42,591 bases of DNA, from IMG/VR virus record IMGVR_UViG_3300046004_001494, positions 1 to 42,591 of that record, one strand, 5' to 3'. Position 1 is the stretch's first letter; each line of letters begins with the position of its first letter. The stretch is from a virus. The position numbers and the translations under genes were made by a program. The notes under the pieces were generated by a model, which ran no database searches, was not told the origin of the DNA, and was given only the letters and a program-made list of their open reading frames with translations. This document shows, in pieces, positions 1 to 42,591 of this stretch.

Positions 1-3000
1 ATTACATCTAAGGATATATTTTCGGGAATTATAAATCCATAAGATGTTTTTCCTGGTGGTTTTATTAGATTAATAAAAATACTAGTTTCATCAGGGACTC
101 GTTTTAAAAATACTATTTTATAAAATGTATTACATGTTTTGTCTCTAAAATACCCATTTATATCTTCCTTTATTAATATATTAAGATTACCATTACCATC
201 AATAGCTACTTGATCTATATTATATTCAAATAGAAAACCATTAGCTCCTTCAATTTGAATTAATATTTTATCATAAGATTCTAATTGAAAAGGATAAGCA
301 ATATAACCATATTCTTGATATAAGGTAGCATATGATGCTGAGTAGTTTGTAGCTAATGGATTGAAAAAATAATCTGGGGAATAAAAATTAGATAAATTCT
401 GTCCTAAAACAAATGAATTATTGGGTTGATCTGTACAAATAGAAGCTGTTGCTACTTGAGCATTATTAGTAGGAGTAACTTTTAATACTCCGGGAGAATA
501 ACTAGTCCCAGAAAATACCCAAAAAGGAGTATATGCTGTACTTTCAATAAATGAACTTAACGATGCTGATTCTATTTTATTAGCCCCTGAGGATGTAGTT
601 TGGCATAAAAATCTAAAAGATACAATATCTCCAACCCCAAATGTAGCAGATTGATTAGTATCAAGTAGCCAGTTATTTGTAAATCTTAATGTTGATGTTG
701 GGTTTCCAGAACATAGAGATAAGTCTTTATATTTTTTACATGTTCTCCAATTATCATTTTGAAGAGGATTAAGATCATCAGCTATCCAAAAAGTACCCCA
801 AAGTACAGCTTGGTAATCTCTATCAAAATATGCATTATATTTTCTATATATAGTATCTGAAGGGTTTACTAGAAATGTACTATCAGGAGATTGTCCACAA
901 GTTGCAGATATTCCACCATATTCATTTATAACATACTGGTTAAATATAGTAACAAACTCCCCAGTATCTACAATGTAAGAATTTTGAGAGGATGCCAGCC
1001 AGTTTTGATTGCCTAATAATCCATTCCATACTCCCGGCTCTATTTTAACTGATAATTCAGTAGAAATTTGTTTAGAAAATGTTTGATTTATTGAACTACT
1101 CAACCAGATTTCCATACTACCTGTAAAAATAGCCCCAACATCTCCAGTTACAGTTACTTCAAAATCATGTGAAAAATCATAAACTCCAGTACTTGGAACT
1201 ATATAATATGAAGAAGTAACTCTTAATCCATTATCATCAACAACACCAGGCCCAGAACCTGTAAAGAATGAATCACCAAAATAACTTGTAGGGAAATTAA
1301 CTTGAGAAAATAGTGAAATTGGTTGGGCTCCTGGTGAACCTGTTATATTAAACATATTCCATACTTCATATGACCCCCCATTACTAGCAGAAGTATAATT
1401 TGCAGCAGGAATAAAGTTACCTCCTGAGGGATGATTATTAAAGAAATTAGTACCTAATACTCCTAATTGGCCTGTTGGATTATAAAAAGGTATAAATTGA
1501 GATGCAGTTGGTGCAGAAGCACCAAAAAAATATAGTACTGGGTAGTAAGCATACCCGCTTTCATGGATTACTCTATTACCATTAGTAGCATATTGATTTG
1601 AATATTGTTGTGTATTAAATAAAGATACATTTAATGTTTCCCCAGTTTCAAATGTATTTTGAACCTCACACCAGTTTCTATTACGTTGATTCAATTCAGT
1701 AAGTTTTCCGTCTTCATCAACTAAATATTTTAAAGTAACATTACTTTTATAAGGCAATACACTATCTACAACCTCAGTAAATAAACCAAGTTTTTTAGTA
1801 TTATAATTTATTACTGGGGTAAGACCATATGATCGGTCTCCCTCAGTCCATGTATTATAAATAGTGCTATAAAGTTGTACACCATTATATCTTGAATTAA
1901 CATATGATGTATCACTTAAATATGAATCTTGAAGTTGAACAGCTCCTGTTATTGAATAAGAAGTAAATGCTCTTCCTAAAGAATCTGTAGATAATATAGG
2001 AATTAATTTTTTTCTATATTTAGAAGTTAAACTTACAAATTCATTATTTTGTAAGGCATTAAAATCTGAATTAATAAAGAAATTTTCGTATGCTGGTGCT
2101 GTAGTGTCTAAAATAAAATCTGTATTACCATTAACAAATCCTGGTGGGATATATCCAACTGTATTGTTTACTAAATATGGGTTTCTGTTTAATTCTTCAA
2201 ATTGAGCATAAGTGTCAATAAATGATCCTGTAATATTACCATTGTAGTAAGGTTCTTTATCTCCTGCTAAATAAAAATAGTAAGGATCATAAACGGGTAT
2301 TAAAGCAGCCCCTGTAACTTCACCTTCCAAATCAGGATAAGCAGTAAATATAGGCTTAGCTTCCGGTACCTTAGGACGTTCTAACACAGGTGACTTAATA
2401 GATACCCCAGTCCAAGTATTACCTCTAGCCGGAGTAAAATCTTTGACCATTTTAAATAATGAATTATCAAAGAATTGAATTAATCTAATAAACCCAGCAT
2501 AATCAAATCCTTCATTTGGGTGTGTAAAGGTTTGCCCAAACCAATAATCTCGTTGAAATGATAGTGAAGGATAAGTATCTAAATAAAGCGCTTCTGGGTA
2601 GGCAATATAATCATCAATGACCCAATTAGGGTTTACTGCTGTGATAGAAGCAGATACTTCGCTATCAATTTGGGTTTGAGGAGAAAAAGATACATCAATA
2701 AAATGTAAATCTTGACTTTTAACTGCTCTAGATGATGTTGTAGTAGTTTCAAATCGTTTTATAGGAGATAATATACTTCCTGTAAGATTATTTGATCCTA
2801 ATGATATTTTGTTTAGTGAATATCCTTTTAAATCTTGATAATCATTTGTTCCACCATATTCTTTAATAGGAAGAATTGAACCTGTAATACCAAATAATGT
2901 AATTAGTCCTTGTAAACCACCATGGGCACCTTTTCCTTTAAATAAATAAGGTAAATTATGATAAAGTCTTTTATAAGTATCTAATACTAATTCTTTTTTA

Positions 3001-4001
3001 GGAATATTATTTAAGAAACTACTCGATGGTGAATAATTTCCATCATAACAAGGACCTAAATCTGTTACTGTTATACCTGCGGTTAAAGGAGAATAACTTC
3101 CCGATATAGCACAGGCTTGTACACTTGCAAATAAACCAGAAATATTTGCGCTTCCTAAAGTATTATTACAATTAATCCAAGTTTGAGTTAAAGGAGAACT
3201 AGTAATATTAGTAAATTCGTAAGTACGACAATTTGGAGCAAATTCAACACTACCACTATACCCACCAACATTATAATCCAATACACTTTGGTCACCCTGA
3301 GAATTATATAATTTCATCCCAAATGATCTCAACCAATCATATACTAAATCTTGAGATATACCTTCGTTTAAATTATTATTATTATCCCATACATCAGTTA
3401 CTTTATCGATGTAAACCCAAATGTTATCGAAATATTGGCCTATCATATTAACAAAAACAATATAAGGTAAATAATTACCTGGGTCATCTAGGATATAGGA
3501 AGGTATAGTATTAATTAATATGTCTTTATTTTCTATATCATAATTACTTGCTACTTCAATGGCATCTTGATACCAATTTGTAACAGTAACAGATGATGAT
3601 GGATATAAAATATATGGTTGAACAAGATTTGATTTAGGATAAGGAGCTATATTATATGTTAAATATGAACCCGTATCTAAAGTATATTGTATAATAGAAG
3701 AGGTTAATGAACTAGAATTAAAATATAAATAAGATTCAAACCCATCAAAATTCGCAATAGTTGTGTTTAAACTAGAACTTGCTTTATTTATTTGGTTTAT
3801 TAAAGAAGCATTACTTGATGTTAAAGGAGAAAAAGTAGTAATTTCATATTGATACCCTTCAATCTCCCCAATCTTATACATAAAATTATTTATTCTACTT
3901 ACAGCTGAGCTATAATGAATAAAATCGTTTAATAAACTATAATCTATATTTATGTTTATTTCTTGATTGGTAAGTGAGTTTAAAGTTGCGTATATTGACA
4001 T
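1..4001 (-). CDS. Very large tail/baseplate protein, 3' end outside window
   Basis: The frame opens with ATG at 4001-3999 and stays open for more than 1330 codons to the window edge, so the C-terminus is missing. Around residues 350-385 it carries KGKGAHGGLQGLITLFG followed by IKEYGG, a pattern I associate with P2 tail-protein-I-like segments in large structural proteins of Bacteroidetes phages. The rest is rich in Ser, Thr, Tyr and Asn with alternating hydrophobic residues, as in beta-rich virion proteins. It lies downstream of gp6 and gp25 homologues and ends the visible late block. Probable role: baseplate periphery or fibre attachment. The structural class is fairly sure, the exact role is not. 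Confidence 0.8.
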   Translation of the reverse strand, partial: MSIYATLNSLTNQEININIDYSLLNDFIHYSSAVSRINNFMYKIGEIEGYQYEITTFSPLTSSNASLINQINKASSSLNTTIANFDGFESYLYFNSSSLTSSIIQYTLDTGSYLTYNIAPYPKSNLVQPYILYPSSSVTVTNWYQDAIEVASNYDIENKDILINTIPSYILDDPGNYLPYIVFVNMIGQYFDNIWVYIDKVTDVWDNNNNLNEGISQDLVYDWLRSFGMKLYNSQGDQSVLDYNVGGYSGSVEFAPNCRTYEFTNITSSPLTQTWINCNNTLGSANISGLFASVQACAISGSYSPLTAGITVTDLGPCYDGNYSPSSSFLNNIPKKELVLDTYKRLYHNLPYLFKGKGAHGGLQGLITLFGITGSILPIKEYGGTNDYQDLKGYSLNKISLGSNNLTGSILSPIKRFETTTTSSRAVKSQDLHFIDVSFSPQTQIDSEVSASITAVNPNWVIDDYIAYPEALYLDTYPSLSFQRDYWFGQTFTHPNEGFDYAGFIRLIQFFDNSLFKMVKDFTPARGNTWTGVSIKSPVLERPKVPEAKPIFTAYPDLEGEVTGAALIPVYDPYYFYLAGDKEPYYNGNITGSFIDTYAQFEELNRNPYLVNNTVGYIPPGFVNGNTDFILDTTAPAYENFFINSDFNALQNNEFVSLTSKYRKKLIPILSTDSLGRAFTSYSITGAVQLQDSYLSDTSYVNSRYNGVQLYSTIYNTWTEGDRSYGLTPVINYNTKKLGLFTEVVDSVLPYKSNVTLKYLVDEDGKLTELNQRNRNWCEVQNTFETGETLNVSLFNTQQYSNQYATNGNRVIHESGYAYYPVLYFFGASAPTASQFIPFYNPTGQLGVLGTNFFNNHPSGGNFIPAANYTSASNGGSYEVWNMFNITGSPGAQPISLFSQVNFPTSYFGDSFFTGSGPGVVDDNGLRVTSSYYIVPSTGVYDFSHDFEVTVTGDVGAIFTGSMEIWLSSSINQTFSKQISTELSVKIEPGVWNGLLGNQNWLASSQNSYIVDTGEFVTIFNQYVINEYGGISATCGQSPDSTFLVNPSDTIYRKYNAYFDRDYQAVLWGTFWIADDLNPLQNDNWRTCKKYKDLSLCSGNPTSTLRFTNNWLLDTNQSATFGVGDIVSFRFLCQTTSSGANKIESASLSSFIESTAYTPFWVFSGTSYSPGVLKVTPTNNAQVATASICTDQPNNSFVLGQNLSNFYSPDYFFNPLATNYSASYATLYQEYGYIAYPFQLESYDKILIQIEGANGFLFEYNIDQVAIDGNGNLNILIKEDINGYFRDKTCNTFYKIVFLKRVPDETSIFINLIKPPGKTSYGFIIPENISLDV

Positions 4002-4041
4002 ATTTTATTTTATTTTCAAATGAACAATTTCCTAATTAATA

Positions 4042-5646
4042 TTAAAGACATACACCAACACTACCATTTATTGTACCTACTGGAGTAATCCTTTGATTTG
4101 TTGTCAATGTATTGGTTAAGTCATCACAAAAAAGAGCATAATAATCACCATCACCAGTAAAAGTTATTGTACCTGCTGGATTTGTATAAATTTCTGAGGT
4201 AGTTGTTGCAGTAGTATTTCCTCCATCAATAGTAGTATTAGTGACATAAACTGTGTTTGAAATAGGAAGACTACAGGCATTAGACTCATCTGAAAGATTT
4301 GATATTAAAAATTCTTTCAACAATATTGCTGGTGGTTCAGAAGAAGACGGTGTTATACTAGGAGTAACACTTACTGTTATTGTAGGTGTTATACTAGGAG
4401 TAGACGAAATCGATATTGATGGTGTTACACTTGGTGTTGCACTAATTGAAATTGTAGGCGTTATACTAGGAGTAGACGAAATCGATATTGATGGTGTTAC
4501 ACTTGGTGTTGCACTAATTGAAATTGTAGGCGTTACACTAGGAGTAGCACTGATTGTTATTGACGGTGTTACACTTGGAGTAGACGAAATCGATATTGAC
4601 GGTGTTATACTAGGAGTAGACGAAATCGATATTGACGGTGTTATACTAGGAGTAGCACTTACTGAATTTCCTGGTGATGCACTAGGAGTAACACTTACTG
4701 AAATTGTTGGTGTTACACTAGGAGTAATAGTTACACTAGGAGTAACACTGACTGTTATAGATGGTGTTACACTAGGGGTAACAGTTACACTAGGAGTAAT
4801 AGTTACACTAGGAGTAACACTTATTGATGGTGTTACTGGATAAGAAGGACCAGCAGATGGGTTAATTAATTGATTTAAATTGCTATATTGGGTAGGTACT
4901 ACATCTTTAAATTCTAAATCAATATTAAAATTAGGTCCTTTTAAATAAGGTTGAGGTAAAGGAGTAATTACTTTACTTAAACTAAGGTCATAGATATAAG
5001 GATTAACTATCTCTTCTACAATCCAAAATTTATCTTTTAATGTAATATTAGATGGAAGTGCTTCGTATAATTTAAATAATAAACTTGCTTCTCCTAAAGC
5101 ATTTACTTCACTTAATACATTAACTGCTACTACTTGGTTATTATTACCAAAATTAAGTATAACGTAATAATAATAAGGAACAGCCAATTGCTTATCAGCA
5201 AAATTACTAGCAACATCAATTAAAGCAATATCATCTAACTCAGTAGAGCCTACTCTTAATTCAGTTCGGTCTGATGATATTTGGGATATAAAGAGTTGGG
5301 AACTAAAAGGCTCTCCTGATACTTTTCTAAAGAAATTATATCTAGAGGTAACTTCACCGGATTCATATCCTAAATTTTCAATATCCTGGATTGGGTCTAT
5401 TTCTAGTGTAGGGAGATAACTTTGGGAATAACCGTAATTTGAAGGTAATTTATATGAATTATAGTTATAATTTGAATTTAATACATTTCCTCCTAGATCA
5501 AATACAAAGTATTCAACATAGTCTTCTGGTTTCCCGAAGGTTTCTTGTTGTACAATAGGAAGAAGTAGTTGTTCATCCTGTAAATCATAACGATTTACTC
5601 GGCTTGTATCTAAAACTTGTCCTATTATTTTTATATTATCTGCCAT
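4042..5646 (-). CDS. Structural protein with Thr-Pro-Ser repeat region
   Basis: A 534-residue protein in three parts. Residues 1 to about 265 look like a folded virion domain (segments such as YYYYVILNFG). Residues about 275-435 are low-complexity 12-residue units of the type TPSVTPSISISS. The last 90 or so residues form a separate domain with Cys residues, ending GVCL. The proline-spaced Ser/Thr repeats suggest an extended linker or stalk holding the C-terminal domain off the particle; Ser/Thr glycosylation is possible but only inferred. It sits between the giant tail protein and a coiled-coil protein in the late block. Family not recognised. Confidence 0.85.
   Translation of the reverse strand: MADNIKIIGQVLDTSRVNRYDLQDEQLLLPIVQQETFGKPEDYVEYFVFDLGGNVLNSNYNYNSYKLPSNYGYSQSYLPTLEIDPIQDIENLGYESGEVTSRYNFFRKVSGEPFSSQLFISQISSDRTELRVGSTELDDIALIDVASNFADKQLAVPYYYYVILNFGNNNQVVAVNVLSEVNALGEASLLFKLYEALPSNITLKDKFWIVEEIVNPYIYDLSLSKVITPLPQPYLKGPNFNIDLEFKDVVPTQYSNLNQLINPSAGPSYPVTPSISVTPSVTITPSVTVTPSVTPSITVSVTPSVTITPSVTPTISVSVTPSASPGNSVSATPSITPSISISSTPSITPSISISSTPSVTPSITISATPSVTPTISISATPSVTPSISISSTPSITPTISISATPSVTPSISISSTPSITPTITVSVTPSITPSSSEPPAILLKEFLISNLSDESNACSLPISNTVYVTNTTIDGGNTTATTTSEIYTNPAGTITFTGDGDYYALFCDDLTNTLTTNQRITPVGTINGSVGVCL
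4340..4850. repeat. Tandem 36-base repeats inside the Thr-Pro-Ser gene
   Basis: Imperfect 36-base units, each coding 12 residues, with 72-base double units that recur identically (for example the stretch beginning near 4389 and again near 4461). The repeat keeps the antisense frame open at 4253-4843, which explains the spurious plus-strand ORF there. Such arrays vary in copy number between relatives by slippage or recombination. Confidence 0.85.
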
Positions 5647-5663
5647 TAACAGTTATTTGTTTA

Positions 5664-6014
5664 TTATATGTTTAAATTATTTTGAGCTAATGTTGTAACA
5701 GTGTTTACTTCAGCTTCTAATAATTGTTGTCTTAAATCTGTTATTTCCTGTAGCAAAGCCTGTACTTCAGCTTCATCGGCTAATTGCACATTTAAATACT
5801 CAGCTTCTCTTAATAAAATTGCTCTATGCGAATTTATATCACCTTCATTAGGTATAATAGGAAATAATTCATCATATAATTCAAAAAAGGCATCTACTGT
5901 TGTCTCAGGAATAACAATTGGAGGAGAATTTAATTCACTAAATTGTGTATTAATCACTCTAGTAAATGTCCCCTTATTGTAAATTAAATTCTGAACCGGA
6001 ATTATTTCAGCCAT
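5664..6014 (-). CDS. Small tail-associated protein with C-terminal coiled coil
   Basis: 116 residues. The N-terminal half reads as a small folded segment (VINTQFSELNSPPIVIPE). Residues about 70-105 form an amphipathic helix (LQEITDLRQQLLEAEV) likely to be a coiled coil. Its ATG at 6014 overlaps the stop of the upstream gene by one base (TAATG), so the two are translationally coupled. The position between a possible fibre protein and the repeat protein suggests a virion adaptor or trimerisation factor. Family not recognised. Confidence 0.8.
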   Translation of the reverse strand: MAEIIPVQNLIYNKGTFTRVINTQFSELNSPPIVIPETTVDAFFELYDELFPIIPNEGDINSHRAILLREAEYLNVQLADEAEVQALLQEITDLRQQLLEAEVNTVTTLAQNNLNI

Positions 6015-7150
6015 TATTTATTTATTTTAAAAATATAATCGTTATTATATATAACAGATGAACCATTACTAAATGTAGATTTAATCAATATTTTATAATA
6101 TCTTTCGGGTTGAAACCCAGCAGTGTATAACGTAAAAAAGTTCCCTGCGGTATCACAACTTATTTTGGTATGTTCTTCACTAAAATTTACAACATATTCT
6201 TCTGTGTCTAAATCCTGTATAGCATAATAAGAAGATGAAGGTAAAGCACTATTTAGAGTAAATACCGATTGGGTTGTAAATTGACGAGGAGGATAAATAG
6301 GTCGTGCATTTACTCTGAATTGGCATACATCATTTACATTATAAAACCCTACATTATTACCTAAAGTAACGGCTACATTTTGATCTCCTAATACAGATAA
6401 TGATCCCGTATTATAAACACTATCATCCCAACCAAATTCAAGTTGAGGAAGATATATAGTATGAGTGTCTTTAGAAAAAAATTTTAATGAATAAGAAGAC
6501 GAAGCATTAAATTCATACAGGTCTTCAAATTTTAATAGGAATCCATTATTCTCTAAAAAACCAGGAGTATTAAATGTCTCTACAATATCAGTAACATTTA
6601 TATTAGTATCTTTAGTAGTGTTTATTATAAACGATTGAGATCCAAAATATATATCCCACCAAACACCACCCCCAGGAGTATTAAAGTTAAAGGAAGCAGT
6701 AGTATCAGTAAAGAAACTAGAAGTAGGCCACGCATTACTGTTATCTCTATTATACCAATTACAATCTTGAGTATAAGGAGGATCATATAAATATCTTCCT
6801 GTTCCTGCTTGCCATGATTGTGAAGTTGCGTAGCAATATAAAGTATAATTATCTGGTAGGTTATATGCTTCTGCTATGAATAATTTTAAAGAGGCACTAT
6901 ACATTCCCGTAGGAGTAGATGGAGGAACAGGACCAACAACAGGGATAGTATTTGTATTAAAAATTAAAGCAGAAACTTCTAACATCTTATCAGAAGGAAA
7001 TTGAATTAATGTTCTAGATACTTGAGTATCACTATTTAAAGTAGGAACAGTATTCTTTACTTCTAATATAGAATCCAATCCTGTATTAAGATCAGGAAAT
7101 TCAGAATAGATAGTTGTGTCCTTTTCGGGAAATATTTTATAAACGGCCAT
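6014..7150 (-). CDS. Probable tail fibre or fibre-like structural protein
   Basis: 378 residues. The N-terminus (VYKIFPEKDTTIYSEFPDLN) resembles the opening of DNRLRE-type beta-sandwich modules, in which an atypical 'xKDTTIYS' strand comes first. The remainder is beta-rich with many aromatic residues. No signal peptide or membrane segment. It is preceded by a TATATTTATA box at 7168-7177, a candidate late promoter. The neighbours are baseplate proteins. Fibre or baseplate decoration is the likely role; the DNRLRE resemblance is by eye only. Confidence 0.75.
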   Translation of the reverse strand: MAVYKIFPEKDTTIYSEFPDLNTGLDSILEVKNTVPTLNSDTQVSRTLIQFPSDKMLEVSALIFNTNTIPVVGPVPPSTPTGMYSASLKLFIAEAYNLPDNYTLYCYATSQSWQAGTGRYLYDPPYTQDCNWYNRDNSNAWPTSSFFTDTTASFNFNTPGGGVWWDIYFGSQSFIINTTKDTNINVTDIVETFNTPGFLENNGFLLKFEDLYEFNASSSYSLKFFSKDTHTIYLPQLEFGWDDSVYNTGSLSVLGDQNVAVTLGNNVGFYNVNDVCQFRVNARPIYPPRQFTTQSVFTLNSALPSSSYYAIQDLDTEEYVVNFSEEHTKISCDTAGNFFTLYTAGFQPERYYKILIKSTFSNGSSVIYNNDYIFKINK

Positions 7151-7167
7151 TTATATTATTTATTTGC

Positions 7168-7177
7168 TATAAATATA
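7168..7177 (-). promoter_or_regulatory. Candidate late promoter box TATATTTATA
   Basis: A ten-base TATATTTATA on the minus strand 18 bases before the start at 7150, with no TTTG at the -33 spacing used by the early-type promoters. The same box occurs before other late or structural genes (9783, 12706, 15229). Confidence 0.4.
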
Positions 7178-7183
7178 GAGTTA

Positions 7184-8995
7184 TTAAAAAGTTACAACTC
7201 TACCTTGTATGTCTAAATCAGGGTATCTTATTTCAAATGTAGCCGGATCTAAAGAAGGATATAAAACTCCACTTCTAAAAGCACCAGAAACATCATAACT
7301 ATATGGAGAATAATTACCTCCGGATTTGTTCGTAAATTCAAGTTTTACTAATGATTGTACTCCTTTTATTTGTAATAATAGAGCATTAATATTTGATAGT
7401 ATAATAGGTTGATTAATTTGCCATTTATCTATATCAAAATAGTTAACTAATGCAGTTATACAATCTGTTAATATTTGATTATTACTCAACCCAGGAATAA
7501 CTGTTATATCAAAGTTTAAACCTAAATTAATATAATAGGCATCTTTAATAATAACCGCATCTGTAACCATTCTAAATGGTTCTAAATATTCTTTTAAGTT
7601 AGTTTTTAAATCCGTAGTTGCGTTAACTAATTTTTTATTATCATCATAAGCCAACACATACATTGATAACGCTAAAGGATTATTATCAATTAAAGGATCA
7701 TTACCAGTATTAACAGATAATGCAGAAGCTTGCTCAACATACACTTTAGATATAGTACCAAAATCAGAAGGCATACTTAAAGCACGATTCATATAATCAT
7801 CTTTACTTACAGCTCTTAATTGTGCCGAAAATGCATTTAGCGTGTTTAAACGTATTTCTTCTACTGTATCACCACTTCTACCACCTGTAGCAGGTATTGC
7901 GTTATTCACGAGTAAAGTCGCGAGAGACGCATTGGTATATGTTGGGTTAAGAGCAGTTATACCAGCATTAGAAGCAACTATAGTAATATCATTTGCTGTC
8001 ACGTTAGCACCAACTCCACCACCTGAAAGATATTGAACTGTTAATGATATATTTGATGGCACCGTACCATATTGTTTAGTGTAAAATACAGCAGCTTGAT
8101 TGTAGTTATTAATCAAATCAGAAGTATCAACAGAAGGAACCATTCCTAATTGAATTGCATCTGGGGTAGGAATAAGTACATTATCTGGGTCGTTTACATA
8201 CATACCTGAACCAAATTGTAATTCTATAATATCATCCGTTCTAATTCTTGATACATATCTATTAGGAGTTTCTAATAAACTTAGCAAATAAGGTACTTGG
8301 TTAAGTGAAGGACCAGTATTAGTAGTTCTATTTATTATATTAGATTGAGCTAAATAAGGTACTTCATACCACTGACTAGCATCACTTCCTGTAACTTGAA
8401 GTACTTGAAGAAAGTTAGGATCATTTATTTCAACAGAATTAAATTTTACAGGAGCTCCAAATGAGAAAGTTGCAGTTTGTATAGTAGCAGAAATAGCTTT
8501 AACTGATTTTTTAAATAAGTAATTGTTACCATCATACAAACTAATACTTACCGAACCCGTGTCAGTAAAATCAACCTTTTTAGTAGTTATAAAGTTGGTT
8601 TGAGAAGAATTAGATTGTAAAGGAGTATTCTCAGGAATAATTAATGCGTAATCTAAATTAGGAGCACCATTTAAAATAGGAACTCTTTGATAAAAATCAA
8701 CTGTAGTAACAGAAGCATATGATGCCTTAGGACGATATCCTAAAGAATAAGCCATATTCAATAAGTTTTCCTTTTCTTTAGCCGTTAATACAAAATTTTC
8801 TTGTATTTGGGTATCTGTATAAAATGACAAAACATCCCCAACATATGAAGACATTTCAATAAACATAGTACCAGGTGATGCTTCTGAAAAGTCAGTATAT
8901 GTGTTCGGAAAGTAATTTTTAGCAAACTCAATAAGAGATGCTTTATATTGAAGAAAATTCTTATTTAGATAAGATATATTTTTGTTTTGAGCCAT
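7184..8995 (-). CDS. gp6: Baseplate wedge protein, T4 gp6-like
   Basis: 603 residues, close to the usual length of gp6 proteins. The first 110 residues carry the family hallmark: an N-terminal helix (NFLQYKASLIEFAKNYFP), then DFSEASPGTMFIEMSSYVGD and LLNMAYSLGYRPK. The gpJ-like core follows in the middle (GGRSGDTVEEIRLN near residues 370-385, then a KDDYMNRAL motif). In T4, gp6 dimers form the backbone of the baseplate wedge around the hub. The ATG at 8995 overlaps the stop of the gp25 homologue by one base (TAATG), so wedge proteins are made in a coupled order. Confidence 0.93.
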   Translation of the reverse strand: MAQNKNISYLNKNFLQYKASLIEFAKNYFPNTYTDFSEASPGTMFIEMSSYVGDVLSFYTDTQIQENFVLTAKEKENLLNMAYSLGYRPKASYASVTTVDFYQRVPILNGAPNLDYALIIPENTPLQSNSSQTNFITTKKVDFTDTGSVSISLYDGNNYLFKKSVKAISATIQTATFSFGAPVKFNSVEINDPNFLQVLQVTGSDASQWYEVPYLAQSNIINRTTNTGPSLNQVPYLLSLLETPNRYVSRIRTDDIIELQFGSGMYVNDPDNVLIPTPDAIQLGMVPSVDTSDLINNYNQAAVFYTKQYGTVPSNISLTVQYLSGGGVGANVTANDITIVASNAGITALNPTYTNASLATLLVNNAIPATGGRSGDTVEEIRLNTLNAFSAQLRAVSKDDYMNRALSMPSDFGTISKVYVEQASALSVNTGNDPLIDNNPLALSMYVLAYDDNKKLVNATTDLKTNLKEYLEPFRMVTDAVIIKDAYYINLGLNFDITVIPGLSNNQILTDCITALVNYFDIDKWQINQPIILSNINALLLQIKGVQSLVKLEFTNKSGGNYSPYSYDVSGAFRSGVLYPSLDPATFEIRYPDLDIQGRVVTF

Positions 8996-9405
8996 TATAC
9001 TAGGTTAATTGTTATAATATCGGGTTGATTAGAAAGAAGTATTCTATAATTTATTGTTACTACTAAAGTATTATCATCGGCATATGGTACTATGTCAATA
9101 GAATCTATAGCAACTTCGGGCATATATTGTTCAACAGCATTGGTTATACTACTTTTAATAATAGGAAATGTTTGCTCTGAGATTTGCTCAAATAATTGTT
9201 GTTTTAGAATTGTACCAAAATTAGGATTTTCAATTCTTTCTCCTTGAGAGGTCATTATTAGGTTTATAAGATTGTATTTGACTTGATCCCTAGTAGAATA
9301 TACACTACTAAAGACACCAGGAGCACTAAAAGGTAATGCAACCCCAATAGCAGTATTGATTTGGAAATCCCTAGGGTCAACCCTATTACTTCTTATATAA
9401 GCCAT
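8995..9405 (-). CDS. gp25: Baseplate wedge protein, T4 gp25-like
   Basis: 136 residues, the usual size of the gp25/TssE family. The signature SQGERIENPNFGTILKQQLF (residues about 72-91) matches the conserved GER...P.FG...L...LFE block. gp25 nucleates sheath polymerisation at the baseplate and contacts gp6 and gp53 in T4. It is coupled on both sides by TAATG one-base overlaps at 9405 and 8995, keeping gp25 next to gp6 as in T4-type gene orders. Confidence 0.93.
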   Translation of the reverse strand: MAYIRSNRVDPRDFQINTAIGVALPFSAPGVFSSVYSTRDQVKYNLINLIMTSQGERIENPNFGTILKQQLFEQISEQTFPIIKSSITNAVEQYMPEVAIDSIDIVPYADDNTLVVTINYRILLSNQPDIITINLV

Positions 9406-9779
9406 TATTGAACGTTTCTAAAATTGCTTAAATCAGCAGGATTATTTCTCATATCATTTGCTACTTGAGCAAGCAAGCTTTGATAAACATTCTGTTTTTC
9501 TTGGAATGTTGTTGGAGCTGCCGTAGGTGGTGCGTCAATACCCATTTGATCCATTAATGTTTGGCGAATACTTTCTTTACTAGCAGCCGGATTAATGTTA
9601 CTAGAATTGAAATTCATAGTAGGCCAAGCCTCATTACCGTTATTAGATTGGACTTGATTGTAAGGTAATCCTCTAGATAGAGATTCATTAATTTTTTGTT
9701 TACCTAATTCTGCTAATTCTTCCTTAAGAACTTCTCTTACGGCGTCTTTAATAAGATTTTTTAATTCGTTTGTTTTCAT
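9405..9779 (-). CDS. Hypothetical protein next to gp25
   Basis: 124 residues: a charged N-terminal helix (LKNLIKDAVREVLKEELAEL), a Pro/Asn-rich centre and an amphipathic C-terminal segment. No membrane segment and no recognised family. It is preceded by an AATATTTATA box at 9783-9792 and coupled to gp25 by TAATG. The conserved place between the large coiled-coil protein and gp25 suggests a small baseplate or tail-assembly component. Confidence 0.75.
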   Translation of the reverse strand: MKTNELKNLIKDAVREVLKEELAELGKQKINESLSRGLPYNQVQSNNGNEAWPTMNFNSSNINPAASKESIRQTLMDQMGIDAPPTAAPTTFQEKQNVYQSLLAQVANDMRNNPADLSNFRNVQ

Positions 9780-9782
9780 GTC

Positions 9783-9792
9783 TATAAATATT
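9783..9792 (-). promoter_or_regulatory. Candidate late promoter box AATATTTATA
   Basis: Minus-strand AATATTTATA three bases before the ATG at 9779 and just inside the intergenic gap after the gene ending at 9791. It is very close to the start, so it may instead be leader sequence. Confidence 0.25.
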
Positions 9793-11134
9793 AAGCTTCA
9801 AGATTTCGTTTATTAATTTCTAATTTTAATTCTTCAATAAGTACATTAGGATCTAATGTAAATGACGGAGGAGACTGTAGTACTACAAATCCACTTCGAT
9901 CTAGAGCAACAGCGTATCTACGTTTATTACCTGCTACCACAAAGTTAGGGTCTTCTTCTTCAATTATAGAAAAAGTAAATCCATTATATTCAACTCCTAC
10001 CACAGGACCTAATCCACTATTAGCGGCTGCTAATAATCCACGTACTTCTTCTGGTGTTAGGTCTTGAGCATCTGCTTGTTCTAAAACATCATTTAAAGGA
10101 AGTAATCTAGAACGTTCGTAGGCAATACTAGATAAAAAACTATCAAGGGTAACTTGAGATACTTGTAATAGAATACTTAATGATAATAAAATAGGGTTAA
10201 ATTTAGCTAATATTCGAGTAGCTAATATACCAATAGTAGCTGTTTGATAAGGGGCTGTAGGTAGAGCCGCCACGATATTTAATAATAATGTTATAACATT
10301 AATTACTAATCCCATGGATTCAATAGTCTTTTCAAAACTTTTTACCTGAGACTCGGCAGCGGATAGAGTAGCTAAAGCAGCGTCTCGTGATACTTTTGCT
10401 TTTTGAATATCTTGCTTAGTTATAGCGGCTTGTATAATATCGTTAGTTTTATCTACTAATATACTTAATTGAGAAACCGTATCAGATAATCGAGTAACAT
10501 AAATATTTAAAATTTTTCCAAATGCAAATATAATAGCTATTGGGCCTGCTGCTTTAAGAACTTTTTTTAATCCTTTTTTTAATTTAGCTTTATTCCTTTT
10601 TACTTTTTCACCATTTCTTTTATTTTTTTGTTTAGATAATATTTTTTGCTGTTCGGCTTTTTCTTTTAATGTTCGTTTAGTAAATAAAATATTAAGTTGC
10701 TCTTGTATTACAATAATACGTTTTTTGGCACCATCATAAGCTTTTTTAGCTTTTTCTAATTCCTTTTGAGCTTTTCTTTCTAATTTTTTAGCCTCATCTT
10801 TATATTTCTTTATCTCTTTATCTCTTTCCTCCGGGGATAAAAGACTAAGAGCGGCTCCTATACCTGAACCGATAGCAGATCCTGCAGCGGCTGCGGCTCC
10901 TTGACTAGCAACAGCGGCATTTGAAACCGAAGAGGCAAGACCACTAGCCGCACTAGCAACACCCGCGGCAGCTCCCGCGGCTAATGCTTGAATAGCCAAA
11001 GCCGCAACTTTAGCTTTATTATATAAGGCTTCTGCTTTAGTATATTGCGCCTGAGCAGTATCGGATACCTTTTTGGCTTCCTCTAGAGCCTTTTTAGCAG
11101 CAGCAATTTTTTGTTCTTTAGTAATTTCAGCCAT
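9791..11134 (-). CDS. Ala/Lys-rich coiled-coil tail protein
   Basis: 447 residues. Residues 1-45 form a helical coiled coil (KAEALYNKAKV), about 45-95 are Ala/Gly/Ser-rich, about 100-195 are a long lysine-rich coiled coil, and hydrophobic segments follow near 195-215 (GPIAIIFAFGKILNIYV) and 275-320. The C-terminal 120 residues look folded. Long helices with hydrophobic patches between a spike protein and wedge genes recall tape-measure or hub-plug proteins, but the length is short for a tape measure. Coupled by one-base overlap (TAATG) to the upstream spike gene. Function not known. Confidence 0.8.
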   Translation of the reverse strand: MAEITKEQKIAAAKKALEEAKKVSDTAQAQYTKAEALYNKAKVAALAIQALAAGAAAGVASAASGLASSVSNAAVASQGAAAAAGSAIGSGIGAALSLLSPEERDKEIKKYKDEAKKLERKAQKELEKAKKAYDGAKKRIIVIQEQLNILFTKRTLKEKAEQQKILSKQKNKRNGEKVKRNKAKLKKGLKKVLKAAGPIAIIFAFGKILNIYVTRLSDTVSQLSILVDKTNDIIQAAITKQDIQKAKVSRDAALATLSAAESQVKSFEKTIESMGLVINVITLLLNIVAALPTAPYQTATIGILATRILAKFNPILLSLSILLQVSQVTLDSFLSSIAYERSRLLPLNDVLEQADAQDLTPEEVRGLLAAANSGLGPVVGVEYNGFTFSIIEEEDPNFVVAGNKRRYAVALDRSGFVVLQSPPSFTLDPNVLIEELKLEINKRNLEA

Positions 11135-12333
11135 TATGTTGTATATGTTACTTTAGATATTAAGGTTTCTTTTACTATTCTTGTATTCAATTTATCCACA
11201 GAATCTTGGAGAGCACTAGCGGCTGAATTTACTGATTCAAGAAGAGTTCCTTCTGCTTGAGAAAATGTTGGTCCTAAAACGGTAGCAAACGTACTTAAGG
11301 CTACTGTTAAATCGGAAAGCCATTCTTGAAGTTGGAGTCCTAAAACTAAAGGCTCCGGACTTGTTGAATTGTTACTAAAAGGACCCAAATATATTTGATT
11401 ATCCTGCATTGTTAACCCGACGTTAGCACTCTGTAGATATACAGGACCTTGTGAGTATAATTCAATACCCGTCTTACCAAACATTAAAATTTCATCTGAT
11501 TTAGAAGAAATTACCGTCCTATCAGCATTTATAATAACTTGTGGGCTCGTATAATCGGCTAAGTTAATAGGGTTGGTTATACTGCTTAGAGCAACATTCC
11601 CTATGTTTAATGGTATAGATTGGTCGGATGTTAGGTAGATGGATGACCCATCTTTATTAATATCTTCAACATTCAACTCAGAATCAGGTAATTTAAAATT
11701 ATGCTGGTTGGATAGAAGTATGATAGGGTTACTGGCTAATTCAATAGGGTTAGTAGACCATGGAGATAAGTCTTCATTTCCTGATTTATTTGTACTTCCG
11801 AAACGAATTGAGTTTCCAAATCGACCTTCTAATATATAATCGCCTTCAAATGTTTGTAAACCTCTAAATTCACCATCTTCAATAAATGAATTATAAAGTA
11901 TATTTTTATCATCATCTAAGAATAATCCGTTAAATTGCGGACTGTTCCAAGCATTAATGGGACTTTGGTAGTATGTCTCATTTGTTTTATTAGTTATTGG
12001 GGATGGCGCAGAAGGTAAATCCATCAATAACACTATTTCTCCGGGTAAAGGAAAATATTTTTGATTAGGATAAAAAGGAAGAGCCGTATTAAATGTAAGT
12101 AACACTTCATCTGTTAAATCTTTTAAAGATATCTCAATATCTTCTCTGTATTCTTGATAAATAATAGTACCTATACCACCCCAACCACCGTTATCTTCCC
12201 ATATTTTTTTAGGAACGCTAGAAGGACTTAACATAACAGCATAAACCTTACCAACTTTATATCCCTGAGGGGTTTGGTAATTGTTATTCCCCATATTAGC
12301 CGTAATAGGAGCTAAACCATCTCTTACTCTCAT
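11134..12333 (-). CDS. Baseplate hub/central spike protein with OB-fold (gp5-like)
   Basis: 399 residues. Residues about 20-130 fit an N-terminal OB-fold (KVYAVMLSPSSVP, then FPLPGEIVLLMDLP). The motif ILEGRFGNSIRFGST near residues 165-185 is typical of gp5/VgrG-like spike proteins of marine and Bacteroidetes T4-type phages. A repetitive beta region follows, and the end is helical. No lysozyme domain is visible, unlike T4 gp5. It should form the membrane-puncturing needle at the hub. Good confidence for the class; the trimeric helix is inferred. Confidence 0.82.
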   Translation of the reverse strand: MRVRDGLAPITANMGNNNYQTPQGYKVGKVYAVMLSPSSVPKKIWEDNGGWGGIGTIIYQEYREDIEISLKDLTDEVLLTFNTALPFYPNQKYFPLPGEIVLLMDLPSAPSPITNKTNETYYQSPINAWNSPQFNGLFLDDDKNILYNSFIEDGEFRGLQTFEGDYILEGRFGNSIRFGSTNKSGNEDLSPWSTNPIELASNPIILLSNQHNFKLPDSELNVEDINKDGSSIYLTSDQSIPLNIGNVALSSITNPINLADYTSPQVIINADRTVISSKSDEILMFGKTGIELYSQGPVYLQSANVGLTMQDNQIYLGPFSNNSTSPEPLVLGLQLQEWLSDLTVALSTFATVLGPTFSQAEGTLLESVNSAASALQDSVDKLNTRIVKETLISKVTYTT

Positions 12334-12335
12334 AG

Positions 12336-12692
12336 TTACTCTGCTTTAGGTCCGTTAATAGTACCTCCGATTTCGTTTACCGCTGAGAATAGTTGTTGTT
12401 TTTCTGCTTCGCTTAAAATCATATGAGCAGCTTCATCTGAAGAAGAAGTATTCATAGCGCGTTGTACTATACTAGCCAATTTAATTAATTGGTCATCATT
12501 CTTTACGCTTATATTAAGATGTTCGGCGATTAAAGGAACAATCATAAGAGCTGATTGAGAATTAGTAACTAATGGTTTTAATGTCTCAATTAATTCTTTG
12601 ATTTGTTTTTCCTTCTCTTTTGAGTTATTATAAATGTCCTTGAGTAAATCAGAAAATTTCTTATTACCCCACATTACTTGTTCAAAATCCAT
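12336..12692 (-). CDS. Hypothetical late protein, helical
   Basis: 118 residues, predominantly helical (KEKEKQIKELIETLKPLV; SSDEAAHMILSEAEKQQL). No membrane segment. It ends 2 bases before the spike gene starts, so it is in the same operon. A TATATTTATA box lies 14-23 bases before its start. I do not recognise the family; tail or baseplate chaperone is a guess from position. Confidence 0.78.
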   Translation of the reverse strand: MDFEQVMWGNKKFSDLLKDIYNNSKEKEKQIKELIETLKPLVTNSQSALMIVPLIAEHLNISVKNDDQLIKLASIVQRAMNTSSSDEAAHMILSEAEKQQLFSAVNEIGGTINGPKAE

Positions 12693-12705
12693 AATTATTT
12701 TTGGT

Positions 12706-12715
12706 TATAAATATA
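12706..12715 (-). promoter_or_regulatory. Candidate late promoter box TATATTTATA
   Basis: Minus-strand TATATTTATA in the 37-base gap between the sigma-factor gene and the 12692 start. No TTTG box stands 20 bases upstream, unlike the early-type promoters. It would start the spike-gp25-gp6 transcript. Confidence 0.4.
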
Positions 12716-12729
12716 AAAGCTATAAAACT

Positions 12730-13485
12730 CTATATTCTTACATATCCGTCTGAATAATACTGGCTGTATAGCTCAACGTAAGTGACTTTTAATTTTTTGA
12801 TAATTTTAGTGATCTGGGGAGTATCGACATCTACTATTTCACGGATGTATATGTAAAGTGCTTTTTTATTAAATATATCTAGCGATTCACATTTACGAAA
12901 CAGTTCAACAATAGCGTCTGCTGTTTTAGCATCAAGGTCTTTAGGAAATAATCTATTAAGATGTTTATCAATATATTTGATATACAAACCCATAAATTCA
13001 CTTACGCTATAATCTTTACCGTAATAATCGTTTATAATTTCTTCTTTAATAGTTTTATCCTCATCTACTTCAAGTAAGTCACCTTTGTTTTGAAGTTTTT
13101 GATAATTTTTCTTATTTTTAAGAATTAAATAACGTTTAGTAATGGTTCCAAAATAGGAATATGCTTTACCTTTCTCCGGTTTATATAATCTAAGTTTTTC
13201 AAGTAAAAAAGCAATTACTTCCTGCTGCACATCTTCTATAGATTCACCATCAGTATAGTAAAACTTAAAAGTATGTATGATATTTTGTGTTAATTTAAAG
13301 AACCCATATTCTATACGCTCACGATACACCTTATCTCTAAAGTCCTGGTTAGTTGAAGCCACATATTCTAAAATAGCATTTTGAGTATCTTCAGTAAAGT
13401 AAGTATTGGATGTTTTGGGTTTACGTTTACGAGGCTGACCAGATTTGGTCAGCTCGATAACGGGTATATTAGTTTCTAGTTCCAT
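12730..13485 (-). CDS. gp55: Late-transcription sigma factor, gp55-like
   Basis: 251 residues, somewhat longer than T4 gp55. Residues about 70-115 match sigma region 2 as seen in phage late sigma factors: DGESIEDVQQEVIAFLLEKL, then the helix with AYSYFGTITKRYLI. A basic N-terminal tail (QPRKRKPKT) precedes it. In T4, gp55 replaces the host sigma and directs polymerase to late promoters with the gp45 clamp. Encoded just upstream of the late structural operon, whose TATATTTATA boxes are its candidate targets. It overlaps the upstream membrane-protein gene by 17 bases. Confidence 0.82.
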   Translation of the reverse strand: MELETNIPVIELTKSGQPRKRKPKTSNTYFTEDTQNAILEYVASTNQDFRDKVYRERIEYGFFKLTQNIIHTFKFYYTDGESIEDVQQEVIAFLLEKLRLYKPEKGKAYSYFGTITKRYLILKNKKNYQKLQNKGDLLEVDEDKTIKEEIINDYYGKDYSVSEFMGLYIKYIDKHLNRLFPKDLDAKTADAIVELFRKCESLDIFNKKALYIYIREIVDVDTPQITKIIKKLKVTYVELYSQYYSDGYVRI

Positions 13486-13750
13486 TAAGGTTAAAGTCGT
13501 TTAGTTCATTCTGAAGTGTTTTAATGCTTTCGAAAAACCATCCTATTTCATCATCAGATTGAAATGTTCCCTTGTCATCAATTTCTCCCAATCTTCTATT
13601 AGTAACGTCAACAGCATTAGAAAACTGTTGGATGTATCTATCTTGACCATCAACCATTTTCTCTAGTGTCTCTACTTTTTTAAATAAGTTATAGGAAGTA
13701 TAACCTAATACACCTGCTAAAAGGATTAATATAATAATAAAGGTAATCAT
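13469..13750 (-). CDS. Small membrane-anchored coiled-coil protein
   Basis: 93 residues: an N-terminal membrane helix (TFIIILILLAGVLGYTSY) followed by a coiled coil (KKVETLEKMVDGQDRYIQQF) and an acidic end. Predicted type: single-pass with cytoplasmic coiled coil, or a spanin/holin-like accessory, but no lipobox. Its 3' end overlaps the sigma gene. Function not recognised. Confidence 0.78.
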   Translation of the reverse strand: MITFIIILILLAGVLGYTSYNLFKKVETLEKMVDGQDRYIQQFSNAVDVTNRRLGEIDDKGTFQSDDEIGWFFESIKTLQNELNDFNLNGTRN

Positions 13751-13752
13751 AT

Positions 13753-13938
13753 TTAGTAATTCATTTCATCATTCTCGATAGAGATAGTATCTCTTAAGCT
13801 AGCCACAGCTTCTCTCATTTCTCTAAAGGCACCAGCGATAACGCTCATATCTTCACTACGACTAATTGTACTCTCTAAAGCAGCAACTTTGTGATCAATT
13901 TTTTCAATTTTTCTAAGGGCTTGTTCTTTGTATTTCAT
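13753..13938 (-). CDS. Small helical protein upstream of the sigma operon
   Basis: 61 residues from the ATG at 13938 (MKYKEQALRKIEKIDHKV); the longer upstream frame lacks a leader and covers the promoter at 13964-13995, so I place the start here. It is one long amphipathic helix, with heptads suggesting a coiled coil. Stop is 2 bases before the next start. Family not recognised. Confidence 0.75.
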   Translation of the reverse strand: MKYKEQALRKIEKIDHKVAALESTISRSEDMSVIAGAFREMREAVASLRDTISIENDEMNY

Positions 13939-13963
13939 TTTTTTATTATTTATAAGGTTTAAT

Positions 13964-13995
13964 TTAATATACGAAGCGGAATTGGAGCAACCACG
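13964..13995 (-). promoter_or_regulatory. Promoter, -33 CGTG / -7 TATATTAA
   Basis: CGTG followed by exactly 20 bases and TATATTAA, 26 bases before the ATG at 13938. The -33 box is weaker than in the best members of the set. It lies just after the terminator at 14072-14102, so it would begin the operon with the sigma factor. Confidence 0.5.
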
Positions 13996-14071
13996 TTTTT
14001 TCCAAATTATTTTTAGGAGCAGCAGACACAATACATCATCAATAAATACATATATACAAGACGATGCAAGA

Positions 14072-14102
14072 CAAAAAAACCCGTCTTTTTAGGGACGGGT
14101 TA
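14072..14102 (-). terminator. Strong intrinsic terminator
   Basis: Minus strand: an AACCCGTC/GACGGGTT stem with an A-rich loop followed by TTTTTTTG. It ends the operon of genes from 16028 down to 14135 and separates it from the sigma/late block. Confidence 0.9.
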
Positions 14103-14134
14103 GCCAATGCAATAGAACGCAAAGGGGAGATTTC

Positions 14135-14431
14135 TTATCTATCGTATAATTGTTTATCGTGAATTAACTCATTAGTGATACCATAATTTTCATCTTCTAA
14201 TCTCATTAATTCATCTTCAGATAATGGAGTACCATCTTTAAATTCAGCATATGATATTTGAGCATCAGAAAAATCCGGAAAATCTTCCATTTCAATATTA
14301 TCAATTTCAATTGAATTAATATCTACTTGTTTTCCATCTAATGTTACAGCTTCGCTTAACACTTTGGATTCAGTAATAATACCAGCTAGTTTTTGAAGGC
14401 GTTTAGCTTCAGTTATAAATTGTTTTTTCAT
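14135..14431 (-). CDS. Small acidic protein with MKKQFITEAKRLQKLAG leader
   Basis: 98 residues. The basic amphipathic N-terminus (KKQFITEAKRLQKLAGII) is followed by a strongly acidic body (IEIDNIEMEDFPDF). The leader resembles short N-terminal helices shared by several proteins in T4-type marine phages and is reminiscent of T4 capsid-targeting sequences (MKTYQEFI-EA type), so packaging in the head is possible (inference). Start codon overlaps the upstream stop by one base (TAATG). Confidence 0.8.
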   Translation of the reverse strand: MKKQFITEAKRLQKLAGIITESKVLSEAVTLDGKQVDINSIEIDNIEMEDFPDFSDAQISYAEFKDGTPLSEDELMRLEDENYGITNELIHDKQLYDR

Positions 14432-14715
14432 TATTTTTTAGTTTGTAGTTGTTGTTTAATTTCTCTCAATATCTCGTTTACACTAATTTTCTTTACTTTA
14501 TATGTGAACGCATTTTTGTCGATCATAGAATCAACTACTTTTTCCTCAACATCAGTTGAAGCAATAAAGATACATTTATCATCATCTTCCGTCTCTGGTA
14601 CGTCAACAAAGCTACTTTGATCTAAACCAAATCCAGATCCGATTTGAGATAGGACTTTATTCATACGATTTATAAATGCTGCTTTATCTTTATCTTGTAA
14701 TATATATTCTGCCAT
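14431..14715 (-). CDS. Hypothetical small protein
   Basis: 94 residues: helical N-terminus (DKAAFINRMNKVLSQIGSGF), an acidic turn (PETEDDDKC) and a helical C-terminus (VNEILREIKQQLQTKK). No membrane segment. It sits in a tight operon, 2 bases after the upstream stop and coupled to the next gene. Family not recognised. Confidence 0.78.
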   Translation of the reverse strand: MAEYILQDKDKAAFINRMNKVLSQIGSGFGLDQSSFVDVPETEDDDKCIFIASTDVEEKVVDSMIDKNAFTYKVKKISVNEILREIKQQLQTKK

Positions 14716-14717
14716 AA

Positions 14718-15200
14718 TTAATTATTAAATTGATCGTCGTACCAATCGGTTTTTAATTCCTCAAAAATTTGTTCTAATCTATTTTGTGTTTTACGATTTA
14801 ATGATTCGATATCAACATCATCAAAATCTATCAACTCATCTTCATATTCTTCCCATGAAGGACCTATTTTGTCAAAATCAGTAAGTGTAATATAATCTCC
14901 TTGAAAACCACCATCTTCATCACCATCAAAAAGAAAAGTAGTACTAAGTATTAAAGAGTAATTCAATTCAGATGTCTCTACTCTATATGTACATTTAAAA
15001 TGAGTTTTACGAAATTCAACTTTCTCGTCACAATCTACATCATTAAAATCTAAAGCTTTATTAATTAAGTAATCGTCAAGTTCAACTATTATTTCCTCAT
15101 CTTGCTCATTGAAACTATCAGAACCCTCAGCTAGAAGCTTTGAATTGCGGGTCATTTTATTTTTTATTAAAAACGATTTTAAATCAAAGTTATTGGTCAT
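14718..15200 (-). CDS. Hypothetical acidic protein
   Basis: 160 residues. The N-terminus FDLKSFLIKNKMTRNSKLLAE is a short basic amphipathic leader of a kind seen on several T4-type phage proteins and comparable to the leader on the protein at 14135. The body is very acidic with probable beta strands (YSLILSTTFLFDGDEDGG). A TATATTTATA box at 15229-15238 lies upstream. Head packaging or DNA-mimic roles are possible but not shown. Confidence 0.8.
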   Translation of the reverse strand: MTNNFDLKSFLIKNKMTRNSKLLAEGSDSFNEQDEEIIVELDDYLINKALDFNDVDCDEKVEFRKTHFKCTYRVETSELNYSLILSTTFLFDGDEDGGFQGDYITLTDFDKIGPSWEEYEDELIDFDDVDIESLNRKTQNRLEQIFEELKTDWYDDQFNN

Positions 15201-15228
15201 TATTTTTTAATTTATATTAAATGCTGGG

Positions 15229-15238
15229 TATAAATATA
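15229..15238 (-). promoter_or_regulatory. Candidate late promoter box TATATTTATA
   Basis: TATATTTATA on the minus strand 29 bases before the ATG at 15200. The position 20 bases upstream reads GGTC, not TTTG, so it fits the late-type box better than the early type. Confidence 0.4.
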
Positions 15239-15294
15239 TTGAAACCATATGAATATAAGACCGTGTAAAAATACTTGACACGCGCGAATTTGCG

Positions 15295-15450
15295 CTATAC
15301 TTGCGTTATTTGCGCCGGTTTATCCTCTAACACTAAGTATGGTACATCATCTTTTGTGTGGCGTAATTCACCCTCGGCCATTATTTTTTTAAAATATTCC
15401 GGATAAAGAGGACCGGCCCATTCTATGGTAGCGTTCATGTATATTATCAT
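15295..15450 (-). CDS. Short protein, 51 residues
   Basis: The ATG at 15450 overlaps the stop of the upstream gene in an ATGA arrangement, which supports translation and decides the start; a second in-frame ATG lies at 15438. Sequence contains EWAGPLYPEYFKKIMAEGEL and HTKDDVPYLVLED. Small, mixed, no membrane segment. Family not recognised. Confidence 0.7.
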   Translation of the reverse strand: MIIYMNATIEWAGPLYPEYFKKIMAEGELRHTKDDVPYLVLEDKPAQITQV

Positions 15451-15788
15451 GATTTCTTTTTAACTGTGTCAAACCATTCTTTAAATGTACCTATTAATCC
15501 AAAATCTTTTCCAAGTACAAAAGCTTGTTTTGCTATGTCTATAACTTCTTCCTCACTATAAAGTGTTTCTTGTTTAGGTTCTTCGGGTCCACAATCACAA
15601 GTTGTAGTATGCCCACAATAACATTTAGTTGTTTCGTCATACAATCCTAAATCCTCATCCGCTTTCATCATATTGATTAGAGCTTGTTTAATTAATCTAG
15701 CATTTATCTTCTCCCATTCTTCAAACGATAAGTCGGCCCTTGGGTTTAATTTAATGAACTCTTTGTATTGTGATTCTAGTGTTGACAT
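15447..15788 (-). CDS. Small protein with Cys cluster
   Basis: 113 residues. The N-terminal helical part contains LSFEEWEKINARLIKQALIN, the centre has CYCGHTTTCDCG, four closely spaced Cys and a His that could bind one metal, and the C-terminus is helical. It could be a small zinc-binding protein. It is coupled to the next gene by ATGA. Family not recognised. Confidence 0.78.
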   Translation of the reverse strand: MSTLESQYKEFIKLNPRADLSFEEWEKINARLIKQALINMMKADEDLGLYDETTKCYCGHTTTCDCGPEEPKQETLYSEEEVIDIAKQAFVLGKDFGLIGTFKEWFDTVKKKS

Positions 15789-15791
15789 AAT

Positions 15792-16028
15792 TTATTTTTT
15801 TATTACTACTTGTCTTATTCTATCAAATAACTCTTCTAGGTCTTTTGCCGAATCTACTGACCATTTCTCTGTTTTTAATACAAAGAAACAATCTTCATCT
15901 CTATCTATTCCTATACTTGAATGTGCTTTTATCTCTAAAAATTCATATTCGTCTTGATCTGATAGACAATTGGCGTCTTGTGAGAAACTAAATGATGCGT
16001 GTTCTAATAATATACCTTGTTCTTCCAT
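15792..16028 (-). CDS. Small hypothetical protein, first gene of its operon
   Basis: 78 residues from MEEQGILLEH. A further in-frame ATG at 16043 would add five residues, but it lies at or before the transcription start expected from the promoter at 16048-16079; that start would need a leaderless message. Acidic, with a C-terminal helix (KDLEELFDRIRQVVIKK). Family not recognised. Confidence 0.75.
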   Translation of the reverse strand: MEEQGILLEHASFSFSQDANCLSDQDEYEFLEIKAHSSIGIDRDEDCFFVLKTEKWSVDSAKDLEELFDRIRQVVIKK

Positions 16029-16047
16029 AGTTCTTATTTTCATGCTC

Positions 16048-16079
16048 TAAATATACGAATAGTCTTTTTATAATCCACA
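16048..16079 (-). promoter_or_regulatory. Promoter, TGTG-N20-TATATTTA
   Basis: The -7 box TATATTTA is preceded by TTCG and, after exactly 20 bases, TGTG. It sits unusually close to its gene, 5 bases before the ATG at 16043, so it decides between leaderless and short-leader starts. Confidence 0.6.
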
Positions 16080-16084
16080 CTCTC

Positions 16085-16111
16085 GTATATACGTTTCGGC
16101 TTTGAAAGAAA
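16085..16111. repeat. Copy 1 of a 27-base repeat with CGTATATACG palindrome
   Basis: Matches 23461-23487 at 23 of 27 positions; all differences are transitions. It starts with the palindrome TATATA inside CGTATATACG. A shorter relative of the palindrome is at 26097-26106. Confidence 0.55.
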
Positions 16112-16439
16112 TTTTGTAGAGAGAAGGAGTTCACCCCCTCGGATTTTGTGGCTAAAGGGGTTATAATGATTTTTATGGTATATTTGTATATATGAAATGC
16201 GCGGGCGGGTTTTTGTCGTTTATCTGTAGGGACGGGGCCTTCTCACATTTTTGTAGCGCAGCGTCGATGGACCGCAATTACCGTGGGGCCATTTCGCCGT
16301 CGCAGCGCGCGCGCAGCGCTAGCGGATCAGAAAAGACCTTCCTCCCTCCAGAGCCCCAGATCCGGCGATCTTTTTTGTCGCAGGCCCGGCTCCCGTGTCT
16401 CTTTTATTTCAGGCATGCGCGCGCGCGCTAGATTAACGA

Positions 16440-16459
16440 AGGCGACCATTTGGCCGCCT
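16440..16459 (-). terminator. Possible terminator hairpin
   Basis: Minus strand AGGCGGCC-AAAT-GGTCGCCT, one mismatch, followed by the weak T tract TTCGTT. It lies after the small genes at 16503-16758 and would end their transcript. Confidence 0.4.
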
Positions 16460-16502
16460 CTATCGTGTTGTGTGTTGTTGTTTAGTGTACGCGCGTATCC
16501 TA

Positions 16503-16583
16503 TTAAGTGAACGCTATAGCTGTTACTATTGCTGATATCCATATGATAATGAATATTCCTGCATTTATGTCTTGTCTTTTCAT
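16503..16583 (-). CDS. 26-residue single-helix membrane peptide
   Basis: Starts MKRQDINAG and continues IFIIIWISAIVTAIAFT: a charged head followed by one membrane helix. The ATG lies 4 bases after the stop of the upstream gene, in an operon with the promoter at 16804. It may act like small phage membrane peptides that alter host envelope complexes or lysis, but no family is recognised. Confidence 0.55.
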   Translation of the reverse strand: MKRQDINAGIFIIIWISAIVTAIAFT

Positions 16584-16587
16584 AGCG

Positions 16588-16758
16588 TTATTGCTTTAGC
16601 ATGTTTAATTTATCAATCGTACGTAATGCATCTTCTTCATCGCATACAGGTATCATTTGGTTTTCTCCTAACACATACCATCCGTCGTATCGTTCTTCTG
16701 TTCTTAATTCGCCTGTTAAATCGAATTCTTCTCCGTCACTAAATTTTAATGTAGACAT
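16588..16758 (-). CDS. 56-residue hypothetical protein
   Basis: Sequence opens MSTLKFSDGEEFDLTGEL and contains RYDGWYVLGENQ, a compact beta pattern, and ends with a helix (ALRTIDKLNMLKQ). The promoter at 16804-16835 and an A/T leader precede the ATG as for the neighbouring genes. Family not recognised. Confidence 0.72.
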   Translation of the reverse strand: MSTLKFSDGEEFDLTGELRTEERYDGWYVLGENQMIPVCDEEDALRTIDKLNMLKQ

Positions 16759-16803
16759 AATTTTAATTGTTTTAATTGTTAATTGTTGTTTTAAACTCAG
16801 ATA

Positions 16804-16835
16804 TAAAATTACAAACTATAAATCTATAAACCAAA
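16804..16835 (-). promoter_or_regulatory. Promoter, TTTG-N20-TAATTTTA
   Basis: Full match to the common early-type promoter: TTTGG, 20 bases, TAATTTTATA, then the CTGAGTTTAAAAC leader. It drives 16588-16758 and the membrane peptide. Confidence 0.8.
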
Positions 16836-16878
16836 CTAAATATAAATTATTTTCAAACTATTTCATCATTTATACTTA
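16834..16878. repeat. 45-base direct repeat, copy 1
   Basis: Identical to 17209-17253. It lies between the stop of one gene and the -33 box of the next promoter, overlapping that box. Confidence 0.85.
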
Positions 16879-16885
16879 TACTAAA

Positions 16886-17137
16886 TTATTCTTCTATAAA
16901 CCACATTAATATATCTTCACCTACTAATTCAAAATTAATATCACCATTAAATTCTTTATTTACAATCATTCCATTTTTTAACCTATTCTTTAACTCAATC
17001 CAATCATCTACAAACTCATCATCATAATTTTCTCTATCATTATACTCCTCATCTTCAAATAAACATTCAACTCTTTCTCCACTTTCATACTCATTATCAT
17101 TTCCACAACCAAATAAATCAATTAAAATTTCTTCCAT
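16886..17137 (-). CDS. Small acidic hypothetical protein
   Basis: 83 residues, very acidic (FEDEEYNDRENYDDEF) with a C-terminal WFIEE. No motif recognised. It has its own promoter and a 45-base repeat right after its stop. Codon use is extremely AT-rich, like its neighbours. Confidence 0.75.
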   Translation of the reverse strand: MEEILIDLFGCGNDNEYESGERVECLFEDEEYNDRENYDDEFVDDWIELKNRLKNGMIVNKEFNGDINFELVGEDILMWFIEE

Positions 17138-17178
17138 TTTTTCTAATTTTTAATTATTAATATTATTTTTTAACACTA

Positions 17179-17210
17179 TAAAATTACAACTTTAATTCAA
17201 CATAACCTAA
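17179..17210 (-). promoter_or_regulatory. Promoter, TTAG-N20-TAATTTTA
   Basis: TTAGG, 20 bases, TAATTTTATA; 42 bases before the ATG at 17137. Confidence 0.7.
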
Positions 17211-17253
17211 CTAAATATAAATTATTTTCAAACTATTTCATCATTTATACTTA
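17209..17253. repeat. 45-base direct repeat, copy 2
   Basis: Identical to 16834-16878 and in the same relation to gene end and next promoter. A diverged relative may lie near 18395-18440. Confidence 0.85.
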
Positions 17254-17265
17254 CATTATTTATTT

Positions 17266-17682
17266 TTATTCTTCATCATCATTTAATCCATTCTCTTCTT
17301 TATACCCATCAATTATCATCTCCTTAATATCATCACTTAAACTACTTTCATTTAATAATTCAATTAACCCATCTAAACACTCATAACTAAAATCACCTCT
17401 ATAACACCCACCCCAATCACACATCATATTATCAAATAAAAATATCTCATTTAAAAACCCACTTACACTCTCACAACCAACACTTCCCATACTACAACCA
17501 TACCTTCCCCCACTAACATATAATCTAAAATCAACAAACTTCTCCAACATTTTACTCCACTCATCTCTATCCATTCTACTATCATCCCCAACACCTAAAT
17601 CATTCCAACAATACTTCTCATAAACATTCTCTAATTCTAACTTAACTTCTTTACCTAACATTTTACCTAAATACTTTTCCAT
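17266..17682 (-). CDS. Hypothetical protein, Cys-rich
   Basis: 138 residues with six scattered Cys (for example GGRYGCSMGSVGCESVSG and DWGGCYRGDFSYEC) and an acidic tail (NGLNDDEE). Probable cytosolic helical protein with its own promoter. The Cys pattern does not match a zinc finger I know. Family not recognised. Confidence 0.75.
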   Translation of the reverse strand: MEKYLGKMLGKEVKLELENVYEKYCWNDLGVGDDSRMDRDEWSKMLEKFVDFRLYVSGGRYGCSMGSVGCESVSGFLNEIFLFDNMMCDWGGCYRGDFSYECLDGLIELLNESSLSDDIKEMIIDGYKEENGLNDDEE

Positions 17683-17723
17683 AACACTAATTTTTTAATT
17701 ATTATTTAATTATTTTAACACTA

Positions 17724-17755
17724 TAAAATTAACATATTAATTCCATATAAACAAA
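17724..17755 (-). promoter_or_regulatory. Promoter, TTTG-N20-TAATTTTA
   Basis: TTTGT, 20 bases, TAATTTTATA; 42 bases before the ATG at 17682. Confidence 0.78.
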
Positions 17756-17794
17756 CAAATCACAAAATATTTTTAATATATTATTAGACAAAAA

Positions 17795-17814
17795 AAGACT
17801 CAATTAAGAGTCTT
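17795..17814 (-). terminator. Terminator overlapping a gene end
   Basis: AAGACTC/GAGTCTT stem followed by TTTTTTTG. The 5' arm is the last codons and stop of the gene ending at 17804 (Glu-Asp-Ser-stop), so coding and terminator sequence are shared. Confidence 0.85.
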
Positions 17815-18004
17815 CTAATTTTAATAATTTAATTTCACTTTCACTTTCATAAACATTGTAATTATTAAAAAACCACTTTTTAACTGTTTCAAATGAACCA
17901 TCAAATAATTCTTGTGAGTACATATCTTTAATTAATTCATCTAAATCATTAACTTCAAAAGTGTCATTTACGTCTTCAATACTAATTACTAAATAATTTT
18001 TCAT
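17804..18004 (-). CDS. Small hypothetical protein
   Basis: 66 residues, acidic, beginning MKNYLVISIEDVNDTFEVND. Mixed alpha/beta pattern, no membrane segment. Its last codons form one arm of the terminator at 17795. Promoter at 18047-18078. Family not recognised. Confidence 0.75.
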   Translation of the reverse strand: MKNYLVISIEDVNDTFEVNDLDELIKDMYSQELFDGSFETVKKWFFNNYNVYESESEIKLLKLEDS

Positions 18005-18046
18005 AACTTTAATTTTAATTATTAATTGTTGTTTTAAACTCTGATA

Positions 18047-18078
18047 TAAAATTAAGGAAGGAGGCTTACACCTCCAAC
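18047..18078 (-). promoter_or_regulatory. Promoter with terminator hairpin in its spacer
   Basis: GTTG, exactly 20 bases, TAATTTTATA. The 20-base spacer holds the GGAGG/CCTCC hairpin at 18060-18075 that follows the previous gene. Confidence 0.8.
18060..18075 (-). terminator. Hairpin nested in promoter spacer
   Basis: GGAGG-TGTAAG-CCTCC followed by TTCCTTAATTTT on the minus strand, 19 bases after the stop at 18094. T tract is interrupted, so termination may be partial. Confidence 0.65.
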
Positions 18079-18093
18079 CTTATTTTAATTTAT

Positions 18094-18333
18094 TTATTTC
18101 TCACCCTCAAAAATAACATATTTTATTATATCATTTTCTAACATTAAATTTCTAACATTATTAATTTTATCATTTAATAAATCTTTACTTTTAAAGAAAC
18201 TTTTAAAATTATACATTCTATCATTTCTTTCAAATTCAATATTATTTTCTAATAAAACATTCTCACATTTCTCACAATCTTTTAAACCTTTTTTACTACC
18301 ATAAAAGCAAAACCCAAAACTTAATTTTTTCAT
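18094..18333 (-). CDS. Small hypothetical protein
   Basis: 79 residues: KKLSFGFCFYGSKKGLKDCE at the start, then a basic/acidic mixed body and ENDIIKYVIFEGEK at the end, probably one beta-alpha-beta unit. Own promoter; start preceded by AAGGTT. Family not recognised. Confidence 0.73.
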   Translation of the reverse strand: MKKLSFGFCFYGSKKGLKDCEKCENVLLENNIEFERNDRMYNFKSFFKSKDLLNDKINNVRNLMLENDIIKYVIFEGEK

Positions 18334-18371
18334 AACCTTAATTTTTTAATTAATTATTTATTTTAACACTA

Positions 18372-18402
18372 TAAAGATAATAATAAAACACAACATAACA
18401 AA
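18372..18402 (-). promoter_or_regulatory. Promoter, TTTG-N19-TATCTTTA
   Basis: TTTG, 19 bases, TATCTTTATA; 39 bases before the ATG at 18333. One of two members with a 19-base spacer. Confidence 0.65.
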
Positions 18403-18477
18403 ATATATTTACAATTATTTTACCATTTATATTCATTCTAAATAACTAAATATAGCTTTGGGTTAATATAGATTAAA

Positions 18478-18499
18478 AAAGACTCAATTAAGAGTCTTT
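18478..18499 (-). terminator. Intrinsic terminator
   Basis: Same GACTC/GAGTC stem and AATTA loop as 17795 and 20250, followed by a T run, 15 bases after the gene ending at 18514. Confidence 0.85.
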
Positions 18500-18513
18500 A
18501 ATTTTTATTATTT

Positions 18514-18819
18514 TTAACTCCAAATTTCCAAATCAGTTAAATTATATTTTAATTTAATTTCATTATAAACATTATCACGATCATTATCATTATTTACAGT
18601 ATAATGATCATTATTATTTATAACAACTATACAACTTAACTCACTATAAACTATATCAGCTAATATACTCTCTAAACAGCTACCATCACAATCTTTTAAT
18701 TGTAACTCACAACAGTAAACATTATTTACTGCATCGTCAATTTCACAATTAAACTTTTTACTGTTAAATTTATTAACATCGTTTAAATTGTCTGTAAAAT
18801 TCATTAATTTAATTTCCAT
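18514..18819 (-). CDS. Hypothetical acidic protein with Cys pairs
   Basis: 101 residues. Contains KFNCEIDDAVNNVYCCELQL and KDCDGSCLESI, five Cys in the first half, and an Asp/Asn-rich second half. Could bind metal, not a known finger. Own promoter and terminator, so it is a monocistronic unit. Confidence 0.75.
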   Translation of the reverse strand: MEIKLMNFTDNLNDVNKFNSKKFNCEIDDAVNNVYCCELQLKDCDGSCLESILADIVYSELSCIVVINNNDHYTVNNDNDRDNVYNEIKLKYNLTDLEIWS

Positions 18820-18863
18820 AACCTTAATTTTTTAATTATTAATTGTTGTTTTTAACTCTTATA

Positions 18864-18895
18864 TAAAGATATAAACTAAACATAATATAACCAAA
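18864..18895 (-). promoter_or_regulatory. Promoter, TTTG-N20-TATCTTTA
   Basis: TTTGG, 20 bases, TATCTTTATA and the AAGAGTTAAAAAC leader; 45 bases before the ATG at 18819. Confidence 0.8.
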
Positions 18896-18906
18896 CATTA
18901 TTATAA

Positions 18907-19113
18907 TTATTTTTCATTTTCTTTTAAATTTTTTTTCCACCCAAGCCATATCCCTATAAGCACTATAATGTTCATCCCAAATGAGGCAATCACCTCATGA
19001 ATGTCCTTATAAATGTTCATTGTAAGATGGACATGCCCTACCACCCAAAATGGCACCGCCAGATTCTCAGCGATCCAGACGATCAAAAATGTAATAAATG
19101 TCTTGTACTTCAT
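18907..19113 (-). CDS. Two-helix membrane protein
   Basis: 68 residues from MKYKTFITFL; an upstream extension to 19158 would run through the hairpin at 19125-19156. Two membrane helices (FITFLIVWIAENLAVPFWVV and FGMNIIVLIGIWLGW) with a short loop and a basic C-terminus (KKNLKENEK). Base composition is less AT-rich than its neighbours. Function not recognised; small membrane proteins with this topology include holin-like ones, but there is no lysin nearby. Confidence 0.7.
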   Translation of the reverse strand: MKYKTFITFLIVWIAENLAVPFWVVGHVHLTMNIYKDIHEVIASFGMNIIVLIGIWLGWKKNLKENEK

Positions 19114-19124
19114 GGCTATAAATA

Positions 19125-19156
19125 GAGGCGGCTCACCATTTCTGATGAGCCGTCTC
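19125..19156 (-). terminator. Hairpin before the two-helix gene
   Basis: Minus strand GAGACGGCTCA/TGAGCCGCCTC, 11 pairs with one wobble, followed by TATTTATAG and then ATG three bases later. It can end the upstream transcript; TATTTATA right after it resembles the late boxes. Confidence 0.65.
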
Positions 19157-19184
19157 AAAACAACATTAAAAAATTAAAGCATAA

Positions 19185-19577
19185 CTACCTGATTATGTCT
19201 AGATCATCAGTAGGTATTTCAATTAGGTCGCCTCGCATGTTGTAACAAGACCACTCTTCACTATATTCATCAAACAAGTATTTGTAATCCACTCCAGAAT
19301 CTTCTGATCCCGCACTTGGGAGGTATTCATAAATGGTTGTTTGTTGTTGTTCTTGGTTTGGCTCATTTCTGTCACGCCCGTAAAAGACAGTATCATCAAT
19401 TAAGGTAGCTAATGAACTTATGTTACCAAAAGAAAGCAATTTAATTACACGCTCAGGTCTGTCATAATACTCTCTTAATATTCTACCTACACCTGTAGGG
19501 TAACCGTCGAAATGACAGTACACAAAAAACACCTGTTTATCCTCTTTAAGAGTCCCAATGTATGATCTCGTTGACAT
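19185..19577 (-). CDS. Conserved phage protein of the MSTRS-type
   Basis: 130 residues. The start at 19577 is fixed by the TAATG overlap with the upstream stop. The N-terminus MSTRSYIGTL and the following FFVYCHFDGYPTGVGRIL match a widespread phage/plasmid family of unknown function (MSTRS...I, then YCHxDGY). An extension of eleven residues upstream is open but unlikely. Confidence 0.85.
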   Translation of the reverse strand: MSTRSYIGTLKEDKQVFFVYCHFDGYPTGVGRILREYYDRPERVIKLLSFGNISSLATLIDDTVFYGRDRNEPNQEQQQTTIYEYLPSAGSEDSGVDYKYLFDEYSEEWSCYNMRGDLIEIPTDDLDIIR

Positions 19578-19789
19578 TATTGTACTGGTATAAAAACTGG
19601 TGTGGAACAAAAAACCTGACCTAAATTTATCTCAGTCGGTCTAGACACCTGCACTGCTTTAACCTCATTATTGAACACTTGTGTTTTAATAAACGAGGCA
19701 ACTAATGTTTGAATTGGAAATGAACAGTTCTTAACAGGAACTCCATTGTACGTCCAATAACCGTTTTTGATTTTAATTTTTGCTTTCAT
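19577..19789 (-). CDS. Small hypothetical protein
   Basis: 70 residues: KAKIKIKNGYWTYNGVPVKN opens it, followed by a helical segment and a hydrophobic end (GQVFCSTPVFIPVQ). Promoter directly upstream; coupled to the MSTRS-type gene. Family not recognised. Confidence 0.75.
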   Translation of the reverse strand: MKAKIKIKNGYWTYNGVPVKNCSFPIQTLVASFIKTQVFNNEVKAVQVSRPTEINLGQVFCSTPVFIPVQ

Positions 19790-19817
19790 AACTTTTATTT
19801 GTTGTTTAACTTTGATA

Positions 19818-19849
19818 TAAAGATACGGTGAGGCTTTCGCCCCACCAAA
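19818..19849 (-). promoter_or_regulatory. Promoter with GAAA-loop hairpin in its spacer
   Basis: TTTG, 20 bases, TATCTTTATA. An eight-pair hairpin with a GAAA tetraloop (19827-19846) fills the spacer almost exactly. Confidence 0.82.
19827..19846 (-). terminator. Hairpin nested in promoter spacer
   Basis: GGTGGGGC-GAAA-GCCTCACC on the minus strand, 13 bases after the stop at 19860. Little T tract follows (GTATCTTTA), so it may act as a 3' end stabiliser or weak terminator. Confidence 0.6.
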
Positions 19850-19859
19850 TCTACTTTAA

Positions 19860-20162
19860 TTAAGCTTCACCCATTTGACCAAACAGTTTCTTTAACATTT
19901 CTGTTGCTTCAGCTGGTACATCATCTTCATTATCATTTGGCTCGTCTTTATTTTCCATATGATGTTCAAACAACATATAAGTAACCATTTTAAGTACCTC
20001 ATCTAGTTGAGGGCTCTGTAAGGCGGCATTAGCAAATGCTTCTGATATACCTCCTAATGTACCTTCTACTTTAAGAGACGTTACACCGTCTTTTACTGTT
20101 AAATGAAACAAACAATCTTCTAATACGTTCTCGTCTGTTTCTGGGTTTTGATCTTCATTCAT
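19860..20162 (-). CDS. Hypothetical acidic protein
   Basis: 100 residues, helical (SEAFANAALQSPQLDEVLKM) with an acidic linker (ENKDEPNDNEDDVP) and a C-terminal helix (MLKKLFGQMGEA). Monocistronic between promoter 20207 and the hairpin at 19827. Family not recognised. Confidence 0.76.
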   Translation of the reverse strand: MNEDQNPETDENVLEDCLFHLTVKDGVTSLKVEGTLGGISEAFANAALQSPQLDEVLKMVTYMLFEHHMENKDEPNDNEDDVPAEATEMLKKLFGQMGEA

Positions 20163-20206
20163 AATTTAATTTTTTAATTGTTATTATTATGTTTTTAACT
20201 CTTATA

Positions 20207-20238
20207 TAAAGATACGAATTGTATTTCTATAAACCAAA
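20207..20238 (-). promoter_or_regulatory. Promoter, TTTG-N20-TATCTTTA
   Basis: Near-identical to the promoter at 22009, including the spacer. The terminator at 20250-20271 ends 12 bases upstream. Confidence 0.82.
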
Positions 20239-20249
20239 TAGAGACAAAA

Positions 20250-20271
20250 AAAGACTCAATTAAGAGTCTTT
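20250..20271 (-). terminator. Intrinsic terminator
   Basis: AAAGACTC/GAGTCTTT stem with AATTA-type loop and TTTTTTTG, 10 bases after the gene ending at 20281. Confidence 0.88.
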
Positions 20272-20280
20272 AAATTTTAA

Positions 20281-20520
20281 TTAAACAAAATCAAATACTT
20301 CATTTAAACCTTCTTCATCACTTGTTAAATGTTCTTTAGATGTTATTTCAAATAATTCTCTTACATCTTCAATGTTTGTAAGTAAAACATCATCTTCACT
20401 AATTACTTCATTTATTAATTCTATTTCATCTTCAGTTAATTGTCTATTGTAAATTTTCTTTACACTACCAATACTTGAATCATAAACAAAACCATAAACA
20501 TTTTCTTTAAATTTTAACAT
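20281..20520 (-). CDS. Small hypothetical protein
   Basis: 79 residues, acidic. Begins MLKFKENVYGFVYDSSIGSV and continues with helices (QLTEDEIELINEVISEDD). Monocistronic with its own promoter and terminator. Family not recognised. Confidence 0.75.
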   Translation of the reverse strand: MLKFKENVYGFVYDSSIGSVKKIYNRQLTEDEIELINEVISEDDVLLTNIEDVRELFEITSKEHLTSDEEGLNEVFDFV

Positions 20521-20556
20521 AACTTTAATTTTTAATTGTTGTTATTAACTCTGTTA

Positions 20557-20587
20557 TAAAGATACGAATAAATTATAACACAACAAA
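20557..20587 (-). promoter_or_regulatory. Promoter, TTTG-N19-TATCTTTA
   Basis: TTTG, 19 bases, TATCTTTATAACAGAGTT; 37 bases before the ATG at 20520. Confidence 0.68.
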
Positions 20588-20599
20588 ACAAAACATAAA

Positions 20600-21160
20600 T
20601 TAATTCAAATAAAGACGTTGATGATTATATGCCGCTATAAGGTTAGTGCCGGCTAGAGAGCCATACTGTTCTTTTATCTGGCTGTGGATCTCTTCTGGCG
20701 CGCGCGTGGCCTGAAGACACTCCCCGAGCAGGCGGGCGAACGTGTCATTCGATTCGGTTACGGACACCTGATCAAATGTCTTGACGCCGCAATAAAAAGC
20801 CTCGCCGGTCTCAGAGACAAACATCCCGCTATAGAAGCCCTTGAGCTCATGTCGGTTGACAAACTGGTCTGCGTTACACCAGATAAAAATGTTGTTGTCC
20901 TTCTGGCTCAGCGCCTCAACTAGATCAGCCCCGATCACATAGCCCGAATAGGGCCGGGCGAATGGAAATTGCCCCACGGCAAACAACCCGCTTGGACTCC
21001 CATGCCCCATCATCATCACTTGATCGTGCGTCTGGATTGCCTGAAGTATATCTTCTTGGTTCAGGCCCCCAGTCACTAGAGTGACCTCATCTAGGCCGGC
21101 GTAGATTGGCTTGAGGAAATCAGTTGATTTGTCTTTAGGGTGTATAACTAATGTTTTCAT
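20600..21160 (-). CDS. Caspase/CHAT-like candidate cysteine protease
   Basis: 186 residues from the ATG at 21160 (an upstream TTG at 21169 is less likely). The order resembles a clan CD peptidase core: strand MKTLVIHP, strand QVMMMGHGSPSGLF with His53-Gly, then NNIFIWCNADQF with Cys95 after a strand, spaced about 40 residues as in caspases and CHAT proteases. The second half has FYSGMFVSETGEA and a helical end. No signal peptide. The gene is much richer in GC than its neighbours, which suggests transfer. Likely cytosolic; the target is unknown. Protease activity is inferred from two motifs only; a non-catalytic or nucleotide-binding fold is possible. Confidence 0.72.
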   Translation of the reverse strand: MKTLVIHPKDKSTDFLKPIYAGLDEVTLVTGGLNQEDILQAIQTHDQVMMMGHGSPSGLFAVGQFPFARPYSGYVIGADLVEALSQKDNNIFIWCNADQFVNRHELKGFYSGMFVSETGEAFYCGVKTFDQVSVTESNDTFARLLGECLQATRAPEEIHSQIKEQYGSLAGTNLIAAYNHQRLYLN

Positions 21161-21184
21161 TTTATTCAATTTTAAATTAGGCTA

Positions 21185-21216
21185 TAAATGTACGACAAAA
21201 AAATGTCCCAAACACG
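21185..21216 (-). promoter_or_regulatory. Promoter with -33 box in a terminator loop
   Basis: CGTG, 20 bases, TACATTTATA. CGTG is the loop of the GTCCCAA/TTGGGAC hairpin at 21205-21223; its T run fills the spacer. Confidence 0.65.
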
Positions 21217-21223
21217 TTGGGAC
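21205..21223 (-). terminator. Terminator nested in promoter
   Basis: GTCCCAA-CGTGT-TTGGGAC followed by ATTTTTTTG on the minus strand. Second of two tandem terminators after the gene ending at 21248. Confidence 0.85.
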
Positions 21224-21227
21224 AAAA

Positions 21228-21245
21228 AAAGCGCCTAAGCGCTTT
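21228..21245 (-). terminator. Intrinsic terminator
   Basis: AAAGCGC-TTAG-GCGCTTT followed by TTTTG; first of the tandem pair, 2 bases after the stop at 21248. Confidence 0.88.
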
Positions 21246-21247
21246 AT

Positions 21248-21442
21248 TTATTCTTCTACACCACACAAATCTTGTGAGAGAATGTAATCATACAAACAAT
21301 CCATCTTTCGTTCAAACGATAAATTTACTATATAATCTTGTACCAAAAACCCACTTATAGAATTTTCAGATAACATTCCTAAATCAACGTAAGGATATTC
21401 CTTATCAAAATAATCAATAACATCTCTAACTGTTTCTTTCAT
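21248..21442 (-). CDS. Small hypothetical protein
   Basis: 64 residues, acidic and helical: KETVRDVIDYFDKEYPYVDL, later RKMDCLYDYILSQDLC. Starts with an AAGGTC-ATG context like its neighbours' AAGGTTATG. Monocistronic. Family not recognised. Confidence 0.75.
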   Translation of the reverse strand: MKETVRDVIDYFDKEYPYVDLGMLSENSISGFLVQDYIVNLSFERKMDCLYDYILSQDLCGVEE

Positions 21443-21470
21443 GACCTTAATTTTTTAAATTACTATGATA

Positions 21471-21502
21471 TAAAGATACGAATCATATCTCGTGTAAACA
21501 AA
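21471..21502 (-). promoter_or_regulatory. Promoter sharing its -33 box with a terminator T run
   Basis: TTTG, 20 bases, TATCTTTATA. The TTTG is the end of the T run of the UUCG-loop terminator at 21505-21522. Confidence 0.8.
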
Positions 21503-21504
21503 AA

Positions 21505-21522
21505 AAAGCGCCGAAGCGCTTT
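21505..21522 (-). terminator. UUCG-loop intrinsic terminator
   Basis: AAAGCGC-TTCG-GCGCTTT with a run of eight T. The same hairpin recurs at 22054-22071. It starts 3 bases after the stop at 21525. Confidence 0.92.
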
Positions 21523-21524
21523 AA

Positions 21525-21689
21525 TTAATATTTCTGCATTATAATGTCGGCGAAAGCATAAAACTGATCCCAATCGTCTTCTCTCATTAAATCTACAGCT
21601 TCTTCAAATTCTCTAATAAACGCATCTCTTTCGATAGTATCGTCTCCTAATTCTAGATCATCAGCTAAATTTTTAATTTCGTTTTTCAT
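21525..21689 (-). CDS. 54-residue acidic protein
   Basis: Opens MKNEIKNLADDLELGDDTIE and ends with WDQFYAFADIIMQKY; helical and acidic, no membrane segment. The start has the AAGGTTATG context and lies 4 bases after the stop of 21694-21966, so the two genes form an operon that ends at the UUCG terminator. Family not recognised. Confidence 0.72.
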   Translation of the reverse strand: MKNEIKNLADDLELGDDTIERDAFIREFEEAVDLMREDDWDQFYAFADIIMQKY

Positions 21690-21693
21690 AACC

Positions 21694-21966
21694 TTAATCT
21701 TTTAAAGCTTCTCTCATCATATTAATCATTAATTTTAACTGGTCCTCAGCACTGTCTTCTTTCTGTTCCAGCACTTCATTCATAGCACGTTTAGTCATTC
21801 TTTCAATGTCATCATTCACTGAGTACTCATCAAAAATGTGCTTTAAAGTGCTTGCGATTGATTTTTTAGTTGCCTCACAGCTAGACGTCTGTAAAACACC
21901 AGTTATAACTGCTAATAAGCCTGCTCTCTGGTGTACTTTGTTTAAAATGTCTTCTAATCCCTTCAT
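21694..21966 (-). CDS. Hypothetical helical protein
   Basis: 90 residues, all helical: KGLEDILNKVHQRAGLLAVI, then CEATKKSIASTLKHIFDEYS, then acidic helices to the end. Two-gene operon with the 54-residue gene. Family not recognised. Confidence 0.77.
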   Translation of the reverse strand: MKGLEDILNKVHQRAGLLAVITGVLQTSSCEATKKSIASTLKHIFDEYSVNDDIERMTKRAMNEVLEQKEDSAEDQLKLMINMMREALKD

Positions 21967-22008
21967 GATTTAATTTTTTAATTGTTATTATTGTTTTTAA
22001 CTCTGCTA

Positions 22009-22040
22009 TAAAATTACGAATTGTATTTCTATAAACCAAA
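22009..22040 (-). promoter_or_regulatory. Promoter, TTTG-N20-TAATTTTA
   Basis: TTTGG, 20 bases, TAATTTTATAGCAGAGTT. The spacer is the same as at 20207 apart from the -7 box, a sign of module duplication. Confidence 0.82.
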
Positions 22041-22053
22041 CATAGATAAAAAA

Positions 22054-22071
22054 AAAGCGCCGAAGCGCTTT
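22054..22071 (-). terminator. UUCG-loop intrinsic terminator
   Basis: AAAGCGC-TTCG-GCGCTTT followed by a run of nine T, 3 bases after the gene ending at 22074. Confidence 0.92.
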
Positions 22072-22073
22072 AA

Positions 22074-22388
22074 TTAATTATTCTGATCAACCTCACCCAA
22101 CGGCATCAACTTATCTTCCATTTGTTCCCTGATGCAATCTAAATCTACATCTACATTGATTAATTGAATCTCGTTTCCATTCAAATCAAACTCAGCCGTG
22201 CTCAGATCTAACAAATCATCTCCCATGCGGGCAAGAGTATCTATTATTCTATCAATTGCTGCTCCGATTTCTGTTACCGTAACGTTTGTCACATCGTCTA
22301 GAGACTCAATTAAACGAACGACGTCGTCTTTGCTAAAAATAGAACTCTCAGAATTCAATACACGGTTTAATACGTCTTGTTTTTTCAT
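22074..22388 (-). CDS. Hypothetical helical protein
   Basis: 104 residues: KKQDVLNRVLNSESSIFSKD, a central helix (IGAAIDRIIDTLARMGDDL) and an acidic end (VDVDLDCIREQMEDK). Monocistronic with promoter at 22437. Family not recognised. Confidence 0.77.
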   Translation of the reverse strand: MKKQDVLNRVLNSESSIFSKDDVVRLIESLDDVTNVTVTEIGAAIDRIIDTLARMGDDLLDLSTAEFDLNGNEIQLINVDVDLDCIREQMEDKLMPLGEVDQNN

Positions 22389-22436
22389 AACCTTAATTTT
22401 TAATTTAATTTTTAATTGTTGTTTTTAACTCAGGCA

Positions 22437-22468
22437 TAAAATTAATATCTTTTTACCCGGCAACCAAG
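22437..22468 (-). promoter_or_regulatory. Promoter, CTTG-N20-TAATTTTA
   Basis: CTTGG, 20 bases, TAATTTTATGCCTGAGTT; 49 bases before the ATG at 22388. Confidence 0.75.
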
Positions 22469-22529
22469 TTTTTCTCAATTCATTTTCGCTTTGTTTTATT
22501 GTGTTGTTTTTTTCTTCTTTAAATTGGGG

Positions 22530-22561
22530 TAAAGGTACGAAAAATTTCTGATATATCCTAG
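22530..22561 (-). promoter_or_regulatory. Weak second promoter, CTAG-N20-TACCTTTA
   Basis: CTAGG, 20 bases ending TTTTTCG, TACCTTTA. Upstream and in tandem with 22437; no separate gene follows. Confidence 0.4.
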
Positions 22562-22619
22562 TAAAACAAAAATTGCTTATGAACAATTACGAACAAAAAT
22601 ATTATGTACGACAAAAAAA

Positions 22620-22641
22620 GACCCAACATTTCTGTCGGGTC
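22620..22641 (-). terminator. Intrinsic terminator
   Basis: GACCC/GGGTC stem with inner ACA/TGT pairs and TTTTTTTG, 29 bases after the gene ending at 22670. Confidence 0.85.
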
Positions 22642-22669
22642 AATCCTCATGAGTGCGTTTGAGTGGCTT

Positions 22670-22993
22670 TTACATTGCCAGAGCCGGTCTTCCTCGCTTG
22701 ATGGTCTCACCATTCGCCTTGCGTGCCTCAAAAGCAGCTAATCGTTGTTGACGAGCACTAGCTGTATTGACGCGTCGGCCTTTTTGGACTGGTCCCTCTA
22801 GCTCAAGAGCCGCTCTGGCAGCTAATCTGGCTTGGCGGGCGCTACCCAAATTAATTTTACGTCCACGAGCTTTTGTCTCGCTTGTGTGGGCGTCTAACAG
22901 CGCTTGAAGAGCTTCTGTTTTCATTTGATGTGCTGGGCGTTGCGTTTTGATACCCATTTCTTTTACTGTTGCAATGATTTCATTACGTGTCAT
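22670..22993 (-). CDS. Basic protein with SAP-like N-terminus and duplicated Arg-rich unit
   Basis: 107 residues. Residues 1-35 (TRNEIIATVKEMGIKTQ, then MKTEALQALLDAH) look like a SAP or Rho-N-type helix-extended-helix that binds nucleic acid. Two copies of a basic unit follow, GRKINLGSARQARLAARAA and GRRVNTASARQQRLAAFEA, and the end reads RGRPALAM, AT-hook-like. Higher GC than the neighbours. Likely DNA or RNA binding; a role in nucleoid or virion DNA organisation is inferred. Confidence 0.75.
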   Translation of the reverse strand: MTRNEIIATVKEMGIKTQRPAHQMKTEALQALLDAHTSETKARGRKINLGSARQARLAARAALELEGPVQKGRRVNTASARQQRLAAFEARKANGETIKRGRPALAM

Positions 22994-23038
22994 AACCTTT
23001 AAATTTAATGTTAATATTTGTTTATTTTAACTCTGCTA

Positions 23039-23070
23039 TAAAATTACGACACAAAAATAACGTAGCCAAA
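23039..23070 (-). promoter_or_regulatory. Promoter, TTTG-N20-TAATTTTA
   Basis: TTTGG, 20 bases, TAATTTTATAGCAGAGTT; 46 bases before the ATG at 22993. Confidence 0.82.
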
Positions 23071-23114
23071 TTTCTAGCAAAAAAAGTTGTGAACAAAAAA
23101 AAAACACTACGGTC

Positions 23115-23264
23115 TTACCACATAATGGATAAACCAAAAAAACCAAGTGCAATTTGGACCATGTGGACGTCGTCGTCTAGATCAAAATTCTCATCTACGT
23201 CGCCAGCGACATATTGTATTCCAAAAAGCAATCCATAAACGGGAAACGGTACGATAATAGGCAT
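23115..23264 (-). CDS. 49-residue membrane protein
   Basis: Two hydrophobic stretches (IIVPFPVYGLLFGIQYVA and MVQIALGFFGLSIMW) separated by an acidic loop (GDVDENFDLDDD). The promoter at 23288 matches the family with exact spacing, which supports expression. Helical hairpin in the membrane predicted. Family not recognised. Confidence 0.7.
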   Translation of the reverse strand: MPIIVPFPVYGLLFGIQYVAGDVDENFDLDDDVHMVQIALGFFGLSIMW

Positions 23265-23287
23265 ATAAAATTTATTTTATGTTTAAT

Positions 23288-23319
23288 ATAATATACAAAA
23301 AAAACTTGAGGTAACCAAA
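23288..23319 (-). promoter_or_regulatory. Promoter, TTTG-N20-TATATTAT
   Basis: TTTGG, 20 bases ending TTTTTTTTG, TATATTAT; 24 bases before the ATG at 23264. Confidence 0.68.
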
Positions 23320-23761
23320 TTTGTCGCCGAAATTGCATTGTTCACAACAAAATCGCCACTTCATTGTGAATGAGAATTCCTTCCGCGTGTGGCGACTGAG
23401 GATACTGCAATAAAACAACAAAACATCGCACAAATATTGAACAAAGCGTTACGAAACGTTGTATATACGTTTTGGTTTCGAAGGAAACGGGACGGAGCGG
23501 GGCGGGGATTTGCCCCTACACAACAAACCACAATACCCATTATTATATAGCATTCCATATACTATAATGCATTTGTTACAAAAAAACCATTACCACACAA
23601 ACTGTTTGACCTACTTGCGTCTTGTTCTACAAACGTTACTATACTGCTTAAGCAACAAAAAAACCGCGTTTATTGCGCAAAAATACGCGATAGTTTCAAT
23701 GAACTCCAATTATACATGGCGTTGTGTACAACAAAAAAACAATGCGTTAAACAAAAAAAAC
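23320..23761. other. 440-base stretch without a supported gene
   Basis: No frame here has promoter, leader or coupling support. The minus strand has three similar T runs (TTTTTTTGTT near 23640-23760) and a CGCGT/ACGCG hairpin before one of them, which could end small RNAs. A short GC-rich patch (near 23488-23515) follows the repeat at 23461. It could encode one or more small RNAs. Confidence 0.45.
23461..23487. repeat. Copy 2 of the 27-base repeat
   Basis: Matches 16085-16111 at 23 of 27 positions, all differences transitions. As at 16085, a GC-rich patch follows it. Confidence 0.55.
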
Positions 23762-24022
23762 CTACGGTACCCTATTCCCATTATCATCCAACTCCCATAA
23801 CCACATAAATCTCAGTCCATTTATTATTCTATTATCCACCGTTACCCAATCCTGTCTCGCTATAGCGTGTTCCATTTGTTGTCGTTGCCATTTATTAGTT
23901 TGATGTGGTGCTTCAACTAGATCTCTCATCGGTATGTCAATTATATATTGTTTACCCTTATACACAATTCTTTCTGTATCTATTTTATTTAGCTGAGTAT
24001 CCATTTGTCTTATTTTATCCAT
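23762..24022 (-). CDS. Hypothetical protein, end of operon
   Basis: 86 residues: coiled N-terminus (MDKIRQMDTQLNKIDTERI), a beta region (VYKGKQYIIDIPMRDLVEAP) and an Arg/Trp-rich C-terminus (RFMWLWELDDNG). Its start lies inside the 3' end of the 24010-24168 gene (13-base overlap). Family not recognised. Confidence 0.76.
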   Translation of the reverse strand: MDKIRQMDTQLNKIDTERIVYKGKQYIIDIPMRDLVEAPHQTNKWQRQQMEHAIARQDWVTVDNRIINGLRFMWLWELDDNGNRVP

Positions 24023-24168
24023 TCGTTCATTCCATTCTCCATCGCCTCAATTATTGTTTGAGTAGGATTGTTTTTTAGTGAGTTTAGTGCCGACCAAATT
24101 ACTTCGGTCTCTAAACCATATTTTTTGGCTTCTTGAAGTATAGAATGTATTTCTTTGATTTCCTCCAT
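24010..24168 (-). CDS. 52-residue helical protein
   Basis: MEEIKEIHSILQEAKKYGLE followed by TEVIWSALNSLKNNPTQTII: helical, no membrane segment. Start has the AAGGTTATG context 9 bases after the upstream stop; the end overlaps the next start. Family not recognised. Confidence 0.72.
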   Translation of the reverse strand: MEEIKEIHSILQEAKKYGLETEVIWSALNSLKNNPTQTIIEAMENGMNEWIK

Positions 24169-24177
24169 AACCTTATT

Positions 24178-24489
24178 TTAATTCATTATTGCTCGAGGCA
24201 TTCCTGTATTGTACTTCAATTGAACATAGAATTTAAGTGCTTTAATATTAACACTATCTGCTCTACCAATTGCTTCTTGTAAGTCATTATCCACAATCGC
24301 TTGTACAAAGCTACCTCCCGGATAACCTATACCCCATTTAGTCATTAATATGCTTGTTCCTATCTCAATGATGTGTTCTATTTCATCATCGCTTTGAAAC
24401 ATGCTACCTAAATTTTCTGGTGTTCCGTTTTGAGTGAAATATTCTCTAACCACTTCTCTAACGCAATCATACTTTTCGTGAATTTCCAT
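24178..24489 (-). CDS. Hypothetical protein after a tRNA-like element
   Basis: 103 residues from MEIHEKYDCV; the frame extends through the tRNA-like element upstream, so the GGTTATG context at 24489 is the better start. Helical throughout (VREVVREYFTQNG; DDEIEHIIEIGTSILM). Family not recognised. Confidence 0.75.
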   Translation of the reverse strand: MEIHEKYDCVREVVREYFTQNGTPENLGSMFQSDDEIEHIIEIGTSILMTKWGIGYPGGSFVQAIVDNDLQEAIGRADSVNIKALKFYVQLKYNTGMPRAIMN

Positions 24490-24513
24490 AACCATTTGTT
24501 TTAAATTATTTGA

Positions 24514-24581
24514 TGTTGTGGTAGGAATCGAACCTACTATCTCCCTTTCGATCGGTGCGTATACCAATACGCCTCACAACA
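24514..24581 (-). tRNA. Degenerate tRNA or tRNA-like element within an operon
   Basis: 68 nt. Perfect seven-pair acceptor (TGTTGTG/CACAACA), D arm GCGT/ACGC with ATTGGTAT loop and a T arm GTAGG-TTCGATT-CCTAC are all present. Only 19 bases remain for the anticodon arm and variable loop, and they do not form a five-pair stem. If U33 is the T of GATCG the anticodon would be CGA (Ser), but that is weak. No CCA. It stands alone, 15 kb from the main array, between two protein genes. Confidence 0.6.
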
Positions 24582-24611
24582 GACCTTACAATGTAAGAGA
24601 ATATGTAACAA

Positions 24612-24884
24612 TTATTTTTTAGTGTCTTCTAATATAGATTCTATCAATTCTAGATTTTCATCTGTAAGATCATCTCCAATCAATACCTCATCAAATCCCT
24701 CTCCTCCTACATTATGGAATGGAATTAATCCCTCTCTAATATTAGACGGTGTGTATCTGTCTTGCTTTCCACAATCAAAATAAAGTGAATCTTCATTTTT
24801 ATCTACAAGTGTACCGATTATATCTTTTCTATTGTCTATGTAATACTTTTTACCTACTACTAATTCTGATCTGTCTACTATCAT
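24612..24884 (-). CDS. Hypothetical protein, SH3-like barrel possible
   Basis: 90 residues. The start (VVGKKYYIDNRKDIIGTLVD) and SLYFDCG suggest a small beta-barrel, followed by an acidic helix (LTDENLELIESILEDTKK). Starts 7 bases after the previous stop. Family not recognised. Confidence 0.76.
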   Translation of the reverse strand: MIVDRSELVVGKKYYIDNRKDIIGTLVDKNEDSLYFDCGKQDRYTPSNIREGLIPFHNVGGEGFDEVLIGDDLTDENLELIESILEDTKK

Positions 24885-24890
24885 AACCTT

Positions 24891-25274
24891 TTATTTTAAT
24901 GTTTCTCTTAATTTAGCTAATACTTTTTTCAAGTGCCTTGTATTGTCATAGCTGTTTATAAAGCTACCTGAGATTTCACTTGCTGTAAATAATGTCTTTG
25001 TTATATATCCTTGAAAGAATCTAGAATGACATTCTTCTAATATTTCGGGGCATTTACTTTCACTTGTCATTAATCCACATACCCAAAAGTCATCTCGTTT
25101 CTCCAATAGGATATAGGGATGATTAAATATTGTATGCATATAAACATCTCCTACTTTATTAAATTTAGGCTTTCTCTTCTCTGATGGTACTGGTAAACAA
25201 CCTACCCATGACATTAGTTGTTCTGGGTTGTATTTACCTGCTTTTATTTTTTCTAGTAATTGAAACTTATCCAT
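24891..25274 (-). CDS. Hypothetical protein
   Basis: 127 residues: helical start (KFQLLEKIKAGKYNPEQLMS), a beta core (VGDVYMHTIFNHPYILLEKR) and a basic helical end. First gene of the operon driven by the promoter at 25298. Family not recognised. Confidence 0.77.
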   Translation of the reverse strand: MDKFQLLEKIKAGKYNPEQLMSWVGCLPVPSEKRKPKFNKVGDVYMHTIFNHPYILLEKRDDFWVCGLMTSESKCPEILEECHSRFFQGYITKTLFTASEISGSFINSYDNTRHLKKVLAKLRETLK

Positions 25275-25297
25275 AACCTTTGTTTTAAATTATGCTA

Positions 25298-25329
25298 TAA
25301 ATTTACGAATACAATTCCTATAAGCCAAC
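25298..25329 (-). promoter_or_regulatory. Promoter, GTTG-N20-TAAATTTA
   Basis: GTTGG, 20 bases, TAAATTTATAGCAT. The -33 end touches the stop of the gene at 25330. Confidence 0.78.
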
Positions 25330-25563
25330 CTAAATTATGATTGCTTTTACTACTTGGTATTTTTCTCTATCTTCATATATTAACATTTCTGCTCTTTCAT
25401 GATTACCATAATACCATTCTGTATTTACATTCAAAGCTATATCTACTTGTAATGTATTTATATTATCAACATCATTGTATCCTCCTTCATACCCTGGAGT
25501 CATTATAAATACATCTTGATTTTCAATAGTGCTTAGTTGCTCGATTAGTTGTTTTACTGTCAT
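25330..25563 (-). CDS. Hypothetical protein
   Basis: 77 residues: TVKQLIEQLSTIENQDVFIM at the start, then GYEGGYNDVDNI and a beta end (YQVVKAIII). The pattern 'helix, QD.x.V.xx' resembles small phage proteins that share an opening such as VKELIEQL..LPQD. Function unknown. Confidence 0.77.
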   Translation of the reverse strand: MTVKQLIEQLSTIENQDVFIMTPGYEGGYNDVDNINTLQVDIALNVNTEWYYGNHERAEMLIYEDREKYQVVKAIII

Positions 25564-25566
25564 GAT

Positions 25567-25704
25567 TTATTGTTTAATTATGTCTACAATTTCTTCTACA
25601 ATTTCATCTAAGATATCCTCATCAAGATTACTTATTACATCTCCGAATCCACTTCTATCACTTAACATCTCTAGAATTTTCCTTGCTTTTTGTGTTAGTT
25701 TCAT
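25567..25704 (-). CDS. 45-residue acidic protein
   Basis: MKLTQKARKILEMLSDRSGF then acidic, hydrophobic-repeat tail (DEIVEEIVDIIKQ): an amphipathic two-helix peptide. Spaced 2-3 bases from both neighbours in the operon. Family not recognised. Confidence 0.7.
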   Translation of the reverse strand: MKLTQKARKILEMLSDRSGFGDVISNLDEDILDEIVEEIVDIIKQ

Positions 25705-25706
25705 TT

Positions 25707-25898
25707 TTATACTTTTATTGCTGTTACAAGTAAGTGTTTGAATTGTTTCTCATCATCGAAAAGGTATTGTATAAACCGTACTTCATAATGATTACCTCCT
25801 ATGGAGATTAACTCTCCTATTCTAGGCTTTATTATCTCTGTTTCGAAATCATAATCCTCATGACCCTGTCTCATTATAACCATTCTAACTTTTACCAT
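25707..25898 (-). CDS. Small hypothetical beta-rich protein
   Basis: 63 residues: VKVRMVIMRQGHEDYDFETE, then GNHYEVRFIQYLFDD and a hydrophobic C-terminus, compatible with one beta-barrel. Tight operon spacing. Family not recognised. Confidence 0.75.
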   Translation of the reverse strand: MVKVRMVIMRQGHEDYDFETEIIKPRIGELISIGGNHYEVRFIQYLFDDEKQFKHLLVTAIKV

Positions 25899-25901
25899 AT
25901 C

Positions 25902-26093
25902 TTATCTGATTTTAATTTCCCAAATTTGAATCATTTTTAAACTACCATCGTGCTTGTAATTGCCTAAGTACTTATAAAGTCCCACATAAGCATATTTCTT
26001 TTCCAACTCAAATGTCTCTGGATTGTAATAATCGTGTATTAAAATTGAGTATCCAATAAATCTAACTAGTTTGTAATATAATTTTCTTATCAT
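25902..26093 (-). CDS. Small hypothetical protein
   Basis: 63 residues, Tyr-rich: IRKLYYKLVRFIGYSILIHD then YAYVGLYKYLGNYKHDGSLK. The first helix is basic and hydrophobic and could lie on a membrane. Operon member. Family not recognised. Confidence 0.72.
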   Translation of the reverse strand: MIRKLYYKLVRFIGYSILIHDYYNPETFELEKKYAYVGLYKYLGNYKHDGSLKMIQIWEIKIR

Positions 26094-26148
26094 CTCGTAT
26101 ATACGTATGTTTGTATTGTGTTGTGTTACTGCAAGCTTTGTTTATGCT

Positions 26149-26454
26149 TTATTCGGACTTATATTGTTCCGGATAGTATTTTGCATATAATTCCGCTTCT
26201 AATTTACCACAATCATCACATTGAATGCCTCGTCCAACTGTGTTTAGAAATTGGTCGTATGAGCAAAGATCATCTAATTCTTTTGCTTCCTCATCTGTAA
26301 GATCGGTTCGTTCTAAATTCTTCCACCAACCTTCTCCACCCCACTTCTTGATTTTATCTTCTGCTTCCGGAATAGGAAGACACATTGCTATGAATCCGTG
26401 ATAACAATCTTCTTTTTCTTCACCGCAGTGGTGACATTTTTCTAGTTTACTCAT
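26149..26454 (-). CDS. Zinc-ribbon-like protein
   Basis: 101 residues. CHHCGEEKEDCYHG near residue 7 and CDDCGKLEAELY near residue 79 provide CxxC pairs for one zinc ribbon, with a helical Trp-rich centre (WGGEGWWKNLE). The second half resembles phage proteins that carry a treble-clef-like end. DNA or protein binding is inferred. Overlaps the upstream gene by 8 bases. Confidence 0.76.
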   Translation of the reverse strand: MSKLEKCHHCGEEKEDCYHGFIAMCLPIPEAEDKIKKWGGEGWWKNLERTDLTDEEAKELDDLCSYDQFLNTVGRGIQCDDCGKLEAELYAKYYPEQYKSE

Positions 26455-26668
26455 TTCCTAAATTTTTCTTAATGTGTTCGTCCCATTCTTTATTTAGTTC
26501 ATCTAGCTTATCTGCTATAAGTCTTAAAGCATACGAGCTCCAATACCCTGAAAGTTCATTAGGGTAAAATCCAAAGAATCCATCATCCTGTACTGTGAAC
26601 TCACCTATCTTTTTTGTATTGAAATATACAACATATACTCCATCTATAATATACTCTAAATTTATCAT
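26447..26668 (-). CDS. Small hypothetical protein
   Basis: 73 residues from MINLEYIIDGVYVVYFNTKK; this start overlaps the stop of the membrane gene upstream (ATGA), whereas the longer frame is antisense-like Cys-rich sequence. Contains GEFTVQDDGFFGFYPNEL and a C-terminal helix. Family not recognised. Confidence 0.74.
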   Translation of the reverse strand: MINLEYIIDGVYVVYFNTKKIGEFTVQDDGFFGFYPNELSGYWSSYALRLIADKLDELNKEWDEHIKKNLGNE

Positions 26669-27003
26669 TTCCAAAATATTTGCACCCCCATTATCGCTAG
26701 AGATAGGATTAGACATATCCCTGTTTTTAATGTAATTGGTTCTCGGAACCAAATCCAAGACATAAAGGTAAATACAATAGCTCCGACAGCAAAACCTACT
26801 AAACGAGAAGGCCATAAATTTCCCTCAAAATAAGCAACCATATGTTTTACAGATAGTAAATACAATAGCGATAATGGAAAACCAAATGCTGCCATTATTA
26901 ATGGATTATCTTTCATCCAAGTGTATTTGAATTGACCTTGTAGTTGTATAAATGTAAGTATTTGAGCAAACGCTCCGTATAATAATCCTAGTATAAAATT
27001 CAT
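26665..27003 (-). CDS. Four-helix membrane protein
   Basis: 112 residues with four hydrophobic helices: FILGLLYGAFAQILTFI, IMAAFGFPLSLLYLLSV, RLVGFAVGAIVFTFMSWIWF and GICLILSLAIMGVQIFW. The size and helix count recall small multidrug-resistance/DMT-type proteins, and similar proteins occur in T4-type marine phages, but no transport motif is certain. Inner membrane. Confidence 0.78.
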   Translation of the reverse strand: MNFILGLLYGAFAQILTFIQLQGQFKYTWMKDNPLIMAAFGFPLSLLYLLSVKHMVAYFEGNLWPSRLVGFAVGAIVFTFMSWIWFREPITLKTGICLILSLAIMGVQIFWK

Positions 27004-27006
27004 GTG

Positions 27007-27201
27007 TTATTTATCTAAATACTTATTAAATGTTTCTTTTGCTTTTTCTAGATTATCTTTATCTTCTGTTAAAATAGTCATAATAATAAAACCTGCTTCG
27101 TCTTCAGTACATTTATGTTCTATTATTTTAATGTAAGTATAAAGATCAACTCCCAATTCATTTGCGATACCGTTATCCATCATGTTGTATAATCCTGCCA
27201 T
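27007..27201 (-). CDS. Small hypothetical protein
   Basis: 64 residues: YNMMDNGIANELGVDLYTYI then helical, ending LEKAKETFNKYLDK. First gene in the operon from the promoter at 27215. Family not recognised. Confidence 0.75.
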   Translation of the reverse strand: MAGLYNMMDNGIANELGVDLYTYIKIIEHKCTEDEAGFIIMTILTEDKDNLEKAKETFNKYLDK

Positions 27202-27214
27202 ATCTAATTTTTTA

Positions 27215-27246
27215 TAAAGATATGAAAAAAGGCTCGCGTTAGCAAG
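27215..27246 (-). promoter_or_regulatory. Promoter with -33 box in a terminator arm
   Basis: CTTG, 20 bases, TATCTTTATA. CTTG belongs to the 5' arm of the terminator at 27229-27250 and the rest of the hairpin and T run fill the spacer. Confidence 0.85.
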
Positions 27247-27250
27247 CCTT
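27229..27250 (-). terminator. Terminator nested in promoter
   Basis: AAGGCTTG-CTAACG-CGAGCCTT followed by TTTTC on the minus strand, 22 bases after the gene ending at 27273. Confidence 0.9.
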
Positions 27251-27272
27251 CAATCAATTATCTTTGAATATT

Positions 27273-28130
27273 TTAATTTCTATTTAGCAAAATATTACCT
27301 GCTGAACCAAATACGTTGTTTGAACCATATTCAGATGTACCATTTGTTGCTCTGATACGTGCTGTCTCTGCTTTATATAATTCAAGTAATTTAGGTTGTG
27401 ATAAGATTTCTTTTGTTTTAGCATCATACTGTGCTGCTTCGTAGTTACCTTTTGCTAATGCTACTTTCTTTAATGCGGTTTGTTCAGCTTGTTTAGTTTG
27501 TGATATAATAGTTGCTGTTTCTTGTAGTACTGCAATCTTTCTTTCAATAGCTGCTTTGTATGATTTAGGCAATTGCATTTTAAGAATTGCAATATTGTTT
27601 AATGTAAATCCTTCCTTCTCTAAAGAAGCTGTTAAAGATCTTGTTACATTACCTTCATACACATTTCTGTGCTGTAATAAGCTATCTGAAGCGAAGTTAA
27701 CTGCATTGTCTAGTAACTCTTTTCTAACTATAGTTCTTACTCTTGAATTGATTAAATCTTCCATATCAACTCTATACTTGATAAATAACTCAGCTGCTCT
27801 TGCTCTCTGCAATTGTAAGTTAATAGATACATCTAATCCAAATGTAGCTCCATCTGCCGACGTTACATCAATATGTTCATCTGTTGGAGAGTCTTCATTT
27901 GAATCTGCTGTCCATACTTTATGCTGAACTGATGTTGGATACATAAACACGTCCTGTGTTGGTGGGAAATAGAAGATAAATCCACTTGCCATTTCAATGT
28001 TGGGAACTCCTTTATTGGTTCCAATCTGATCTACTACCAATGCTACTTCTGCCGAATCGGCAATCTTACATGATCCTGCTAATCCTAACACTACTAAAAC
28101 TACTGCTACTGCTACTAAAATTCTGTTCAT
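27273..28130 (-). CDS. SPFH/prohibitin-like lipoprotein
   Basis: 285 residues. The N-terminus is a signal peptide with lipobox (LVVLGLAGSC, Cys near residue 21), so it is probably lipidated and membrane-anchored. Residues about 25-200 read as an SPFH/Band 7 domain (SAEVALVVDQIG; VQHKVWTAD; DVTSADGATFGLDVSINLQL; LINSRVRTIVRKELLD), followed by a coiled coil (AKGNYEAAQYDAKTKEILSQ). Members form ring scaffolds that organise membranes and regulate FtsH-type proteases. Phage copies are known in large T4-type genomes, role unclear. It lies in an operon of small membrane proteins. Confidence 0.85.
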   Translation of the reverse strand: MNRILVAVAVVLVVLGLAGSCKIADSAEVALVVDQIGTNKGVPNIEMASGFIFYFPPTQDVFMYPTSVQHKVWTADSNEDSPTDEHIDVTSADGATFGLDVSINLQLQRARAAELFIKYRVDMEDLINSRVRTIVRKELLDNAVNFASDSLLQHRNVYEGNVTRSLTASLEKEGFTLNNIAILKMQLPKSYKAAIERKIAVLQETATIISQTKQAEQTALKKVALAKGNYEAAQYDAKTKEILSQPKLLELYKAETARIRATNGTSEYGSNNVFGSAGNILLNRN

Positions 28131-28173
28131 AACTACTTTTGTTTAAATTGATTTAATTGTTTATTTTTATTTA

Positions 28174-28536
28174 TTATTCTAATCCTAATTTTTTTCTCTT
28201 CCAATTACTTTTTGTTCCTTGTCCAAACATTGCATCAATTCTAGACTTTGACTTACTCCAGGCTGGAATTACTCCTACATACTCTATGTGATATGGAAAA
28301 ACTAATCGAATGAATGCAGGAGACCTTTCAATATCCTTTTTTACAGTTGCTGAGTAAGTAGGTTGTATTCTCTGAGTATATTCTCCAATGTACACAGTAT
28401 ACTTATCTCCTAATTTATCTAGATAATCTTTTATAATTTGATCATTTAATATACCATCATACTCAGATAGAAACATTCCTAGTACTATTAAGGATATAAT
28501 TACTAACGCTACTAAAATTATTATTAATAATATCAT
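28174..28536 (-). CDS. Membrane-anchored hypothetical protein
   Basis: 120 residues with an N-terminal membrane helix (LLIIILVALVIISLIVLGMF) and a mixed soluble domain (DKYTVYIGEYTQRIQ; FPYHIEYVGVIPAW) ending basic. Sits between SPFH and a two-helix membrane protein, with 4-base ATGA-type overlap upstream. Family not recognised. Confidence 0.76.
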   Translation of the reverse strand: MILLIIILVALVIISLIVLGMFLSEYDGILNDQIIKDYLDKLGDKYTVYIGEYTQRIQPTYSATVKKDIERSPAFIRLVFPYHIEYVGVIPAWSKSKSRIDAMFGQGTKSNWKRKKLGLE

Positions 28537-28787
28537 AACTTTTCTTCTTTTTCTTGTTTAACTTCTTTACTCTCTCTATACTCTGTTATTAATTGTACTG
28601 CGGCCTGTGAGAATTTATAGGCACATGTAAAAATTGATATCACAATCAATAGGAAGCATATTACCCCAAATGTAAATGAAAGATTGCTTGGTTGATTCAT
28701 TAAGGATGTTCCCACACCTATCAATTGGAAAGATACTATCCATCCTATTAAAAATCCAATTGTCTTTAAAATTGTTTTTGTCTTCAT
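28533..28787 (-). CDS. Two-helix membrane protein
   Basis: 84 residues: TIGFLIGWIVSFQLIGVGTS and FGVICFLLIVISIFTCAYKF, then an acidic/basic tail (ESKEVKQEKEEKL). Cytoplasmic C-terminus likely. Operon with SPFH gene. Family not recognised. Confidence 0.75.
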   Translation of the reverse strand: MKTKTILKTIGFLIGWIVSFQLIGVGTSLMNQPSNLSFTFGVICFLLIVISIFTCAYKFSQAAVQLITEYRESKEVKQEKEEKL

Positions 28788-28788
28788 T

Positions 28789-28989
28789 TTAATTGCTATT
28801 TGAATTATTTTTTATTAAAATTCCAAATAAGAAATTAATACCTAATGCCTGCCAAAATCCTATTGGATTGATCCCATCTATAGCTCCTACTAGAGCGTTA
28901 TTCCAAAGCCATTGTGTTGGCCAAGCTAAAATAACTGCTGTTACTGCTAATACTCCTAATGCTGTTAATACTACTTCTAATTTATTCAT
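28789..28989 (-). CDS. Small membrane protein
   Basis: 66 residues from MNKLEVVLTALGVLAVTAVI; start set by the TAATG overlap with the DUF1737-like gene. Two helices (the first above, then GFWQALGINFLFGILI) around a Trp-rich loop (AWPTQWLWNNALVG). Family not recognised, but the sequence type recurs in phage membrane clusters. Confidence 0.75.
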   Translation of the reverse strand: MNKLEVVLTALGVLAVTAVILAWPTQWLWNNALVGAIDGINPIGFWQALGINFLFGILIKNNSNSN

Positions 28990-29141
28990 TATTCTTCTTT
29001 TAAAGTTACTACTTGCACATAACGGAACCCTGTATAATATTGTGCTCCGTATAATTCCCAACCTAATTGGAGGTGTTGTGTTATCTCATCATCTAAACGA
29101 GCCACAAGTGAATGTTCTATGGTTTTATATTTCACTATCAT
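28989..29141 (-). CDS. DUF1737-like small protein
   Basis: 50 residues. MIVKYKTIEHSLVARLDDEI, then QLGWELYGAQYY and VQVVTLKEE match the short pattern of DUF1737-type proteins (Y.vve....L...v...l..GW..yG), which are small beta-alpha proteins of unknown function. The ATG at 29141 is inside the 3' end of the upstream gene (17-base overlap) and the stop overlaps the next start by one base. Confidence 0.78.
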   Translation of the reverse strand: MIVKYKTIEHSLVARLDDEITQHLQLGWELYGAQYYTGFRYVQVVTLKEE

Positions 29142-29406
29142 CGGTTGGTTCTGTTTTATTTGATTGTGGTCTACCTACACCTAATCCTTCATACTTTAAT
29201 AATGCATTAGCACAATATATTTGTAAGCGTTGTAGGTTTTTAGCTTTAGATATCTCTTCGATCATTTTTAATCTATCCGATTCTTTAATACTACTTTCAG
29301 CTAAGTGATCAAGTGCAGTTTGTTGTGCTAATTTGAAATCTTTAGTTTCAAATACTACATTTGCTATTTTAGCTAATGTTGACTCAATTTGGATACGTTT
29401 TGTCAT
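29125..29406 (-). CDS. Hypothetical helical protein
   Basis: 93 residues, helical: TKRIQIESTLAKIANVVFET, then QQTALDHLAESSIKESDRLK and RLQIYCANALLKYEGLGVGR; acidic tail. Cytosolic. Operon member. Family not recognised. Confidence 0.77.
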   Translation of the reverse strand: MTKRIQIESTLAKIANVVFETKDFKLAQQTALDHLAESSIKESDRLKMIEEISKAKNLQRLQIYCANALLKYEGLGVGRPQSNKTEPTDDSEI

Positions 29407-29410
29407 AATA

Positions 29411-29713
29411 TTAATTTTTAAAGTTGTTTATTGGTAATGAGTTAAATATATTTCCTAAAGTTAAGTAAATAAGATTAAATATAACAAATGCTTTATAAAA
29501 ACCTGCTGTGTGGAAGGGGCCTACTATGTGGTAAATTCCTATAAGATAGACTAATGAAAATAATACAAAACAATAATTAAGAAACTTGACTTGGTTATCA
29601 AATTTACGTTTATCATTAGTATTAAAAAATAGTTTAACAATACCTTTTGATGCCCAAAAGTATATTAATAAAAATAAAAATGTGTATGCTATTGATTTGA
29701 TTTCTTTATTCAT
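29411..29713 (-). CDS. Three-helix membrane protein
   Basis: 100 residues with hydrophobic helices IAYTFLFLLIYFWASKGIV, FLNYCFVLFSLVYLIGIYHI and KAFVIFNLIYLTLGNIF. First gene in the SPFH operon, driven by the promoter at 29739. Family not recognised. Confidence 0.77.
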   Translation of the reverse strand: MNKEIKSIAYTFLFLLIYFWASKGIVKLFFNTNDKRKFDNQVKFLNYCFVLFSLVYLIGIYHIVGPFHTAGFYKAFVIFNLIYLTLGNIFNSLPINNFKN

Positions 29714-29738
29714 AACCTTTATATGTTTTAAATTATGC

Positions 29739-29770
29739 TATAAAATTACAAAAGGAGGCTTGCGCCTCCA
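29739..29770 (-). promoter_or_regulatory. Promoter with GCAA-loop terminator in its spacer
   Basis: CTTG, 20 bases, TAATTTTATA. The spacer is exactly the hairpin at 29752-29767 (except its outermost base) plus TTTTG, the T run. Confidence 0.86.
29752..29767 (-). terminator. Terminator nested in promoter spacer
   Basis: GGAGGC-GCAA-GCCTCC with a GNRA tetraloop, then TTTTG, 12 bases after the gene ending at 29779. Confidence 0.85.
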
Positions 29771-29778
29771 AGTTTGTT

Positions 29779-30033
29779 TTAATAGTTGTCGTAATCGTCA
29801 TTACCATAATCGTCATCAAACCACTCGTCTGTTTCTTTAAGTGATAGTAAATTTTCACCTTCGTTGATTAAAGTATAAACAACACCTTCTATTTCGGCTT
29901 CAGCTAACTTATCTATAAAGTCATCTATATTGTCTACTTCATATTCTTCAAAGTAACCTTCAATAATGGTTAACCACATCTCATCGTTTTCTAACTGTGA
30001 GTGAATTTCAAATAATTGATCGTAAATATCCAT
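29779..30033 (-). CDS. Small acidic protein
   Basis: 84 residues, strongly acidic: MDIYDQLFEIHSQLENDEMW, DNIDDFIDKLAEAEIEG, and a Tyr/Asp tail (DDDYGNDDYDNY). Could be a DNA mimic or partner for a basic protein (speculative). Follows the DUF932 gene by 14 bases. Family not recognised. Confidence 0.76.
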   Translation of the reverse strand: MDIYDQLFEIHSQLENDEMWLTIIEGYFEEYEVDNIDDFIDKLAEAEIEGVVYTLINEGENLLSLKETDEWFDDDYGNDDYDNY

Positions 30034-30047
30034 TTCTCTATTTTATT

Positions 30048-30839
30048 TTAGTTAATATATTCTTCTGCTAATTGCCATAATTCACCATTGAAATACATAT
30101 CTGCGGTGAAATTTTTTAAAGCTCGTACTTTACGTGTTTTTCTACCCTTATTGTAGCTAATCCCACCATTTACTAACTTCTCTTGCACTCTATTAAATAC
30201 TGCCCATAAATCTGAACCCATATCTAAGTTACGTTCAGCTAATAGTAATTCATCAGCATTTACTGTTATGTCTTGGTTTTTCCATCTGATTTGGGCTGCT
30301 CTTATAGCAAATTCAATTTGTTGCTCATCTGACAATGATACATCTCTGAATGAGTTGATTTTATTTACTAGATTAGGTAAATTTTCAATCATAACTAATA
30401 CTTGGGCACGCAATTGTTCAAACGTATAACCCGAATGACGAATTGCTACGTTACTAAATTCAGCATCAGCTACTACTAGACCATTAGAACATACCGTTCT
30501 ATATAATCCTACTCGTAAATGAAATGCATTTTTACCATCGTGTGAATTAGTTAATAACAATTCCGGAAACACATCATCATTATTAGCACCTTTAATAGTG
30601 ATGTTTTGATTTTGGAATCTAATAATGTGTTTTTGGAACCCTATTGACTTACGGGATCTAACTTCTTGGGCACTAACTGGTGTCCAACCCAACTCAATCA
30701 TATCCATTACTACCTGTGAGGTAGGGATATGAGTATAATTTTGGGATAAATGAGGCGCTACGGTAGTTGTGAACGCACTTGGGCAAACTGCTTGTACTTC
30801 GGGAAGCACCATGGGTATTCTTTGATTTGTAATTTTCAT
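30048..30839 (-). CDS. DUF932-family protein
   Basis: 263 residues. The pattern VVMDMIELGWTPVSAQEVRS, FPELLLTNSHDGKNAFHLRV and VGLYRTVCSNGLVV is characteristic of DUF932 (phage/plasmid-like TIGR03299 relatives), where a region 'NSHDG..A......R..C.NG' is conserved. Members are common on phages and plasmids; the biochemical role is unknown. Slightly shorter than typical 300-residue members. Promoter at 30867. Confidence 0.88.
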   Translation of the reverse strand: MKITNQRIPMVLPEVQAVCPSAFTTTVAPHLSQNYTHIPTSQVVMDMIELGWTPVSAQEVRSRKSIGFQKHIIRFQNQNITIKGANNDDVFPELLLTNSHDGKNAFHLRVGLYRTVCSNGLVVADAEFSNVAIRHSGYTFEQLRAQVLVMIENLPNLVNKINSFRDVSLSDEQQIEFAIRAAQIRWKNQDITVNADELLLAERNLDMGSDLWAVFNRVQEKLVNGGISYNKGRKTRKVRALKNFTADMYFNGELWQLAEEYIN

Positions 30840-30866
30840 AACCTTTATATGTTTTAAATTATGCTA

Positions 30867-30898
30867 TAAATTTACGATAGAGAAATCGCCTAACCAAG
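30867..30898 (-). promoter_or_regulatory. Promoter whose -33 box lies in a coding region
   Basis: CTTGG, 20 bases, TAAATTTATAGCAT. The CTTGG covers the last codons (Leu-Gly-stop) of the gene ending at 30890. Confidence 0.76.
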
Positions 30899-31099
30899 CT
30901 TTTCTCGCTCTTTTCTTTCTCTTTCTAACTTTAATGCTTTAGTTAAATATAAAATAGCATCCATATGCTCTTCCAACGCATGTTGTAAGTAATCTTCCAA
31001 ATCTAAATCAGTACGATCTAAATCAACACCATATTTTTTCTTTCCAAATTCAGCTCTATGTCTAAACTTACTAATGACGCTTGCTACTATACTATCCAT
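30890..31099 (-). CDS. Small helical protein, MazG-like resemblance
   Basis: 69 residues. KFRHRAEFGKKKYGVDLDRT then DLEDYLQHALEEHMDAILYL resembles phage proteins with an E-E-xx-D helix as in all-alpha NTP pyrophosphohydrolases, but it is too short for a complete MazG domain. Alternative: a conserved phage helical protein with no enzymatic role. Its stop codons overlap the next promoter. Confidence 0.72.
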   Translation of the reverse strand: MDSIVASVISKFRHRAEFGKKKYGVDLDRTDLDLEDYLQHALEEHMDAILYLTKALKLERERKEREKLG

Positions 31100-31289
31100 T
31101 GTATATGTTATGTTTTTTTAAATGCTTGAATACTTCACTTTGAATTACTTCTTTATATGCTTCAGGACATTTCTTATCACATAATTCAAATATGTAAGTC
31201 TCTAATTGAGTTATTTTACTGTTTGCCTTACCTAATTGAGCTTGTAGCTCTTCAATTTGACTATTTTTTAATGTAATTAAATCTCTCAT
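31092..31289 (-). CDS. Coiled-coil protein
   Basis: 65 residues, an almost continuous coiled coil (RDLITLKNSQIEELQAQLGK; SKITQLETYIFEL) with a C-terminal KCPEAYKEV helix. Overlaps neighbours by 8 and 4 bases. Family not recognised. Confidence 0.74.
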   Translation of the reverse strand: MRDLITLKNSQIEELQAQLGKANSKITQLETYIFELCDKKCPEAYKEVIQSEVFKHLKKHNIYNG

Positions 31290-31432
31290 TTTACGTCAGG
31301 TTGTGTTTTAGTATAATATCGTTTGGTGCTATTTTCTTTGTAACTCTCTTTAATAGGAGGATACATTGTAATAGGGTTTAAATTTAGTTCCCAAAACGGT
31401 TTTGTTGTTTTTTTCTTTGTTTCTGTTGCCAT
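31286..31432 (-). CDS. 48-residue basic protein
   Basis: MATETKKKTTKPFWELNLNP then ITMYPPIKESYKENSTKRYY; basic and probably unstructured at both ends. Start has the AAGGTTATG context, 4 bases after the upstream micropeptide's stop, and the end overlaps the next start in ATGA. Family not recognised. Confidence 0.72.
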   Translation of the reverse strand: MATETKKKTTKPFWELNLNPITMYPPIKESYKENSTKRYYTKTQPDVK

Positions 31433-31436
31433 AACC

Positions 31437-31529
31437 TTAAAATATTAAATTGTAAATTGTTGTCCATATTGCAATTGTAATGATCCCTAATGAGATCCAA
31501 ACTATTGCTTTTGTATAATCTTTTTTCAT
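31437..31529 (-). CDS. 30-residue membrane peptide
   Basis: MKKDYTKAIVWISLGIITIA followed by IWTTIYNLIF: a short basic head and one membrane helix. Starts 1 base after the stop of the gene upstream (31531) and ends 4 bases before the next ATG. Function unknown. Confidence 0.62.
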   Translation of the reverse strand: MKKDYTKAIVWISLGIITIAIWTTIYNLIF

Positions 31530-31530
31530 T

Positions 31531-31716
31531 TTATTTGAATTCTCGATGATGTGCATGGTCTCTTAGTCGTCCGGACATTTCCATATCTTTATACCTGTTA
31601 TAGAAATTATCTATAAGTCTATGTACTTTGTGGAAATGGTGGAATGTTTTACATGAATCTATTACTTTTTGAATCCACTTGTATACATCGTACTTGTTGT
31701 CTGTTAGTGCTGCCAT
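31531..31716 (-). CDS. Small hypothetical His-rich protein
   Basis: 61 residues: DKYDVYKWIQKVIDSCKTF-type start after MAALTDN, then HHFHKVHRLIDNFYNRYKDM and an end HAHHREFK. His clusters could bind metal, but a simple helical linker is as likely. Coupled upstream by a TAATG one-base overlap. Family not recognised. Confidence 0.74.
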   Translation of the reverse strand: MAALTDNKYDVYKWIQKVIDSCKTFHHFHKVHRLIDNFYNRYKDMEMSGRLRDHAHHREFK

Positions 31717-31934
31717 TACAATTTACTGAATTTTAGGTGTCGGGTTGCTTCTACTGCTTCTAAAAATTGTTTATGAGCGTTTTCTTGTGATGGTTTTTTT
31801 CCCGTCGGTGTTAATAATTCCTTTACCGCTCTTGCTTTACCTTCTTCACCCCAATAAATAAAATATCCATTATCTTTTGTTACTAATCTAATTTCATTAC
31901 CATTTACAATAACTGATGCTGTGAATTGTTCCAT
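31716..31934 (-). CDS. Small hypothetical protein
   Basis: 72 residues: EQFTASVIVNGNEIRLVTKD, then GYFIYWGEEGKARAVKELL, a beta-beta-beta-alpha arrangement, and a helical end. Family not recognised. Confidence 0.75.
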   Translation of the reverse strand: MEQFTASVIVNGNEIRLVTKDNGYFIYWGEEGKARAVKELLTPTGKKPSQENAHKQFLEAVEATRHLKFSKL

Positions 31935-31935
31935 T

Positions 31936-32280
31936 CTATAAATTGTTTAATACTGTATCCAGCATAGTTGTTTCGTTTTTAAATAATTTAGCTTCTAGGG
32001 CTTGTCTGTTTGCTTCAATATGAGCGTGGATATTTTCTATAACCATATCATATGCTTTTGGATGCAACGATTTACAAAAGGAGAATTTTGTATTTGTTAG
32101 TTGAATACCTGTATTTTGAAGTAAAATGTAATAATGTTTCTGTTCATTAATAAGAAAATATTTATCCGTTAGAGGTGTCATCCGTAACGATGTTTTAGGA
32201 TGCTCCAGCAATTTAGATATAATGTCTATGAATTGTTGCTCTTGAGATGTTGGTGTGTACTTAAAAAATCTTTTAAACAT
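31936..32280 (-). CDS. Hypothetical protein
   Basis: 114 residues from MFKRFFKYTP at 32280. The longer frame to 32346 crosses the promoter at 32304-32335 and cannot be fully transcribed from it. Soluble alpha/beta pattern (KYFLINEQKHYYILLQNTG; IENIHAHIEANRQALEAKL). Family not recognised. Confidence 0.76.
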   Translation of the reverse strand: MFKRFFKYTPTSQEQQFIDIISKLLEHPKTSLRMTPLTDKYFLINEQKHYYILLQNTGIQLTNTKFSFCKSLHPKAYDMVIENIHAHIEANRQALEAKLFKNETTMLDTVLNNL

Positions 32281-32303
32281 AACTTTTATTTTTAACTTTG
32301 ATA

Positions 32304-32335
32304 TAAAATTACGAAGAAAGGCTCGTGTAAACAAG
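32304..32335 (-). promoter_or_regulatory. Promoter with -33 box in a terminator arm
   Basis: CTTG, 20 bases, TAATTTTATA. The CTTG is within the 5' arm of the nine-pair hairpin at 32317-32340; the rest of the hairpin and its T-rich tail fill the spacer. Confidence 0.85.
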
Positions 32336-32340
32336 CCTTT
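32317..32340 (-). terminator. Terminator nested in promoter
   Basis: AAAGGCTTG-TTTACA-CGAGCCTTT then CTTCG on the minus strand, 11 bases after the RNA ligase stop. Confidence 0.85.
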
Positions 32341-32351
32341 TATCAATTATT

Positions 32352-33497
32352 TTAATGTGAATCTCCTACATCATTCTTCTCTCCGTAGATCAAATAGTCG
32401 GGATTGATTACCTTTGCTACTTTCTTTCTATCACCTGATGAATGTTTAATTACAATTCCTTCATGTGGTACTTTTGTTCCTTCAATGAAGTTGTTAAATG
32501 TAAACCTATCCTGTACTTCTTGATTCCAAAGTCCAAAATAAAGTACTTCAATATAAGGTAAGTCTAGTGAATGAAATGTACCGAAAGTACCAGCTGGTGA
32601 GTTGTAAGCACCTCTAATAGTTGTATCAAATCCTATAAATCTAATATCATCTAATCCATAGTCATAGTTCTTTTGAATACCTGCTCCATAAATTTCTCCA
32701 TAGATTACAAATCCACTTCCAATATCTACAAGACTAGCTACTCCATTTTTAACTTCATCCCAAAGCTTAGCTTTAATATCATACTTCTCAGCTATTGTTT
32801 TCCAAACATCTTCAGAATAAAATCCTTGAGAGTCAGATCCTTTCTCACAATTATGTGAACCGTAAATGTATTCATAGTCAATCCACTTATCAGCTAGTCT
32901 AAAGAATTTTTTTACTTTATCCCAGAATGACAATTTAGATTTTTTTACAATACCGTATCTAGCATTTGTACCATGAATCTTACGAGAAATCTCTACTGTA
33001 TCTTCTGGTGTAAACATTCCTTCAACGTTTTTAAGGTTTGGGAATTTGTAATAGATATGGAAGTTCTGATTGTCTCTCCATTTAATCTTTCTACCTGAAG
33101 CAAGTTGAATTTGTTTAACTGGTGGTTCGTATTTGATAATTCCTAAGAACTCCATACAGTCGCTTCCTTCTTTCAAATCAAAGTCACCCATAGTGGTTTT
33201 ACCACTAAGGTATTTCATTGGAATGATTAAACATTCAGAATAAACTCCTCTTAGTTTTACAGTTCTTACTCTACCTCCTTTTCTTAGGTAAGAAGTAACT
33301 CCCATTTCTTCAGAAAGTTTTTCTGGTATAACTGCATCAGTAGTTGCAATGATTGTCTCATCACCTACTTTAAATTCTCCTTTTCTAGTGATAGCATTCC
33401 ATCCACCTGCGATTACAAGTTCGATGTTATCAGCACCTTCGATTGCTTTTACTTCATTTATTTTTGCTATAAAGCAAACTGAATTATTGTTTTCCAT
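32352..33497 (-). CDS. RNA ligase, DraRnl/Rnl5 type
   Basis: 381 residues. Residues 1-120 form an N-terminal OB-like module (VKAIEGADNIELVIAGGWNA; TTDAVIPE) as in Deinococcus RNA ligase. The adenylyltransferase follows: motif I K173-IHG (lysine that takes AMP), motif III YIYGSHN (210-216), motif IV FVIYGEIYG (263-271), motif V EGIVIK (346-351). Such ligases seal 3'-OH/5'-phosphate nicks in RNA. It is the last gene of a repair operon with a kinase and phosphatases and probably repairs cleaved tRNA or mRNA. No motif is missing. Confidence 0.92.
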   Translation of the reverse strand: MENNNSVCFIAKINEVKAIEGADNIELVIAGGWNAITRKGEFKVGDETIIATTDAVIPEKLSEEMGVTSYLRKGGRVRTVKLRGVYSECLIIPMKYLSGKTTMGDFDLKEGSDCMEFLGIIKYEPPVKQIQLASGRKIKWRDNQNFHIYYKFPNLKNVEGMFTPEDTVEISRKIHGTNARYGIVKKSKLSFWDKVKKFFRLADKWIDYEYIYGSHNCEKGSDSQGFYSEDVWKTIAEKYDIKAKLWDEVKNGVASLVDIGSGFVIYGEIYGAGIQKNYDYGLDDIRFIGFDTTIRGAYNSPAGTFGTFHSLDLPYIEVLYFGLWNQEVQDRFTFNNFIEGTKVPHEGIVIKHSSGDRKKVAKVINPDYLIYGEKNDVGDSH

Positions 33498-33500
33498 TTT

Positions 33501-33884
33501 TTATAATTTTATTTCAAATCTATCTTTCATTTGTACTAATTTCTCTTCTGGTACTCCATGCTCATTTACTCCTCCATGTCTATTTTCTACAATCAAAGAA
33601 TAAACTCTGTATCCGTACTTTTCTGCTAAGTCAAAGTAGTAGTCCATTTCCCAAGTCTGAGTAAATGTATTTGATACTATTATTTTCTTAACATCATTTG
33701 TCATCCAAACTTTCGCAGTATTTTGACACCAAGCATGTGCATCTTTTAATTTAGAGGCATCAAATTCATACTTACCATTATATGTAAAATATTGGTCTGC
33801 TTCTATAGTCATATTTCCTAATGATTCTGCCAATGTTGATTTTCCTGATCCAGGTAATCCTCTTAATAAAAATAACTCTTTCAT
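33501..33884 (-). CDS. Polynucleotide kinase-like P-loop protein
   Basis: 127 residues with P-loop GLPGSGKST (9-17), an Asp near residue 30 (IEADQYF) that fits the general-base position, and the ending NEHGVPEEKLVQMKDRFE of NEDD4BP2-like/Pnk kinases. It lacks a fused phosphatase, which is encoded separately nearby. Expected reaction: ATP-dependent 5' phosphorylation of RNA ends before ligation. It starts 3 bases after the membrane gene and ends 3 bases before the ligase. Confidence 0.87.
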   Translation of the reverse strand: MKELFLLRGLPGSGKSTLAESLGNMTIEADQYFTYNGKYEFDASKLKDAHAWCQNTAKVWMTNDVKKIIVSNTFTQTWEMDYYFDLAEKYGYRVYSLIVENRHGGVNEHGVPEEKLVQMKDRFEIKL

Positions 33885-33887
33885 ATC

Positions 33888-34154
33888 TTATATTTTTATA
33901 ATATTAACTACTAATGCTCCAAGAGCGTAACCTAATGCTAAAGCAAAAGCCATTCTTATACGTTCATTCCAAAATTTAGATTCTACCATATAACCTGCAA
34001 ATGGTAAAGCTAAAAACGGGCCAATAAAAGCAAAGAATACCATCCCCATTGTATTGGCTTCTGCTGTAAAGCGAATATAGAACGTTGAACAAATCTCTAT
34101 AATTAAAGCACTTGTAAAAATTATTCCATATTTTATATTAGATTCTTTGCTCAT
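33888..34154 (-). CDS. Three-helix membrane protein in the repair operon
   Basis: 88 residues: YGIIFTSALIIEICSTFYI, MGMVFFAFIGPFLALPFAGY and MAFALALGYALGALVVNII. The start lies inside the 3' end of the phosphoesterase gene (17-base overlap). It could tether the operon's products to the membrane or be unrelated. Family not recognised. Confidence 0.76.
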   Translation of the reverse strand: MSKESNIKYGIIFTSALIIEICSTFYIRFTAEANTMGMVFFAFIGPFLALPFAGYMVESKFWNERIRMAFALALGYALGALVVNIIKI

Positions 34155-34788
34155 GGTGATCCTTTGGTAAGGCTAATTTTTTAATTGGACGATCTTTCAT
34201 TATCGATAATATCTCATTCATTGATAAAGGCTCTAAACCGTTTCCATCTACTCCAACATCCATTGCTTTACCATCTGCTAATCTTAGATGTGGTGGTAGA
34301 TGAACGTGACCATGTAAGTGAATTACTCCTTGGTTCATATCATGCCAGGACGCAATTGGATAGTGCATACAAACGAAAGTAAACTTTTCAGTTGTTGCTT
34401 TATTGATTGGTCTTTTTACTTCTAATCTCAAGTAGTTTTGTACTGAAGAAAATAATGATTGGATACCTTCTTTGTTTCTTTCAATGTGGTGATCGTGATT
34501 TCCAAATATCAAGTGAATATTTTTACAAAGTATTCTATCTCTAAATTCTTGTACTTTATCAAATCCTCCAAATGACCAATCTCCTAAGTGAATTAAGATA
34601 TCATCTTCACCAACCATACAATTAATGTTATTAATTAGAGTAGCATTCATATGATCAAGTGAATTGAATGTACGAGCGTATCCATCGTTCACAGACCAGT
34701 TTGTAGTAGCACTACAAATGTTTGAGTGAGCGTAATGTGTGTCTGATGTGAAGAACAATCTTTGTCCTTTTTCTAATGTAATTCTCAT
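34138..34788 (-). CDS. Calcineurin-like metallophosphoesterase
   Basis: 216 residues with the five metal-binding blocks in order: SDTHYAHSNI near residue 15, HLGDW near 67, FGNHDHHIE near 95, MHYPIA near 141 and HGHVH near 158. It is a phosphomonoesterase or phosphodiesterase; in this context it may process 2',3'-cyclic or 3' phosphate ends. First gene of the operon from the promoter at 34813; start has AAGGTTATG. Confidence 0.88.
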   Translation of the reverse strand: MRITLEKGQRLFFTSDTHYAHSNICSATTNWSVNDGYARTFNSLDHMNATLINNINCMVGEDDILIHLGDWSFGGFDKVQEFRDRILCKNIHLIFGNHDHHIERNKEGIQSLFSSVQNYLRLEVKRPINKATTEKFTFVCMHYPIASWHDMNQGVIHLHGHVHLPPHLRLADGKAMDVGVDGNGLEPLSMNEILSIMKDRPIKKLALPKDHHEQRI

Positions 34789-34812
34789 AACCTTATATTT
34801 TTAAATCTTTTA

Positions 34813-34844
34813 TAAAATTACAACCTATATACTTATAAGCCTAA
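34813..34844 (-). promoter_or_regulatory. Promoter, TTAG-N20-TAATTTTA
   Basis: TTAGG, 20 bases, TAATTTTATAAAAG, right after the stop of the gene at 34847. Confidence 0.72.
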
Positions 34845-34846
34845 TT

Positions 34847-35563
34847 TTAAATGAAATTTATTGTATTTGTTTCTTTATCCCAATCAAACGTCATTGGTTT
34901 TTGAGTGTATTCGTAAGCCTCGTCCAATACTGATGCATTGAAGAAGTGAGTACCATCTTTAAACTCATAACCATATCCTGAATGAATGTGACCACAGATG
35001 TGAATTTTTGGTTTTACGACTTCAATTCTTTGAGCTAATAACTCGCATCCTAATCCGTCCCAAGGTCTTCCTGCTACTGTATCTAAAGTTCCAAATGCAG
35101 GACCATGTGTGATAAGAATGTCTGTGTTGTTAGGAATACCTTCCCACTTACCTGCTATTTCAATTCCATTTTTTGGTAAATTGAATGCCCAAGAATAGAA
35201 TTCCGGTTGCCAAGGTGATCCGTAAATGCGAATGTTATTTTCAGGCATATCTCCATTTGGACCATCTCCATACAAAACTAACTCAGCATCTTGAAGGTAA
35301 TCGATTAGCGGATAATCTTTTAAGTATCCTTCTACTTCATGTGGTTCATTTTCAAATAAACGATCGTGATTACCTGCTATGAATACTTTATCTTCATATT
35401 GTTTCAATGATTGAAACCAGGTACAGAAACTATGAATATCATGTTTATTATACCCTGAGTTCATTAAATCTCCAGCATGGAGTAATAAATCTCCACCTGG
35501 TAGATCTTCCATAGGAATTAATCCATGTCTTGTATGTGTGTCTGATAATACTGTTATTCTCAC
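34847..35563 (-). CDS. Second metallophosphoesterase, MPPED-like
   Basis: 238 residues. SDTHTRHG at residue 7, LLLHAGDLMN, FIAGNHDRLF, ITHGPAFG and ICGHIHSGYG are the conserved blocks, and the arrangement with 'GSPWQPEF' in the centre is that of the MPPED1/2-like family. The start is GTG at 35563, one base after the upstream stop. Likely a cyclic nucleotide or RNA-end phosphodiesterase; substrate inferred from context. Confidence 0.88.
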   Translation of the reverse strand: MRITVLSDTHTRHGLIPMEDLPGGDLLLHAGDLMNSGYNKHDIHSFCTWFQSLKQYEDKVFIAGNHDRLFENEPHEVEGYLKDYPLIDYLQDAELVLYGDGPNGDMPENNIRIYGSPWQPEFYSWAFNLPKNGIEIAGKWEGIPNNTDILITHGPAFGTLDTVAGRPWDGLGCELLAQRIEVVKPKIHICGHIHSGYGYEFKDGTHFFNASVLDEAYEYTQKPMTFDWDKETNTINFI

Positions 35564-35564
35564 T

Positions 35565-35657
35565 TTATTCTGATCCTTTTTTTATTAAATAATACCACAA
35601 CCAAATAAATTTTGGTCTTATAAATTCATACCCTACCCAAATTAGAAAATATTTCAT
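35565..35657 (-). CDS. 30-residue hydrophobic peptide
   Basis: MKYFLIWVGYEFIRPKFIWL then WYYLIKKGSE. Start 1 base after the HAD stop and end 1 base before the GTG of the next gene, so it fills the gap exactly. Trp/Tyr-rich, probably membrane-associated. Function unknown. Confidence 0.6.
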   Translation of the reverse strand: MKYFLIWVGYEFIRPKFIWLWYYLIKKGSE

Positions 35658-35658
35658 T

Positions 35659-36210
35659 TTATTCTAAATATTGTAGTATTTGTTCTTTTATTCCTGACTG
35701 TTTTATTCCTTCAGTTGAACGAGGAGTTAAAACAAAATTCTCTAATCCATAACCTCCATTAAATTGTAGACTCATGTTTAAATCATCAATAGCTACCCAT
35801 TTATCAACTTGATTATTTTCTAACCATTCTTGGATTTCTAAGATTCTAATTTTCTCCAACCACCTTTTATACCAAAATAATTGAAAAGCACTATCATCAA
35901 AGTTTTTCAATAACGGAGTAAGTGCTATTGGTTTTTTTATTATCCCTTGTGATAAATAAAACTCTCCTAATTCCTCTAATGTAGCCCATGTTCTCCAATC
36001 TGAGGATATTACTATTTCTGCTCCTGTTTCTTCTAGGATTTGATTTAGTACTTTAATTGCTTTTTGGTCAAAGTTATCAAAACGAAGTTCAACAGGTAGA
36101 TCTTTGTCAGCAACAGTTTTAGCTATGCTTTTTGTCTGCTTTTTAAATCTACTACCCCAATTATTGGCTAGGCAGATTACTCCGTCATTATCTAGAAATA
36201 TTACTTTCAT
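35659..36210 (-). CDS. HAD phosphatase of RNA-repair type
   Basis: 183 residues. HAD motif I is FLDNDGV (Asp7, Asp9), motif II VISSDWR near residue 70, and motif III/IV the acidic KWVAIDDLNM near residue 140. The segment order fits the 'HAD domain in Swiss Army Knife RNA repair proteins'. Expected to remove 3' phosphates (or 2',3'-cyclic) from RNA ends so ligase can act. Overlaps the receiver-domain gene by ATGA. Confidence 0.86.
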   Translation of the reverse strand: MKVIFLDNDGVICLANNWGSRFKKQTKSIAKTVADKDLPVELRFDNFDQKAIKVLNQILEETGAEIVISSDWRTWATLEELGEFYLSQGIIKKPIALTPLLKNFDDSAFQLFWYKRWLEKIRILEIQEWLENNQVDKWVAIDDLNMSLQFNGGYGLENFVLTPRSTEGIKQSGIKEQILQYLE

Positions 36211-36617
36211 ACTGTATGTTCAATTTGTACTCTTACACAGTTTTGAGGTAATCTATGAATATGCCTGTAGTTGTTTATATATCCCATCATATTTGCACTA
36301 CCAACGGCATTTGCCGAATGTATTACAACATCAACAACACAAGCTCCATCCAACCATTGATTAACCAACCATTTTGTGCAATCCATTCCAGTCTTCTCTG
36401 TAATATTATCATAATTTAATTCGTAATTATGGTAAACATTCTTATGCCATTCAGCCATTGCTGAATCACCTAAATCGTGATCTAAAGAGATTACATCTAT
36501 GTTTTCCAACCTAATATAAGTAACAGTATCAACAAATTGTTCGTAGTTTCTTACTACAGTCCAAGATGGATCAACTGGTGTTCTTACATCATCTAAGTAT
36601 ATTTTAATCTTGCTCAT
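36207..36617 (-). CDS. Cyclic-phosphate-processing receiver-domain protein (cREC)
   Basis: 136 residues from MSKIKIYLDDVRTP at 36617; an upstream lysine-rich extension is the other frame of the preceding gene. Blocks: YLDDVRTP, WTVVRNYEQFV, ISLDHDLG near residue 60, GMDCTKWLVNQW, then VIHSANAVGSANMMGYI. These are the conserved features of the cREC family described in RNA-repair and conflict systems, thought to process cyclic-phosphate RNA ends. It sits directly before the HAD phosphatase, which supports that role. Confidence 0.87.
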   Translation of the reverse strand: MSKIKIYLDDVRTPVDPSWTVVRNYEQFVDTVTYIRLENIDVISLDHDLGDSAMAEWHKNVYHNYELNYDNITEKTGMDCTKWLVNQWLDGACVVDVVIHSANAVGSANMMGYINNYRHIHRLPQNCVRVQIEHTV

Positions 36618-36759
36618 CTTTTTCTTTTTTTTCTTCGTCTTCTCCAAACAATTCTTCTCCTTTATAGTCAGGATAATTTTTATTCATAGAATCAATCCCT
36701 TCTACCCATACTGCGACTGCAACTAGCAGTCCCATTATACCACATACTAATCCCACCAT
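36604..36759 (-). CDS. 51-residue single-helix membrane protein
   Basis: VGLVCGIMGLLVAVAVWVEG is one membrane helix, followed by an acidic/basic tail (EELFGEDEEKKEKDEQD). The ATG lies in the 3' end of the upstream gene (13-base overlap), and the tail overlaps the cREC start by 14 bases. Function unknown. Confidence 0.7.
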   Translation of the reverse strand: MVGLVCGIMGLLVAVAVWVEGIDSMNKNYPDYKGEELFGEDEEKKEKDEQD

Positions 36760-37364
36760 CCTTCTATATTTTCTTCCATTATTTTAAATAGCAATTTTCT
36801 TGCTCGATCGTGATTCAAATGTGCAATATTCATTGCTATAACTCTTTTCATATCAGCTTCATTTTTACCATCCAAAGTAAATACTCCTTCACCTTTTAAT
36901 ACCTTTTTATAAACTAAAGGATATTTAGCAAAATAATCATCATACTTTTCCCATACCTCTTCCGAATTATATAAAGAATTTCCTGGTCTGTCTTCAACAT
37001 CTGTAAACCATACTCTGTCTTTATGATAATCCATGTACTCCATTGTATAGTCTTCTTCTTGTACTTTTTTAATCAACTTAACACATAGTCTCATTCTACG
37101 AGCATCTTGTTGTGCTCTAGTATGAAAATCTCTTCTACCAATATAATTGGCTTGTGCTGTTAATTTATGCTGTAGTATTTCAAAAATATAATGTCCATCC
37201 CAATCTCTATCTTTCCAGATAACTGGAAACCAGTACCAAATGTTTTTTACTCCTTGTTTAAAGTACTTATAGTAATACTTTCCGTCATGTTCCCACCAAA
37301 GATATATTCTTCTAAAGAAGTTTGGTCTTGGTCTGTTGCTTAATTCTTCAAAAAAATCTTCCAT
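36747..37364 (-). CDS. Conserved phage protein, Trp/Tyr-rich
   Basis: 205 residues. The block WYWFPVIWKDRDWDGHYIFE, then LQHKLTAQANYIGRR and a conserved Arg-rich helix, is a family I have seen in T4-type marine phages with no known function. Strongly charged with many Trp, Tyr and His; soluble. It may bind RNA or nucleotides, but this is a guess. TAATG overlap with the membrane gene upstream. Confidence 0.8.
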   Translation of the reverse strand: MEDFFEELSNRPRPNFFRRIYLWWEHDGKYYYKYFKQGVKNIWYWFPVIWKDRDWDGHYIFEILQHKLTAQANYIGRRDFHTRAQQDARRMRLCVKLIKKVQEEDYTMEYMDYHKDRVWFTDVEDRPGNSLYNSEEVWEKYDDYFAKYPLVYKKVLKGEGVFTLDGKNEADMKRVIAMNIAHLNHDRARKLLFKIMEENIEGWWD

Positions 37365-37483
37365 TAATACTCTTCTTTAATATATTTGTAAATCATATAA
37401 CCTCCTGCTACTATTATAATAACTACCCCTAAGGTAGTTGATGTCATTAGCGTTACTGCTAAAAATTCTAAATATGTTTCCAT
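37364..37483 (-). CDS. 39-residue membrane peptide
   Basis: METYLEFLAVTLMTSTTLGV then VIIIVAGGYMIYKYIKEEY: one or two membrane helices and a charged tail. Start 1 base after the upstream stop; end overlaps the next start by one base. Part of the operon leading to the repair genes. Confidence 0.65.
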   Translation of the reverse strand: METYLEFLAVTLMTSTTLGVVIIIVAGGYMIYKYIKEEY

Positions 37484-37484
37484 G

Positions 37485-37562
37485 TTATCTTAAATTTACT
37501 ACAATAATCATTAGTATTAGCATTGCTACAAATGTAATTGCAAATGTTTTAATCTGTTTCAT
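37485..37562 (-). CDS. 25-residue membrane peptide
   Basis: MKQIKTFAITFVAMLILMII then VVNLR. Basic head, single membrane helix. First reading frame after the promoter at 37580, with an AAGTTATG start context. Function unknown. Confidence 0.6.
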   Translation of the reverse strand: MKQIKTFAITFVAMLILMIIVVNLR

Positions 37563-37579
37563 AACTTTTAAATTTTTTA

Positions 37580-37611
37580 TAAATATACAAATAAAAGCCT
37601 GCATAAGCAAG
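37580..37611 (-). promoter_or_regulatory. Promoter with -33 box in a terminator arm
   Basis: CTTG, 20 bases, TATATTTATA. The CTTG and the spacer hold the nine-pair terminator at 37593-37616. This also contains the late-type box TATATTTATA, so it could respond to both sigma factors. Confidence 0.82.
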
Positions 37612-37616
37612 CTTTT
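37593..37616 (-). terminator. Terminator nested in promoter
   Basis: AAAAGCTTG-CTTATG-CAGGCTTTT then ATTTG on the minus strand; ends the transcript carrying the structured stretch at 37617-37949. Confidence 0.85.
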
Positions 37617-37949
37617 TATTAATTATTTTGTTACTGGGGTGTAAAGCATATAGACTAGGTCAAATGCAAAATCAAAGTCAAAAACCTTCCACTACCACAA
37701 GGGCAAGGACAAAAACTAAGTCTCAGTTTCGCTAACCAATCACCCATTATGGGATGTAACCTGTCTAGCTGTTGAGTTCTATCTCAGTTTGGGTTTAAGT
37801 TTGTAGGGAAGCGGTTTACAAAGGGCACGGGGCCATTTATGTCTGTCATAGAATGATTAAAAGTCATTTTTATATAGTTTTTTTAAAACTCCACTACCCC
37901 AGCATAAAGCTCTAAAGGATCAGCTTGTGCTTACCTTCTTAGCACCAAA
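37617..37949 (-). ncRNA. Candidate structured RNA (about 300 nt), no gene seen
   Basis: Between the stop at 37950 and the terminator at 37593. On the minus strand it has hairpins GTGCT/AGCAC and AAGCT/AGCTT at its start and a closing pair CTGGGGT (near 37900) with ACCCCAG (near 37635). It is less AT-rich than the flanks. Very short frames exist, one with CPCPCGSG, but none has support. Not tmRNA (no T arm), not recognised as RNase P or a group I intron. Confidence 0.4.
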
Positions 37950-38861
37950 TTATTTTAATTGATTCAAGAATTCATTTACTACGTCTTGGAATCTTTCTGC
38001 TACTTCAATTTTTAAATTAACAGCATCTTGAATTTTATTTTGACGTTTTTCTTCAAAATCGTGTTGAGCTTTACGTTGCTCAGCCGTCCATTGCTCATAT
38101 GCTAATTTATAAGCATTTGCTAGATCTGCATTTTGTTGATTTACTCTTGCTTGGATCTCACCTCTTTCTTTCTGAACTCTAGCGTTCTCAGAGGTAGTAG
38201 CATTTTTTACTTTAGATTTAAAGTAATTTACTTTTTGCTCATACCCTCTATGAAGTGCTGCTAACTCTTCGTGAATTATAAGCAATTGCTCAGGTGTATG
38301 GTGAATAGATACTTTCATAGGAGTTTTCTTTCCTACTTCAATTTCCATAAACTCTAAAGTTTTAATGGTAGGAAGTTCTGCTCTCAACTTATCTAATTTA
38401 CCTCCTTTATGGATAAATTGTCCAATATGTGAAGCATAAGCCTCTGCTTCTATGAATTCATTGTACTCGGCTGTGGTTAAAGTATCCCAACCAAAATCTT
38501 CATCCACTTGACTTGGAAGTGTTTCTGAGATGATTGTAGGGCGTATTGGAACCTCTATATCATATTCGAATCCTTCGTATTTGATTTTATTGATTAATTC
38601 ATCCTTAGCCTTAATATTCTCCATCAAGAATGCTTGAGTAGCAGATAATCTTGCTTTGTCTTGTAGTAATTGTACTACGTTTAAGGGGATTGGATTAGCC
38701 TGAGTTTCTATATAGGTTTCGGTACCTATTACTAATTCTTTAGAAACGTTATTAATATCAGCTAATTGTGCTGTAATATCTTTTGAACGTTGATTACACA
38801 AGTTAGAGATTGATGCTGCTTGTGACATTGATAACCCTTTTGATGCTAATGAATTTTTCAT
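37950..38861 (-). CDS. Hypothetical helical protein
   Basis: 303 residues, mostly helical and coiled coil: SMSQAASISNLCNQRSKDIT, LLQDKARLSATQAFLMENIK, a central mixed region (PIRPTIISETLPSQVDEDFG) and a long C-terminal coiled coil (ARVNQQNADLANAYKLAYEQ; KAQHDFEEKRQ). Soluble. Monocistronic with promoter 38894; followed by the structured stretch. Family not recognised. Confidence 0.8.
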   Translation of the reverse strand: MKNSLASKGLSMSQAASISNLCNQRSKDITAQLADINNVSKELVIGTETYIETQANPIPLNVVQLLQDKARLSATQAFLMENIKAKDELINKIKYEGFEYDIEVPIRPTIISETLPSQVDEDFGWDTLTTAEYNEFIEAEAYASHIGQFIHKGGKLDKLRAELPTIKTLEFMEIEVGKKTPMKVSIHHTPEQLLIIHEELAALHRGYEQKVNYFKSKVKNATTSENARVQKERGEIQARVNQQNADLANAYKLAYEQWTAEQRKAQHDFEEKRQNKIQDAVNLKIEVAERFQDVVNEFLNQLK

Positions 38862-38893
38862 AACTATGATTTTTGTTGTTTTTATTTCTTATC

Positions 38894-38925
38894 TAAATAT
38901 AAGAAGAAAGGTTCAGGTATCCAAA
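38894..38925 (-). promoter_or_regulatory. Promoter overlapping a terminator hairpin
   Basis: TTTG, 20 bases, TATATTTAGATAAG. The TTTG is in the 5' arm/loop of the hairpin at 38909-38928. Confidence 0.75.
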
Positions 38926-38928
38926 CCT
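38909..38928 (-). terminator. Hairpin nested in promoter
   Basis: AGGTTT-GGATACCT-GAACCT followed by TTCTTC, 16 bases after the gene ending at 38945. Weak T tract. Confidence 0.6.
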
Positions 38929-38944
38929 CTCTTCAAATACTTTC

Positions 38945-39178
38945 TTATTGGTGATGACGAATATACTTTCCATGTCTGTCAACTCGGACATTCATTTTAG
39001 TCAATTCGAAATTCCAATGGTTAAACTTACCCAAGCCAGATTTTTGTCTAGCCTGTAGGTTTGCAGATCTTACTGCTTCTTCTCTACCATTTTCTGTAGT
39101 TTCTACAAAAAACGTGGGAGCCTGAACACCAGTCATACTGGTAGGGACTACTCTCCAAATTCTCAATTTTTGAGTCAT
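38945..39178 (-). CDS. Small basic hypothetical protein
   Basis: 77 residues: TQKLRIWRVVPTSMTGVQAP, then AVRSANLQARQKSGLGKFNH and a His/Arg-rich end. A beta-alpha-beta pattern with basic surface, possibly RNA-binding. It follows the tRNA array directly, with a GTTAGC/GCTAAC hairpin (39181-39196) before its start. Family not recognised. Confidence 0.76.
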   Translation of the reverse strand: MTQKLRIWRVVPTSMTGVQAPTFFVETTENGREEAVRSANLQARQKSGLGKFNHWNFELTKMNVRVDRHGKYIRHHQ

Positions 39179-39180
39179 AA

Positions 39181-39241
39181 GTTAGCAATAGCTAACCTAC
39201 ATTGGAGATGAAGGAATTGACCTCATATTGAATAAATTTAG
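39181..39241 (-). other. Hairpin and decayed tRNA 3' half
   Basis: GTTAGC-TATT-GCTAAC hairpin at 39181-39196, and beside it GAGG-TCAATTC-CTTC, a T arm with a loop one base off TTCAATTC, followed by a pyrimidine-rich 3' arm. No 5' half can be found within 100 bases, so it looks like a remnant. Confidence 0.4.
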
Positions 39242-39242
39242 T

Positions 39243-39315
39243 GTCCTATACAGGGCTCGAACCTGTGACCTTCTCGTTATGAGCGAGCTGCTCTGACCAA
39301 CTGAGCTAAAAGGAC
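39243..39315 (-). tRNA. tRNA-Met(CAT): tRNA with CAT anticodon (Met or Ile2)
   Basis: 73 nt. Acceptor GTCCTTT/ATAGGAC with one mismatch, D stem GCTC/GAGC, anticodon loop CTCATAA, T arm ACAGG-TTCGAGC-CCTGT. Elongator Met or lysidine-modified Ile cannot be separated by eye. No encoded CCA. Confidence 0.9.
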
Positions 39316-39324
39316 GATTTAGTA

Positions 39325-39395
39325 GCGGGTGAGGGACTCGAACCCCCGACCTTAAGCTTATGAGGCTCACGAGATACCAACTTCTACCAACCCGC
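39325..39395 (-). tRNA. tRNA-fMet(CAT): tRNA with CAT anticodon, initiator-like
   Basis: 71 nt. Anticodon loop CTCATAA, T arm GGGGG-TTCGAGT-CCCTC. If extended by one base at each end, position 1 (T) and 72 (T) do not pair, the hallmark of initiators, and the GTAGA...AGTTGGTA...AAGGTC string resembles bacterial fMet. The three GC pairs of the anticodon stem are absent, so an elongator is possible. Confidence 0.82.
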
Positions 39396-39399
39396 AATA

Positions 39400-39474
39400 T
39401 GGCGGTCCTAGAGGGAATCGAACCCTCATCATAAGCGTGACAAGCTTACATCCTAGCCGTTGAACGATAGGACC
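39400..39474 (-). tRNA. tRNA-Asp(GTC): tRNA-Asp(GTC)
   Basis: Acceptor GGTCCTA/TAGGACC perfect, anticodon loop TTGTCAC in a TAAGC/GCTTA stem, T arm GAGGG-TTCGATT-CCCTC. Discriminator G is followed by an encoded CCA, unlike the other tRNAs here. Confidence 0.93.
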
Positions 39475-39549
39475 AGTTACCTGTCTTTCCAAGTTGTCAA
39501 TCACTTACCTATTAGCCTCATAGGTCAATCCTCTTATGATCGATTTTGT

Positions 39550-39620
39550 GGAGCTATGGAGAATCGAACTCCAATTTATGATTTGCAAAACCATTGTAAT
39601 AGCCGTTATACTATAGCCCC
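39550..39620 (-). tRNA. tRNA-Ala(TGC): tRNA-Ala(TGC)
   Basis: Acceptor GGGGCTA/TAGCTCC with the G3:U70 wobble that marks alanine; loop TTTGCAA in ATGGT/ATCAT; T arm GGAG-TTCGATT-CTCC. The 75-base gap to the next tRNA holds an ACCTAT/ATAGGT hairpin with a seven-base loop. Confidence 0.9.
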
Positions 39621-39626
39621 AATTGT

Positions 39627-39697
39627 AGCCCCACCGGGAGTCGAACCCGACTTTCATGGATGAAAACCATGTGTCCTAACCGATAGACGATAGGGCC
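39627..39697 (-). tRNA. tRNA-Glu(TTC): tRNA-Glu(TTC)
   Basis: Acceptor GGCCCTA/TGGGGCT (wobbles at 1:72 and 6:67), anticodon stem CATGG/CCATG with loop TTTTCAT, T arm TCGGG-TTCGACT-CCCGG. Confidence 0.9.
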
Positions 39698-39704
39698 ATT
39701 TTGA

Positions 39705-39776
39705 GCGAATGGAGGGAATCGAACCCTCATCCCTTGATTGGAAGTCAAGAATAATTAGCCGTTATACGACATTCGC
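39705..39776 (-). tRNA. tRNA-Gly(TCC): tRNA-Gly(TCC)
   Basis: Acceptor GCGAATG/CATTCGC perfect, anticodon stem CTTGA/TCAAG with loop CTTCCAA, T arm GAGGG-TTCGATT-CCCTC. Confidence 0.93.
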
Positions 39777-39785
39777 AATTATTGA

Positions 39786-39858
39786 GCTCTCGGCCAGGAT
39801 CGAACTGGCTCTATTCCGGGTTACAAATCCGGTGCACCACCATTTGTGCGTCGAGAGC
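39786..39858 (-). tRNA. tRNA-Thr(TGT): tRNA-Thr(TGT)
   Basis: Acceptor GCTCTCG/CGAGAGC perfect, D stem GCAC/GTGC, loop TTTGTAA in a CCGG/CCGG stem with one mismatch, T arm GCCAG-TTCGATC-CTGGC. Confidence 0.93.
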
Positions 39859-39862
39859 AAGT

Positions 39863-39934
39863 AAATTAGAGTCGGTTTTCGTATCCGTTCTGCAGGTTAG
39901 CCCCTGCTGCTTTACTATAAGCTAACTCTAATTT
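39863..39934 (-). ncRNA. tRNA-like cloverleaf element A (no TTCGA)
   Basis: 72 nt closed by a perfect ten-pair stem (AAATTAGAGT/ACTCTAATTT). Inside, in tRNA order: TA, stem GCTT/AAGC, A, stem GCAGG/CCTGC with a GGCTAA loop, AGAA as variable loop, stem CGG/CCG with loop ATACGAAAA, then straight into the closing stem. D-loop GG and T-loop TTCGA are missing and no standard anticodon fits. Either a decayed tRNA kept in shape or a tRNA mimic. Confidence 0.6.
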
Positions 39935-39939
39935 TATCT

Positions 39940-40012
39940 GTAGGCGGCCAGGCGCTTGGCGTCCAATCCTTCTGCCCAATTAAGGAACCCATATCCGGTA
40001 ACCCGGTCCTAC
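39940..40012 (-). ncRNA. tRNA-sized structured element B
   Basis: 73 nt closed by GTAGG/CCTAC. Three inner hairpins: CCGG-GTTA-CCGG, TCCTT/AAGGA with a ten-base loop, and GCCA/TGGC. No T-loop motif. Lies 5 bases from element A and 6 from tRNA-Leu. Confidence 0.5.
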
Positions 40013-40018
40013 TATCGT

Positions 40019-40091
40019 ACCCAAGGCGAGACTCGAACTCGCAAAATCTAGATCCTAAGTCTAGCGCCTATACCAATTCGGCTACTCGGGC
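40019..40091 (-). tRNA. tRNA-Leu(TAG): tRNA-Leu(TAG) with short variable loop
   Basis: Acceptor GCCCGAG/CTTGGGT, Leu-like GCCGAATTGGTATAGGC D region, stem CTAGA/TCTAG with loop CTTAGGA, T arm GCGAG-TTCGAGT-CTCGC. The variable loop is only ATTTT, where bacterial Leu tRNAs have a long arm. Confidence 0.9.
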
Positions 40092-40185
40092 ATTTACCGC
40101 ATGTGCGGTCACTTATCAATCGGTAGCTCCCTCTCGATGTCCATCTGTGGGTGTAACACATTTGGTAGAAGGTCGAACCTTAAAT
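40092..40185 (-). other. Structured spacer, 94 nt
   Basis: Weak closing pair ATTTA/TAAAT with inner hairpins ACCGC/GCGGT, ATCG/CGAT and AAGG-TTCGA-CCTT (a five-base T-loop-like hairpin). No tRNA and no frame seen. Confidence 0.4.
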
Positions 40186-40187
40186 GA

Positions 40188-40256
40188 GGGCAAGGTAAGA
40201 ATCGAACTTACTCTGCGGAGTTTGCAATCCCGCCGGTCTCCATAACCATCCTGCCC
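40188..40256 (-). tRNA. tRNA-Cys(GCA): tRNA-Cys(GCA)
   Basis: Acceptor GGGCAGG/CTTGCCC, short D arm GGT/ACC, loop TTGCAAA in a stem with one mismatch, T arm GTAAG-TTCGATT-CTTAC. Confidence 0.9.
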
Positions 40257-40260
40257 ATTT

Positions 40261-40330
40261 ATCACCTAGCCTGACCTTCCAGACAGTACATGTCACAATT
40301 AATTTGGCGCCGTGTTATGTAGTAGGTGAT
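40261..40330 (-). ncRNA. tRNA-sized structured element C
   Basis: 70 nt closed by a perfect eight-pair stem ATCACCTA/TAGGTGAT. Inner arm TACAT/ATGTA with CAC/GTG inside and a CTG/CAG hairpin. No T-loop motif. It begins 3 bases after the stop of the gene at 40334. Confidence 0.5.
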
Positions 40331-40333
40331 TTA

Positions 40334-40519
40334 TTATTTTAAAATCCACTCAATCAGAGTATTCATTTTATATTGTTCTTCCCTTACTTTTATATGATCT
40401 TGAATATTGTCAATATTAATACCACTATATTTACTTGGGTTTTGAACCATATCATCCAAGTCTTCTGTATGCTTTAGCATCTCTTCGTACTTTTCTCTAA
40501 TTTGTTGTTCGGTTTTCAT
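40334..40519 (-). CDS. Small hypothetical protein in the tRNA array
   Basis: 61 residues, helical: KTEQQIREKYEEMLKHTEDL then NIQDHIKVREEQYKMNTLIE. Similar short 'EEQIR.KYEE' proteins occur in phages, function unknown. Promoter at 40536; structured element C follows its stop at once. Confidence 0.76.
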   Translation of the reverse strand: MKTEQQIREKYEEMLKHTEDLDDMVQNPSKYSGINIDNIQDHIKVREEQYKMNTLIEWILK

Positions 40520-40535
40520 ATCTCTTTATTATACT

Positions 40536-40567
40536 TAAATATACGAACAATATTTTTAATAACCAAT
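40536..40567 (-). promoter_or_regulatory. Promoter, ATTG-N20-TATATTTA
   Basis: ATTGG, 20 bases, TATATTTAAG; its -33 box overlaps the stop of the HNH gene. It may drive the array downstream to 39243 along with the small gene. Confidence 0.68.
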
Positions 40568-41073
40568 TAAAAGAATAAAAATGTTTCCCATTCTTTTGGA
40601 ACATATGTTAGTTGTTTCATAAGCATTAAGTAATGAGGTCTTTTTGGTTCTACTATTTCTTTACCATATTCCTCCAGTGTTAAATCTGCTTTTTGTGAAT
40701 TGCAACTTCTACATGCTGTTACTAAATTATCCCAAGCATTTGCTCCACCTTTTGATTGTGGAATAACGTGATCTAAAGTTAGTGATTTTAAATAACTTGA
40801 TCCACAATAAACACATTCATAGTTATCTCTTCGATAAACATTCTCTCTTGTTAGAGGAACTTTTTGAATGTTTTGTTTTACGTATTTGTAAACCCTAATG
40901 ATTGAAGGTTTAAAAATTTCTAGTTTTGGATTTACTAATCCGAATGTTTCTGGATGTTCAGCTATAACTTCTGCATTACCCTTATACGAAATCACGAAAG
41001 CTCTTTCGGTAGAGATAATGGATCTTGCCATAAAGCTTGAATCAATTACCAGTGTTCTTTGGTACTTACTCAT
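40567..41073 (-). CDS. HNH endonuclease
   Basis: 168 residues. The C-terminal half has the complete HNH core: YECVYCGSSY (zinc CxxC), LTLDHVIPQSKGGANAWDNL (catalytic Asp-His) and TACRSCNSQK (second CxxC). The N-terminal half (TLVIDSSFMARSIISTERAF, then YKGNAEVI) is the extra domain common in the free-standing bacterial HNH family. Position within a tRNA array suggests a mobile homing-type gene, though an intron is not evident. Alternative role: phage DNA processing. Confidence 0.9.
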   Translation of the reverse strand: MSKYQRTLVIDSSFMARSIISTERAFVISYKGNAEVIAEHPETFGLVNPKLEIFKPSIIRVYKYVKQNIQKVPLTRENVYRRDNYECVYCGSSYLKSLTLDHVIPQSKGGANAWDNLVTACRSCNSQKADLTLEEYGKEIVEPKRPHYLMLMKQLTYVPKEWETFLFF

Positions 41074-41079
41074 GATAAC

Positions 41080-41262
41080 TTATTTTAAAGGTTTGTATTG
41101 TGTTTTTCTGTTATACTTCCAGGTTCTGTATTCTCTGTACTTGAAGGCCCATATTCCGGATTTACATTTACTCCAATAGTCTTCAAACCACATTCCACCA
41201 TCTTTGGATTGTTTTCTTTTTTCTTTTTTATACTCTTTCTGAGTATGATTTTTGATTCTCAT
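41080..41262 (-). CDS. Small basic Trp/Tyr-rich protein
   Basis: 60 residues, very basic: RIKNHTQKEYKKEKRKQSKD then GGMWFEDYWSKCKSGIWAFK and YREYRTWKYNRKTQYKPLK. Perhaps nucleic-acid binding. Lies 6 bases before the HNH gene, same transcript. Family not recognised. Confidence 0.72.
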   Translation of the reverse strand: MRIKNHTQKEYKKEKRKQSKDGGMWFEDYWSKCKSGIWAFKYREYRTWKYNRKTQYKPLK

Positions 41263-41266
41263 TTTT

Positions 41267-41296
41267 ATGCATTTTAAGTTAATAAACTTAATGCAT
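41267..41296 (-). promoter_or_regulatory. Inverted repeat in the leader after tRNA-Trp
   Basis: TTAAGTT-TATT-AACTTAA flanked by matching ATGCAT palindromes, between the 3' end of tRNA-Trp and the start of the small basic gene. It could be an operator, a processing site or a weak terminator (no T run). Confidence 0.5.
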
Positions 41297-41329
41297 ATCG
41301 AATTTCTTTTTCATAATTAATAATTTTGC

Positions 41330-41399
41330 GCAGGCCGTAAGAATCGAACTTACCCGTAGCAGTTTTGGAGACCGTACCGACACCTTGTCTGTGACCCGC
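41330..41399 (-). tRNA. tRNA-Trp(CCA): tRNA-Trp(CCA)
   Basis: Acceptor GCGGGTC/GGCCTGC with wobbles, short D stem GAC/GTC, loop CTCCAAA, T arm GTAAG-TTCGATT-CTTAC. Anticodon CCA reads UGG only. Confidence 0.9.
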
Positions 41400-41407
41400 A
41401 TTTTTGA

Positions 41408-41478
41408 ACCCATACCTGGACTTGAACCAGGACTGAAACGTTAGAAGCGTTTAGTTCTTCCAATTAAACTATACGGGC
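41408..41478 (-). tRNA. tRNA-Arg(TCT): tRNA-Arg(TCT)
   Basis: Acceptor GCCCGTA/TATGGGT, stem AAACG/CGTTT with loop CTTCTAA, T arm CCTGG-TTCAAGT-CCAGG. Reads AGA/AGG, the common Arg codons of AT-rich genomes. Confidence 0.92.
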
Positions 41479-41482
41479 AAGT

Positions 41483-41637
41483 AAAATATAATTAGTAAGT
41501 TTTATCAGGAATCTGGGTTCTAATTTCTTAGTGCTTCACACACCATTAGAGAGTTGAGTATAAATACTTATCCTTAGTGTGTACCCTTGCGCAACGTCTC
41601 TCCACGTCTTCTTACCTACGCTTTGTAATTATATTTT
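41483..41637 (-). ncRNA. Structured element D, 155 nt
   Basis: Closed by a perfect twelve-pair stem (AAAATATAATTA/TAATTATATTTT) continued by GTAAG/CTTAC beyond a ten-base bulge. Inside are ACGT/ACGT, TTGCGCAA, AGTAT/ATACT, CTAA-GAAA-TTAG (GNRA tetraloop) and a CACAC/GTGTG long-range pair. No tRNA arms and no gene. It lies between two tRNA-Arg genes. Confidence 0.6.
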
Positions 41638-41639
41638 GA

Positions 41640-41710
41640 GGTCTTAGTAGGAGTCGAACCTACGTTCTATCGTTCGTAGCGATAAGTTTTTCCAATTAAA
41701 CTATAAGACC
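41640..41710 (-). tRNA. tRNA-Arg(ACG): tRNA-Arg(ACG)
   Basis: Acceptor GGTCTTA/TAAGACC perfect, stem TATCG/CGATA with loop CTACGAA, T arm GTAGG-TTCGACT-CCTAC. A34 would need deamination to inosine by a host enzyme. Confidence 0.93.
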
Positions 41711-41716
41711 AGTTGT

Positions 41717-41789
41717 GCCCCCAGTAGGACTCGAACCTACAGCTTACGGCGCTTAAAACCGTTGTGTTTACCAGTTTCACCATAGGGGC
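41717..41789 (-). tRNA. tRNA-Leu(TAA): tRNA-Leu(TAA) with short variable loop
   Basis: Acceptor GCCCCTA/TGGGGGC, Leu-like GTGAAACTGGTAAACAC D region, stem ACGGT/GCCGT with loop TTTAAGC, T arm GTAGG-TTCGAGT-CCTAC. Variable loop is about AAGCT, not a long arm. Confidence 0.9.
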
Positions 41790-41795
41790 ATTTTG

Positions 41796-41867
41796 GGTGT
41801 AAGAACGGTACCGCCCCATCTTCTCAAGATTCACAGTCTTGCGCTTCACTAAAAAGCTTCGAACACC
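41796..41867 (-). tRNA. tRNA-His(GTG): tRNA-His(GTG), degenerate T arm
   Basis: 72 nt. Anticodon arm is perfect (CAAGA-CTGTGAA-TCTTG) and the D stem GCTT/AAGC holds. Acceptor keeps five pairs (GGTGT/ACACC) followed by C as the discriminator, which is typical of tRNA-His. The D loop lacks GG and the T arm has no TTCGA; AAGA/TCTT may pair around GGTACC. It may be inactive. Confidence 0.6.
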
Positions 41868-41873
41868 ATATTG

Positions 41874-41943
41874 TACCGACTACAAGTTACGCTCTTGTCT
41901 GGGAATACTTATGAAATATTCTCGATCCTAGATCAAGTCGGTA
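41874..41943 (-). ncRNA. tRNA-like cloverleaf element E (no TTCGA)
   Basis: 70 nt closed by an eight-pair stem (TACCGACT/AGTCGGTA). In tRNA order: GATC-TAG-GATC, GAATA/TATTC with a nine-base loop, CCAG as variable loop, and ACAAG-AGCGTAA-CTTGT, a five-pair arm with a seven-base loop running directly into the closing stem. This is the best non-canonical cloverleaf in the window. No T-loop or D-loop consensus. Confidence 0.65.
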
Positions 41944-42081
41944 GTTTGATAAGAACCCGTTAACTTATCTTTGTGCTTAAGATTTTATTTATCAGTGTCC
42001 CACCACTATCCGCCCCGATTGCACATTCAACTCCTGTGTTCCTTAAACACGTTATGAGGACAGGGACCAGGTTTTTAAAGA
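41944..42081 (-). ncRNA. Structured spacer including element F
   Basis: GATAAG/CTTATC hairpin at 41948-41969, then a 71-nt element (41997-42067) closed by GTCCC/GGGAC with a TCCT/AGGA and GTGTT/AACAC arm and a TTG/CAA hairpin. No T loop. tRNA-sized but less convincing than A and E. Confidence 0.42.
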
Positions 42082-42165
42082 GGAAAGAATCAGAATCGAA
42101 CTGAATCCGGTTACCCGAACGCCTCGCTTAGCAGGCGGACTCAACACCATGTTGATTTACTTTCC
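42082..42165 (-). tRNA. tRNA-Ser(GCT): tRNA-Ser(GCT)
   Basis: 84 nt class II. Acceptor GGAAAG/CTTTCC, D arm TCAAC/GTTGA, loop CTGCTAA in a stem with one mismatch, long variable arm CGG-GTAA-CCG, T arm with TTCGATT. The variable arm is kept here but not in Leu and Tyr. Confidence 0.88.
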
Positions 42166-42172
42166 ATTTTGT

Positions 42173-42245
42173 AGGTAATATAGGAATCGAACCTATAACC
42201 TCTCACGTATCAGGCGAGTGCTCTAACCAATTGAGCTAATTACCT
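42173..42245 (-). tRNA. tRNA-Ile(GAT): tRNA-Ile(GAT)
   Basis: Acceptor AGGTAAT/ATTACCT perfect, D stem GCTC/GAGC, stem CTCGC/GTGAG with loop CTGATAC, T arm ATAGG-TTCGATT-CCTAT. Confidence 0.93.
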
Positions 42246-42254
42246 ATTTTTGCT

Positions 42255-42326
42255 GGTCTGACAGGACTCGAACCTGCTATCCTAGGTTTAACAAACCTCC
42301 GCTATATACCTCTTAAGCTTCAGACC
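42255..42326 (-). tRNA. tRNA-Asn(GTT): tRNA-Asn(GTT)
   Basis: Acceptor GGTCTGA/TCAGACC perfect, loop TTGTTAA in GAGGT/ACCTA (one mismatch), T arm GCAGG-TTCGAGT-CCTGT. Confidence 0.9.
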
Positions 42327-42336
42327 AATTTATTGT

Positions 42337-42408
42337 GGACCCTGTAGGAATCGAACCTACTCCTCTAGTTCTTCAGACTAGCGTACGCACCAGCTATACA
42401 AAAGGTCC
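42337..42408 (-). tRNA. tRNA-Phe(GAA): tRNA-Phe(GAA)
   Basis: Acceptor GGACCTT/AGGGTCC, stem CTAGT/ACTAG with loop CTGAAGA, T arm GTAGG-TTCGATT-CCTAC. Confidence 0.93.
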
Positions 42409-42412
42409 ATTG

Positions 42413-42452
42413 TCTCCCGTCACTCGTATACGAGCCATGGCATTACGGGAGC
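42413..42452 (-). other. Palindromic hairpin between tRNAs
   Basis: CTCCCGT/ACGGGAG stem enclosing two palindromes, GCCATGGC and CTCGTATACGAG. No T run, so not a standard terminator. It may be a processing signal or a short member of the structured spacers. Confidence 0.5.
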
Positions 42453-42472
42453 GATGTTATTCCATACTTTGT

Positions 42473-42542
42473 GGGGCCAGTAGGAATCGAACCTACCCAG
42501 TGAGCTTTTACAGAGCTGCTCGGCACCTTGCCTGTTGTCCCC
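42473..42542 (-). tRNA. tRNA-Tyr(GTA): tRNA-Tyr(GTA) with short variable loop
   Basis: Acceptor GGGGACA/TGGCCCC (one mismatch), loop CTGTAAA in CAGCT/AGCTC, T arm GTAGG-TTCGATT-CCTAC. The variable loop is about five bases, whereas bacterial Tyr tRNAs are class II with a long arm. Confidence 0.88.
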
Positions 42543-42591
42543 TTATTCACTTCCTTTTTAATCCATTGTTTAGTGATAACCACTTGATTGT

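Follow-up and report, generated by a model that had tools for sequence, protein, structure and literature searches.

The locus considered here raises the question of whether a group of enzyme genes in a large phage makes up a pathway for the repair of broken RNA, and if so, how many of the genes belong to it. An earlier note placed six RNA-repair genes at positions 32352-36617 of the 42,591-nt stretch of DNA that was analysed (the window), and all six are indeed present, on the (-) strand and with family matches: an RNA ligase, a kinase, two metallophosphoesterases (MPE1 and MPE2), a HAD phosphatase and cREC, a widespread domain predicted to open cyclic phosphates on RNA or ADP-ribose derivatives (Table 1). 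The catalytic motifs are intact in all six proteins, and alignments of 25-33 relatives show no variation at the catalytic residues. The window is part of a 165,861-bp parent contig (G001), with which it is identical wherever compared, and its source is a large phage (~166 kb) related to a Flavobacterium phage.

The gene run

The genes from p205 to p136 (37364 to 31936) form a single run on one strand, in which neighbouring genes overlap or stand only a little apart. No terminator-like site lies inside the run, and the nearest one upstream of it is at 37616-37593. The genes had been described as lying in a few consecutive operons. Operon limits are not established, because terminator-like sites proved no commoner than in shuffled sequences; promoter and terminator scans both stayed at background level.

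Table 1. Features of the putative repair-gene region and the tRNA cluster (positions are those of the window)
Feature	Position	Strand	Size (aa)	Remarks
ATP-dependent RNA ligase	32352..33497	(-)	381	N-terminal OB domain PF21189 plus nucleotidyltransferase domain PF09414
P-loop kinase, predicted RNA 5'-OH kinase	33501..33884	(-)	127	Related to T4 Pnk kinase domain
Small hydrophobic protein	33888..34154	(-)	88	Overlaps MPE1 gene; seldom conserved in relatives
MPE1, calcineurin-like phosphoesterase	34138..34788	(-)		PF00149; phrog_547 E 7e-43
MPE2, MPPED1/2-like metallophosphoesterase	34847..35563	(-)		GTG start; PF00149; MPPED2 3rl4 E 5e-36
HAD phosphatase, Swiss-Army-Knife RNA repair family	35659..36210	(-)		PF18143 E 1e-22
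cREC, predicted cyclic-phosphate processing Receiver-like domain	36207..36617	(-)		PF20274 E 1e-21; 4-nt overlap with HAD start
Short ORF	36604..36759	(-)	51	Overlaps cREC start
p205	36747..37364	(-)	205	Upstream of cREC
tRNA cluster	39241..42408	(-)		14 ARAGORN tRNAs plus tRNA-Asn 42253-42327

Predicted sealing and healing enzymes

The ligase matches its two Pfam domains at E 1e-13 (PF21189) and E 1e-10 (PF09414), and over its full length it matches the phage RNA ligase family phrog_968, its best family, at E 2e-50. The claim that it carries all nucleotidyltransferase motifs holds, in that motif I, with its lysine (KxxG), is conserved in 25 relatives, as are motifs III, IV and V; the invariant residues are K173, H175, G176, E268, G271, E346, G347 and K362. 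An N-terminal OB domain is common to this protein and the Rnl5-type ligases (Naegleria NgrRnl, 5cot; Deinococcus DRB0094), and residues 10-128 are homologous to NgrRnl at E 1.5e-11, or 2.5e-20 by profile. Motif I, however, reads K173-I-H-G-T-N where the Rnl5 type has K-x-D-G, and TIGR02306 (RNA_lig_DRB0094) covers residues 10-368 at 98.5 bits, under its equivalog cut-off of 151 bits. Judged by its sequence, the enzyme is thus Rnl5-like and not a member of the TIGR02306 equivalog. The nearest characterised relative, NgrRnl, is called a nick-sealing ligase in the title of ref. 29 of PMC9931718, and therefore sealing of anticodon loops by the phage ligase cannot be assumed.

The kinase matches Pfam AAA_33 (E 2e-11) and the polynucleotide kinase family phrog_505 (E 2e-7). 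Searching the PDB with the single sequence returned nothing useful, and a family profile was needed to match the kinase domain of T4 Pnk over positions 1-100 (1ly1, E 4e-4; 1ltq, E 5e-4). The P-loop (G12-x-G14-K15-S16), D30 and R122 are conserved among relatives. The protein ends at 127 aa and lacks a fused C-terminal HAD 3'-phosphatase domain, the HAD being a separate gene. The enzymes had been described as of different families from those of T4, which is right for the ligase, since it is not an Rnl1; the kinase, a relative of T4 Pnk, is an exception, and therefore not all of the enzymes fall in families other than T4's.

The metal ligands of MPE1 (D16, H18, D70, N97, H98, H142, H161 and H163) are invariant in the alignment of relatives and make up the metal-ligand motifs of a calcineurin-like metallophosphoesterase (D-x-H, GD, GNH[DE], H and GHxH), and the protein is predicted from its sequence to be a 2',3'-cyclic phosphodiesterase and/or a 3'-phosphatase. 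MPE2 also matches PDC-S10, a PADLOC candidate family. The HAD protein scores 81 bits on PF18143 (HAD_SAK_2), against a gathering value of 27.5, and contains the four HAD motifs, with D7-x-D9, S70, K92 and D142-D143 invariant among relatives. Its AF2 model has a pLDDT of 95; the solved structures that it matches, T4 Pnk included, are weak HAD-fold matches that span many substrates, and its profile found only spurious repeat-protein matches among PDB sequences. The cREC protein scores 77.9 bits on PF20274 (gathering value 27), and D9-D10, D46-H47-D48, S101 and N103 are invariant among relatives. The cREC model likewise has a pLDDT of 95, and its nearest solved folds are mostly Receiver domains, but at E >0.02. 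The enzymatic role of cREC, cyclic phosphate hydrolysis, is as yet a published prediction (PMC7824862, PMC9503650).

Linkage in related phages

Gene linkage was counted within a 6-kb radius of the ligase gene at 44 loci that carry a ligase relative with flanks, using p205 as a control for neutral neighbours. The kinase gene lies within this distance at 41 of the 44 loci and MPE1 at 31, always on the same strand and in varying gene order; the corresponding counts are 15/44 for cREC, 17/44 for MPE2, 9/44 for HAD and 20/44 for the neutral p205, which itself lies within 3.5 kb of cREC at 38/80 loci. Ligase, kinase and MPE1 thus form a linked core, and cREC, HAD and MPE2 are loosely placed. The idea that all six belong to one cassette is rejected, because neutral genes lie as near the ligase as the last three do. 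In one locus (L178) the core trio is directly contiguous (MPE1 4377-5036, kinase 5043-5453, ligase 5460-6602). In Pseudomonas phage Pyxpy02 the gene for a kinase homologue (54% identity) and an annotated RNA ligase gene overlap, and a gene for a calcineurin-like phosphoesterase lies close by; elsewhere MPE1 adjoins a different ligase (L447) or clusters with cREC and the kinase (L446).

On the scale of whole contigs, cREC does go with the ligase: it occurs in 17 of 20 ligase-bearing contigs of at least 100 kb and in none of 39 random viral contigs. With near-identical contigs collapsed the comparison becomes 12/15 against 0/7 contigs of at least 80 kb (Fisher p 7e-4), although related contigs are not independent and the random background, at 1.9 Mb with 7 contigs of at least 80 kb, is a small one. 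This background was a random 14-mer sample, because a within-family control based on a baseplate gene had too few long contigs. At a further locus (L144) the orthologous cREC gene overlaps that of a different Rnl5-like ligase, of the KLDG type, in a run that also holds MPE1 and a PolyA_pol/CCA-adding-type enzyme. In the complete genome of the related Flavobacterium phage immuto, cREC, MPE1 and MPE2 are present but the PF09414 ligase was not found; these three proteins can therefore serve without a ligase of this type, and the claim of a single pathway is weakened. The "island" of the earlier note is thus no single conserved cassette.

Searches for KptA, SIR2 and Macro (PF01885, PF02146 and PF01661) found them in 0/19 related contigs, the parent contig and immuto included, so cREC is not tied here to a phage NAD route. 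On the same grounds, NAD-dependent repair of the V5/Mydo/SP15 type is rejected for these phages.

A Rosetta-stone fusion was also considered: phrog_8238, an "RNA ligase" of 737 aa, has matches to the kinase as well as to MPE1, which pointed to a fused Pnkp-like protein. The fusion was unconfirmed: the 658- and 667-aa ligase ORFs of two HAD-bearing contigs consist of a ligase-like domain and a nucleotidyltransferase-looking tail, and not of kinase, MPE and ligase.

A proposed repair pathway and its alternatives

The reading of these genes as healing-plus-sealing enzymes is supported by family searches, conserved catalytic residues and gene context in many phage contigs, which equally back the PF18143, cREC and Rnl5-like assignments. 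We consider it fairly likely that with these genes the large phage encodes a system for healing and sealing RNA; the sequence in which the reactions occur, how the work is divided among the enzymes, tRNA as the substrate and a role in counter-defence are what we infer. The damage would begin with a metal-independent RNase, most probably a defence or toxin nuclease of the host, that cuts tRNA and leaves 5'-OH and 2',3'-cyclic phosphate ends. The cyclic phosphate would be opened by cREC, by a metallophosphoesterase (MPE1, perhaps also MPE2) or by both, the 3' phosphate taken off by HAD and/or MPE1, and the 5'-OH phosphorylated by the Pnk-like kinase, after which the OB-fold ligase would seal the 3'-OH to the 5'-phosphate via lysyl-AMP and AppRNA intermediates. 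In this scheme ligase, kinase and MPE1 would be the core, and cREC, HAD and MPE2 modular accessory end-processors. The module probably reverses host tRNA cleavage, and we infer anticodon loops as its substrate and PrrC-like nucleases as its opponent. Repair, together with phage-borne tRNAs, may keep translation running during host self-attack. The earlier count of about 20 tRNAs is accurate: the window contains 16 (15 found by ARAGORN plus the tRNA-Asn), and four more (Val, Pro, Gln and Ser) lie just outside it in the parent contig.

The main competing explanation is that two functions lie side by side in a shared auxiliary region, with ligase, kinase and MPE1 repairing RNA while cREC and MPE2, perhaps along with HAD, either salvage nucleotides or break down immune signals of the host (cyclic nucleotides or ADP-ribose derivatives). 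The lack of specific linkage of these three to the ligase and the ligase-less set in immuto both fit this, as do the MPPED2-like (phosphodiesterase) class of MPE2 with its defence-candidate match, and the published prediction that cREC acts on cADPr or 2',3'-cyclic nucleotides (PMC7824862). Yet cREC co-occurs genome-wide with the ligase, its orthologue in L144 overlaps another RNA ligase gene, and the missing KptA, SIR2 and Macro argue against a phage-made ADPr pathway, leaving host-made signals as possible targets; on balance we regard a division of this kind as rather unlikely.

The same enzymes could instead process the phage's own RNAs in a regulated way, for example in the maturation or circularisation of transcripts or tRNAs. 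The tRNA cluster does lie upstream of the island, less than 2 kb from its first gene, and an HNH endonuclease gene is found within the cluster, but a phage RNase giving 5'-OH ends was not seen among the genes searched, and such processing appears quite improbable as an alternative to damage repair. Pnk-type kinases are also able to phosphorylate DNA, HAD and MPE folds are promiscuous, and the solved structures that match the HAD model do so weakly and cover many substrates. A role of the kinase and phosphatases on DNA ends or dNMPs, with the ligase helping in DNA repair, is nonetheless the least probable explanation: the ligase falls in RNA ligase families, separate DNA ligases (PF01068) lie near some of the loci, the names of PF18143 and PF20274 refer to RNA repair and cyclic-phosphate contexts, and related clusters include a tRNA-end polymerase-type gene.

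Relation to known repair systems

The healing-and-sealing system proposed here resembles the T4 Pnk/Rnl1 tRNA repair system in having a 5'-OH kinase of the same family, a 3'-end phosphatase, an ATP-dependent 5'-3' RNA ligase and phage tRNAs. It differs in that the kinase is a single-domain protein with no HAD phosphatase joined to it, the ligase has an OB fold and is of the Rnl5/Rnl2-like kind, and cREC, SAK-HAD and two metallophosphoesterases are added. The bacterial Pnkp1-Rnl-Hen1 complex (PMC4411300) similarly places end healing (kinase/phosphatase) and ligation on separate subunits, whereas the island encodes single-domain phage proteins with an OB-fold Rnl5-like ligase, and a Hen1-type gene was not recognised in it. 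Also similar in gene partners, abundance of tRNAs and predicted role are neighbourhoods of jumbo and medium phages (e.g. of the V5/Mydo type), where cREC lies beside RNA ligases, a solo SAK-HAD, a nucleotide kinase and a calcineurin-like phosphoesterase (PMC7824862, PMC9503650). Unlike those, the island has cREC, SAK-HAD, the kinase and two MPEs in one run and a ligase of a different family, and sirtuin, KptA and Macro are missing from the 19 related contigs.

Prediction of the components as a class, in other phages, dates from 2021-2022; this combination of enzymes is new. Published work finds cREC mainly beside NAD/ADPr enzymes, and its presence here with a ligase, a kinase and phosphatases but with none of the three NAD-linked families tested therefore offers a clean natural setting in which to test the RNA-end hypothesis. 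A possible but doubtful extension is that RNA repair by the phage is self-contained and independent of NAD, with a pathway assembled from single-domain proteins. In it cREC would be a dedicated opener of 2',3'-cyclic phosphates, SAK-HAD the 3'-phosphatase, the stand-alone Pnk kinase the 5' healer and the OB-fold Rnl5/Rnl2-like ligase the sealer. If so, the predicted activity of cREC would be separable from ADP-ribose chemistry. The small single-domain kinase, ligase and phosphatase would be useful for testing how a phage undoes the cleavage of tRNA by its host, and might also serve as RNA-end tools.

Gene order and protein families

The window of 42,591 bases is part of a phage genome, and lies within a 165,861-base viral contig that is identical to it wherever the two were compared. 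The closest named relative in the phage collection was Flavobacterium phage immuto (160 kb); of a 5.1-kb query, 27% aligned to it at about 81% DNA identity. The genes of interest form one minus-strand run, in the order p205, p51, cREC, HAD, MPE2, MPE1, an 88-aa hydrophobic protein, kinase, ligase and p136 (p-names give length in amino acids), separated by overlaps or by gaps of less than 100 bases; the overlap between cREC and HAD is 4 nt, and 3 nt separate the kinase from the ligase. A scan found no terminator-like sites within the run, and since promoter and terminator scans performed at the level of shuffled sequence, they do not fix the operon limits. A Pfam search with p205 gave no match; the gene is kept near cREC in 38 of 80 loci, and also in immuto.

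The ligase consists of an OB domain (PF21189) and a nucleotidyltransferase domain (PF09414), and is spanned at full length by an RNA ligase match, phrog_968. The proposed assignment to Rnl5 stands in part: "Rnl5-like" is a fair label, given that the OB domain is homologous to the one in the Naegleria RNA ligase, but strict Rnl5 membership is unproven because the score falls below the TIGR02306 (DRB0094, Rnl5) cut-off and motif I reads KIHGTN. Searched as a profile, the 127-aa kinase finds the corresponding domain of T4 polynucleotide kinase. Phages of Pseudomonas, Aeromonas and Vibrio have close homologues (about 50% identical), several of them encoded by genes that overlap an annotated RNA ligase gene. 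MPE1 and MPE2 are separate calcineurin-like enzymes, the latter being MPPED2-like and matched by the PADLOC candidate defence family PDC-S10 (E 1.5e-67).

The PF18143 and cREC assignments of the earlier note held, both scoring far above Pfam cut-offs. AlphaFold models of cREC and HAD reached pLDDT of about 95; their best solved-structure matches, all with weak E-values, were mostly Receiver domains for cREC and HAD phosphatases for HAD, with T4 Pnk and Pnkp1 lower in the list. In alignments of relatives, catalytic residues are invariant or nearly so in the ligase, kinase, MPE1, HAD and cREC.

Coordinates of selected features
Feature	Sequence	Position	Length (aa)
Gene run, p205 to p136 (minus strand)	window	37364-31936	
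p205	window	36747-37364	205
MPE2	window	34847-35563	
HNH endonuclease gene	window	40567-41073	
tRNA-Asn (GTT)	window	42253-42327	
PolyA_pol/CCA-adding-type enzyme, near cREC	L144	7667-8404	245
Ligase-like two-domain protein	L444	682-2658	658
Ligase-like two-domain protein	L445	2015-4018	667

Linkage and exchange of partners

Of 80 viral loci that encode a relative of the ligase at 65-100% identity, the 44 with 6 kb on both sides were used to count linkage. The kinase (41/44) and MPE1 (31/44) lay within 6 kb of the ligase, always on the same strand; MPE2 lay within that distance in 17, cREC in 15 and HAD in 9 loci, and the control neighbours p205 and p303 in 20 and 12. Compared with p205, linkage was clearly higher for the kinase (p 1e-6) and modestly higher for MPE1 (p 0.03), both values being optimistic because some loci are near-duplicates; cREC and MPE2 did not exceed p205 in these loci, and HAD fell below it. 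Genome-wide, cREC was present in 17 and HAD in 11 of 20 ligase-bearing contigs of at least 100 kb, and cREC in 17 of 23 large HAD-bearing contigs; a background of 39 viral contigs taken at random (1.9 Mb) gave no cREC, and no HAD above cut-off. With near-identical contigs collapsed, cREC occurred in 12/15 ligase contigs versus 0/7 background contigs of at least 80 kb (p 7e-4). These counts place cREC in the phages that carry the ligase, though the two genes need not be adjacent.

The related locus L144 has a different ligase gene, of the KLDG type, whose end is overlapped by an orthologous cREC; MPE1 and a PolyA_pol/CCA-adding-type enzyme belong to the same run of genes. MPE1 adjoins another ligase in L447, and L446 has a cluster of cREC, kinase and MPE1. 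Of the arguments from gene context, the strongest for an action of all these proteins on RNA ends is that cREC and MPE1 stay where the ligase has been exchanged. The PolyA_pol/CCA-adding-type enzyme, a possible partner for rebuilding tRNA 3' ends, was found near cREC in 16/80 loci and in 7 of 18 ligase-bearing contigs searched, the window's parent contig not among the seven. Proteins of two HAD-bearing contigs, L444 and L445, join an N-terminal RNA ligase-like domain to a C-terminal region resembling a nucleotidyltransferase (GRFQPFHNGH).

Proposed pathway and substrate

Predictions published in 2021-2022 cover the components and their role as a class; cREC was placed beside NAD/ADPr enzymes or RNA ligases (PMC7824862, PMC9503650). 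The island, which combines an OB-fold ligase, a stand-alone Pnk-like kinase, two MPEs, a Swiss-Army-Knife HAD and cREC but has no NAD arm, is a variant of this class. KptA, SIR2 and Macro were absent from 19 related contigs including immuto, while control genomes gave matches, and the partner chemistry of cREC within the phage is therefore RNA-end chemistry; host-made ADPr signals are a possible cREC target. In the likely order, cREC, MPE1 or MPE2 would open the cyclic phosphate, HAD or MPE1 would take off the 3' phosphate, the kinase would phosphorylate the 5'-OH and the ligase would seal the ends. The redundancy at the 3' end may reflect different substrates. The complete immuto genome encodes cREC, MPE1 and MPE2 and no PF09414 ligase, which counts against a single obligate pathway. 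Immuto (L001, MW353176.1) also has annotated queuosine/7-deazaguanine pathway genes and a DpdA-type DNA transglycosylase.

We infer that tRNA is the probable substrate, from the T4 precedent and the phage tRNAs beside the island, which number about 20 with the parent contig included, as the earlier note had counted. The substrate may also be gapped or held on the ribosome, because the closest characterised ligase, Naegleria NgrRnl, is described as nick-sealing in the title of a work cited by PMC9931718. With the parent contig counted in, the cluster has tRNAs for most amino acids; those for Lys, His, Trp and Tyr were not seen in the searched stretch. The tRNA-Asn was missed by default ARAGORN and recovered by Rfam and by ARAGORN at a lowered threshold, and the HNH endonuclease gene lies inside the cluster.
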